From assembly GCA_947382625.1 (NCBI GenBank), contig CANDAG010000031.1, forward strand, positions 1 to 42,038: a stretch of 42,038 bases of DNA, given 5' to 3'. The notes beneath the pieces are model-generated. The model made no database searches, was not told where the DNA came from, and saw only the letters and a program-made list of their open reading frames with translations. The position numbers were made by a program, and so were the translations under genes. Source of the DNA: an uncultured Lachnospiraceae bacterium. GTDB taxonomy: Bacteria; Bacillota; Clostridia; Lachnospirales; Lachnospiraceae. Positions 1 to 42,038 of this stretch are shown here, piece by piece (positions within the stretch are counted from its first letter, which is position 1; every line of letters starts with the position of its first letter).

Positions 1-1097
1 TCTTCGCAGGCGATCCCGTTTGGGTAACCGAGTCTCTTGGCGGTGTTGGTGTTGACGGACGTCACATGGTAACAAGAATGAGCTTCCGTTATCTGCATAC
101 TCTCACCAACTTAGGACCCAGCCCTGAGCCTAACCTGACAGTTCTCTGGTCCACAAGACTTCCTGAGAACTGGAAGAAATACTGTGCTAAGATGTCTATC
201 CAGACCTCTTCTATCCAGTATGAGAACGATGACCTCATGAGAGTTACTCATGGTGATGACTACGGTATTGCATGCTGCGTATCCTCCATGGTGATCGGTA
301 AGGAAATGCAGTTCTTCGGAGCACGTGCAAACGTTGCTAAATGTCTGCTTTACGCTCTGAATGGCGGTATCGATGAAGTTACCAAGAAACAGGTTGGACC
401 TAAATATCGTCCTGTAACCGGTGATGTTCTTGATTATGATGATGTATACAGCAAATTTATCGACATGCTTGAGTGGCAGGCAGATGTTTATGTTAACACT
501 CTGAACGTTATCCACTACATGCATGACAAATACTGCTATGAGAGAGCTGAAATGGCACTCCATGACAGAGATGTTAAGCGTTACTTCGCAACAGGTGTTG
601 CAGGTCTTTCCATCGTTGCTGACTCCTTATCCGCGATCAAGTATGCTAAGGTTGAACCCATCAGGGACGAAGACGGAATCATCGTTGACTTCAAGACCAC
701 CGGTGAATTCCCTAAATACGGTAATGATGATGACCGCGTAGACAGCATCGCTCAGGATGTTGTTCACAAGTTTATGACTGCGATCAGAAGACATCACACC
801 TACAGGAATGGTGTTCCCACCACTTCCATTCTTACCATTACATCTAATGTAACCTATGGTAAGGCTACAGGAAACACACCTGACGGACGTAAGAAAGGTC
901 AGCCTTTTGCACCTGGTGCAAACCCGATGCACGGACGTGATACTCACGGCGCAGTAGCTTCCCTCTCTTCCGTATCCAAGCTTCCTTTCAATGATGCACA
1001 GGATGGTATCTCCAATACCTTCACCATCATTCCCGGAGCTCTCGGCAAAGAGGATCAGGTATTTGCAGGCGATATCGAGCTTGACCTGAACAAATAA
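1..1097 (+). CDS. pflB: Pyruvate formate-lyase catalytic core, 5' truncated, without glycyl-radical domain
   Basis: The frame is open from base 3, so the N-terminus lies outside the window. PFL cleaves pyruvate with CoA to acetyl-CoA and formate in the cytoplasm during anaerobic growth. The adjacent catalytic cysteines (equivalent to E. coli Cys418-Cys419) are at bases 273-278 in the context IACCVSS. The sequence follows PFL closely up to the [13 protein letters not shown] stretch and stops at 1097. E. coli PFL continues for roughly another 60-70 residues that carry the radical glycine; here that part is absent and is encoded by a separate gene at 1389-1631. There is no poly-base slip or leftover coding sequence at the stop, and two further genes with their own ribosome sites follow, so this looks like a stable gene split rather than a recent frameshift. 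The family assignment is very secure; the split is seen directly. Confidence 0.95.
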
Positions 1098-1137
1098 GCA
1101 AACAGAAATTTAACCCAATTCCAGGAGGTACAATGCA

Positions 1138-1341
1138 ATGGACGACAAAAAAATGATTGACGATCTTGTAAAAATGCTGGATTCCGGCATGGCTATGGGA
1201 GTAGGGCACGTAAACGTAGACTACGACGAGTCCAAAGAAGAGTCAAAGAATGTTCAGACCATGGGATGTACGGATTGCTCCAGAACTCCTCTGGCATGCA
1301 GTGTACCTACCCTGGAGGACGGTTTGGACGATTTTCATTAA
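1138..1341 (+). CDS. Small protein between PFL core and radical domain; degenerate radical-domain start plus Cys cluster
   Basis: This is a 67-residue protein with AGGAGG nine bases before its ATG. Residues 8-30 (DDLVKMLDSGMAMGVGHVNV) line up with the start of the neighbouring glycyl-radical protein ([20 protein letters not shown]). The RVSGYA radical loop is missing. In its place is an acidic linker, then a cysteine cluster (GCTDCSRTPLAC) and an acidic end. I infer a duplicated radical-domain start that kept the surface docking to the PFL core and gained a metal- or thiol-reactive tail. It could be a plug, a chaperone or an oxygen or redox sensor for the core. I know no named function. The gene itself is well supported by its ribosome site and its place in the operon. 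Confidence 0.75.
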   Translation: MDDKKMIDDLVKMLDSGMAMGVGHVNVDYDESKEESKNVQTMGCTDCSRTPLACSVPTLEDGLDDFH

Positions 1342-1344
1342 AAA

Positions 1345-1364
1345 AGCGGTCTTTTGTATCCGCT
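1345..1364 (+). other. Small intercistronic hairpin before the radical-domain gene
   Basis: AGCGG (1345-1349) pairs with CCGCT (1360-1364) around a ten-base loop, just after the stop of the 67-residue gene and before the AAGGAGG of the next. It has no T-tract. It could be a processing or stability element adjusting the ratio of core to radical protein; this is inference. Confidence 0.3.
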
Positions 1365-1388
1365 TATCTTAAAAGGAGGTAAATTACC

Positions 1389-1631
1389 ATGGCATCAAGC
1401 ACAGCACAGGTAGATAACTTAGTATCATTGTTGGACGGTTACGCTACAAAAGGCGGACATCACCTTAACGTAAATGTATTAAACAGAGATATGTTACTGG
1501 ACGCTCAGAAGCATCCCGAGAACTATCCTCAGCTTACAATCCGTGTTTCCGGATATGCTGTTAACTTCATCAAATTAACACCCGAACAGCAGGCTGACGT
1601 TATTTCCCGTACCTTCCACGAGTCCATCTAA
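1389..1631 (+). CDS. grcA: Stand-alone glycyl-radical domain protein (GrcA/YfiD-like)
   Basis: This 80-residue protein is the C-terminal radical domain of PFL as its own gene. The motif RVSGYAVNF places the radical glycine at residue 55. The preceding [17 protein letters not shown] and the ending [11 protein letters not shown] match the end of ordinary PFL. A strong ribosome site (AAAAGGAGG) precedes the ATG. In E. coli the comparable protein YfiD/GrcA is a spare part that rescues oxygen-cleaved PFL. Here the adjacent core lacks this domain, so the protein should be an obligate subunit rather than a spare. The radical would be installed by the activating enzyme encoded 133 bases downstream. 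The symbol is used by similarity; the role differs if the split is genuine. Confidence 0.9.
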
Positions 1632-1670
1632 GAACGTACAAAACATCTCAGAGAAATATGTTATGCTGAC

Positions 1671-1701
1671 AAACCCTCCGGCTTGTATGGCCGGAGGGTT
1701 T
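1671..1701 (+). terminator. Perfect 12-bp hairpin between radical-domain gene and pflA
   Basis: Bases 1671-1682 pair perfectly with 1690-1701 around a seven-base loop. The arm ends in TTT but no long T-tract follows, so it may be a partial terminator or attenuator that lowers pflA expression relative to the two PFL subunits. Confidence 0.6.
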
Positions 1702-1708
1702 AACTGAC

Positions 1709-1742
1709 ATAAGGATGTCTCGCAAAGCGCGGCATCCCTTGC
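1709..1742 (+). repeat. Small palindromic repeat, copy A
   Basis: The unit starts with CATAAGGATG and has GCAAAGC near its middle and GCATCC as the other arm. In reverse orientation it matches the tandem pair at 3719-3791 (CATAAGGATG, GCGAAGC, ACATCC) with one indel and several substitutions. It lies just upstream of pflA. Confidence 0.55.
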
Positions 1743-1763
1743 TATAACAGGAGGTTTTTATCT

Positions 1764-2522
1764 ATGCAAGGCAGAATTCACTCTTTAGAAAGCTTCGGCA
1801 CCGTAGACGGTCCGGGAACACGCTTTGTGGTCTTTGTACAGGGCTGCCCCATGCGCTGCGCCTACTGCCATAACCCGGACACCTGGGCTATGACCGGCGG
1901 AACCATGATGGAGCCGCAGGAGATTTTTGAGCAATACAAAAGAAATGAGGAGTTTTACAAAAACGGCGGCATTACCGTTACCGGCGGAGAGCCCCTTATG
2001 CAGGTGGACTTCCTCATTGATCTCTTTACTATTGCCAAGGCAGATCACGTCCATACCTGCATTGATTCTTCCGGTATCGCTTTTAAGCCGGACAACAAGG
2101 CTTTTATCGAAAAGCTTGATAAGCTGATGGCTCTGACAGACCTTGTCATGCTGGATATCAAGCATATCGACCCTGATAAGCATAAGGAACTGACTGCCCA
2201 GCCTAATGATGGAATTTTAGCCTTTGCTTCTTACCTGAACGAAAAGCATGTAGATATGTGGATCCGTCATGTTGTTGTCCCCGGGATCACAGACGATGAA
2301 GATTCCCTGTTTAAGCTCGGCTATTTCATCGGGCAGTTTTCCAACCTGAAGGCTCTCGATGTACTGCCTTATCACACCATGGGAGAAACGAAATACCAGA
2401 AATTGGGGATTCCCTACAAGCTGGCAGGAGTTCCCGCTATGGACAAAAACAAGGTCATAGAGAAAAAGGAGATCATCTTAAACGGCATCCGCACACGCCG
2501 TGAGGAAAACAGCCGCCGGTAG
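1764..2522 (+). CDS. pflA: Pyruvate formate-lyase activating enzyme (radical SAM)
   Basis: This 252-residue protein carries the radical SAM cluster motif CPMRCAYC (Cys28, Cys32, Cys35) followed by HNPDTW, typical of PFL activases. It uses a [4Fe-4S] cluster and S-adenosylmethionine to abstract hydrogen from the PFL radical glycine, here presumably Gly55 of the separate protein at 1389-1631. ITVTGGEPL and the later VMLDIKHID and RHVVVPGITDD segments fit the family, as does the length (E. coli PflA is 246). AGGAGG precedes the ATG. It is co-directional with the split PFL, separated by a hairpin and a repeat unit. The ferredoxin downstream could help supply electrons, which is inference. Confidence 0.95.
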   Translation: MQGRIHSLESFGTVDGPGTRFVVFVQGCPMRCAYCHNPDTWAMTGGTMMEPQEIFEQYKRNEEFYKNGGITVTGGEPLMQVDFLIDLFTIAKADHVHTCIDSSGIAFKPDNKAFIEKLDKLMALTDLVMLDIKHIDPDKHKELTAQPNDGILAFASYLNEKHVDMWIRHVVVPGITDDEDSLFKLGYFIGQFSNLKALDVLPYHTMGETKYQKLGIPYKLAGVPAMDKNKVIEKKEIILNGIRTRREENSRR

Positions 2523-2556
2523 AATTTCTGTTCCGGAGCTTATATTTTAAGATATT

Positions 2557-2586
2557 TTGCTTGTATTCCCTATGATTTTATATTAA
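2557..2586 (+). promoter_or_regulatory. Candidate sigma-A promoter for ferredoxin
   Basis: TTGCTT at 2557-2562 and TATTAA at 2581-2586 are separated by 18 bases, about 45 bases upstream of the ferredoxin ATG. The match is moderate. Confidence 0.4.
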
Positions 2587-2631
2587 AATGAAGTGAACAA
2601 ATATGGATATATTTATAAGGAGGATTTCATC

Positions 2632-2802
2632 ATGGCATATGTTATTGGTGACGCTTGTATTTCTTGTGGTGCCTGTGCTGGACAGTGTCCCGTAGGCGCG
2701 ATCAGCGAAGGAGATGGGAAGTTTGAGATCGACCCTAATACCTGCATCAGCTGCGGTTCCTGCGCTGGCGGATGTCCTGTAGGCGCTATTTCTGAAGAAT
2801 AA
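2632..2802 (+). CDS. 2[4Fe-4S] clostridial-type ferredoxin
   Basis: This 56-residue soluble electron carrier has two CxxCxxCxxxCP motifs: Cys9, 12, 15, 19 and Cys38, 41, 44, 48. The two halves are near repeats of each other (CISCGACAGQCPVGAI and CISCGSCAGGCPVGAI). A start at 2593 is also open, but AAGGAGG sits just before the ATG at 2632 and MAYVIGDAC is the usual ferredoxin start, so the shorter form is chosen. It probably serves general low-potential electron transfer; donation to PflA is possible but not shown. Confidence 0.95.
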   Translation: MAYVIGDACISCGACAGQCPVGAISEGDGKFEIDPNTCISCGSCAGGCPVGAISEE

Positions 2803-2822
2803 GAGCAGCAGACACATATTAT

Positions 2823-2866
2823 TTAATCAAACGCCGCTACGCTTCGCGAATCGGCTTATTGATTAA
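2823..2866. repeat. Palindromic element after ferredoxin
   Basis: TTAATCAA (2823-2830) pairs with TTGATTAA (2859-2866), with inner arms GCCG and CGGC around GCTTCGC. No T-tract follows on either strand, so it is not a classic terminator. The centre GCTTCGC and the following CTTAT resemble the repeat at 3719-3791 although the arms differ; it may be a distant member. Confidence 0.4.
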
Positions 2867-2891
2867 AAAACGTGCGCCCCGCAGGGCGCAC
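2865..2891 (-). terminator. Rho-independent terminator of the merR-like gene
   Basis: On the minus strand GTGCGCCC pairs with GGGCGCAC (2872-2879 with 2884-2891, four-base loop) and is followed by a run of six Ts. Confidence 0.85.
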
Positions 2892-2913
2892 CGTACCACC
2901 CCAAAGCGTCCGG

Positions 2914-3690
2914 TCATACGATCGAGCGCTTTTTTCTTAAGAATCCTCTGGATGTCTCTTTTGTCTTTTCTGCTCCCTTCTCCTGTTCATCTGTCGCTGT
3001 CATTTCCTTAACGGTATTTTCTTTTTTCATTTTTCGGTTCTTTCGTCCTCTTTTATTAAGGGAACGCAGAAGCTCGTCCAACTGCTGATAATGCTCCTCC
3101 TGCATCTTGATACGTTCTTCCTCCCTTGCATCCTCCCGTTCCTCCTGAAGCCGGAACTGGTAATCCAGCTCCTTTAAAACATCCTCCTTGATCTCCTGGC
3201 ACATCTCCTGATTGTTGCTCTGTACAGCCTCCATGATCATTTCACGAAGCAATTGCTGAAGTCTTATACTTTTCTGTTCCCGGCTTTCCTCCTGCAGAGC
3301 CATGGTTTTTCCTTCCACCGGCAGGAATTCTCCTTTTTTTACCATCACCACATGACGCTTCATATCCAACTCTCCCTGCGATTCCTCTGCTTCTGACATT
3401 TCCACTTCTCCTTTCTCATTCCCTCCATTCTTTTCAAACAAAAGCACCGGCGAAAGCAGATCGCCGTTTTTCAGCATATGTCGGATCGCCTTCAGCTGCA
3501 ATCCCTGTCCCTTTAACTCCTTTATCCTCCGAAATCTTCTGATGTCCTCTTCTGTGTAATAGCGATGTCCCATTTCGTTTCTCTTCGCCGGTATCTCCAG
3601 CTCTTCCTCCCAGTATCTGAGTACATGAGCCTCCACCTCCACCTGCTTTGCGGCATCTGAGATCATATAAATCCTCTCTGTCTGTGTCAT
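2914..3690 (-). CDS. MerR-type DNA-binding protein with long coiled-coil tail
   Basis: This 258-residue protein opens with a MerR winged-helix domain (about residues 5-75: ISDAAKQVEVEAHVLRYWEEEL, then GHRYYTEEDIRRFRRIKELK). A long charged region (about 140-220) rich in Glu, Gln and Arg looks like coiled coil, and the tail is basic (RKKRSIV). No ligand-binding cysteines or small-molecule domain is visible. The start at 3690 is preferred over an open upstream start at 3747 because AAAGGGGA lies eight bases before it and the longer form would read into the repeat. MerR head plus coiled coil also describes chromosome-organising proteins such as RacA, so a structural role is an alternative to transcriptional control. 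It has its own terminator and lies between the PFL locus and dnaB. Confidence 0.8.
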   Translation of the reverse strand: MTQTERIYMISDAAKQVEVEAHVLRYWEEELEIPAKRNEMGHRYYTEEDIRRFRRIKELKGQGLQLKAIRHMLKNGDLLSPVLLFEKNGGNEKGEVEMSEAEESQGELDMKRHVVMVKKGEFLPVEGKTMALQEESREQKSIRLQQLLREMIMEAVQSNNQEMCQEIKEDVLKELDYQFRLQEEREDAREEERIKMQEEHYQQLDELLRSLNKRGRKNRKMKKENTVKEMTATDEQEKGAEKTKETSRGFLRKKRSIV

Positions 3691-3718
3691 TGTAAAATCC
3701 CCTTTCTTTGATAATCTT

Positions 3719-3791
3719 AAACAACGGATGTCAGCTTCGCCAGCCATCCTTATGCAAACAACGGATGTCAGCTTCGCCAGCCATCCTTATG
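3719..3791. repeat. Tandem pair of 36-bp palindromic repeats, copies B1 and B2
   Basis: Two identical 36-base units (3719-3754 and 3756-3791) are separated by one base. Each has arms GGATG and CATCC around CAGCTTCGCCAGC. They fill the gap between the merR-like start and the dnaB terminator. Related copies are at 1709-1742 (inverted) and 17801-17852 (same orientation). Confidence 0.85.
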
Positions 3792-3797
3792 TTAATC

Positions 3798-3834
3798 AAA
3801 AAGAGGACCGCCGCTTCAGGGCTTGTCCTCTTTT
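3798..3834 (-). terminator. Terminator of the gdpP-rplI-dnaB operon
   Basis: AAAAGAGGAC pairs with GTCCTCTTTT (3799-3808 with 3825-3834). Read on the minus strand the arm runs into five Ts, directly downstream of dnaB. Confidence 0.8.
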
Positions 3835-3857
3835 GTAATAAATAACTGATCTGTTTT

Positions 3858-5198
3858 TTATCTTTGAAGATTGGCAAATTTTGTAAAATCCGGCAGCCAC
3901 GCCAGTTCTATGGTACCAATCGGGCCTCTTCTCTGTTTTGCTATAATGACTTCAGCAATCCCTCTTTTCTCGGAATCCTTGTTGTAATACTCATCCCTGT
4001 AAAGAAACATGACCAGATCCGCGTCCTGCTCTATGGCTCCGGATTCACGAAGGTCCGAAAGCATAGGCCTGTGATCCGGCCTCTGCTCCACCGCACGGCT
4101 GAGCTGGGAAAGGGCTATTACCGGCACATTCAGCTCTCTTGCAAGAGCCTTCAATGCACGGGAAATATCGGATATTTCCTGCTGTCTGGATTCCGTTCCC
4201 CTGCCGCTTCCCGACATAAGCTGAAGGTAATCAATGATCACCATATTTAAGCCATGCTCCAGCTTGTATTTTCTGCATTTAGATCGAAGCTCTGAAATGC
4301 TGATACCGGGAGTGTCATCAATGATCAGGTTGGAATTTCCAATAACTCCTGCTGTTTCAATCAGCTTTTCCCATTCCGCATCGGAGAGATTTCCGGTACG
4401 CAGATGCTGGGAATCCACCCTGGACTCTATCGAAAAAAGCTGGTTCACAATCTGCTCTTTACTCATTTCCAGGCTGAACATGGCCACGGTAAGTCCCATT
4501 TTGAAGACCACATACTGGACAACATTGAGCAGAAAGGAGGTCTTTCCCATAGACGGCCTTGCGGCGATCAGGATCAGGTCAGAATTCTGAAATCCGGTAG
4601 TCTTATAATCCAGGTCAATGAAACCTGTGGCAATACCGGTCACATTTCCGCTGCTTTTGGAGGCCATCTCGATCCTGTCCATAGCGTTCATCACCACCTG
4701 TCTGATGGGGACGAACTCTCCTGTATTTCTCCTTTGTACCAGCTCAAAGACCTTTTTTTCGGTATCCTCAAGGATAACCTCCAGCTTCTCCTTTCCTGCA
4801 TAGCAGGTATTGGCTATTTCTTCATTTAAACGTATCAGCTTCCGCAAGGTGGCCTTCTCTGCCACAATGCCTGCATAATGTTTAATGTTGGCCGAGGTGG
4901 AAACAGAAGAAAACAGATCGCCAATAAATTCCAGGCTGCTTACCTCCGGCGGCACATCCTTTTCACGGAGCCTGTTCTGTAAGGTTATCAGGTCTACCGG
5001 TTTCCCCTCATCACTGAGCTCCACCATGGCGTCAAACATTACGCCATACTGTTTGCTGTAAAAATCATCGCCGCTTATAACCTCTGCTGCCACCGTGATC
5101 GCTTCCCGGTCCACCAGCATAGATCCGATCACCGACTGCTCCGCCTCTATACTATGGGGCAATACCCGTTTTAAGAGCGCTTCCTCCATCATTTCCAT
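3858..5198 (-). CDS. dnaB: Replicative DNA helicase DnaB
   Basis: This 446-residue hexameric helicase unwinds DNA ahead of the replication fork. The N-terminal DnaB domain is at about residues 12-115 (LPHSIEAEQSVIGSML). The RecA-like motor has Walker A AARPSMGKT (212-220), Walker B VIIDYLQLM near 312, and the arginine-finger region near the end. No intein is present. It is the last gene of gdpP-rplI-dnaB, seven bases after the rplI stop, and is followed by a terminator. The ribosome site is weak (AAAGG inside the end of rplI), which fits translational coupling. An alternative ATG three codons in cannot be excluded. Confidence 0.97.
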   Translation of the reverse strand: MEMMEEALLKRVLPHSIEAEQSVIGSMLVDREAITVAAEVISGDDFYSKQYGVMFDAMVELSDEGKPVDLITLQNRLREKDVPPEVSSLEFIGDLFSSVSTSANIKHYAGIVAEKATLRKLIRLNEEIANTCYAGKEKLEVILEDTEKKVFELVQRRNTGEFVPIRQVVMNAMDRIEMASKSSGNVTGIATGFIDLDYKTTGFQNSDLILIAARPSMGKTSFLLNVVQYVVFKMGLTVAMFSLEMSKEQIVNQLFSIESRVDSQHLRTGNLSDAEWEKLIETAGVIGNSNLIIDDTPGISISELRSKCRKYKLEHGLNMVIIDYLQLMSGSGRGTESRQQEISDISRALKALARELNVPVIALSQLSRAVEQRPDHRPMLSDLRESGAIEQDADLVMFLYRDEYYNKDSEKRGIAEVIIAKQRRGPIGTIELAWLPDFTKFANLQR

Positions 5199-5205
5199 GT
5201 GTACT

Positions 5206-5655
5206 TTAACCTTTCTCCGTTACCCTCACTCTAAGTGTTCCCGTCACCTTGGGATGAAGCTTTACGCCGACCTCAAATACTCCAAAGCTTCTGATCGGCT
5301 CCGGCAGGATGATCTTTTTCTTGTCGATTTCCTTACCTTTCTGCTCCTTATACGCCTGAGCAATCTCCTTAGAGGAAACGGAACCGAAGGTTTTCCCCCC
5401 TTCACCGGCCTTAATGGACAAGACCACCACGTCCTCCTCCATCTCTTTGGCAAAGGTCTGGGCTGCCTCTAACTGTTCTCTGGCAATCTTCTCTTCTTTT
5501 GCCTTCTGAAGCTTTAAGTCATTCATATTTTTGTTGTTTGCTTCAACGCCAAGCTTTTTGGGCAGGACAAAATTTCTCGCATACCCATCGTTTATATTCA
5601 CAACATCGCCCTTTTTTCCAAGGCTTTTTACATCCTCCAGCAAAATAACTTTCAT
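5206..5655 (-). CDS. rplI: 50S ribosomal protein L9
   Basis: This 149-residue protein begins MKVILLEDVKSLGKKGDVV and has the usual NDGYARNFVLPK stretch, a long connecting helix (about 45-75) and the C-terminal rRNA-binding domain. The ATG at 5655 is chosen over an upstream ATG at 5670 because GGAGG lies eight bases before it and MKVILLEDV is the family start. It sits between gdpP and dnaB in one transcription unit, an order conserved in many Firmicutes. Confidence 0.97.
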   Translation of the reverse strand: MKVILLEDVKSLGKKGDVVNINDGYARNFVLPKKLGVEANNKNMNDLKLQKAKEEKIAREQLEAAQTFAKEMEEDVVVLSIKAGEGGKTFGSVSSKEIAQAYKEQKGKEIDKKKIILPEPIRSFGVFEVGVKLHPKVTGTLRVRVTEKG

Positions 5656-5697
5656 TGATTTATCCTCCATCTTCCGTTTTTATGTTAAATCCTTATC

Positions 5698-7761
5698 TTA
5701 CTCCACGATCAGGTCGCCTTCCGCTATCATCTTGTCCAGCGTCCCCTTCACAGCGCCAATCCCCTCAAAAATAGAGGCCCCGCTGAGCTGACATCCGGCT
5801 GCATTTAAATGACCGCCGCCGCCCATTCTTTCCATAATAACCTGAACGTTCACCTCGTCAATGGAACGTGCACTGACAAAAATCTTATTTTGATATTCCG
5901 TTAACACAAAGCTTGCCTTTACACCTTTGATATTCAGCAGCTCGTTGGCCGCCTGGGCCCCTACAATGGTAGGGCTTTGGATATCCTCACTGCTGCAGGT
6001 GGATATTGCAAAGGCATGCTTATAGATCTCTGCCTGGCTGACCGCATCCGCTTTTGCCTTATACTCTGTGGCGTCTTCCCGGAAAAGCTTGCGCACTCTT
6101 GTAACATTTGCTCCGTTTCTTCTCAAAAAGGCTGCCGCCTCAAAGGTTCTGACTCCTGTCTTGGTCATAAAATTATCGGTATCGATCATAATACCGGAGT
6201 ACATACAGTCTGCCTCCTCAGAGGATATCCTGATGCTCTGGCCGATATACTGCAATATCTCGGAAACCATTTCACAGGCCGAAGAGGCGTAGGCCTCCAC
6301 ATAGGAAAGGGTAGCATTTTCGATCACTTCCGTCCCCTGCCTGTGATGATCCAGCACTACGATGGTTTTGCACAGTCTCAAAAGCTCCGGACATTCCGTG
6401 ATACTGGGCTTGTTCACATCCACCACCACCAGCACCGTATTGCTTCCGGCCAGTTCTATGGCCTGCTGGCTGTTGATCAGAATGCCATCGCTGTACTCCT
6501 CATGACTTTTGAACAGATCCACCACCGGCTGCATGGTTGCATCCACCTCGTTCAGTACAATATAGGCATTCCGGCCCAGGGTAGCTGCGATCCGGTAGAT
6601 TCCCACTGCGGAGCCAAAGCTGTCCGCATCCGGTATCCTGTGTCCCATGATCAGAACCCGCTCCTTGCTGGAAATAATCTCTCTCAGGGCCTGGGCCTTT
6701 ACACGGGCTTTTACTCTGGTATTTTTCTCTATCTGCTGGCTCTTACCGCCATAGTACATGACATTCTCCGGCGTCTTGACCACCGCCTGGTCGCCGCCCC
6801 GCCCCAGAGCCAGATCAATGGCATTACGGGCAAACTCATAATTCTGGGCATAGCTGAGTCCGCCAAGCCCCACGCCAATGCTGACCGTCACGGCCATTTC
6901 ATTTCCGATATTAACGGTTTTAACCTCTTCCAAAAGGTCAAACTTGCTTTCTTTGAGTGCCTCTGTTGCTTTTTTGCGAAGGACGATCATGTACTTGTCC
7001 TTCTCTATCTTCTTACAGATTCCATCCTGGGCTGCTATATATTTATTGACCTTCCTGTCGATCAGGGCAACCAGCAAAGACCTCCTGACTTCTTCCACGC
7101 TCTCAAGAGCCTCATCATAATTATCCAGGTAGATCATCCCTACAGCCAGGCTTTGATCCTCCACTTCCTGAAGGGCGATCCTGAGCGCCGTCTCGTCAAA
7201 CAGATAAAATGCGATCAAAAAGCCCTGATAGCTTTCCGCGCTTACAATATCGCTGCTGCTGAGCATCTCCCTGAGGGAGATCTTACGCATCTTTGCTGTA
7301 TAAAAATTATTTTCAAAGGTAAGATCCACTTCTGCCACCCCGGTATCCCCCGGCAGCTTCTCCCTGGTAACCGAGGGAAAAAGAGATGTGATAGATTTCC
7401 GATAGCCCTTATCCTTATGTACCACCCTCTCAAACGCCTGGTTGGTCCAGATAATGTGCCCTTCGTCATCCAGGATCGCATAGGGGATCTCGAATTCCCG
7501 AAGCAATACTCTTTGTATCTGACCATACTGAGTGGCAAAGCTGACCAGCTCATTCACGATCACCGGTCTGTTATAAAATTGCAAAAAAGAGACTACCCCG
7601 AAATATAAAATCAGAAAGCAGGAAAGCACCAGCCCCGCCGGTATACTGAGCAGATAAATGACTGCGTTCACCGCCGCCAGCAAAAAACCCAAATATAAAG
7701 AAGTCTTCAAATATCTTTTGAGCCTTCCCTTTAGCTTGATATTGTTTTTTAATGGAGCCAT
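5698..7761 (-). CDS. gdpP: Cyclic-di-AMP phosphodiesterase GdpP (DHH/DHHA1 family)
   Basis: This 687-residue membrane protein hydrolyses c-di-AMP to pApA and so tunes potassium and osmotic balance and wall stress. Two N-terminal membrane segments (about 20-40 and 42-62) lead to a PAS-like domain (about 85-150) and a degenerate GGDEF domain (about 200-325). The DHH domain has MGHRIPDADSFG (His374, Asp378, Asp380), Asp449 and the DHH triad at 471-473. The DHHA1 part near the C-terminus has MGGGGHLNAAG. Length and domain order match B. subtilis GdpP (YybT). It is first in an operon with rplI and dnaB, 42 bases before the rplI start. A promoter is visible at 7816-7844. Confidence 0.96.
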   Translation of the reverse strand: MAPLKNNIKLKGRLKRYLKTSLYLGFLLAAVNAVIYLLSIPAGLVLSCFLILYFGVVSFLQFYNRPVIVNELVSFATQYGQIQRVLLREFEIPYAILDDEGHIIWTNQAFERVVHKDKGYRKSITSLFPSVTREKLPGDTGVAEVDLTFENNFYTAKMRKISLREMLSSSDIVSAESYQGFLIAFYLFDETALRIALQEVEDQSLAVGMIYLDNYDEALESVEEVRRSLLVALIDRKVNKYIAAQDGICKKIEKDKYMIVLRKKATEALKESKFDLLEEVKTVNIGNEMAVTVSIGVGLGGLSYAQNYEFARNAIDLALGRGGDQAVVKTPENVMYYGGKSQQIEKNTRVKARVKAQALREIISSKERVLIMGHRIPDADSFGSAVGIYRIAATLGRNAYIVLNEVDATMQPVVDLFKSHEEYSDGILINSQQAIELAGSNTVLVVVDVNKPSITECPELLRLCKTIVVLDHHRQGTEVIENATLSYVEAYASSACEMVSEILQYIGQSIRISSEEADCMYSGIMIDTDNFMTKTGVRTFEAAAFLRRNGANVTRVRKLFREDATEYKAKADAVSQAEIYKHAFAISTCSSEDIQSPTIVGAQAANELLNIKGVKASFVLTEYQNKIFVSARSIDEVNVQVIMERMGGGGHLNAAGCQLSGASIFEGIGAVKGTLDKMIAEGDLIVE

Positions 7762-7815
7762 TTTAAAACTACACCCCTCTGTTATCTAAAGCATCTGGAT
7801 AAAATACATTGATTT

Positions 7816-7844
7816 AGTATAACATTTTTTTGGAAAAGTTTCCA
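7816..7844 (-). promoter_or_regulatory. Promoter of gdpP-rplI-dnaB
   Basis: On the minus strand TGGAAA (7839-7844) and TATACT (7816-7821) are 17 bases apart, giving a leader of about 45-50 bases before gdpP. Confidence 0.55.
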
Positions 7845-7919
7845 CCTTATTATTCAGCCCTTTTGGGCATTCCTCCAATTTTTTCGACATATGCCGCCGA
7901 AAATTACCTTTCTGCGCAC

Positions 7920-7948
7920 AAAAAACGGCTGCCGGTAAATGGCAGCCG
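7920..7948 (-). terminator. Terminator of rpsF-ssb-rpsR
   Basis: CGGCTGCC (7926-7933) pairs with GGCAGCCG (7941-7948), followed on the minus strand by six Ts. Confidence 0.9.
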
Positions 7949-7993
7949 CTTCGCTTCTGTTCCTGTCAGGCTTCAATAACAAAAAACCTCTGC

Positions 7994-8257
7994 TTAATCG
8001 CAGGTATAGGGCATCAGTGAAATATGACGAGCTCTCTTGATCGCAACTGTAAGCGCTCTCTGATGCTTTGCACAGTTTCCAGTAATTCTTCTGGGAAGGA
8101 TCTTTCCTCTCTCAGATACGTATCTTTTTAACTTGTTTACATCCTTGTAATCGATCACATTATCTTTGCCGCAAAATACGCAGACTTTTTTTCTTCTGCG
8201 GACTCCGCCTTTTTTTCTCATAGGAGAATCGGATCTCTCTGTCTTATTATATGCCAT
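7994..8257 (-). CDS. rpsR: 30S ribosomal protein S18
   Basis: This 87-residue protein contains the S18 core ([33 protein letters not shown]). The N-terminal part is basic and has CVFC plus a later Cys-x-x-His, the zinc-binding form of S18 called C+. The start at 8257 has GGAGG eight bases upstream; an earlier in-frame ATG at 8281 lacks this spacing. It is the last gene of rpsF-ssb-rpsR. Confidence 0.97.
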
Positions 8258-8326
8258 AATAATTGCCTCCTGTCTACTCACATTTTCATCTGCAGCAATC
8301 CAAGCCCTGAACTGCTGCCCACATTC

Positions 8327-8773
8327 CTAGTTAAACGGCAGCTCCTCGTCTATTCCATCCGGAATATTCATAAAACCATCGCCTGCCCCCGAAGGCTCCG
8401 GTACGCTGTTCGTATTTCCCATAAAGCTGTTGCCGCCGCCCGAATTGCTGTTCTTGCTCTCGGCAAACTCCTGATCTTCCACCACAACATCTGTGGTGTA
8501 CACCTTGACGCCGTCCCTGTTGGTATAACTGCCGGTCTGGATCCTGCCTGTGACTAACACCTTGGTTCCTTTTCGGAAGTACTTTTCGGCAAATTCTCCG
8601 GATCTTCCAAATGCTACACAGCCGATAAAATCAGCAGTGTTCTCATCATTATTGCGGTTAAACCTTCTATCCACAGCAAGTGTATATCTGGCTATTGCCA
8701 TTGAGTTATCCCCCTGTGAATATCTCACTTCAGGATCTCTCGTCAAACGCCCCATCAGTATTACTTTATTCAT
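8327..8773 (-). CDS. ssb: Single-stranded DNA-binding protein
   Basis: This 148-residue SSB coats single-stranded DNA and recruits replication and repair partners. The OB fold fills about residues 1-105 (MNKVILMGRLTRDPEVRYSQ, later KVLVTGRIQTGSY). A flexible Gly/Ser/Asn linker leads to the acidic tip DEELPFN that docks partner proteins. It sits between rpsF (42-base gap) and rpsR (69-base gap). Confidence 0.97.
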   Translation of the reverse strand: MNKVILMGRLTRDPEVRYSQGDNSMAIARYTLAVDRRFNRNNDENTADFIGCVAFGRSGEFAEKYFRKGTKVLVTGRIQTGSYTNRDGVKVYTTDVVVEDQEFAESKNSNSGGGNSFMGNTNSVPEPSGAGDGFMNIPDGIDEELPFN

Positions 8774-8815
8774 GCCTTCCTCTACTTTCCAGCATATATC
8801 TTGTCCGTATACGCT

Positions 8816-9106
8816 TTAAGCCTCGTCTGCTCTGACGCACAAAAATCTGATAACGTTGTCCATAATGCGCACGCGGTTTTCGATCTCAACAGGCGCTGTG
8901 CTCTCGGCATCAAACTGGATAAAATAGTAGAAAGCTTCTCTCATCTTCTGCACTTCGTAAGCCAGCCTTCTCTTGCCCCAGTCGTCAACATTAGTGATGG
9001 TGCCGCCAAATCTTTCGATCAGAGCCTTGCATCTGTCAACTACCGCAGCTCTCTCCTCGTCCTCGATTTTCGCACTAACAACAACGGCTAATTCATATTT
9101 GTTCAT
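8816..9106 (-). CDS. rpsF: 30S ribosomal protein S6
   Basis: This 96-residue S6 starts MNKYELAVVVSAKIEDEERAA and contains the conserved WGKRRLAYEVQKMREAFYYFIQFDAE core. It is the first gene of rpsF-ssb-rpsR and binds S18 in the 30S platform. AAGGAGG precedes the ATG. The promoter lies at 9208-9236 and the leader carries a hairpin, a usual place for S6:S18 feedback. Confidence 0.97.
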   Translation of the reverse strand: MNKYELAVVVSAKIEDEERAAVVDRCKALIERFGGTITNVDDWGKRRLAYEVQKMREAFYYFIQFDAESTAPVEIENRVRIMDNVIRFLCVRADEA

Positions 9107-9122
9107 GCTTAAGTTACCTCCT

Positions 9123-9183
9123 TTTGGTCTCTGGCCCCCTTTCAGGGAGCAAGGAATGTTTCCTCCTGCAGCATTTCTGCAGG
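9123..9183 (-). promoter_or_regulatory. Structured rpsF leader, possible S6:S18 autoregulation site
   Basis: CCTGCAG (9165-9171) pairs with CTGCAGG (9177-9183), and a second, weaker stem (CCCT with AGGG) follows nearer the start codon. S6:S18 leader regulation is known in many bacteria, but I could not identify the CCG box that defines that motif, so the function is inference. Confidence 0.3.
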
Positions 9184-9207
9184 ATATTTAACATATCACG
9201 AATTCAT

Positions 9208-9236
9208 ATCATACCACAAACTCTCTGTGTTTTCAA
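9208..9236 (-). promoter_or_regulatory. Promoter of rpsF-ssb-rpsR
   Basis: TTGAAA (9231-9236) and TATGAT (9208-9213) are exactly 17 bases apart. The -35 hexamer overlaps the last codons of the upstream DUF951 gene. The leader is about 95 bases. Confidence 0.75.
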
Positions 9237-9424
9237 GGGTTTGTGCTGAATTTTGCTATCTTTCTTATCTTCTTCTCCACCTGACTTCTGGGACTCATGA
9301 TCTGATGCCCACAGCCTGCACACTTTAAACGGAAGTCAGCCCCGATACGCAGCACCTCCCACTCATAGCTTCCGCAGGGATGGGGCTTTTTCAGGGTCAG
9401 CCTATCCCCTACCTGAACGTCCAT
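9233..9424 (-). CDS. DUF951 family protein
   Basis: This 63-residue protein (MDVQVGDRLTLKKPHPCGSY, then WEVLRIGADFRLKC and CAGCGHQIMSPRS) matches the DUF951/YyzM family found beside rpsF or the mechanosensitive channel gene in many Firmicutes. Function is unknown. It has a CxxC pair (KCAGCGH) that might bind metal and a basic end. The start at 9424 is supported by AAGGAGG, while a longer frame to 9502 runs into the sirtuin gene. It follows the sirtuin by 22 bases. Confidence 0.85.
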   Translation of the reverse strand: MDVQVGDRLTLKKPHPCGSYEWEVLRIGADFRLKCAGCGHQIMSPRSQVEKKIRKIAKFSTNP

Positions 9425-9446
9425 GCATATCCTCCTTATTATATGA

Positions 9447-10163
9447 TCAAAGCGCCGCAAAGATCTCTCCGATACTGCCCTGCACCACCAGATCCGCCGC
9501 ACTGTCCCTGGCGGTAGGGGTCTTATTTACCAGCACCAGCTTATTACCTCTGTAATAATCGATAAGTCCTGCTGCCGGATAAACCACCAGAGAAGTACCT
9601 CCGATGATCAACACATCCGCATTCCGGATAAAGCTTATGGCATCCCTGAGGATCTGATCATCCAGGCCCTCCTCATAAAGAACCACGTCCGGCTTCACAC
9701 GTCCTCCGCATTCCCCGCATTTCGGTATGCCTTCCGAATGAAGCATATACTCCGCATCAAAGAATTTTCCGCAATTCTCGCAATAATTCCGGAGTACACT
9801 CCCGTGAAGCTCCAACACTCGTTTGCTGCCCGCGGCCTGATGAAGCCCGTCAATGTTCTGAGTAATAACCGCCTTCAGTTTTCCCTCCTGCTCCCACTGG
9901 GCAAGCTTTAAATGGGCCGCATTGGGCTTCGCTCCCAGACAAAGCATTTTATCCTTATAAAAGCGGAAAAATTCCTCCGGCTTCTGCCGGTAAAAGGTAT
10001 GGCTTAAAATTGTTTCCGGGGGATAATCATATTTCTGATTATACAGCCCGTCCACACTTCTAAAGTCCGGGATCCCGCTTTCTGTGGAAACCCCGGCCCC
10101 TCCAAAAAACACAATATTATCGCTCTGACCCACCAACTCTCTCAGCTGTCCGATCTGATCCAT
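9447..10163 (-). CDS. cobB: NAD-dependent protein deacylase (sirtuin)
   Basis: This 238-residue Sir2 protein removes acyl groups from lysine using NAD+. It has the NAD site GGAGVSTESGIPDFRS (21-36), TQNIDGLHQAAG (101-112), catalytic His120 in LELHGS, and four zinc cysteines (128, 131, 149, 152). The length fits class M/U bacterial sirtuins. It is preceded by AAAGGAGG and followed closely by the DUF951 gene. Confidence 0.95.
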   Translation of the reverse strand: MDQIGQLRELVGQSDNIVFFGGAGVSTESGIPDFRSVDGLYNQKYDYPPETILSHTFYRQKPEEFFRFYKDKMLCLGAKPNAAHLKLAQWEQEGKLKAVITQNIDGLHQAAGSKRVLELHGSVLRNYCENCGKFFDAEYMLHSEGIPKCGECGGRVKPDVVLYEEGLDDQILRDAISFIRNADVLIIGGTSLVVYPAAGLIDYYRGNKLVLVNKTPTARDSAADLVVQGSIGEIFAAL

Positions 10164-10244
10164 AGCACCCTCCTTTTTGCTGCACCCCTAAGCTCTTTTC
10201 TCCATTTTACCCAAAGATACCTCTATTGTAAATATACTGCTGTC

Positions 10245-10988
10245 TTATATATTCCCCACCAGAAGGTCCTTCACCACCCCCAGAAATTCCCGCATCATAT
10301 TATTTGGCTGCAAAAAGGGCTCTCCCTTCGCGGCAATTCCCCAGACCTTCTGATATCCGGCCTTTCGGGCGATCTTCACCGCCCGGAACACATGAAAGTT
10401 ATTGGTGACCACTCCCACAGAGTCTGCCTCCCGGTCCAGAAGCTTTCCGGAAAAGGTAAGATTCTGAAAGGTATTTACCGACTGATCCTCCCGAAGGATC
10501 CGTGTGCTGTCAATTCCCTTTTCCACCAGATAATCATACATTCCCTGAGCCTCGGAAACAGGCTCATCCTTTCCCTGTCCCCCCGAAACAATCACCATGG
10601 TATCCTCATTCTCCGCAAGATACCGGCAGGCCTCATCCAACCGGTACTGAAGCGCCCTTGAGGGACCGTTTGCCTTCATCTGCGCCCCAAGCACCACCAG
10701 ATAGTCAAGCTCCTCCGGCCCCCTGGCGGCAAATCCGCTCAGAATGCAGCCTTCCACTGTCAGAAACAGCAGCAAAGCCACACACACCAATCCTCCCAAA
10801 AGCCGACGCAGCCATACAGGCCCCAGATTCCCCCATATGCCCCTTTTAATGAGAAAGGAAAAAAGCATCGCCCCGATCCCGAGAAACAACCAGATAAAGT
10901 AAAAATTCGTGCCGTGTCCCACAAAAAAGGCGATGCAGAGAAAATAGCCGATACACAATATCCCAAGTGCCAATAAGGTCTGATACAT
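10245..10988 (-). CDS. YdcF/ElyC-type membrane protein (DUF218)
   Basis: This 247-residue protein has three or four N-terminal hydrophobic segments (about 3-25, 28-47, 63-85). A soluble DUF218 domain follows with LDYLVVLGAQMKANGPSRAL, then VIVSGGQGKDEPVSEAQ and VVTNNFHVFRA. The family includes ElyC and SanA, linked to cell-envelope metabolism, but its reaction is not firmly known. Position before the sirtuin probably reflects loose clustering; 81 bases separate them. Confidence 0.88.
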   Translation of the reverse strand: MYQTLLALGILCIGYFLCIAFFVGHGTNFYFIWLFLGIGAMLFSFLIKRGIWGNLGPVWLRRLLGGLVCVALLLFLTVEGCILSGFAARGPEELDYLVVLGAQMKANGPSRALQYRLDEACRYLAENEDTMVIVSGGQGKDEPVSEAQGMYDYLVEKGIDSTRILREDQSVNTFQNLTFSGKLLDREADSVGVVTNNFHVFRAVKIARKAGYQKVWGIAAKGEPFLQPNNMMREFLGVVKDLLVGNI

Positions 10989-11145
10989 CCCGTTCCCCCC
11001 ACATTTACCGTTAAAATACTTCCCGTCTTCTTTCTTATTTTAACACCGGATGAATGGGAAAAACAGGATGATCTCCAAAATTAATCATTTTTTAATAAGC
11101 CAGCCCGCCAGGCGTGTCGGCGTTTGATCGTTACAACGCTTCCCC

Positions 11146-13164
11146 TTAGCTCACGATCCTGTAATACACCCTGGCCGTGATCCTGTAGCTGACGCCATAG
11201 ATCAGAATAAATACCAAAGATACTCCCACGCAGCATTCCGTGATCAGACGGGTATTGAACAGATTCAGTGCTCCCATCAGGGCTTCCACCATAAATTTCC
11301 CTGCGAAGGTATGCGTCATCGCCCCGAAAAGAGGCAGGAAAAACACCAGAAAAATCTGCCTGTGTATGGTTCCCCTAATCTCCTTATCACTCATGCCTAC
11401 CTTCTGCATAATCGCAAAGCTCCCCTGATCCTCATAGCCCTCCGATACCTGTTTATAATACATTATGAGCAAAAGGCACATAAAAAAGACGATTCCGAAA
11501 ATAATACCGATGAACAGAAGACCACCGTACATTGTCCTGGACATGGCTCTCGACTCAAGGCCGTCATGATAGAACAGAAATCCCGGCTTAGCCTGGAACC
11601 ATTCTGACAATTCCCTGATAAAATCCTGTTTTAACTCATCCTTTCCCTCCAAAAATACTCCGATCCGCTGCCGTCTGCCGTCCATGATCTCTTCATATTC
11701 TTTTATCCTGGTCTTTGCTGCAAAATCCTCCATATATCTCACAAGCGCCGCCTCATCCCGCACCACGATCACATAGCCTGCTCCAAAGTCGCTTGTTCCC
11801 GACTTCGGCCACGGGAAAAGCTCCGGCAATTCCTCCACAATTTCAGCCTGCTCTCCTAAAAATTCTATGGAATCATATCCACAGTTTTCTCCGGAGGAAT
11901 AAAATAACACCTGATTTTCTTTAAGCTCCTCACTTTTCCCCTCCATTAAATTATAATTTTCCAGGGTCATCACTGTCACGTCATAAATATCTTCATAAGC
12001 ATCTCCGGGCCTTTCCTCCCTGAAGCGGTTTTCTTCTTTGTGGCAGGCCAGAGAGATCACCTCCGGACAATCTACCCGGAGCGCTCTTATGCCGTACTTT
12101 TGCTCCAGAGAGGCGACCTTCTCCTTCAGCTCCCCGGGATCCATGCTTCCGGCCATGTAGCCTGCTCTTATATCATAGGGCGCCGAAAAATGGGTAATAT
12201 CGTCAATCCCCAGATATAAAGTGATGGTACAGACTAAGGTAATGATCATCATAGTAGAAAAAATACAGATATTAGAAAGCCCTGCAGCGTTTTTCTTCAT
12301 CCGGTAGAGCATTCCCGAAACCGTAATGAAATTTTCGGCCCGATAATAAAATCTTCGGTTTCTTTTCAGTATTTTCAACAATAATATGCTTCCTGAGGTA
12401 AACAAAAGGTAGGTGCCCAGCACCACCGCGAACACGGCAAGAAAAAAGTCAGTAAAAATACTGCTATCCAGCTTAGACTGGATGGATGTGGCATATCCCC
12501 ATCCAAGGATCACAAGCCCCAGGATTCCCCAGACAAAATTCCATCTCGGCTCCTTTTCCCCTTTTTTGCTGCCGGAAAGCAGCTCCACAGGCTTAGACCA
12601 TCCCACCCTGATCAGCCCGTAGATCAGATTGATCCCAAAGATCACCGCAAAAAAGACCGCTGTTTCCCCAAAAGCCTGCCCGGTAAATACAAATTCCACT
12701 TCCACCGGAAGACCACTGATTCTAAGAAGCAGCAGAAAAAGCAGCTTGGAAAGCACACACCCCAGGATAACGCCTCCCATCAACGCAAAGCAATAGAGAA
12801 CCAGCGTTTCACAGATCAGCATGATCCCGATATGCCTTTTTTCCAGTCCCAAAATGCTGTACAGACCGATTTCCTTTGTGCGGCCCTTGATCAGAAAGCT
12901 ATTGGCATAATACAGAAAGGGGAGCAGTATGATCCCCAGCAACACCTGACCAATCTTAAGCATCATCCAGGCGTAAGCGGCATGGGGAAGGGTAAGTATC
13001 AAGTCATTATGACGAATCGATGAAAAGACAAAAAAAGTAAAAGCAGAAAAAACGCTCGTTATGATATAAGGACAGTACACCCTGCCGTTTTGGATGATCC
13101 CTCTCACTGCCAATCCCGGCAGCAGCCTCCATTTGCTCATGGGTTTATTTCCGGACTTATTCAT
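11146..13164 (-). CDS. bceB: BceB-type ABC transporter permease
   Basis: This 672-residue permease has about ten membrane segments. The large extracellular domain between the central segments (about residues 310-540) is the hallmark of BceB-type permeases that sense and remove peptide antibiotics such as bacitracin from lipid II cycle intermediates. FtsX-like coupling regions are visible, for example LYSILGLEKRHIGIM near 100 and AIMQKVGMSDKEIRG near the C-terminal part. It overlaps the ATPase gene by four bases. With the kinase and regulator upstream it forms a complete Bce module. The substrate cannot be read from sequence. Confidence 0.9.
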   Translation of the reverse strand: MNKSGNKPMSKWRLLPGLAVRGIIQNGRVYCPYIITSVFSAFTFFVFSSIRHNDLILTLPHAAYAWMMLKIGQVLLGIILLPFLYYANSFLIKGRTKEIGLYSILGLEKRHIGIMLICETLVLYCFALMGGVILGCVLSKLLFLLLLRISGLPVEVEFVFTGQAFGETAVFFAVIFGINLIYGLIRVGWSKPVELLSGSKKGEKEPRWNFVWGILGLVILGWGYATSIQSKLDSSIFTDFFLAVFAVVLGTYLLFTSGSILLLKILKRNRRFYYRAENFITVSGMLYRMKKNAAGLSNICIFSTMMIITLVCTITLYLGIDDITHFSAPYDIRAGYMAGSMDPGELKEKVASLEQKYGIRALRVDCPEVISLACHKEENRFREERPGDAYEDIYDVTVMTLENYNLMEGKSEELKENQVLFYSSGENCGYDSIEFLGEQAEIVEELPELFPWPKSGTSDFGAGYVIVVRDEAALVRYMEDFAAKTRIKEYEEIMDGRRQRIGVFLEGKDELKQDFIRELSEWFQAKPGFLFYHDGLESRAMSRTMYGGLLFIGIIFGIVFFMCLLLIMYYKQVSEGYEDQGSFAIMQKVGMSDKEIRGTIHRQIFLVFFLPLFGAMTHTFAGKFMVEALMGALNLFNTRLITECCVGVSLVFILIYGVSYRITARVYYRIVS

Positions 13165-13943
13165 AGATTTCCCTCCTCTCCCTCCTGCCCGACCTCTGTC
13201 TGCAATACGGTAAGCGCATCGGAGATCATCCGGTACATGGCGTCATTACTCTGATTTCCCCTGTAAATCTGATGAAACACACAGCCGTCCTTGATAAAAA
13301 GAACCCGCCCCGCATGGCTTGCCGCCTGTATGCTGTGTGTTACCATCAGGATCGTCTGTCCCTCCCGGTTGATATCCCCGAACAGACCAAGGAGTTTTCC
13401 CGAAGCCTTGGAATCCAGAGCCCCGGTAGGCTCATCTGCCAGAACAATATCCGGCCGGGTGATCAGCGCCCTGCCTGCCGCCGCTCTCTGCTTTTGTCCG
13501 CCGGAAACCTCATAGGGATATTTTTCCAGAATATCCAGAATGGAAAGTTTCTTTGCCAGAGGGATCAGCCTCCTCTCCATCTCCTCATGCTTCATCCCTG
13601 CCAGAACAAGGGGCAGAAAAATATTATCCTTAAGAGACATAGTGTCCAGCAGATTAAAATCCTGAAACACAAATCCCATATGCTCCCTTCTGAAGGTACA
13701 AAGCTCCCTCTGCCTGACCTGCGCCAGATTTTTTCCCTTCAGGATCACCTTGCCGCTGGTAGGCTGATCCAGAGAAGCCAGAATATTCAGAAGTGTGGTC
13801 TTGCCGGAGCCGGACTCTCCCATGATGGCCACATATTCTCCCTCCTCCACAGAAAAATTCACATCGTTCAGGGCCTGCACCTTCACCTGTCCGAATCTTG
13901 CGGTGTATACCTTTTTCAGATTTTTTACTTCCAGTAAAGCCAT
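13161..13943 (-). CDS. bceA: BceA-type ABC transporter ATP-binding protein
   Basis: This 260-residue ATPase of the MacB/LolD group has Walker A GESGSGKTT (42-50), the Q-loop region, signature VSGGQKQR, Walker B IVLADEPTGALD and a following switch His (MVTHS). It powers the BceB permease encoded next, with ATGA-type overlap. Its promoter region has a BceR-type box (14055-14068) and a TATAAT at 13995-14000, so induction by the adjacent regulator is expected. Confidence 0.93.
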   Translation of the reverse strand: MALLEVKNLKKVYTARFGQVKVQALNDVNFSVEEGEYVAIMGESGSGKTTLLNILASLDQPTSGKVILKGKNLAQVRQRELCTFRREHMGFVFQDFNLLDTMSLKDNIFLPLVLAGMKHEEMERRLIPLAKKLSILDILEKYPYEVSGGQKQRAAAGRALITRPDIVLADEPTGALDSKASGKLLGLFGDINREGQTILMVTHSIQAASHAGRVLFIKDGCVFHQIYRGNQSNDAMYRMISDALTVLQTEVGQEGEEGNL

Positions 13944-13994
13944 ATCATTCTCTCCCTGCTGTTAAATTAGGTTTTAACTCTTCTTACAGGAAAT

Positions 13995-14000
13995 ATTATA
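13995..14000 (-). promoter_or_regulatory. -10 element of the bceAB promoter
   Basis: A perfect TATAAT on the minus strand lies about 52 bases before the bceA ATG. No good -35 is present at 17 bases, as expected for an activator-dependent promoter. Confidence 0.5.
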
Positions 14001-14054
14001 ATAAAAGGAAAAATGCTCTGCCATGCATCCGGCTTACATTTCCCCCTTCCAGGC

Positions 14055-14068
14055 TTACAGTTTTGTCA
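14055..14068 (-). promoter_or_regulatory. BceR-type operator upstream of bceAB
   Basis: The minus strand reads TGACA-AAAC-TGTAA, matching the TNACA-N4-TGTAA inverted repeat I recall for BceR-like regulators. It overlaps the stop codon of the kinase gene. A further TGTAAGCC half-site occurs downstream toward the -10. Confidence 0.65.
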
Positions 14069-15115
14069 CATATCTCCAAAGCCTTCCTGCTCAAATCCAA
14101 GGATCACCTTTGTCCCTTTCCCTTCTGCGGATTCTACTCTGATAGAATGGGACAGCCGATCCATGATCTGTCTGCAGAGATATAAACCGATACCGGTGGA
14201 TTTTTGATCAAGCCTTCCATTATAGCCGGTGAAGCCTCTCTCAAAAATCCTTGGCAAATCCGCTTCCCGGATACCGATCCCCGTATCCTCGATCACCAGA
14301 AAGGATACCCTTCCTGCCATTCGCTCCCCCCGTGCGTCTGCCCCGTAAATGGAGATCCCGCCCTCTCTGGTATATTTCAACGCATTTGACAGAAGCTGTT
14401 CCACCACAAAGCACAGCCACTTCTCATCGGTCACTGCCATGCACGAAAACTCCTCCATAGAAAAGAACAGTTTACTTCCGATAAATAAAATTCCATACTT
14501 TTTGAGAGCCTTCTTTACGATTTTAAAGACCTCCTGTTGTTTAAACAGTAAGTCAGAGGAAAGGCTGTCCAGTCTGGCGTAGTGAAGCGCCATCTCCGCA
14601 TACTGCTCTATTTTGAACAGCTCCTCGGCGGCCTCACGCTCCCCTTTTCCCTGTACTTCCCGTCCCTGTGCCTCGTCCTGAAGCAAAAGACGCATGGCGG
14701 CTATGGGCGTTTTGATCTGATGGATCCACATGGTATAATAATCCGCCATATCTCTTCTCTTTTCATCATATTCCGTTACCAGTCCCCGCTTTTCCTCCTC
14801 CTGCGTCCTTACAAGTGCCTGATACAAACTCTCCGGCAGGCTTTTCGCCTTTGGAAGCTGCTCCCCCGGGGACTCCCTTGCCTGTAAGGCCGCCTCCAGC
14901 CTTCTGCATTTTTTGTAATAACGGATCAGATCAAAGGCTGCCAGGCACCCTCCGAAAAAAAAGATCAGCAGCAGCGCATAAGACATATTTCTCACGGACT
15001 CCCCATATCCATAAAGTCCGGCGATCAAAAATAAGATCAGCACCGCCAGCCCCGAAGCAAGCGCGGCCCTCATGCGCTCTCTGAGATAAGATCTGATGAT
15101 AAGACGGCTATTCAT
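14066..15115 (-). CDS. bceS: BceS-type intramembrane-sensing histidine kinase
   Basis: This 349-residue kinase has two membrane helices (about 20-37 and 45-62) with almost no extracellular loop, typical of kinases that read transporter flux. The phosphorylated residue is His132 in WIHQIKTPI. The ATPase domain has NALKYT, DTGIGI and GIGLYLC. It overlaps the regulator gene by eight bases. Signal input presumably comes from BceB, as known for this family. Confidence 0.93.
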   Translation of the reverse strand: MNSRLIIRSYLRERMRAALASGLAVLILFLIAGLYGYGESVRNMSYALLLIFFFGGCLAAFDLIRYYKKCRRLEAALQARESPGEQLPKAKSLPESLYQALVRTQEEEKRGLVTEYDEKRRDMADYYTMWIHQIKTPIAAMRLLLQDEAQGREVQGKGEREAAEELFKIEQYAEMALHYARLDSLSSDLLFKQQEVFKIVKKALKKYGILFIGSKLFFSMEEFSCMAVTDEKWLCFVVEQLLSNALKYTREGGISIYGADARGERMAGRVSFLVIEDTGIGIREADLPRIFERGFTGYNGRLDQKSTGIGLYLCRQIMDRLSHSIRVESAEGKGTKVILGFEQEGFGDM

Positions 15116-15782
15116 TCAGCTGATACCCTACTCCCTTTCTGGTCAGGATAAAATCCCTGATCCCTGCCTCCTCCAGCCTTTTTCTCAGGCGGTTCATATT
15201 CACTGTCAATGTATTATCGTCCACAAAGCACTCATCCTCCCAGAGACGCTTCATAATGCTTTCCCGGGACACCACCTCTCCGGCGTGCTCAAACAAAAGC
15301 TGCAGGATCCTGAATTCATTTCTGGAAAGCTTAAGGCTTTTTCCCTGATAGACCAGAGACATATCCGACAGACTGATGACCACATCCTTATACTCTAAAA
15401 GGGAAGACTGCCTCTGAAAGGAGTAGGACCGCCGCAATACTGCCTGTACCTTTGCCGCCAAAACCTCCAGATCAAAGGGCTTTGCAATAAAGTCATCCCC
15501 TCCCATATTTACTGCCATCACAATATTCATATTATCGGAAGCAGAGGAAATAAAAACCACCGGTGCCTGAGAAAGCTTTCGGATCTCCGTACACCAGTAA
15601 TATCCGTTATAAAAGGGCAGGCCGATATCCATAAGCACAAGATGAGGATCGAATTTCCCAAAATGGGACAGCACATTTGCAAAATCTGTCACACATTCCA
15701 CCTCATATCCCCACTTTTCCAAATGTCCCCTGACCTTATCTGAAATGACCTCATCATCCTCAACTATTAAGATACGAAACAT
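15108..15782 (-). CDS. bceR: BceR-type response regulator (OmpR family)
   Basis: This 224-residue regulator has a receiver domain with phospho-acceptor Asp52 (LVLMDIGLP) and acidic pair Glu8-Asp9-Asp10. A C-terminal winged helix ends TRKGVGYQLNE. It is first in regulator-kinase-ATPase-permease order. It should bind the box at 14055-14068 and activate bceAB. AAAGGGGG precedes the ATG. Confidence 0.94.
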   Translation of the reverse strand: MFRILIVEDDEVISDKVRGHLEKWGYEVECVTDFANVLSHFGKFDPHLVLMDIGLPFYNGYYWCTEIRKLSQAPVVFISSASDNMNIVMAVNMGGDDFIAKPFDLEVLAAKVQAVLRRSYSFQRQSSLLEYKDVVISLSDMSLVYQGKSLKLSRNEFRILQLLFEHAGEVVSRESIMKRLWEDECFVDDNTLTVNMNRLRKRLEEAGIRDFILTRKGVGYQLNE

Positions 15783-15889
15783 GAATTTTACCCCCTTTAT
15801 GGCAGTTGCCTGCAGGCCGGTTCCCCGGCTTTACCCGGCTCTGAAAATAACACTACCGAAATCATTTTGATTTTGCAAGCCCCTTCATA

Positions 15890-15903
15890 AAAAGTTAACT
15901 TTT
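15890..15903. promoter_or_regulatory. 14-bp perfect palindrome in the divergent region
   Basis: AAAAGTTAACTTTT is perfectly symmetrical and lies between the divergent bceR and LytTR regulator genes, about 55 bases before the latter. It may be an operator; no cognate protein can be named. Confidence 0.35.
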
Positions 15904-15957
15904 GTATCCGCCAAAAAAGAGATAAAATGTTAATAAAAAGGAATGGGGAGATATGTG

Positions 15958-16671
15958 ATGCTACAGATTGCCATATGTGACGATGAACAGCTCTACCGGG
16001 AAAAAATACAGCGCCTTGCGGCCGATTATCTGCTTAATCATGATTTAACCTGCGAGTTTCACTTATTTTCCTCCGGTAAAGACTTCTTAAGCCAAGGTGG
16101 GAGCAGCGTAAAATATGATATCGTATTTATGGATATCAGCATGGATGCCATGGACGGTATTCAGACAGCCATGCAGATGCGAACTTTTCACTCGGATACC
16201 TTCCTGGTCCTTGTCACCGCCTTTATCGACTATGTACTGGAGGGCTATAAGGTAAATGCCATGCGTTATCTTTTAAAGGATACTCTGGACGCCTCCTTTT
16301 GCGAATGTATGGATGCTATCCTGCAGAAAATGCAGACGGCACGGGTGGTCTTTCCCTTTACGGACGGAGAACGGAGCCTGTATACCGATAATCTTCTTTA
16401 TGTGGAAAGCCGGAAGCATAAATCCATTTTCTATTATATGGATACGGCCCTGGAAACCTATGAGATTTATCGGAAATTGGATGCGATCGAGCAGGAGCTT
16501 TCCGGCTGCGGCTTCCTGCGCATCCACAAAAGCTATCTTGTGAATATGAAGCATGTCCGAAAAATCTGCAATTATACTGCATTTTTGGACACCGGCACAG
16601 AGCTCCCGATCCCCCGGCTCAGATTTCAGGCGGTTCGGGAAGCCTATGTAATATATAAAGGAGCAATCTGA
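15958..16671 (+). CDS. LytTR-family response regulator
   Basis: This 237-residue regulator has a receiver (IAICDDEQ; Asp59 in IVFMDISMD) and a C-terminal LytTR DNA-binding domain (about 135-235, with FLRIHKSYLVNMKHV). The start at 15958 has GGGGAG eight bases upstream, whereas the ATG at 15943 has poor spacing. It overlaps the kinase start by one base (TGATG). This type (AgrA, ComE, BlpR) usually answers peptide or quorum signals. No precursor peptide gene was found nearby. Confidence 0.92.
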   Translation: MLQIAICDDEQLYREKIQRLAADYLLNHDLTCEFHLFSSGKDFLSQGGSSVKYDIVFMDISMDAMDGIQTAMQMRTFHSDTFLVLVTAFIDYVLEGYKVNAMRYLLKDTLDASFCECMDAILQKMQTARVVFPFTDGERSLYTDNLLYVESRKHKSIFYYMDTALETYEIYRKLDAIEQELSGCGFLRIHKSYLVNMKHVRKICNYTAFLDTGTELPIPRLRFQAVREAYVIYKGAI

Positions 16672-17981
16672 TGAAAATTTTAATTACAAGTGTTATTTTA
16701 TCTTTGATGATGGCGGCATGCTGCTGCGCATTTTTTGATACCCTTCTTCCCAGACGCCGCTTCCGTTCTTTCCGGCCTGGCTGCACCTTAATCCCCGCTT
16801 TCTGGGCCGGTTTTATGATCATTGCCGTCACTCCGATCCCTCCTTATATTTTCCAGCCGGTTCGGGTCATTGTTATTGTTTTTGTGATCGTGATGCTTTA
16901 TTATCAGTCCGGTATTCTCAAAAGCCTGAACGCCTCTGTTCTTTTCTGTGGGATCTACTGGGTAGTCTCCACCTTTACGGTTTCCACTTTTCCACTTTTT
17001 CCCGCCGCCTGGCACACAACGCTTATGAGCCGGGCAGAGGAGATCACGGAATGTATTTTTCTTGCTCTGATGCTGATTTTTCATTTTACCTGCAAAAACC
17101 ACCTCCGCAGTTTGAACCATAAGGGTCAGGCAAGATTTGCCTTTTTTCCGCTCCTTGGCCTGATCTTTATTGTGTCTATTGCCATGACCTCCTGGGACGG
17201 AAGCCCGGCGGATGCCCGGGCCAAAATGACGGCGATCCTGAGCTTTGTGGTCATAAGCGGCTGTATCCTTTATTTCATTTCCGATCTGACCAGGAAGGAA
17301 AAGGAAATGCAGCAGCTTAAGCTGGTGCATGAACGCACCTTAAGCCAGATGAACCAATATCGGAGCTTTCAGAAAAACTATGAGCAGCAGAGGAAATATC
17401 TCCACGATTATAAAAACCAGCTGGACTGTGTTCAGGGGCTGTTGAAAGCCGGTCAAAGCGAAGAAGCCTTAACCTACCTGGCCGGTCTTACCGGCAATAT
17501 CAGAAAGAGTGCAGAATATGTCAACACCAACCATGCAGTGGTCAATACTGTGCTGAATCAAAAATATCAGACTGCCGCTGAAAAAGGGATCACCTTGTCC
17601 ATAACAGTGAACGATCTGTCCTCTCTGTCCATGAAGGAAGAGGAAATCGTCTCCTTATTGGGCAACCTTCTCGATAATGCGATAGAGGCCTGCGAGCGGC
17701 TGGATCCGGCTTCAGCCAAAGTCATATATTTTAAGATGGTTCTCGAGGACGATCAGCTGATCCTCTCTACCCGGAATCCTGTGAAGGAGCCTCTGCTGAT
17801 CAACGGATGCCAGACTTCGCCTGCTGTCCTTACGGCTGGCAGCCGCATCCGGACAAGGAAGCCTGATCCCCTGCACCACGGGATCGGCCTTTTAAACATC
17901 GATGAGATCATCCAAAGAAATCACGGAACCAGCGTCCTGAAATGCGAAAACGGATGGTTCTGCTTTTCCGCCATCCTTTAG
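16671..17981 (+). CDS. GHKL sensor kinase with repeat-derived insertion
   Basis: This 436-residue kinase has about six N-terminal membrane segments (to about 205) and a coiled region. His245 in YLHDYKNQL is the phosphorylation site. The GHKL ATPase has N-box NLLDNAIEAC (332-341) and G-box HGIGLLNI (403-410). Between RNP (368-370) and the G-box there are about a dozen more residues than usual. That extra stretch (about 378-390) is encoded by a copy of the palindromic repeat at 17801-17852, in frame. The insertion lies in the ATP-lid region, so activity may be changed but the frame is intact. It partners the regulator upstream. Confidence 0.9.
   Translation: MKILITSVILSLMMAACCCAFFDTLLPRRRFRSFRPGCTLIPAFWAGFMIIAVTPIPPYIFQPVRVIVIVFVIVMLYYQSGILKSLNASVLFCGIYWVVSTFTVSTFPLFPAAWHTTLMSRAEEITECIFLALMLIFHFTCKNHLRSLNHKGQARFAFFPLLGLIFIVSIAMTSWDGSPADARAKMTAILSFVVISGCILYFISDLTRKEKEMQQLKLVHERTLSQMNQYRSFQKNYEQQRKYLHDYKNQLDCVQGLLKAGQSEEALTYLAGLTGNIRKSAEYVNTNHAVVNTVLNQKYQTAAEKGITLSITVNDLSSLSMKEEEIVSLLGNLLDNAIEACERLDPASAKVIYFKMVLEDDQLILSTRNPVKEPLLINGCQTSPAVLTAGSRIRTRKPDPLHHGIGLLNIDEIIQRNHGTSVLKCENGWFCFSAIL
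17801..17852 (+). repeat. Palindromic repeat copy C inside the kinase gene
   Basis: It begins CAACGGATGCCAG, with ACTTCGCCTGC and TGTCCTTAC, closely following the unit at 3719-3754 (CAACGGATGTCAG, CTTCGCCAGC, ATCCTTATG). A second arm CTGGCAGCCGCATCCG extends the palindrome. It keeps the kinase frame open. Confidence 0.55.
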
Positions 17982-18122
17982 CAGTTCAGGACGGCAGTTC
18001 AGACCAACCTTTCGTTTTAAGCGCCGTTTTTTGCCCTGTCACCGCCTTTTCGTGCCCCCCTCCTTGCATAGCGGAATCGTCCGGCATACAATCATCAAAA
18101 AAGAAAGGCACAGGTAGCTTAT

Positions 18123-18902
18123 ATGAAAAAGGCAAAATTTATTCTGATTTTCTTATGTACTCTGTTTTATTCACTGCTCTTATCCGCATGCGGCGCTAAT
18201 GCCGCCGGCTTGTCAGCACAAAGCGCCCTCTCTGCAGAAGAGACCGCTGAAAGGGTAATGGAAAGTCTGCGGGATTTAAATCTGGATTTCTTTAACGAGC
18301 ATTCCGACAACTATATCAGCACCGAAAGAAACTGGCTGGGAATTCCCACGAGAAAAGACTATCAGGTTTTTGACGAACTCCTTCAGCCCTTTCACAGAAA
18401 TGGAAAAAGATATTTGACAAATTACCGGTTTTCCCAAAAATTAATGGGAAACCTCTCCTGGGAAATAAAAGAGGTGCGCCAGGAAGACTCCCTGGCAGAA
18501 ATCGATATGGAGATCACCAATATTGATATGGCAAAGGCGGCGGGATACTTTGAAATTTCACTGCTGGAAGATATGCTTGACACAGAAAGCACCGGATTTT
18601 TGGGATTTGCTAAGGACATTGCCGGTCTGATCCATTCTGTCGGTTCTCTGGAGGGGCTGCCCGTTGCTATGGATCAGCTGGGCGAAGATGATATTTCCGT
18701 CATGGACGTTACTCTCACAGCCTACCGGGAAGACGGCGTCTGGAAGATCCGCTTAAATCAGGATTTTATCAATGCGTTTATGGGAAATATGAATTCCATG
18801 GACTATCCTGATGAGATTGAACAAAAAATTGAAGAGCTGACTTTGCAGTATGAAAAGAAAATCGACACGCTTTTAACCGATCAGATGGCAGACACCCCCT
18901 AA
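18123..18902 (+). CDS. Putative surface lipoprotein of unknown function
   Basis: This 259-residue protein has a lipoprotein signal: a basic start, a hydrophobic stretch and lipobox LLSAC with the lipidated cysteine at 23. The mature part is soluble and acidic with no recognised domain. Its pattern (EITNIDMAKA, VTLTAYREDGVWKIRLNQDFINAF) resembles small lipoproteins of the DUF4878/NTF2-like kind in other Clostridia, which is only a guess. It lies 141 bases after the kinase and may be its target. The ribosome site is weak. The last codons form one arm of a hairpin shared with the convergent HD gene. Confidence 0.8.
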   Translation: MKKAKFILIFLCTLFYSLLLSACGANAAGLSAQSALSAEETAERVMESLRDLNLDFFNEHSDNYISTERNWLGIPTRKDYQVFDELLQPFHRNGKRYLTNYRFSQKLMGNLSWEIKEVRQEDSLAEIDMEITNIDMAKAAGYFEISLLEDMLDTESTGFLGFAKDIAGLIHSVGSLEGLPVAMDQLGEDDISVMDVTLTAYREDGVWKIRLNQDFINAFMGNMNSMDYPDEIEQKIEELTLQYEKKIDTLLTDQMADTP

Positions 18903-18916
18903 TTACCGGGGGTGTC
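18891..18916. terminator. Bidirectional hairpin across two convergent stop codons
   Basis: GACACCCCC (18891-18899) pairs perfectly with GGGGGTGTC (18908-18916). The loop contains both the TAA of the lipoprotein gene and the TAG of the HD gene. No T-tract follows either way. Confidence 0.5.
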
Positions 18917-19486
18917 CGGCGGCAGGATCTCATAGATATCTCTGCCGGTCTTCTCATCAAAATATCGTTTCAACGCCATATTCTGATCCCATTTATTCTG
19001 GGGGTATCTGCCGTATCTGCGCTTCACATCCCCCATGCGGATCTCCATATCCACCGCTCCATAGGTTCCTGAAAGACTGTCGCAGAGCTGTACCAGCCGG
19101 TCATAGTCATCATAAACCGTCCGCGCCAGCGCCTCCTCAATCTCCTTTTGCTGTTCCTCCGTTATATCAAAATTTCCGATATATTCCTTCATATCTCCGG
19201 TAGAAAAGGAATGGGTGAGACAGACTCTGGCTGCTTCCTCATACCCCAGATCCATCATATAATGATAACCATCATACACATGGCCCAAATGCTTTACGCC
19301 AAACTTTCTGCCAATGTCATGCATCAGCCCGACGATGTATGCCTTCTCTGTATCCATCCCCTCCACACAGGCCGCAATCCTCTCCGCACATACGGCCACT
19401 ATCCTGCTGTGGTTTCCCCACGGCCCAGGGTTACACTTTTCAGCCTCTGCCAAAATCCGTTCTGCTTCCTCTCTTGTGGGTAACAT
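18899..19486 (-). CDS. HD-domain hydrolase
   Basis: This 195-residue protein has the metal-binding HD motif: NHS near residue 26, MHDIGRKFG near 55, then HVYDGYHYM and a later Asp (QLCDSLSG). HD enzymes are phosphohydrolases or nucleotidases, but the substrate is not evident. The 3' end overlaps the convergent lipoprotein gene by four bases. It is transcribed divergently from the DUF4143 ATPase. Confidence 0.88.
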   Translation of the reverse strand: MLPTREEAERILAEAEKCNPGPWGNHSRIVAVCAERIAACVEGMDTEKAYIVGLMHDIGRKFGVKHLGHVYDGYHYMMDLGYEEAARVCLTHSFSTGDMKEYIGNFDITEEQQKEIEEALARTVYDDYDRLVQLCDSLSGTYGAVDMEIRMGDVKRRYGRYPQNKWDQNMALKRYFDEKTGRDIYEILPPDTPGN

Positions 19487-19572
19487 CTACTCTGCCTCCT
19501 GTTGTTTTCTTTATTGTAAGAGCCGGATTTTGGGTTGTCAAGCAACAGCGTTCACTTTCCATATCAAGATAC

Positions 19573-19601
19573 TTGTATTTAGGTGCGAAAATGGATATAA
19601 T
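19573..19601 (+). promoter_or_regulatory. Promoter of the DUF4143 ATPase gene
   Basis: TTGTAT (19573-19578) and a perfect TATAAT (19596-19601) are 17 bases apart, about 48 bases before the start codon. Confidence 0.6.
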
Positions 19602-19648
19602 ACAAAAAGAGGATATTATTCCCGATTTGTATAAAAATGGAGGTGGCC

Positions 19649-20863
19649 ATGTATATCCGACGTACCTTAGAATCAAAACTAAACTACCTGTCAGAACATT
19701 TTCCTGTAATCATTGTCTGCGGAGCCAGACAGGTTGGGAAAACAACTCTGCTCCAACAAATAAAGTCAGAAAAACAGAATATCCAGTACGTTACCCTCGA
19801 TTATCCCAGGATCAGAGCTCTCGCCAAAGAAGATCCTGAATTATTTTTACAACAATATCAGCCTCCTCTTATCATCGATGAAATTCAATATGCCACCGAG
19901 CTGTTACCTTATATAAAAATACGGGCCGATCGGGAATCCCAAAACGGACTATACTATCTGACAGGCTCGCAAATGTTTCATATGATGAAAAACGTAAGCG
20001 AATCCCTGGCCGGAAGAGCCGGTATTTTATCCATGTATTCCCTGTCACGGGCTGAGATTGAGAAAAGAGACTCCATCCCCTTTTTACCGGATAAAATCAA
20101 GACATTTTCTTCTGATGATACAATTATGGATATCTTCGAAAAAATATACCGGGGCGGAATGCCCAGAATGATAACGGATAAAGAGCTTCTGCCGGAAGAC
20201 TATTTCGGTGCATATATGCAGACTTATTTAGAGCGTGATATACGCGAATTAATTTCTGTAAAGGATGAACGCAAATTTCTGAAGTTTATATCCTGCGCCG
20301 CTGCAAGGACAAGTCAGGAAGTGAATCTTGCAGATATCGCAAAAGATGTGGAAGTCGACCGGAAAACTGCAGAGGGCTGGCTCTCTGTCCTGGTTTCTTC
20401 CGGGCTTGTCTATTTACTGCAGCCATATTCCGCAAATACCATCAAAAGGATTGTCAAACGCCCAAAGCTATATTTTATGGACACAGGGCTTGCCTGTTAC
20501 CTTTCCCTGTGGAATAATCCCAGGGCATTGGAGCTGTCCGCCATGGCAGGGACTATGTTTGAGACCTATGTGATATCAGAAATCATCAAAAGTTATACCA
20601 ATCAGGGACTCGATGTAAGAAGCCGCCTTTGTTATTATCGGGATAACAACGGCAAAGAAATTGATTTGATCATTGTGGAAAACGGGAAATTATATCCTGT
20701 TGAAATCAAAAAGAGCGCAGATCCCGGAAAATCTGCGCTGAAAAATTTCAGTGTCCTAAACAGCCTGACAAATGAGATTGGAAGCGGAGCTATCGTCTGC
20801 ATGACCCCAATGGTAATTCCTTTGGATGAAAAAAATAAATTAGTTCCTGTCAAATGTATCTGA
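19649..20863 (+). CDS. AAA_14/DUF4143 ATP-binding protein
   Basis: This 404-residue protein has Walker A GARQVGKT (25-32), Walker B LIIDEIQ near 77 and the C-terminal DUF4143 domain (about 190-350). A late PD-(D/E)xK-like stretch (EIDLIIVENGKLYPVEIKK) resembles restriction-type nuclease folds. The family is widespread, often in multiple copies, and poorly characterised; links to mobile DNA or toxin-like modules have been suggested. The start at 19649 follows GGAGG by five bases. It stands alone with its own promoter, which fits an acquired single-gene unit. Confidence 0.9.
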   Translation: MYIRRTLESKLNYLSEHFPVIIVCGARQVGKTTLLQQIKSEKQNIQYVTLDYPRIRALAKEDPELFLQQYQPPLIIDEIQYATELLPYIKIRADRESQNGLYYLTGSQMFHMMKNVSESLAGRAGILSMYSLSRAEIEKRDSIPFLPDKIKTFSSDDTIMDIFEKIYRGGMPRMITDKELLPEDYFGAYMQTYLERDIRELISVKDERKFLKFISCAAARTSQEVNLADIAKDVEVDRKTAEGWLSVLVSSGLVYLLQPYSANTIKRIVKRPKLYFMDTGLACYLSLWNNPRALELSAMAGTMFETYVISEIIKSYTNQGLDVRSRLCYYRDNNGKEIDLIIVENGKLYPVEIKKSADPGKSALKNFSVLNSLTNEIGSGAIVCMTPMVIPLDEKNKLVPVKCI

Positions 20864-20919
20864 AAATACAAAAGCTCTCTTCAGATCAGCCACGGCCTGC
20901 CGGATATCCTGTTGCCCAA

Positions 20920-22074
20920 TTACGGCAGAAATAACCGCCAGGCCGTAACAGCTCCGGCAAGCAACAGCATCATCACGGGAACCACATATTTCCGCGGATG
21001 GTGCCACAGGTCGCTTTCAATCTTCCAGTCCCGGATGGGATAAAACCACTCCAGCAGCATAGACAATCCTGCACTCTGCAAGGCAAAGAAAACTGCCACA
21101 AAAGCCATAAGGGCAGTGATCCCGCCGTTTTGTGTCTGCCAGCTTATGAGAAATATCGCATCTGCCATCATATTGCACAGGAAAATGAACAGGCAGTATG
21201 GAATGCAGAAACGCCGTTTCTGTCCGGGCAGGAAACGGACCGCCTGCTCCAGATCACGATCACAGGACAGCAGGATACAGATCGGCGTATTCAAAGATAA
21301 CACTGCAAAGCCAATCGGGACAACGGACAGACCGGCTATTTCTTTCAGAAAATAAGGCATTACAAGAGCAACGCACCACATCACAGCGGTACTCAGCAGA
21401 TAATTCTTGTGGCAAGTGAGATATCTGAAAAAATACCGCCACAGGGAAGCCCTTTTCCTCTGCCTGACGGCATAACTTCTCTTACTCTCCCACTGATAAA
21501 AAGCATATCCGTCTGCCCTCCACAGGAACAGAACGGCAAATATCCCATTTGCAAGCAACGGAAGACTTATCCATGACCTGCCCCCAAAGAGAAGAATAAC
21601 CATCGCCATGACGGCAGTCCAGAGAACACCCGCGTACCAGTATTTTCTCAGGGAATAAACGGCAGCTGTCATAAGGACAGCATGAAGCATACAGATTATA
21701 ATACTGATGATTTCTATCGTCTTCCATACCGAAACAGCCAGTAAAACAGCCAGAAGCAGCCCTGTCTTTGTAAGAACCGCATAGGCTCCCAGCATAGCCA
21801 CATAGGAAAAAACAAATCCCCGGCTATGATATGGCAACATCAGCATAGCCTTAAGTTCATCTGCATTATCCTTGGACGAAAGGGCCTGCCACATCACACC
21901 AGCCGTAAAGGCGCTTACCATCAGAATCCGGACAGAGGCTGCAGCCTGCAGCTGAAAGCCTGCGATATACAGCCCCCAAAATATAATGATGTCAATCAAA
22001 AGCGTCCGTGGCAGCCGCTCATATTTTGCTCCAAACAGCTTTTTGGCAAAGGCTTTACCTGTCATTTTCATCAT
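20920..22074 (-). CDS. Membrane component of an ABC exporter
   Basis: This 384-residue protein has about ten hydrophobic segments and no soluble domain. It begins at the ATGATG at 22074, six bases after GGAGG, inside the 3' end of the ATPase gene (20-base overlap). The overlap and the absence of another permease nearby indicate that it is the membrane partner of that ATPase. No family name is recognised with certainty. It is the last gene of a long minus-strand unit. No clear terminator follows. Confidence 0.82.
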   Translation of the reverse strand: MMKMTGKAFAKKLFGAKYERLPRTLLIDIIIFWGLYIAGFQLQAAASVRILMVSAFTAGVMWQALSSKDNADELKAMLMLPYHSRGFVFSYVAMLGAYAVLTKTGLLLAVLLAVSVWKTIEIISIIICMLHAVLMTAAVYSLRKYWYAGVLWTAVMAMVILLFGGRSWISLPLLANGIFAVLFLWRADGYAFYQWESKRSYAVRQRKRASLWRYFFRYLTCHKNYLLSTAVMWCVALVMPYFLKEIAGLSVVPIGFAVLSLNTPICILLSCDRDLEQAVRFLPGQKRRFCIPYCLFIFLCNMMADAIFLISWQTQNGGITALMAFVAVFFALQSAGLSMLLEWFYPIRDWKIESDLWHHPRKYVVPVMMLLLAGAVTAWRLFLP

Positions 22075-22762
22075 GCAAAGCCTCCCGGATATCCTCGGCC
22101 CCCACCTGGCCACGCTCAAATGTCTGCCGGATCTTTCCATCCTCCAGGACGAATATCCGGTCAGAAGTCAGAGTGATACTCTCCAGGATGTGGGAGGAAA
22201 ACAGAACAGTCCCATGCTCCTTGTATCCGGCAATCTGCTGGTACAGATATTCCGTACTCTGGAAATCCAGCCCATTCACCGGCTCGTCCAGAAGAAGCAG
22301 TCTGGGCTTCAGGGCAAAAGCCGTGATCAGAAACGCCTTTTTCCGGTTCCCGGTTGACAGCTCCCGCAACAGGATATCCGCATACTCTTCAAAATGAAAG
22401 CCCCGTATCAGCTCCGACACATCCGGGACCACCTTCCCATAAGCGCTGCATACATAGGCCATGTATTCCCGGAACGTAAAATACGAAAAAGAACTGTCCT
22501 CGGCAAACACCGTATAGCGGCACAGCTTAAAATCCTGTTTCCTGAAATCCACAGAGGAGCCGCAAAACCAGATGCCATCTGAACGGAAAGCAGGGTGCAG
22601 ACCGGAAAGCACCTTCAGGAATGTAGTTTTTCCGGCCCCGTTCAGCCCGATCAATCCTGCCACTTCATGTTCGGCCAGTTCAAAAGAAAAATCCGAAAGT
22701 ACCATTTTCTCATTATTGTACCATGCGTTTAGATTTTTCACAGTCAGGAGCGCTTCTTCCAT
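22055..22762 (-). CDS. ABC transporter ATP-binding protein
   Basis: This 235-residue ATPase of the multidrug/lantibiotic-export type has Walker A GLNGAGKTT (39-47) and Walker B RLLLLDEP (about 154-161). The signature is unusual: LSTGN (135-139) instead of LSGGQ. The ATG at 22762 starts one base after the stop of the small membrane protein gene, which argues against the longer start at 22807. It probably pairs with the 20920-22074 membrane protein to export a peptide or protect against one. Confidence 0.9.
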   Translation of the reverse strand: MEEALLTVKNLNAWYNNEKMVLSDFSFELAEHEVAGLIGLNGAGKTTFLKVLSGLHPAFRSDGIWFCGSSVDFRKQDFKLCRYTVFAEDSSFSYFTFREYMAYVCSAYGKVVPDVSELIRGFHFEEYADILLRELSTGNRKKAFLITAFALKPRLLLLDEPVNGLDFQSTEYLYQQIAGYKEHGTVLFSSHILESITLTSDRIFVLEDGKIRQTFERGQVGAEDIREALHDENDR

Positions 22763-22763
22763 A

Positions 22764-22940
22764 TTACCTGCCCCCTTTGCCGTTCTTTTCTTTTTTCCAT
22801 GCCGCATATGCGGAATATAGAAATACCCCTGCTAAAACCAGATAAAGGCCCGCCATCGGGAAATTTCCGGATACCCCGCACACAATAGCCACGATCAGCC
22901 AAATCAGTCCAATGATTCCACGAATATAAATATGACGCAT
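22764..22940 (-). CDS. 58-residue two-helix membrane protein
   Basis: This short gene has GGAGG seven bases before its ATG. The product has two hydrophobic helices (about 9-24 and 29-47) joined by a short turn, and a basic tail (KKEKNGKGGR). Its TAA is one base before the ATPase ATG, so translation is probably coupled. It may be a small accessory subunit of the exporter. No homologue is recognised. Confidence 0.75.
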   Translation of the reverse strand: MRHIYIRGIIGLIWLIVAIVCGVSGNFPMAGLYLVLAGVFLYSAYAAWKKEKNGKGGR

Positions 22941-22975
22941 TCTCTTTTCCTCCCCTCCTTATATTTGAAACAAAA

Positions 22976-23608
22976 CTATACATTCAGCATTTGCTCATAT
23001 AAGTTCACAATGATACCTGCCTGTACCAGCCATATCAACAGCATTGACAGGAACCCTCCATAAAGCAGCCCAAATAATCTTTTTTTCACCGGAACCGCTG
23101 CCAATAGCGAAAAAGTCATTCCTATATAGACGATCAATAATAACAGCTTATCTTCCACCGTAAGATACCATTCCCTGAAAACCGTTAAATACCATTCCGT
23201 AAAAAACAGCGCAAAAGGCAGTGAAGCAATCCAATTGGCATAATGCTTCTTTTTATGTACATGCCATATCAGGAAACCGCAAAACGGAGTGACCATAGCG
23301 GCCATTCCCCACAAAATCATCTGCGATTTTGGAAAGAATCCCAAAAACAAAACCGTATATCCATAATATGCAATCAGCATTCCGGCAAAAAACGCCGGGG
23401 AACGGGCCGCTGCAAGTAAAGGTGTCCTGGAACGAATCGCTATCAGGGCCGCTGCCCAGACCCATATGCCGAACCGTCCCATGATATCGGCAAGTATTGG
23501 GAAATAGTACAGGATCTCACGCCCATCCGCAAGTTTCGCAGTTATCCCCAAAGCAACACCTGCAATAAATGGTGATATAAGCATACGTATGTTTAAATCC
23601 CTTTGCAT
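22976..23608 (-). CDS. Polytopic membrane protein of unknown function
   Basis: This 210-residue protein has about six hydrophobic segments. A short internal duplication (EWYLTVFREWYLTVED) lies near the middle. GGGAG precedes the ATG. The upstream CPBP gene ends 12 bases before it, so the two are co-transcribed. I do not recognise a characterised family; the context suggests a role in envelope protection or peptide immunity. Confidence 0.78.
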   Translation of the reverse strand: MQRDLNIRMLISPFIAGVALGITAKLADGREILYYFPILADIMGRFGIWVWAAALIAIRSRTPLLAAARSPAFFAGMLIAYYGYTVLFLGFFPKSQMILWGMAAMVTPFCGFLIWHVHKKKHYANWIASLPFALFFTEWYLTVFREWYLTVEDKLLLLIVYIGMTFSLLAAVPVKKRLFGLLYGGFLSMLLIWLVQAGIIVNLYEQMLNV

Positions 23609-23620
23609 TCACTTCTCCCG

Positions 23621-24562
23621 TTAAAAATCTTCAGCTTTTCCATATTTGGCAGTCTTCCATCTTTTCCTGTAGCATATCAGGATAATAGAAAAAGATAACA
23701 TCTGGCCAACCATAATCCGTATAATCTGCATACGGTCGGCTTCACCATTTGAAATCACATGCAGCAGATTCGTTACAATAACATTATTAAACAAGTGGTC
23801 GCCAAGTCCCATCCACAAGGCCCCTGTCATTTTATACAGGAGCGACCATTTTACACTCATAATCCCGGCCAATACAATATAACCAATACCCATGATCAGG
23901 GAATCAGCAAGCGATATATTCCCCTGCGCATAATCTCTAAGCGGCATAACCAGGTGCCAGATTCCAAATAAAAAGGCGATAAGAAGTACGGCACGGATAA
24001 AGGATAGCTTTTCAGCAAGAATTTTTATAAATAAGCCGCGAAAGACCCCCTCCTCCATCCATACATTTACGATGTTAAGTACAATACACAAAAGCAGAAA
24101 AAGAGAACCGTCATGCCTTATCGCTTCTCCATTTAGTGTAAATCCACTTATATAAAAGTCTAACGATACATTCTGATTGGTTTGGTAAAGCATCAGGCAT
24201 TCCATAACATAGGCCACAAAGAAACAGCACCCTCCCAACAGAAAACCTTTCAGAATATCAGATACTGTTTTACCCTTTATAAATCCAATGCTTTTCCAGG
24301 TATTGCCACGAGAATGAAGGACAATCGCCAAAACGGCAATTCCAAAAGCTTTGTGCAGAAAATTTTCCGCCAAAATCGTTTCATCCGTCTTTATCACAAA
24401 ATATTCTATTATCCTGGCTAAGCCACATATCGCAAACAGGATTACGCAGCTTAATACCGGCTTCTTTTCTTCAATATTTTTCATAGTATTTGCCCTGATG
24501 CCCAGTTCCTGCCACAGTCCGGCAATCCCTTCACTCATCCCGAATTTTTCCCATAAGTCCAC
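23621..24562 (-). CDS. CPBP-family intramembrane metalloprotease
   Basis: This 313-residue membrane protein has all the CPBP (Abi/CAAX-like) motifs: EEGVFRG (Glu170, Glu171, Arg175), FGIWHL (His203) and DHLFNN (His256, Asn260). Members include bacteriocin-immunity proteins and peptide-processing proteases controlled by LytTR systems, which suits this operon. The start codon is GTG at 24562, eight bases after AGGAGG; an ATGATG just before it is out of frame. Confidence 0.9.
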   Translation of the reverse strand: MDLWEKFGMSEGIAGLWQELGIRANTMKNIEEKKPVLSCVILFAICGLARIIEYFVIKTDETILAENFLHKAFGIAVLAIVLHSRGNTWKSIGFIKGKTVSDILKGFLLGGCCFFVAYVMECLMLYQTNQNVSLDFYISGFTLNGEAIRHDGSLFLLLCIVLNIVNVWMEEGVFRGLFIKILAEKLSFIRAVLLIAFLFGIWHLVMPLRDYAQGNISLADSLIMGIGYIVLAGIMSVKWSLLYKMTGALWMGLGDHLFNNVIVTNLLHVISNGEADRMQIIRIMVGQMLSFSIILICYRKRWKTAKYGKAEDF

Positions 24563-24611
24563 ATCATGTTCCTCCTGATATCAATCTTATGAAAACGAAC
24601 TGTCTGCTCTT

Positions 24612-24788
24612 TCATGGATATTGAAAAAAAACGGTTATAAACATAAGGATCCCTACCACAATGGCAGCTATGCCCCAAAAAAAGCTTCTCCTGTTTCCGT
24701 TCTTTCCGTCAGCAATCCAAAGCAGGCCACGCAGTATAAGAAACAATCCTGCAAAAATCGGAAGAAATTTTTTAACAGATTCTGTCAT
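24612..24788 (-). CDS. 58-residue two-helix membrane protein
   Basis: The ATG overlaps the stop of the preceding gene as ATGA (24785-24788), a strong sign of a real coupled gene. The product has two hydrophobic helices (about 8-26 and 36-54) separated by a basic loop (DGKNGNRRS). It is the same length and topology as the protein at 22764-22940, but no clear sequence relation is visible. Function unknown. Confidence 0.75.
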   Translation of the reverse strand: MTESVKKFLPIFAGLFLILRGLLWIADGKNGNRRSFFWGIAAIVVGILMFITVFFQYP

Positions 24789-25198
24789 AACTCTTCTTTT
24801 CCTCTCTGTCCTTTCCTTTTCTTAAAGACACAGACAGCTGTATTGATGATGCACAGCAACACAAAAAGGCTCGTAAAGTTTATCCAGATATCCCTGTATG
24901 CTGTTTTCGCCAGAGGTTCCCGCAATCCGCTTAAAGCTACATATGCGAACGCCAGCAGCTGAGAGGGAATATATGCACTCAAATACCTGAGAGCCAAAGG
25001 CCGGACAGGCAGATTCGTACACAGCTCAAATGCCGCTATTCCAATCAGAAGGATCATAGCCCTGTCTAATTCATGCCAGTTTCCGCTTGGATCTTCATAA
25101 ATCCCATTACAGAGATACAAAACACTGCTTAACAGGGTTATGACTGTGTATATCATGGAATAAACTGACACGATGCGGACCCATTTTTTCTTATTCAT
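24785..25198 (-). CDS. Four-helix membrane protein of unknown function
   Basis: This 137-residue protein has about four hydrophobic segments (near 8-30, 45-60, 72-90, 100-122), an NWHELDR motif in the first loop, and a basic tail (KKRKGQRGKEEL). AGGAG precedes the ATG. It overlaps the next small gene by four bases. It may belong to an uncharacterised clostridial family; I cannot name it. Confidence 0.78.
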   Translation of the reverse strand: MNKKKWVRIVSVYSMIYTVITLLSSVLYLCNGIYEDPSGNWHELDRAMILLIGIAAFELCTNLPVRPLALRYLSAYIPSQLLAFAYVALSGLREPLAKTAYRDIWINFTSLFVLLCIINTAVCVFKKRKGQRGKEEL

Positions 25199-25233
25199 TT
25201 TCGCTCCTTTAACTGCCTCTGTAATGACTGCTT

Positions 25234-25737
25234 CTATATAGAAACAGAAATATTTGCAGCAGGCTCCGGTTTGGCTGTTTTTCCGGTTTTCGTATAGATT
25301 ACCGGCTCCGTCTTACCGGCATCCACTGTTTCCTCTGAAGATATGTCATTGTCTGTACCAGTCTGAACCGAAGCAGATTTTTCATCCGATGCTGCCTTTT
25401 CACTTTCGCCGATGATAACTGTATCCGTATCCCCTTTGTGGCTTTCCGCTATCCTCTTTTCCTGCTCCTTGCGCTCTTCTTTACGCTTTCGGATAGCGTT
25501 TTCCTGATCTGTTTCCGCCTTTTCCCTTGCCTCTTTGGCATCCTCCTTCATTCCTTTTTCAGCTATCTTCTGATAGTCCTCTGCTTTATCTGCAAACTCA
25601 CCCATATATCCCATTGCCCGCTCCATGACGGCTGTATCTCCTCTCCGCTCTGCTTCTTTATAAACGCGGAATGGCGTATTCAGCAGTTTCATATTCATGC
25701 TTGCCCCTGCAAGGCCTTCCATCGTCTTCGTATGCAT
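25234..25737 (-). CDS. Charged, coiled-coil cytoplasmic protein
   Basis: This 167-residue protein starts at 25737, six bases after GGAGGG (the ATG at 25761 is poorly placed). The N-terminal 40 residues (GLAGASMNMKLLNTPFRVYK) are moderately hydrophobic. The centre (about 45-100) is Lys/Glu-rich and probably coiled coil. The tail is Ser/Thr/Asp-rich and disordered. There is no signal peptide or membrane segment. It is encoded between a second coiled-coil gene and the exporter genes. Function unknown; a scaffold or a substrate is conceivable. Confidence 0.72.
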   Translation of the reverse strand: MHTKTMEGLAGASMNMKLLNTPFRVYKEAERRGDTAVMERAMGYMGEFADKAEDYQKIAEKGMKEDAKEAREKAETDQENAIRKRKEERKEQEKRIAESHKGDTDTVIIGESEKAASDEKSASVQTGTDNDISSEETVDAGKTEPVIYTKTGKTAKPEPAANISVSI

Positions 25738-25809
25738 AATTATCCCTCCATCCGAGTTCATCCGGACATAATCCTTTTGTCATTCCGAATGTCAAAACCT
25801 GAATCTCTT

Positions 25810-26349
25810 TTATTCCGTTACAGAAGCATTCTGCCTCCTGTATGTGTCATTGTCTTTCTGGCTTAGCTCATTCTCTACCTGCGCCAGCTTTTTCTCCAGC
25901 TCCCGGACTTTCTTTTCATCTCCGAAAGCCGACTGGATCTGTTGTTCCAACTGCTGCTTTTTCTCTTTCAGTTTCCTGATTTCTCTGTCAACCTTATCCG
26001 TATTCGTGACACATTTCTCCTCTGGCTTTCCCTGACCGGCTCCGGCTGCCCTCAGCTCTTTGTCATCCGCACCTTCCCCTTTTCCGTCTGCACGGGCAGC
26101 TTTCGGGTCATCAAAGAAAATTTTCCGGTTGCCGCTCTCATCCCGGCCTACCCGATACAGTCCCACAGGCTTTTTCCCCGATTTTTCACTGCTGATGTAT
26201 TCATCCTGGGGTTCGGACAATTTTGCCGCTCCTTTTTCCTCCGCTGTATTAGCTGCTTCCTTTGTCTTTTCTGCTCTTTCCGCAACCTGCTTTTCTCTGA
26301 CCCTTTCTGTGTAATCAGTATCATAATTACCATTCACCTGCATCGCCAT
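25810..26349 (-). CDS. Charged protein with C-terminal coiled coil
   Basis: This 179-residue protein has a polar, probably disordered N-terminal half with a GLYRVGRDESGNRKIFFDDP patch (about 63-82). A strong heptad-like stretch follows (about 118-165: REIRKLKEKKQQLEQQI, later VRELEKKLAQVENEL). No signal peptide is present. AAGGAGG precedes the ATG. It is first in the long unit that ends with the ABC exporter, and a LytTR-type repeat pair lies about 123 bases upstream. No family recognised. Confidence 0.75.
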   Translation of the reverse strand: MAMQVNGNYDTDYTERVREKQVAERAEKTKEAANTAEEKGAAKLSEPQDEYISSEKSGKKPVGLYRVGRDESGNRKIFFDDPKAARADGKGEGADDKELRAAGAGQGKPEEKCVTNTDKVDREIRKLKEKKQQLEQQIQSAFGDEKKVRELEKKLAQVENELSQKDNDTYRRQNASVTE

Positions 26350-26471
26350 AAGTGAGTTCCTCCTTCTTTTTTGTATTGTCAGGCAATTTCTTTATAGCTG
26401 CCCTACAGCCGCCTTTACAGACGACTCCTGTTTCTTTTTTCGGATGTAGGAAGCAGCGAGTTAATCCATTT

Positions 26472-26503
26472 GCTGTGGGATGTCATCTGGATGCTATGGA
26501 ATG
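26472..26503 (-). promoter_or_regulatory. LytTR-type direct repeat, site 1
   Basis: On the minus strand CATTCCATAGC (26493-26503) and CATCCCACAGC (26472-26482) are 21 bases apart, start to start. They resemble sites 2 and 3. The site overlaps the 3' end of the kinase gene. Unlike the other two sites, no TATAAT lies 30 bases downstream, so this copy may be weaker or use another promoter. Confidence 0.5.
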
Positions 26504-27825
26504 ACCAGCAGCACATGGAGAATAAATATATTCTCCTGTGCCTCTATGCTCATGGCGCCATTATATTTTTCAGCCACCTTTTTTACATTTGACAAACCTG
26601 TCCCCCTTTTGAACACGCTCTTCCCACAGAAGCTGTTTCGGATCTCCAGCATAAGAAAATCACCCTGGACACGTCCGGACACATGGATCTGCTTTTCGAT
26701 GCCGGCCTCCAGACTCTTACATGCCTGAATCGCATTATCCAGCGCATTTGACAGGACAATGCAGATATCAATGTCCCTAAGGCCGCAGGGATACGGCAGG
26801 AGAAGGGAACAGTCCACATCAATTCCCATGCTTTTGGCAATCCCCAGCTTGTTTCCTGCCAGGATATCCACTACCGGGTTATTGGTACTTACAGGGAATG
26901 ACATTTTTTCCGCCATATCGTCCAGATCTTCCATATAGCTTACCGCCTCCTCCAGTTTCCCGCTCCGCAACAGATCTTTTACCACCGCGATATGGTTCCT
27001 GATATCATGGCGGAATGATTTTGTCCTGTCATAACGTGCCTTCGCTTCCTCCACATACTGGTTCAGGGAATGTTCTTCCTGTTCCAGCAGTGACAGTTCT
27101 GTGCTGAGCCGGAAATTCTGCTGTAGTTTCTTAAAGAAAAACAGGATACAGAACAGACTGGCAAGTCCCAGAAGATGCATGGCAAGCAGCTGCCAGTGGC
27201 TGAACAGATACTCAAAAATTTCTTTATCCGTCCCACGCATATACTGAAAGTCAAATTGCATCGTATTAACGTATCTGCTCATAATAAATATCATCAGGAC
27301 AGGAATGAAAACCAGAAACATCTGCTGCATTTCCGCAGCGGTAGAAAGGGGATGAAAGGCATCCATAGGATAAAGAACATCCATGGCAAAGTAACGGTAC
27401 ACCACATAATAGCAAATGCCGGTCAGCAAAAGCGCTGCCGCCTGGCTGGTCAGCATGAATGCAATACCGGCTATATCATGGAAGGCGGCAGGCAGGAACG
27501 GGACTGCAAGACACGTCAGGGATTGTGTAATGCCATAGCATAACAGCATGATTTCCGTCGTCAAAGCCGCATACAAAAGGGAGGACTTCACATCCGCATG
27601 ACAGACCAAAGCCCCGCATACCGTAAGCAAAAAGACAAGCGCCATAAATCCCATAATCGTACCGGACGGCAGAAACTCATTGATGATCACCGCACAAACC
27701 GCAAACAGGAAATAAAAAGGGAGCCAAAGCTTCCTTTTCAGGATTTTTGCCAGGAAATAAAACTGGAAGGCTGCCTCGACAACGCCCATAAAGTATACAT
27801 TGAAAAAATCATAATATGCAATCAT
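26494..27825 (-). CDS. GHKL sensor kinase (AgrC-like)
   Basis: This 443-residue kinase has six or seven membrane segments (to about 232), a dimerisation helix, and His273 in FRHDIRNHIAVV. The ATPase domain has N-box SNALDNAIQAC and a G-box reduced to RGTGLSNVKKVAEKY. Kinases of this kind usually sense peptides at the membrane. It follows the LytTR regulator by 35 bases. Its last codons overlap direct-repeat site 1. Confidence 0.92.
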   Translation of the reverse strand: MIAYYDFFNVYFMGVVEAAFQFYFLAKILKRKLWLPFYFLFAVCAVIINEFLPSGTIMGFMALVFLLTVCGALVCHADVKSSLLYAALTTEIMLLCYGITQSLTCLAVPFLPAAFHDIAGIAFMLTSQAAALLLTGICYYVVYRYFAMDVLYPMDAFHPLSTAAEMQQMFLVFIPVLMIFIMSRYVNTMQFDFQYMRGTDKEIFEYLFSHWQLLAMHLLGLASLFCILFFFKKLQQNFRLSTELSLLEQEEHSLNQYVEEAKARYDRTKSFRHDIRNHIAVVKDLLRSGKLEEAVSYMEDLDDMAEKMSFPVSTNNPVVDILAGNKLGIAKSMGIDVDCSLLLPYPCGLRDIDICIVLSNALDNAIQACKSLEAGIEKQIHVSGRVQGDFLMLEIRNSFCGKSVFKRGTGLSNVKKVAEKYNGAMSIEAQENIFILHVLLVIP

Positions 27826-27860
27826 CTTATCCGCCCCATATGCAACCTTATATTATGATA

Positions 27861-28565
27861 CTACAGATTTTTCATATACTGAAGAACAACGCCGGAAAAC
27901 TCTTTGCTCCGCAGCCTTGATACGGGAACTTCCCTGCCATTATCCATATATGCGGTTCCATTTTTATAGCCTTTCAAATGCTCAAGGTTGATAAGGTAGC
28001 TCCTGTGACAGCGGAAAAAGCGATCGCCCAGCTTCGTTTCCAGATTTTCAATCCGCTCATAATAATCAACCACCTCGCCGGAAACCAGGTTCAGATAGAT
28101 TTTCCGGTCTATGATCTCACAGAAAACGATCTCACCTTTGGAGATGATACGCCCCTCATATCCCTTCTGCACAAGCAGGCTGCCTTCGCAGGCATTTTGC
28201 ATGGACATGTAAAGGCGCTCCATCGTCTTTGTAAACTGTTTTTCTTCCACTGGTTTGACCAGATAATCGTAAGCCTGCACCTCGAAGGACTCAAATACCA
28301 TCTCCTTCAGTACCGTGATGAAGATCAGAAATCCCCGGAACTGGCCTGCCCGGAGTTTTCTGGCTGTTTCCATGCCATCCATGCCCTTCATCTGGATATC
28401 CAGAAACAGGAGGTCGATCTGCCCGCCATAGCGCAGCAACTCTTCACCGCCTGAAAATGTCCGGAGGCAGATCTCTCTGTTCTTTTTACGGAAAAAATCA
28501 GAAACCAGGATCCTTATATGCTCACACATATGTTTTTCATCATCACAGATTGCTATATGAATCAA
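27861..28565 (-). CDS. LytTR-family response regulator
   Basis: This 234-residue regulator has a receiver (IAICDDEKH; Asp56 in LLFLDIQMKGMDG) and a C-terminal LytTR domain (FFRCHRSYLINLEHLKGY, later PVSRLRSKEF). The start codon is TTG at 28565, seven bases after AGGAGG. It is the likely binder of the three CATTYCAYAGC direct-repeat sites, which makes it both self-regulated and the controller of two exporter units. Confidence 0.92.
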   Translation of the reverse strand: MIHIAICDDEKHMCEHIRILVSDFFRKKNREICLRTFSGGEELLRYGGQIDLLFLDIQMKGMDGMETARKLRAGQFRGFLIFITVLKEMVFESFEVQAYDYLVKPVEEKQFTKTMERLYMSMQNACEGSLLVQKGYEGRIISKGEIVFCEIIDRKIYLNLVSGEVVDYYERIENLETKLGDRFFRCHRSYLINLEHLKGYKNGTAYMDNGREVPVSRLRSKEFSGVVLQYMKNL

Positions 28566-28655
28566 TACGCCACCTCCTCTTCATCAAGTCCGGTATCTTA
28601 TGATTCTAATATCAGATAGCCTGCGGTATTGGCCGCCCCATCTGATTTTGCTATG

Positions 28656-28946
28656 TCATTCCCCAATCAGCCTGTCAAACATTTTGCTCCCAGCGGTCAC
28701 ATAAGAAATCCACCAGACAATAACAATTAAGGATAATACCTCCAACGGTGAAAAGGAAAGCGCAGCAGACAAAAAGCCTGCGGCAGCTGCACCCTGGGCA
28801 ATACAGAAGGCAATGCAGACCGCAATCAGCAGAACAAAAGAAATAGCATAAACCCGTCTGGTTTTCTCTGCATTCCGTTTCATAGCAAAACACGCAAATA
28901 ACAAAGTACCTACAATCACAATTACCTCAATCATCATTTCAATCAT
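28656..28946 (-). CDS. Small three-helix membrane protein, first gene of the LytTR operon
   Basis: This 96-residue protein has hydrophobic segments near 5-20, 33-52 and 62-83. The ATG at 28946 follows AAGGAG by nine bases; upstream ATGs are badly spaced. It has its own promoter with direct-repeat site 2 and is 90 bases from the regulator start. It may modulate the kinase or act in immunity. No family recognised; no double-glycine leader is seen. Confidence 0.75.
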   Translation of the reverse strand: MIEMMIEVIVIVGTLLFACFAMKRNAEKTRRVYAISFVLLIAVCIAFCIAQGAAAAGFLSAALSFSPLEVLSLIVIVWWISYVTAGSKMFDRLIGE

Positions 28947-29021
28947 AAAAAACATCTCCTTCTCATTTTTTGCCCTTAGATAACAATGCTGCCTCCTCAC
29001 TGTCATCAATCCGGGCATTTT

Positions 29022-29089
29022 ATTATAAACTGCCTGTAATACCAGGACAATTGATTTGCTGTGGAATGCTTTCCGGCCGCCGTGAAATG
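29022..29089 (-). promoter_or_regulatory. LytTR-controlled promoter, site 2
   Basis: Minus strand: CATTTCACGGC (29079-29089) and CATTCCACAGC (29058-29068), 21 bases apart. Then come -35 TTGTCC (29045-29050), a 17-base spacer and -10 TATAAT (29022-29027). The gap from the second repeat to TATAAT is 30 bases, the same as at site 3. It drives the small membrane gene, regulator and kinase. Confidence 0.8.
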
Positions 29090-29113
29090 TTTCTCAGCCT
29101 GGAAAATTTACCC

Positions 29114-29581
29114 TTATGACCTTGTGCCGCTGAACAGTTGATCTAACTCCCTGTTTAACCTTGTCTTCATAGCCTTTAATTCTTCTTCATCCAATCTGTA
29201 TCGATCAGAATTCAGCTCTGACTTATCCAGTTTCCATACCGGCCCGGGTTCAGGTGTGTCCCCTGCCCGTCTGGGAAATATATGCCAGTGCATGTGAAGC
29301 CCATTGCCCGTACCAAGCAATTCATAGTTAAGCTTAGCCGGATGGAATGCCTTGTACACAGCCTCCGCAGTCAAAGACATCTCTTCCAGAAATTTCTGTC
29401 GGAAATCCCGATTCAGAAAATGTAATTCCGTTGCATGTTCCTTACAGAGAAACAGGGTATAGCCCTTAAACCTCTGGCAGTCTCCCAGTACAACATATCC
29501 TGTATTAAGTTCCCTTACAAAAAAAGGATTGCTCCCTTTTTTGATCAAATCTATCCGTTCACATACGAAGCAATTGCACAT
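29114..29581 (-). CDS. HIT-family nucleotide-binding protein
   Basis: This 155-residue protein has the histidine triad HMHWHIFPRR (His96, His98, His100). HIT proteins hydrolyse or transfer nucleotides from nucleoside phosphates. The N-terminal CNCFVC may bind zinc, as in several bacterial HIT proteins. It overlaps the end of the third permease gene by 23 bases and is probably co-transcribed. A functional link to the transporter is not obvious. Confidence 0.88.
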   Translation of the reverse strand: MCNCFVCERIDLIKKGSNPFFVRELNTGYVVLGDCQRFKGYTLFLCKEHATELHFLNRDFRQKFLEEMSLTAEAVYKAFHPAKLNYELLGTGNGLHMHWHIFPRRAGDTPEPGPVWKLDKSELNSDRYRLDEEELKAMKTRLNRELDQLFSGTRS

Positions 29582-31928
29582 AGTCTTTTTCTCCTTTCTG
29601 TCTGTACACCATCCATGCGGACAGGATCATCTCCATTCCGGACAATACAAGAAGGAACAACCCCATTTCCCAAAAGGGAAACCGATACGGAACAACGGTA
29701 CCGGCAAAGGATTGTCTGCTTACTTCTGCACAGGCTGCCACGGAAACCGGCAGCCCTGCAATCAGGATTGCCAATACCGCAAAAAACGCATAGCACATCC
29801 CCTCGATGATATTCATTTTACAAAGCTGTCCCGCGGTCAGTCCGATGGAGCGCAGGATACTGTTCTCCCGCTTTCTTGACATCTGATTGGAAAGCGTCGT
29901 GTTGATCAGATTAACGACGCCAAACAGAAAAATCAGCCATGAAAGCGCCCGCATACTGCCAAAAATGATGGAGCTCTGCATCTCCTCATACGCAATATGC
30001 TCAGCTATGGTATCCAGTCCGAGATTGCTGTGTCCGGACAGAATCTCTTTCAGACCGTTTTCCACAGACTCTGCTTTTTGGGGGTCGCTCACAATGCTCC
30101 AGGAATATTCAAAGTTTTCGATCCCGGGATAGAGGTCAAAAAACAGTTCCTCCGGTGCGAACAGGCCTGCCGAATCCATCGCAAGCGCACCATGTCCGTT
30201 TATTGTCTTCGCCGCATCAAACAGTCCGCATACGGTAACTGTCACGGTCTGCTGACCCAGAGACAGCTCAATAACCGCCCCTGTATCGATATCTCCAAGG
30301 GCTTCCTGATAGTGCGTGCCCATAAGTATACTGCGGGAGTCCTCCGGCATGATGCCGGATACCAGCGCGGCTTCCACATCCGGGCGGTTTCTGTCCGTCA
30401 GCATGTCGCACATACCAGCCTCGGCATTCACGGAAGTTCCGAACCTTGCATGCAGGGAGCAGCGGGTGACCAGTACATCTCTCACCCCGTCCACAGACAG
30501 GAGCTCCTGCCGCAGATCTTCATTCATCGGATTGCCGGCGGCCATGATATCTTCCTCCGGCTGCTCCGAATCCAGATAGATTTTATAATCTCCATCCGGA
30601 AAATACAGCCTTGCGGCCTGTTCCGGCGACCTGGTTAAAAGCATGGAAGATACTGCCAGAAGAAGGATTCCTCCCAGACTTAGGGAAGCAACAATACTCG
30701 CCGACTTTTTCCGGTCGCGCAAAAAATTCGCCAACCCCATGGATACAGGACTCAGTTTTCTGTGTTTCTTTCTGCCACGGATCTTTTCCTGTCCTGGGGA
30801 AAAACGTACTGCCTCAAGCGGTGAGATACCGGCGGCAATTTTTACCGGCCTACGGACGGAGACTGCCACCATAAACCGGCAGATTCCCGCAGTCAGGATC
30901 ACAGCAATCCCATACCAGACTGCGTGGAAGCCTTTCGGAAACAGAGCCAGTCCGCTTAAGGCGCCCAAAAGAACGCCGGACAGGATTCCAATACCGCAAA
31001 GCCGCCGGCTTTCTTTTTTCACAATACGCCGGAGCTGTTTTGATGTTGCGCCAATGGTGCGTAGCTGCCCATAGCTTTGTATTTTGTCATTGACAGAGAT
31101 CCGAAAAATGCTCTGGATGACCACATATCCGCCGATCAGCACAAGAGCTGCAACTCCAAGTGTAATTGCAAAATCCATCGACCTGGAATAATAAACAAAA
31201 TAGTTGTTGTTCATCCCTACAGGCGGAAGGCCATACTGCGCGGCAATCTCCCGGCACCGGGCAGTCATGATTTCCTGACTCATCTGCCGGTCATTCTGAA
31301 AATGCGCATAGGCACGATACCCTGCCGGATCAAAACCATCCCATCTGACCAGCGCCGCTTTGGAAACAACAACGGCATACGTATCCGCCTCCTTTTCCCC
31401 CTGACCTTTCAGGATACCTGTCACGGTATATTCTCCAGGGAAGCTTTCGGTATCCAGCCGGACCCTCTCACCGACTTTTGTATTGTAACCGTGCGCAGAA
31501 AGGAAATACTCACTGACAGCCACTTCATCCGCCTGCTCCGGAAGCCTTCCTTTTACCAGTTCCATCTGGCTACGGGCAATATAGAGCATTTCACTGTCGC
31601 AGTATACGTAGGACGCAGTATATCCTTGCTGGTCGTGTTCCTGTCCCAGCAGATAATATTCACCCACACGGGCAAACTCCGGCAATCCTTTCAGAGCTGT
31701 CACATTAGACTCTGTGACGCCTGTAAAAACTGCCTCATAGGTATCAGCTACCTGGTTACGCTGTATCTGTGCAATAGAAACGGATGTAATTCCCGTAAAG
31801 CAGATCAGAAACGCCGCCAGTGCCACAGCAATCACCACCATCAGATTCCGACGCTTCTCGCATGCGAGACTCCGCTTCGCCAGCTTTCTTTCAATGGCGC
31901 CGGTGTCATTTTCAAAAGGCCATGTCAT
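29559..31928 (-). CDS. FtsX-type ABC permease, paralogue 3 of 3
   Basis: This 789-residue permease begins MTWPFENDTGAIERKLAKRS, nearly the same as the two genes upstream. The first membrane helix is at about 30-52, followed by an extracellular domain to about 255. Membrane bundles appear near 260-360 and 660-770, with a second extracellular domain between. Coupling regions GQLRTIGATSKQLRRIV and ILRSIGLTAGQLCKM are typical of MacB/FtsX permeases. No ATPase gene of its own is present; it must share the one at 36791-37456. Confidence 0.9.
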   Translation of the reverse strand: MTWPFENDTGAIERKLAKRSLACEKRRNLMVVIAVALAAFLICFTGITSVSIAQIQRNQVADTYEAVFTGVTESNVTALKGLPEFARVGEYYLLGQEHDQQGYTASYVYCDSEMLYIARSQMELVKGRLPEQADEVAVSEYFLSAHGYNTKVGERVRLDTESFPGEYTVTGILKGQGEKEADTYAVVVSKAALVRWDGFDPAGYRAYAHFQNDRQMSQEIMTARCREIAAQYGLPPVGMNNNYFVYYSRSMDFAITLGVAALVLIGGYVVIQSIFRISVNDKIQSYGQLRTIGATSKQLRRIVKKESRRLCGIGILSGVLLGALSGLALFPKGFHAVWYGIAVILTAGICRFMVAVSVRRPVKIAAGISPLEAVRFSPGQEKIRGRKKHRKLSPVSMGLANFLRDRKKSASIVASLSLGGILLLAVSSMLLTRSPEQAARLYFPDGDYKIYLDSEQPEEDIMAAGNPMNEDLRQELLSVDGVRDVLVTRCSLHARFGTSVNAEAGMCDMLTDRNRPDVEAALVSGIMPEDSRSILMGTHYQEALGDIDTGAVIELSLGQQTVTVTVCGLFDAAKTINGHGALAMDSAGLFAPEELFFDLYPGIENFEYSWSIVSDPQKAESVENGLKEILSGHSNLGLDTIAEHIAYEEMQSSIIFGSMRALSWLIFLFGVVNLINTTLSNQMSRKRENSILRSIGLTAGQLCKMNIIEGMCYAFFAVLAILIAGLPVSVAACAEVSRQSFAGTVVPYRFPFWEMGLFLLVLSGMEMILSAWMVYRQKGEKDYVQLLRM

Positions 31929-31969
31929 GATTTATTATCTCCTATTCTGCCGCGCGAAACGGCTCAACT

Positions 31970-34366
31970 TCATAATCGAAGCAATTCCATCATTGACAGC
32001 TTATTCTGCTGTTTTAAAGCCCCCGCCACAATTGTCATGCTGCACAAAAGGACAATCACACAATAAAGAATCGTGATACCCAATGGGAATTGATAATTCA
32101 AATAGTTCATCAGACTGCTTTTCAAAAAAGAGCAGAGGAAATATCCGATCCCGCCGCCAAATATCGCAGACAGCACAAGTCCAATGCCGACTACAATCAG
32201 GCCCTCCTTATGAACCATTGCAGATAATTGTTTCTGCGACATTCCCACCGAACGCATCAGAGAAAATTCCTTACGCCTTACAATGATTTCGGTCAAAATC
32301 GTATTCAGCAGATTCATCACAGAAAAACAGCCAATGAGCACAATTACGATTGCAAGCGCGAATTGTGTCCCCTGTAAGAAGTTTTCATTCTGGTCAATTG
32401 CGGCTGAAAGGGAGTCCATATCCAGCCGCGGACAATCCGCTATGATCTGATCAATCTCATGTTCTGCCTGCTGTTCAAAAGAATCCCCGACACGGATCAC
32501 ATACTGGTAGGTCAGATTGCTATGCGCAATCTTCTGCATCGCATCAACCGGCAGTAATAACATGTCTATTTTATCACCGTTATTCCCGATTTTCTTTTCA
32601 TCGAGAACAGCCGCAATCTCAAAGACCAGATTTTCCGGGCGTTTCCCGTCAAAAATCTTCAGCCTTACAGCCGAACCGACTTCCGGCCTGCTGCCGAAAT
32701 ATTCCTCAAAGTCACCCGGCCTGCCTATGACAATCTGATGTTCAGACACCATCTGCCCATAGTCCGGTATTGTCCCATTTGAGATACAGCTTTGCAGCAG
32801 ATTCATATCGTCCTGCTCAAACTCTACGATTTCAGCATCCGATTCCATTGCCTGCAGATCGTTGGAAGCCGGCAGATGCCAATCAATCATAATCTTTTCC
32901 ACACCGGATAATTGTGTCAGTTTTTCTGCAACTTCATCCGTAAAAGGGCTCGACTGCTGCACATGCTCCAAAGGATTTTCCAGCAGTTCCCGATTCGATA
33001 TTCTCAGGACAAACTGTCCTCTTGCAAATCCGGATAATGACATCTCTTCTGCGTTTATGGAAGAAAGGACGGAGGACAGGCCTAACAGCAGAACGCCGGT
33101 CAATACAAGGGAAGCCACTATCAGCAGGTTCTTTTTCCGGTAACGCAAAACCTGATTCACCGCCAGAGAACCCGGCGTCAGCCTGTGCTTCCTGTGCTTC
33201 CACTTTGACTGGTTATTTTGCTCATACCGTAAAGCCTCCACCGGCGAAACGGCTGCGGCTATTCTGGCGGGTTTCTTTATGGAGAAACGCACAGTAGCAC
33301 AGGTTAACGCGATCACAACCGGACATATCCATAACACATTCCATGCTTTAAACCCGTTTGGAATCAAAACATAAGATAATACAATCCCCATGATCAGCCC
33401 AACCGGAATTGCCGGCAGCATCAGCAGCGTTCCTTCTCTAAGCACAAACTTTTTGATCTGTTTTGTTGTCATACCGATTGTGCGCAGCTGTCCATATTCC
33501 TGAATCGAATTGATAATCGAAATATAGAAAATATTATATATAACCAGTATGCCGGCAATCACGATAACAGCCAGTCCGCAGACGGCTGCCAGAATCATCC
33601 ATGGGGATGGCCGGCTCAGATTCAGATAAGCTTCATTATAAGAGGGGGATTGTTCACAGCCGGCGTCAGCTGTTATTTGTGATACTACATTTTTAATATC
33701 CCCGGAATTTGTTTCCGTATCTGAATTTACGCGAAGCATGACTGCCGGCCGAAAGGTATTCCATCCATCTTTTTCCAGGAAATAGCTTTCCGAAACAATG
33801 GCGGCATATAAAGAACGGCCAGTCCCTTTCGTTCCCGTTTTCAGATATCCCGTTATGATAAAAGAAGTCTCCCCGCCCCTGTCCGGGTCTGGCAGCAAAA
33901 CGGCATCTCCGATTTGCGCATCCATCCCCCGGCTGATCAAATATTCTTTTTCAATCAAGATTTCATTGTTTTTCTTCGGCATTTTACCCTCGGAAACAGA
34001 TAATCCGGTTAATGTAAGCGCATCTTTGTCAGAATACGAAATATTAAGGCGGTCATTGCCGGATTTCACACTTCCTATAAAGGCGGTAAGTCCGGATATA
34101 TCTACCCGCCTGTCATCCGATAATTTTTGATACTGATCTTCCTCCACCCCTGAAATAAGGGCATGATAAGAACCCATCATGTTATTGCCGCCATTCTGGT
34201 TCACAGCAATGATTCCGGAAATTAAAAGCAATACGGATGACATCAGGAATGCTGCCAATGAAATTGCAGTCATGGTAAATACTTTTTTCAAATGCTCTTT
34301 TTTTAATTGCGCCGCCGCTAATTTTTTTACAATGGCATTGGTATCATTTTCAAAAGGCCAGGTCAT
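31970..34366 (-). CDS. FtsX-type ABC permease, paralogue 2 of 3
   Basis: This 798-residue permease starts MTWPFENDTNAIVKKLAAAQ. It shares the layout of its neighbours: first helix at about 28-52, extracellular domain, helices near 255-370, a second extracellular domain (about 430-650) and C-terminal helices. Coupling motifs are GQLRTIGMTTKQIKKFV and LMRSVGMSQKQLSAM. It lies 28 bases after paralogue 1 and 41 before paralogue 3. Its base composition looks more AT-rich than paralogues 1 and 3, which may reflect a separate origin. Confidence 0.9.
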   Translation of the reverse strand: MTWPFENDTNAIVKKLAAAQLKKEHLKKVFTMTAISLAAFLMSSVLLLISGIIAVNQNGGNNMMGSYHALISGVEEDQYQKLSDDRRVDISGLTAFIGSVKSGNDRLNISYSDKDALTLTGLSVSEGKMPKKNNEILIEKEYLISRGMDAQIGDAVLLPDPDRGGETSFIITGYLKTGTKGTGRSLYAAIVSESYFLEKDGWNTFRPAVMLRVNSDTETNSGDIKNVVSQITADAGCEQSPSYNEAYLNLSRPSPWMILAAVCGLAVIVIAGILVIYNIFYISIINSIQEYGQLRTIGMTTKQIKKFVLREGTLLMLPAIPVGLIMGIVLSYVLIPNGFKAWNVLWICPVVIALTCATVRFSIKKPARIAAAVSPVEALRYEQNNQSKWKHRKHRLTPGSLAVNQVLRYRKKNLLIVASLVLTGVLLLGLSSVLSSINAEEMSLSGFARGQFVLRISNRELLENPLEHVQQSSPFTDEVAEKLTQLSGVEKIMIDWHLPASNDLQAMESDAEIVEFEQDDMNLLQSCISNGTIPDYGQMVSEHQIVIGRPGDFEEYFGSRPEVGSAVRLKIFDGKRPENLVFEIAAVLDEKKIGNNGDKIDMLLLPVDAMQKIAHSNLTYQYVIRVGDSFEQQAEHEIDQIIADCPRLDMDSLSAAIDQNENFLQGTQFALAIVIVLIGCFSVMNLLNTILTEIIVRRKEFSLMRSVGMSQKQLSAMVHKEGLIVVGIGLVLSAIFGGGIGYFLCSFLKSSLMNYLNYQFPLGITILYCVIVLLCSMTIVAGALKQQNKLSMMELLRL

Positions 34367-34394
34367 ACTATGCCTCCTCTCTTATTTTAAATGA

Positions 34395-36776
34395 TCAGTC
34401 TGCCGCTTTGATCCGCTCTACAATGGAAAACTTCCGGGAATAGCGCGCCGCACCGGCGGAAAACATTCCCTGCACCAACAGCAGCGCGGCGGCAAACAGC
34501 ACCATTTCCAGAACCGGGAAGTGGTAGGTGATCTTCCCGAACGTCCCAAGCTGATCGAATACCCTGCAGACGATCACACTGCATACCGTTCCCACCGTCA
34601 GCGTGGCAAGTAGCGCTGTCCCGGCATAGACCAGGCACTCTAACGACAGCATTTTGGAGAGCTGGCGGCTGCTCATACCCACAGATTGGAAAATCCCAAA
34701 TTCCTGCTGGCGGGACAGGAGGTTGGTGATCAGCGTATTGGCGAGATTGATCAGCGAAAAAACAAAGATAAAGATCAAAATACCATAAAACATCGCCAGT
34801 TCACCCTGCAGGCTTGCTTCCATTTGGGAAACCATATCCCCAAGGGCTGCCACATTGATCCTGGTATCTGTTACCGTGTCATAGACTGCCCGCCGCAGTC
34901 CATCGCCATCCTGCTTTGCGTGGATATTGAGGTAAGCAGTAAAATCTGCAATCTCCGGGTAGAGTCCATGAAGCTCCTCTTCCGGAAGGATAAAAAACTG
35001 TCCCGAACCGACACGGGTCTCCTCCACAATCCCCATAACAGTGTAAGTTTTGCTCTGTCCGTTATAGCAGCGGAGTGTCACTGTATCGCCCACCTGAAAT
35101 TCCGCGCCGTAGACATTTTTCAGCGTACTCCCGCAGGGGGCAACGAGGATACCGTCCTCATCCACCAGTTTCTGATAGGCCACAGTTCCATCCAGCACCG
35201 CATCGCCCACATACATCCTGGACATCTGCTCCCTTGTCAGCCCGAGAATGTCAAAAGGCTCATCCTCCATAATCTGAGGGACTTCCATAGAAGTGGAACT
35301 GTATGCGGTAATGTAGTCCACGCCGGGAAGATCGGCAAGCCGTTCCTGCAAGTCCTTTCCCAAAGGATTTTCTGTCTGCGTTTCCACGAAGGCCTGGCCA
35401 AAAGCATCTTCGTGCTGCATCAGGAGGTAATTGCTTCCATCGCCAAAGGAAGCCAGCGCGATTTCTTCTGCATCTACCGAATTTGCGTAGGCCGCAACGC
35501 AGATCAGCAGGATACCGGTCAGGCTTAAGGAAAGGACAGTGATCATGGCCTTTTTCCGGCTGCGGGTAAAATTCATCCAGGCCAGCCTTTGCATGGTCAG
35601 ACGCCAGTGCTGCTGTCCGGAAATACTTCGCCCCTGCTGTTCCATGTAAGCCGTAGTCCGGATTGCCTGAATGGCGGAGACGCTTCCCGCCAGTTTCAAA
35701 GGCGTTCTGGTGGCAACAAGCACCACAAGCCAGGTTATAAAAGAAATGATTGCTGCATACAGGAGATTGTCTCTCCAGGACCAGTAACCGGGTATGAGGA
35801 TCAGGGTAACGGCAACGGCCAGCAACACCCCCAATGGAATCGCCACAGCTGTTAAAATCCGCCGTTCCCTTTTCACCACCCGCTTTAGCTGCTTCGGGGT
35901 GGCTCCCAGCACCTTTAGCCGGCCATACTCCCGCATTTTTCCCATCACGGAGATGTAGAAAATATTGTAGATGACAATGGCGCAGATCAGGGCAATCAAA
36001 ACGGCCAAAGTGTAAATCTCAATACCGCTTCCAAGCGCCAGCTTAGCCGCATCAAAATAGTTGGAGCTGTAAAAGGTCTGTTCCCCGGGAACCCCCATCT
36101 CCCGGAAAAAGGCGGCAATGTCAAGCCGCAGCCGTTCCGGCTCCGCTATCTGGCTTCCGGCAAAACGGAAACGCAGCTCATACGGGGCAGGATTGCTAGG
36201 GCAAAGAGCCTCCTCCTCCGAAATCCAAAGGGTGAACAGTCGGCTTGCATTGTCGGATGCGCCCTCCAGAATGCCGGTAACGGTATAAGTGTGTTCCCCG
36301 CGCCCCAAATCCAGGGAAATGGTCTGACCAGTCTGATCAGGCAGCTTATAGTAGTCTAAAAAGGAACGCTCCACACACAGCTCATACGACCTCTGCGGAT
36401 AAGCGCCGCTAATCCTGCCATAGCCCATCAGGTCGATCATACCCGGATCCACAAAGCTGACAGACAGATTGCCATCCCCGTAGCGTACAGAGGCGGAACC
36501 TGCGGTATATCCCCATTTTTCAAATTTTCCGGCGGAAACAAGCCGTTCTATTTCCTCATAGGACATCCCCTCACACCCGGCCTGATACTGTCCCTGGATA
36601 TGCTCCCGGGTCTGCATCTGTCTTGCGGAATATACAAAGCAGAGGGTTCCCATCAGGCAGACATTCAGGGTGATGGTGATGAGGACAAAAATGCTCCGCC
36701 GTTTGTCTGCTTTCAGGCTCCGGTTTGCCAGCTTTTTAATGATCGCGCCGGTGTCGTTTTCAAAAGGCCATGTCAT
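34395..36776 (-). CDS. FtsX-type ABC permease, paralogue 1 of 3
   Basis: This 793-residue permease begins MTWPFENDTGAIIKKLANRS. The coupling motifs are GRLKVLGATPKQLKRVV and IFQSVGMSSRQLSKM. It has the same two-bundle architecture with two extracellular domains, and sits 14 bases after the ATPase gene, so it is the most direct partner. The family typically handles lipoproteins, lipids or peptide antibiotics at the membrane; the substrate is unknown. Confidence 0.9.
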   Translation of the reverse strand: MTWPFENDTGAIIKKLANRSLKADKRRSIFVLITITLNVCLMGTLCFVYSARQMQTREHIQGQYQAGCEGMSYEEIERLVSAGKFEKWGYTAGSASVRYGDGNLSVSFVDPGMIDLMGYGRISGAYPQRSYELCVERSFLDYYKLPDQTGQTISLDLGRGEHTYTVTGILEGASDNASRLFTLWISEEEALCPSNPAPYELRFRFAGSQIAEPERLRLDIAAFFREMGVPGEQTFYSSNYFDAAKLALGSGIEIYTLAVLIALICAIVIYNIFYISVMGKMREYGRLKVLGATPKQLKRVVKRERRILTAVAIPLGVLLAVAVTLILIPGYWSWRDNLLYAAIISFITWLVVLVATRTPLKLAGSVSAIQAIRTTAYMEQQGRSISGQQHWRLTMQRLAWMNFTRSRKKAMITVLSLSLTGILLICVAAYANSVDAEEIALASFGDGSNYLLMQHEDAFGQAFVETQTENPLGKDLQERLADLPGVDYITAYSSTSMEVPQIMEDEPFDILGLTREQMSRMYVGDAVLDGTVAYQKLVDEDGILVAPCGSTLKNVYGAEFQVGDTVTLRCYNGQSKTYTVMGIVEETRVGSGQFFILPEEELHGLYPEIADFTAYLNIHAKQDGDGLRRAVYDTVTDTRINVAALGDMVSQMEASLQGELAMFYGILIFIFVFSLINLANTLITNLLSRQQEFGIFQSVGMSSRQLSKMLSLECLVYAGTALLATLTVGTVCSVIVCRVFDQLGTFGKITYHFPVLEMVLFAAALLLVQGMFSAGAARYSRKFSIVERIKAAD

Positions 36777-36790
36777 AATCTGCCACCTCC

Positions 36791-37456
36791 TTATCCTGCA
36801 ATCCTGCCGTCCTCAATCCTGATGATCCGGTCGGCAAGCTGGGCGATTTCGTTGTTGTGGGTAATCATGACGATGGTCTGGTTAAATTCCATGCCGGTGC
36901 GCTTTAAGAGACCAAGCACATCGGCGCTGGTCTTAGAGTCCAGGTTCCCGGTCGGCTCATCCGCCAGGATGATCGCCGGTTTAGTGATCAGGGCACGGGC
37001 AATGGCGACGCGCTGCTGTTGCCCGCCGGAAAGGTTATTGGGCATATTGTTAAGCTTATCTTTCAAAGCCAGCATCTCCACGATCTCATTCAGAAACTTC
37101 CCATCTGCCGTATCACCGTCTAATTCCACCGGCAGGACAATGTTTTCATAGACATTTAGGATCGGGACAAGGTTATAGTTCTGGAAGATAAATCCAATAT
37201 TGCGGCGGCGGAAAATTGTCAGTTCCTCATCATTCTTTTTTGCCAGTTCGTCCCCCCGGACGATGACACTGCCGGAGGTAGGCGTATCCAGTCCACCCAT
37301 CATGTTGAGCAGGGTAGACTTTCCGCTTCCAGAGGTTCCCACCACCGCCACGAACTCCCCCTGCTCCACAGACAGGCTGACGCCGTCTAAGGCGCGGGTG
37401 ATATTCGGCTCGCTGCCATAATACTTTTTCAGGTCAATTGTCTGTAATACATTCAT
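36791..37456 (-). CDS. MacB/LolD-type ABC ATP-binding protein
   Basis: This 221-residue ATPase has Walker A GTSGSGKST (40-48), signature NLSGGQQQRVAIARA, Walker B IILADEPTGNLD and switch His in MITHNNE. The start at 37456 (MNVLQTIDL) follows AAGGAGG; a TTG at 37540 is open but lies within the operator region. It is first of an operon with three permeases and the HIT gene, under a promoter with tandem GACATTT boxes. Confidence 0.93.
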   Translation of the reverse strand: MNVLQTIDLKKYYGSEPNITRALDGVSLSVEQGEFVAVVGTSGSGKSTLLNMMGGLDTPTSGSVIVRGDELAKKNDEELTIFRRRNIGFIFQNYNLVPILNVYENIVLPVELDGDTADGKFLNEIVEMLALKDKLNNMPNNLSGGQQQRVAIARALITKPAIILADEPTGNLDSKTSADVLGLLKRTGMEFNQTIVMITHNNEIAQLADRIIRIEDGRIAG

Positions 37457-37470
37457 AATCAGATGCTCCT

Positions 37471-37487
37471 CCTTATCTTTGATAAGG
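37471..37487. promoter_or_regulatory. Inverted repeat at the transcript start of the ATPase operon
   Basis: CCTTATC and GATAAGG are separated by three bases, just downstream of the -10 and touching the AAGGAGG ribosome site. It could be an operator or a short RNA hairpin masking the ribosome site. Confidence 0.4.
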
Positions 37488-37489
37488 GA

Positions 37490-37519
37490 ATTATAAAACC
37501 CAAATGTCACAGAAATGTC
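37490..37519 (-). promoter_or_regulatory. Promoter with tandem GACATTT boxes, site A
   Basis: Minus strand: GACATTT, four bases, GACATTT (37513-37519 and 37502-37508), then six bases and TATAAT (37490-37495). The boxes replace a normal -35. The same layout occurs at site B (39935-39964). Confidence 0.75.
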
Positions 37520-37591
37520 CGAAGCGGCAGAAAATATCAATTTGAATTGTTACATTTTCCCCCGGCATAATAACAAAAGGCTGCCTTTATC

Positions 37592-38626
37592 CTACCATCT
37601 ACATGGCAGAAAAACAGAGAACGTGGATCCCCTACCGACTTCCGAGGCCACCTTCATATAACCGCCCTGCCTCGTGACGATTTCACGGGCAAGATAGAGG
37701 CCGATGCCTACCCCCTGCTTATCATGTACTTCTTCCTCTCTGTAAAAACGCCGGAAAACAGCCGCCTGCCTGCTCTCCGGAATCCCCTTGCCGGTATCGG
37801 ACACATCCAGCTTTACGTACATCTCCCATTGTTCCACCGATATTCTGATTGTTCCTCCCTCCGGGGTGTATTTCACCGCGTTATCCAACAGATTGAACAA
37901 AGCCTCCGCCGTCCATTTACTGTCATGGGAAAGGCGCAGGCTATCCAGGCAGTCCACTGTCACGGAAATGTTCTTTTTTTCCGCTGCATATACAATACCG
38001 CTGCAGGCCATCGCCAACGTATCGATCAACAGAGTGCTTTTCTTTTCCAACCGGATCGCCCCGGTTTCCAATCTGGAGGTTTTCACAAGGGCCTGAAAAA
38101 GAAACTCCAGCTTGTCCGTCTGGCTGCGGATCCCCTGCAGGAATTCCTGACGCTCTTCTTCTGTGACCGGTTTTGTCAGCAGCGTGTCTGTCACCATTTT
38201 CAGGTTGCTTACCGGGGTTTTTACCTGATGGGAGATATCTGACACCAGCATCTGCAGCTCCTGCCGTTCCCCGTCTATCTTCCGCCGGTTTTCCTGCATG
38301 ATGCCGTACAGCCGCGACAGACGATAGCTGATGCGGTCAAAGAGCGTTTCGCTGTCCGCCACGCACACAGGCTCTCCGCTACCGCTTATCATCTGGTCCA
38401 TTGTCCGGCACAGCTCCCTGGTAAATATGGAAAGCCGCCTGCCGAAAACAGCCGTCAACAGGAACATCCAGGCAAGGGCACAGGCCATCAGAATCCCGCC
38501 GCCAATCAGCACCCACCCTTCTCCAGTCATGGTAAAAAGGGCCGCGCAGATGACCAGCATGGAAAGTGCCATACCGCCGCTGATCAGCAGAAATGCCCGC
38601 TTTACAGAAATCTGTCCCAGATTCAT
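37592..38626 (-). CDS. Membrane sensor histidine kinase
   Basis: This 344-residue kinase has two helices (about 11-32 and 38-60) with a very short extracellular loop, then a HAMP-like linker. His133 is in DISHQVKTPVS. ATPase motifs are NLLDNAVKYT, DTGKGI and GIGLYLAREI. The short loop suggests sensing inside the membrane or through a transporter, as in Bce-like kinases. The start at 38626 has GGGAGG nine bases upstream. An ATG at 38647 overlapping the regulator stop (TAATG) is the alternative. Confidence 0.92.
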   Translation of the reverse strand: MNLGQISVKRAFLLISGGMALSMLVICAALFTMTGEGWVLIGGGILMACALAWMFLLTAVFGRRLSIFTRELCRTMDQMISGSGEPVCVADSETLFDRISYRLSRLYGIMQENRRKIDGERQELQMLVSDISHQVKTPVSNLKMVTDTLLTKPVTEEERQEFLQGIRSQTDKLEFLFQALVKTSRLETGAIRLEKKSTLLIDTLAMACSGIVYAAEKKNISVTVDCLDSLRLSHDSKWTAEALFNLLDNAVKYTPEGGTIRISVEQWEMYVKLDVSDTGKGIPESRQAAVFRRFYREEEVHDKQGVGIGLYLAREIVTRQGGYMKVASEVGRGSTFSVFLPCRW

Positions 38627-38646
38627 TTTCTCTCGCCTCCCATCCA

Positions 38647-39318
38647 TTAATATCCGATCCCGTAAATCGTCTTGATATAAGTGTCGCCCTCTGCCTCAAT
38701 CTTACTCCGGATACGGCTGATGGAGGTAGTCAGGGTGTGTTCGTCCACATAATTTTCCTCCACGTCCCACAGCCTTTCCAAAAGCCGCTGCCTGGTCAGG
38801 ATCTGCTTTGAGTTTTTACAGAACAGATACAGCATCTTATACTCCATCGGCGAAAGAGAAATGGGCTTTCCATTCAGCATAGCGGACTGTTGCGAAAAGT
38901 CCAAGAGCAACCTGCCGTCATCATAGAAATCCTTTGCCAGTCCCCTGTGTTCCAGCATTGCAAACATTGCACATATTTTCCGCAGTAAAGCTCCAACGGA
39001 AAATGGCTTTGTAATATAATCTACCGCGCCAACTTCATACCCCCGAATCTGGTCGCTCTCCTGGTCATTGGCTGTCAGAAAAATCACCAGTGCGTCGGGC
39101 TTCTCCGGCTTTATGAGTCTGCACAGGTCATAACCATTGCCATCCGGCAGATTGATATCCATATCCAGAAGTACCAGGTCATATTCCGTCTGAGCCAGTA
39201 ACTCAGCGGCTGTATCTGCATTCAGGGCTGATACGGTATCATAACCCTCAGAAATCAGGTTATAGGTCAGCGTTTTATTTAAAAGGGCATCGTCTTCCAC
39301 CAGCAAGATCTTTTTCAT
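38647..39318 (-). CDS. OmpR-family response regulator
   Basis: This 223-residue regulator has a receiver domain and a winged helix ending TYIKTIYGIGY. The stretch LVLLDMDINLPDG contains two candidate phospho-acceptor aspartates (52 and 54), two residues longer than the usual LLDxxLPDG. The start at 39318 has AAAGGAG seven bases upstream, better than the ATG six bases earlier. It is the probable binder of the GACATTT tandem boxes upstream of its own operon and of the ATPase-permease operon. Confidence 0.93.
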   Translation of the reverse strand: MKKILLVEDDALLNKTLTYNLISEGYDTVSALNADTAAELLAQTEYDLVLLDMDINLPDGNGYDLCRLIKPEKPDALVIFLTANDQESDQIRGYEVGAVDYITKPFSVGALLRKICAMFAMLEHRGLAKDFYDDGRLLLDFSQQSAMLNGKPISLSPMEYKMLYLFCKNSKQILTRQRLLERLWDVEENYVDEHTLTTSISRIRSKIEAEGDTYIKTIYGIGY

Positions 39319-39387
39319 AGCCATACTCCTTTAAAATTCTCCCTTTTCAGAAAAGTGTTCCCAAATTAACACACTACAACTCAAAAT

Positions 39388-39846
39388 TCAGCGTACCCTT
39401 TCGGTGTCGGTAATATCAAATCCAACTTTTTTGTATAACATTAAGGCTTTTTCATTCCATTTAGCAACATGTAACAAAACAGGCTCATTACTAATTTGGC
39501 GAATATAGTTCATTCCCCATAATAAAAGTTGTTTTCCATATCCTCTATTTTGAAATTTCTTATTGACTATCAAATCGTCTATTTCGTTTCCATAACATGC
39601 AACAGAACCAATCATTTCTTTCTCACTTACAAGCAAGAAAATATCCTTACTCTTTTCACTGATTTGTTTATAATCGCTCAAAAAATTATATGGCTCAATA
39701 TCAAGAGATTTTCGCATTTCATAAAAGCAGGCATTATATATTTTCATGTATTGTTGAAAATACTTTCTCTCAAAAGGAATACACAGGATATTATTTTTTT
39801 CAATATCATCTTTTACATATTTCATTTCATATGCCACAATTTCCAT
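39388..39846 (-). CDS. GNAT-family N-acetyltransferase
   Basis: This 152-residue protein has the acetyl-CoA binding signature FQNRGYGKQLLLWGM and the later NEKALMLYKKVGFDI typical of GNAT enzymes. The substrate is unknown. The gene is strikingly AT-rich compared with its neighbours. It lies between the site-B promoter and the regulator, so it is probably co-expressed with the two-component system. The start at 39846 is preferred over 39867 on ribosome-site grounds, though the spacing is long. Confidence 0.87.
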   Translation of the reverse strand: MEIVAYEMKYVKDDIEKNNILCIPFERKYFQQYMKIYNACFYEMRKSLDIEPYNFLSDYKQISEKSKDIFLLVSEKEMIGSVACYGNEIDDLIVNKKFQNRGYGKQLLLWGMNYIRQISNEPVLLHVAKWNEKALMLYKKVGFDITDTERVR

Positions 39847-39877
39847 GCTATAATCCTCTCCTGGCAAGTCTCGATTT

Positions 39878-39933
39878 CAGACCGCCAGCCAGGTACTTAT
39901 ACCAGTTGCGTTATTGTACATCCTGACGGTCTG
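39878..39933. repeat. Imperfect inverted repeat in the GNAT leader
   Basis: CAGACCG (39878-39884) and CGGTCTG (39927-39933) are arms of a longer imperfect palindrome with inner CCAGG and CCTGA parts. It spans most of the leader region downstream of site B. Confidence 0.4.
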
Positions 39934-39934
39934 T

Positions 39935-39964
39935 AGTATAACAGGCAAATGTCCGCGAAATGTT
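39935..39964 (-). promoter_or_regulatory. Promoter with tandem GACATTT boxes, site B
   Basis: Minus strand: AACATTT, four bases, GACATTT (39958-39964 and 39947-39953), then six bases and TATACT (39935-39940). The spacing is identical to site A. It lies upstream of the GNAT-regulator-kinase genes. Confidence 0.75.
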
Positions 39965-40030
39965 ACAATGGACAGATTATCCTTATTGAAAAATAAATAT
40001 TTCTTCTTTGTGAATCTTCTATATGTCACA

Positions 40031-40066
40031 AACAACGGGATGCATCGTTATCTGCACCCCGTTGTT
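40031..40066 (-). terminator. Terminator of the 40082-41562 ABC operon
   Basis: Bases 40031-40044 pair with 40053-40066 (14 positions, one mismatch) around an eight-base loop. On the minus strand it is followed only by a short TTTG, so strength is uncertain. Confidence 0.65.
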
Positions 40067-40081
40067 TTCATTTAATATGCA

Positions 40082-40711
40082 TCAGTTAATATCCCGCTTC
40101 CGATATACCTGTACCGCAATCCTGTACGAAATAAAAAACCAGATCACAGAAATGATAAATACAATGTAAAAAGCCAAAAGAATATTTTCCTTTACAGGAA
40201 AAATAAAATTGATAAGAAGCACAAGCCCGGTAATGATTCCCGTAGACGCCATAAATGACATCATGAAAACAATCTGGGACTTTTCCGGGTCAAACAGATA
40301 CGCACATGGCAGGCTGATGCCACCTGCCAACAGGGTAGCACTTATTCCGATAGCGCCATACAGACACAAAGAGTACATCGTGATATCCGTATCGAAACAG
40401 GCAAGGACGGCACAGGGGACAAGCGCAGCAAACAATCCTAATATGGCAAGCAGAATATAGAATAAAAACTTCTCGCCAATGATCTGGCTCCTTGATACCG
40501 GCATGGTAATGACATTTTTGTTCCATTTGGAAGCTACGTCGCTGGTAATACTGATAAAGACAGCTGTTGTGGAAGCAACCGGAGCCAGAACCAGAAGTGC
40601 GCTGGTTTCCAGCAAAAAGGATAACCCAAAGCCTAAAACAACCAGGCTGACGATCGTTACAAGAATATTGCTCCTTGCAATATAAAGATCTTTCACCAAA
40701 ATACCTTTCAT
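40082..40711 (-). CDS. ABC-2 type transporter permease
   Basis: This 209-residue protein has six hydrophobic segments and the start MKGILVKDLYIARSN typical of small ABC-2 permeases in Firmicutes. The motif VITMPVSRSQIIGEKF is common to the family. It overlaps the ATPase gene by four bases. Regulation through the LytTR site at 41655-41685 suggests peptide export or self-protection. Confidence 0.88.
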   Translation of the reverse strand: MKGILVKDLYIARSNILVTIVSLVVLGFGLSFLLETSALLVLAPVASTTAVFISITSDVASKWNKNVITMPVSRSQIIGEKFLFYILLAILGLFAALVPCAVLACFDTDITMYSLCLYGAIGISATLLAGGISLPCAYLFDPEKSQIVFMMSFMASTGIITGLVLLINFIFPVKENILLAFYIVFIISVIWFFISYRIAVQVYRKRDIN

Positions 40712-41562
40712 TGCTTTTCCCCCTTTACATAAAGCAACATAATTTCATCAATCGTTGCCGGGACAACCAGGGCTTCCGGATATTTTTTCTGCATCTTCTC
40801 CCGGTCTGAAACCAGGATCTGCCATTCATAGTCCATTTTACGGTACGAGATGATATCGGATTTATCAAATGCGTCAAACTGCGCCGCTCTGCATTTGATG
40901 ATTCCATACCGTTCGGTCAGTTCGTCCTTGGGCTTCTCGAAAACCACTTTCCCTTCATGGATAAATACGATATAATCGGCAATCTTCTCCAGGTCGCTGG
41001 TAATGTGGGAGGATACCAGTATGGAATGATCTTCATCCTGCACGAAATCCAGCAGCATATCCAGAATATCATCCCGAACAACCGGGTCCAGACCGCTGGT
41101 CGCTTCATCCAGGATCAGTAGCCTGGAATGATGGGAAAGCGCGGCAGAGATAGCCAGCTTCATCTTCATTCCTTTTGAAAACTGTCTGATCTGCTTATCG
41201 AACGGAAGGGAAAATTGTTTCAACAGGCGCAAATATTCCTGTTCGTCCCACGTCCTGTAAATATTTTTCATAACCCGGTTCAATTTCCTGGGAGAAAGGA
41301 TTTCCGGATAATTGCTGCCGTCAAACACGACACCAATCTGTTCTTTAACATTCCCGTCCAGTTCTTCCCTGTCCAAAATGGAGACAATGCCATCCTCCTT
41401 TTGAATGAGCCCTAAAGCCGCATTGATTGTTGTACTTTTTCCTGCACCGTTTTCTCCGATCAGTCCGACAATGGAGCCGCTGGGAACAGTGAATGAAACA
41501 TGATCCAAAACAAAGTCATGATAAGTTTTAGTAAGCCCTGATACCATGAAAGCATTTGTCAT
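40708..41562 (-). CDS. ABC transporter ATP-binding protein
   Basis: This 284-residue ATPase has Walker A GENGAGKST (36-44), a modified signature FSKGMKMK, Walker B LLILDEATSGLD and switch His (VSSHITSD). The extra C-terminal 70 residues are common in exporters of the BcrA/YtrB type. It is the first gene of a two-gene unit under a LytTR-type promoter and pairs with the ABC-2 permease. Confidence 0.93.
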   Translation of the reverse strand: MTNAFMVSGLTKTYHDFVLDHVSFTVPSGSIVGLIGENGAGKSTTINAALGLIQKEDGIVSILDREELDGNVKEQIGVVFDGSNYPEILSPRKLNRVMKNIYRTWDEQEYLRLLKQFSLPFDKQIRQFSKGMKMKLAISAALSHHSRLLILDEATSGLDPVVRDDILDMLLDFVQDEDHSILVSSHITSDLEKIADYIVFIHEGKVVFEKPKDELTERYGIIKCRAAQFDAFDKSDIISYRKMDYEWQILVSDREKMQKKYPEALVVPATIDEIMLLYVKGEKQ

Positions 41563-41618
41563 CGCTTCCCCTCCTTTTTCACAGCAGTACCTCCTGATTA
41601 TTTATGGAAATAACAGAT

Positions 41619-41685
41619 ATTATAGTCTGTCTGAATCATTCAAACAACTTTTTTGCTGTGAAATGCTTTCGGAATGCTGTAAATG
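41619..41685 (-). promoter_or_regulatory. LytTR-controlled promoter, site 3
   Basis: Minus strand: CATTTACAGC (41676-41685) and CATTTCACAGC (41655-41665), 21 bases apart start to start. Then come -35 TTGTTT (41642-41647), a 17-base spacer and -10 TATAAT (41619-41624). The repeat-to-TATAAT distance is 30 bases, identical to site 2. Confidence 0.8.
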
Positions 41686-41802
41686 TCATGAAATTTCCTT
41701 TTAACGAACTCCTGTGCCTGTAAAAAAGGAAATATTGAAATAATAATGAAAAAAAGACGGAGGCCCAGGTCTAAAAGAATAGTAAGAGAAAAAGTGAGTA
41801 AC

Positions 41803-41825
41803 AAAAAACCCCGAATAACTCGGGG
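41803..41825 (-). terminator. Terminator of the tRNA unit
   Basis: CCCCGA (41809-41814) pairs with TCGGGG (41820-41825), followed on the minus strand by six Ts. Confidence 0.85.
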
Positions 41826-41833
41826 CTTTCAAG

Positions 41834-41905
41834 AGGCGCAGACCGGATTTGAACCGGTGGATACTGGTGTTGCAGACCATTGCCTTACCACTTGGCTACT
41901 GCGCC
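41834..41905 (-). tRNA. tRNA-Cys (anticodon GCA)
   Basis: The minus strand folds as a cloverleaf: acceptor GGCGCAG with CTGCGCC, D arm with AAGTGGTAA, anticodon loop CTGCAAC, T loop TTCAAAT between ACCGG and CCGGT, discriminator T. The outermost anticodon-stem pair is A-G, a minor irregularity. CCA is not encoded. Confidence 0.92.
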
Positions 41906-41988
41906 ATACCTATTATATTATAACAAACCAATCTGCTGCAGTCAATCTATAATCTTTACAATCCATCGCAAAAGGATAAATCCTTTAA

Positions 41989-42038
41989 TGACTCCGACGG
42001 GAATCGAACCCGTGTTACCGCCGTGAAAGGGCGATGTC
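41989..42038 (-). tRNA. tRNA-Glu (anticodon TTC), 5' part outside window
   Basis: The visible 3' part has anticodon loop CTTTCAC with stem CGCC/GGCG, T arm ACGGG-TTCGATT-CCCGT, acceptor strand CGGAGTC and discriminator A. The 5' acceptor strand and D arm lie beyond 42038. Confidence 0.88.

Follow-up and report, generated by a model that had tools for sequence, protein, structure and literature searches.

Pyruvate formate-lyase (PFL) holds a central place in gut fermentation and is a textbook example of an enzyme that oxygen damages irreversibly. The canonical enzyme, represented by the model TIGR01255, has a catalytic barrel, a Cys-Cys pair and the activating enzyme PflA as its partner, all three of which are common to the split PFL described here. 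Spare-part proteins for PFL are already known (PMC8683613, PMC12338860). Escherichia coli YfiD (also called GrcA) is a stand-alone glycyl-radical domain with the motif RVSGYA that completes the PFL barrel (PMC8683613), and the Y06I protein of phage T4 is named as a spare part for PFL in a title cited in PMC12338860. YfiD has a disordered N-terminus of 60 residues and rescues full-length PFL that has been cut.

Ribonucleotide reductases (RNR) and glycyl radical enzymes (GRE) are structurally related families (PMC9669993). In class I and some class II RNR a C-terminal cysteine pair keeps the active site reduced; in E. coli NrdA this C-terminus reads GCESGACKI, with Cys754 and Cys759. Such pairs are the model for the role proposed below for a cysteine tail of PFL. 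The radical generator of class I RNR is on another chain, as in the split PFL, and in the split class II enzyme NrdJa/NrdJb some C-terminal domains are on a second chain, which may be compared with the third gene described below. RNR and split PFL differ in reaction and in family, the likeness being one of architecture and spacing. The small subunit of hydroxyphenylacetate decarboxylase binds a [4Fe-4S] cluster, and the cluster set of the benzylsuccinate synthase-type small subunit consists of four cysteines. The benzylsuccinate synthase small subunit also binds [4Fe-4S] (PMC12590467).

The window, that is, the whole stretch of 42,038 nucleotides from an uncultured Lachnospiraceae bacterium that was analysed, starts inside a PFL gene. 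The frame of the PFL core (positions 3..1097, forward strand) is open at the contig edge and encodes the catalytic barrel, the C-terminal 364 of 679 residues (PF02901, E 2e-115). It matches positions 312-665 of the 744 in TIGR01255 with 599 bits; the cut-off of 994.2 applies to the whole protein and is not reached by this piece, which lacks both ends. The N-terminal part lies at the end of contig C69, which shares at least 53 identical bases with the start of the window. The joined core has 679 residues and is 62% identical to E. coli PflB. The sequence of the PFL barrel and the vicinal active-site cysteines are present in it; the latter are C406 and C407 of the core (codons at 273..278), equivalent to C419 and C420 of E. 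coli (Met = 1). The glycyl radical domain is absent from the core chain and is encoded by a separate gene. The stop codon precedes the glycyl-radical loop and the homology of the core ends at E. coli residue 681, the radical glycine being E. coli residue 735 (Met = 1). The earlier note, made from the letters of the window, had described a core with a Cys-Cys pair that ends before the radical domain, in agreement with these results. Whereas canonical PFL continues into its radical domain, the split core has a new FxGDLEVDL linker, with or without a cysteine tail, and the helix is on the radical subunit. When E. coli PFL is truncated at residue 695, the resulting core binds YfiD poorly and gives an about 32-fold lower radical content (PMC8683613); the native split core, divided about 15 residues before that cut, is therefore presumably adapted.

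The radical subunit, GrcA3, is a separate protein of 80 residues encoded at 1389..1631 on the forward strand (PF01228, 82.2 bits). Its RVSGYA glycyl loop is at 1542..1559, with the glycine codon at 1551-1553, and a ribosome site, AGGAGG, can be read from the sequence at 1374..1379, as had been noticed earlier. The protein passes the cut-off of the GrcA3 model NF038360 narrowly (159.9 versus 158 bits) and falls short of that of the GrcA/YfiD model TIGR04365 (99.9 versus 170 bits), matching its positions 65-126 only. Like YfiD and Y06I it is a stand-alone RVSGYA domain. Unlike YfiD, it begins with the helix that precedes the strand, its gene accompanies that of the core, and it is the sole radical subunit of that core. 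The NCBIfam name of GrcA3 suggests a spare part, but a full-length PFL to be repaired was not found in the source assembly, which is 88% complete, and GrcA3 appears here to be the working radical subunit. The radical SAM activating enzyme PflA is encoded at 1764..2522, again on the forward strand (TIGR02493, 293.8 bits, cut-off 231.75). The joined core and GrcA3 are together predicted to form a pyruvate formate-lyase that cleaves pyruvate.

A third coding sequence, overlooked in the earlier note, which had correctly recognised the core and the radical subunit and had taken the locus for two genes, is situated between them at 1138..1341 on the forward strand. It encodes 67 residues, belongs to no named family and is called mid here. 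An AGGAGG ribosome site, read from the sequence, lies 9 bases upstream of its ATG (1123..1128). Mid has no Pfam family; NCBIfam gave just a weak match to GrcA3 (E 0.093), the best E-value against PHROGs was not below 0.26, phage records gave no match, and the mid profile found nothing credible among solved structures (best E 0.75). A hairpin 3' of the mid stop codon in the window was dropped as a candidate feature, being missing from most of the 25 relatives compared.

The resemblance of mid to the radical subunit lies in its head. Residues 1-29 (1138..1224), which are similar to the part of GrcA3 that comprises its N-terminal helix and the GHxNV strand, were aligned by hhalign onto residues 1-29 of GrcA3 with a probability of 96.7 and an E-value of 3.8e-10, while all six controls (one reversed, five shuffled) stayed below 1. 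A profile of 75 mids matched 136 of 136 GrcA3 frames (E 1.7e-10 to 5e-6), and a GrcA3 profile matched 75 of 75 mids (E 2e-9 to 0.016), all of these being small-set E-values. The N-terminus of mid thus resembles what is, by its sequence, the putative docking end of the radical subunit, and the stretch common to both probably includes the barrel-completing strand before the glycyl loop (PMC8683613). The glycyl loop itself is absent from mid. Instead, after a variable linker, there is a conserved tail of the form DC...AC.VPTL..G.D. In the window this tail is VQTMGCTDCSRTPLACSVPTLEDGLDDFH (1252..1338), with cysteine codons at 1267-1269, 1276-1278 and 1297-1299. Within the segment GCTDCSRTPLACSVPTLEDGLDD, Cys47, Cys54, Pro57 and Thr58 are invariant in 20 rows picked for diversity. 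Among the 75 mids, that of L101 has lost the first invariant cysteine and those of L051 and L090 end before the second; the mids of genomes G012 and G026 are cut short by a stop codon before the AC.VPTL motif.

Mid is under purifying selection, with a median dN/dS of about 0.065 (39 usable of the 49 pairs giving a value, among 80 relatives). The same comparison gave 0.038 for GrcA3 (57 of 59 pairs). The head (residues 1-28, median dN 0.045) and the tail (residues 39-62, 0.038) are both conserved, and the linker between them is variable, with a median dN of 0.34 from 11 pairs only. A search for relatives of mid was positive for 77 of 299 genomes from the family Lachnospiraceae; in a set of 398 genomes from the phylum it was positive for two, the source genome and one more member of the Lachnospiraceae. 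A scan of a named genome collection confirmed 391 mid-encoding stretches. The best 80 of these 391 were kept and include Acetatifactor muris DSM 23669, Parablautia muri and P. intestinalis; their record titles are mostly Lachnospiraceae or uncultured bacterium, that of L259 being Muribaculaceae. Core, mid and GrcA3 occur together in 78 of these best 80 loci. At the other two, L219 and L257, no core was found and mid begins no more than about 170 bases from where the contig stops.

The split itself is widespread. A split PFL locus is present in at least 114 of the 299 family genomes, including the source genome, and therefore does not stem from an error of sequencing or from breakage of the gene; an error at the stop at 1097 had been named in the earlier note as a possible refutation. 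Its suggestion of comparing related Lachnospiraceae was borne out by 113 split loci in 113 genomes besides the source genome, among the GrcA3 matches listed. The surroundings of the listed stand-alone GrcA3 matches and of three lone mid matches were fetched, giving 138 distinct stretches that were classified. Among the matches listed, 72 have core, mid and GrcA3, 41 have core and GrcA3, 22 have GrcA3 without a core (one of them, L130, at a contig edge) and three have mid alone. A pflA-like frame lies inside the fetched stretch at 106 of the 113 split loci. The GrcA3 model is matched at E 1e-25 by 118 of 396 sampled Bacillota genomes. Outside the family all but two of the listed matches lie in fused, PFL-length frames, stand-alone proteins beyond E 1e-25 being such as would escape this search. 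The two shorter radical-domain frames, in G495 and G325, were rejected as fused PFLs broken by masked bases or by a contig end.

A second, full-length pflB, named in the earlier note as a possible refutation, was sought. No fused PFL was found in the source genome (assembly 88% complete). Its two TIGR01255 matches were reported without positions, and separate searches assigned one piece of a single PFL gene to the window and the other to C69. A PFL2-3-like enzyme, NrdD and one GRE-like protein are the further glycyl-radical proteins detected in this genome. In G264, a genome of the same genus that is 98% complete, TIGR01255 matches once, and the genome yielded a split core (L145). Some relatives have both forms, with fused PFLs in G284, G265 and G132 and split loci L057, L072 and L082. 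The split form thus appears to be the normal PFL of the source genome, as the earlier note had supposed; its picture of a simply two-part enzyme has to be amended, because a third component or a core tail is also present.

A tree of the cores was calculated from 109 rows, namely the 113 split loci, less five with mid whose cores are truncated at the end of a contig, and the window in addition. Full and split forms change 2 times on this tree, compared with at least 16 times in each of 100 label shuffles. A small fused clade is nested inside the split clade, which may represent re-fusion. Some core columns differ between loci with and without mid, and these differences may follow relatedness. 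Taken together, the comparisons of sequence indicate that the natively split PFL is real and widespread and that it has a formerly unrecognised third element.

The loci without mid had at first been taken to lack any counterpart of it. This was wrong, as their cores carry the tail. Cores of this kind mostly end in their own cysteine tail, for example CGDMACKVPTLHKGIDD (L115), CSVGDSACNIPNLLEGLD (L146) and CSNGACASPTLFEGLD (L073). Of the 38 split cores without mid, 36 have two or more cysteines beyond the ALGK-type anchor, whereas none of 68 mid-bearing cores and none of 20 fused PFLs has as many; these counts include the window, exclude the five contig-end-cut cores and omit one of 21 fused PFLs, which has no anchor motif. 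The two exceptions among the mid-less cores are L070 and L077. Three further cores belong to genomes in which a mid gene lies elsewhere, and none of them has two or more tail cysteines. A single cysteine occurs in the counted stretch of one of these three and of one of the 20 fused PFLs. In a second set, L184-L263, all with mid, a tail cysteine was found in 0 of 78 cores, this set consisting of close relatives that partly overlap the first. A C-terminal cysteine pair after the barrel, the feature tested by analogy with the RNR tail, is therefore located on the core in the 36 mid-less cases and otherwise on mid.

A profile of the mid tail, built from 74 of the 75 mids (one omitted), matched 21 of the 38 mid-less core tails at E <=0.01, and none of the 68 mid-bearing, three mid-elsewhere or 20 fused sequences. 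The complementarity of the cysteine counts and of this profile shows that the tail is supplied either in cis or in trans. The remaining 17 of the 38 mid-less tails, those of the CACCEPN type among them, miss E 0.01, and kinship with the mid tail is therefore unproven. Neighbouring cysteines of the mid-less tails are spaced by 0-6 residues; a single C-x4-C is the commonest arrangement (11 of 36), and 26 of the 36 tails have only two cysteines. Along the tree the state of the tail, in cis or on mid, changes about 13 times, or 11 times if weak branches are collapsed (the minimum of 200 shuffles was 23), and exchange between cis and trans thus seems to have happened repeatedly. The weight of the evidence is placed on these switches because shared ancestry inflates simple p-values. 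Judged from their sequences, nearly all split PFLs of the family that were examined are accompanied by a cysteine tail, on the core or on mid, and never on both in the counted loci. Split PFLs on contigs of a viral collection are without it, so the split can exist without the tail.

The reading that we prefer, with a probability of about 0.5, is that PFL is natively split in these bacteria and that an RNR-like cysteine tail would service the active-site thiols during exchange of the radical subunit. GrcA3 would dock in the core barrel, as YfiD does on oxygen-cut PFL, and complete it, and PflA would activate the docked subunit. Once cut at its glycine by oxygen, GrcA3 would be replaced by a fresh copy. 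While the socket is empty after the departure of GrcA3, the cysteine tail could reach the open active site and keep the Cys406-Cys407 pair in the thiol state or return it to that state. Where the tail is supplied in trans, mid would dock in the groove of GrcA3 by means of the shared docking part and bring the tail with it. The oxidised tail would then be reduced by a cellular thiol carrier. That the tail services active-site thiols is deduced from its resemblance to RNR, and both its action on the active site and its reduction by thioredoxin or glutaredoxin, as in RNR, are suggested by analogy only. PFL differs from RNR in that its cysteines are not known to be oxidised in the course of every reaction cycle, and a reducing tail would therefore act in repair or protection only.

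The exchange of a damaged radical subunit, which was already part of the earlier interpretation, is favoured indirectly by extra stand-alone GrcA3 genes in the source genome and at least 20 others. In the source genome the second gene is on contig C15, where its neighbour reads as a probable Crp/Fnr-type regulator. Among the matches listed, a further GrcA3 gene at a distance from the core is present in at least 21 of 76 mid-bearing genomes and in none of 38 mid-less split genomes, these being counts of genomes in which relatedness has not been removed. Such genes offer a supporting hint for the proposed mechanism of the tail. None of the results demands that mid share the groove of GrcA3. The structure of core and mid was predicted as one read-through chain from locus L231, where core, mid and GrcA3 are in one frame. 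In a first prediction (70 rows, with cores about 90% or more identical to the query) the pLDDT was 50.7 and mid was unplaced. A second prediction with more diverse rows gave a pTM of 0.77 for the core, with a pLDDT below 50 for most of residues 592-755, including nearly all of mid, which was again unplaced. A broader evolutionary formulation is offered more tentatively, the odds being somewhat against it: PFL in the Lachnospiraceae may have re-evolved the layout of an aerobic-type RNR, with the radical on a replaceable subunit, an arm bearing a cysteine pair on the core or, in many lineages, on a separate protein that would dock through a copy of the docking end of the radical subunit, and the radical and reducing subunits alternating in one socket.

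The strongest competitor, though itself rather unlikely, would make mid, or the tail of the core, a plug or decoy that has no redox chemistry and would fill the empty socket, complete the barrel and shield the active-site cysteines from oxygen or proteases. Mid has the N-terminal end of GrcA3 in common and lacks the glycyl loop; the active site of a core without radical domain would be exposed, and E. coli PFL is reported to be prone to proteolysis (PMC8683613). A plain plug, however, leaves unaccounted for the presence of cysteines among the few residues of the tail that never vary, and also the fact that the core-borne tail stands alone, without a docking part.

Less probable still is that the tail cysteines bind a metal or an Fe-S cluster, like the small subunits of benzylsuccinate synthase and hydroxyphenylacetate decarboxylase, or that they recruit PflA or GrcA3. 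Several cysteines do lie within a short acidic tail, and there are other glycyl radical enzymes with known small accessory subunits (PMC12590467). The tails have two to three conserved cysteines rather than the four of the benzylsuccinate synthase-type cluster set, and the two closely spaced cysteines found in most mid-less tails are few for a cluster on one chain; these low counts weaken the case for an Fe-S cluster on mid. Mid is, like the Fe-S subunits, a small putative accessory protein of a GRE, but its N-terminus resembles the radical subunit instead, and it has no resemblance to any known family in Pfam, NCBIfam, solved structures or PHROGs.

There is little to recommend the suggestion that mid is a dummy in the second site of the PFL dimer, with GrcA3 in the other, which would hard-wire half-site reactivity. 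The GrcA3-like N-terminal part of mid and the half-site radical content of PflB in vitro (PMC12338860) would agree with it, but data on native PflB in vivo do not support half-site reactivity (same source), and a separate dummy protein was not found for the 38 mid-less split PFLs. That the split is decay or sequencing error and GrcA3 merely a repair part for another PFL may be dismissed, even though NCBI calls the GrcA3 family by a spare-part term, autonomous cofactor, since the source assembly, at 88% completeness, yielded no fused PFL and the at least 113 further split loci have a conserved gene order and small genes under strong purifying selection.

In the literature searched by title and the start of the abstract, a scope outside which most subscription papers and bioRxiv's own collection fall, no report of a natively split PFL, of mid or of the cysteine tail was found. 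New here are mid, with its GrcA3-like putative docking end and cysteine tail, and the supply of that tail in cis or in trans. The split enzyme would be a present-day parallel to the change proposed for RNR, in which a cysteine-rich C-terminus took the place of a glycyl radical domain (PMC9669993), and the family provides a natural system for testing the assembly, repair and protection of glycyl radical enzymes. In many Lachnospiraceae of the gut PFL appears to be assembled from separate parts, and the combination of a separate radical piece with a conserved cysteine tail suggests that these bacteria may have a built-in way to service the damaged enzyme.

Split pyruvate formate-lyases (PFLs) are encoded on contigs of the viral collection IMG/VR. 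In one of these (L312, 109813 bases), the PFL core at 1453-3507 is followed by a GrcA-like gene at 3525-3758, whose product is a radical subunit of 78 residues, separate from the core. This split PFL lacks the cysteine tail. The order is GrcA-like gene, then PFL core, in the region 704-3004 of two further contigs, L314 (79069 bases) and L315 (73004 bases). Both have TGA in frame at three positions, and because these match tryptophan positions of relatives, it appears that TGA is decoded as tryptophan.

Four fused PFLs (L274, L276, L279 and L280) form one clade nested within the tree of the split PFLs. The radical domain may have been re-fused in this clade, or the split may have arisen independently.

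The mid gene lies apart from both the core and GrcA3 in three genomes (L177, L178 and L179), the cores of which lack the terminal cysteine pair. It is situated immediately upstream of apparent proline biosynthesis genes in L179 and some distance upstream of such genes in L178, their identity being read from sequence.

Immediately downstream of pflA, at window positions 2632-2802, is the gene of a small 2[4Fe-4S] ferredoxin (NF058577, above the cut-off), which might give electrons to PflA.

Elsewhere in the same genome, contig C11 encodes, in the region of 15445-16314 (L010), a glycyl-radical-enzyme-like protein of 811 residues, with all family matches scoring under the cut-offs. The unusual loop RIHGTFVNF replaces RVxGYA/F.

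Another stand-alone GrcA3, closely matching that of the window, is encoded on contig C15 at 46483-46716 (L148/L002). Upstream of it is a regulator, judged from its sequence to be of the Crp/Fnr type, a relative of which is present within the examined stretch in 6 of the 22 loci having GrcA3 without a core. The C15 GrcA3 could be a spare radical subunit responding to oxygen.
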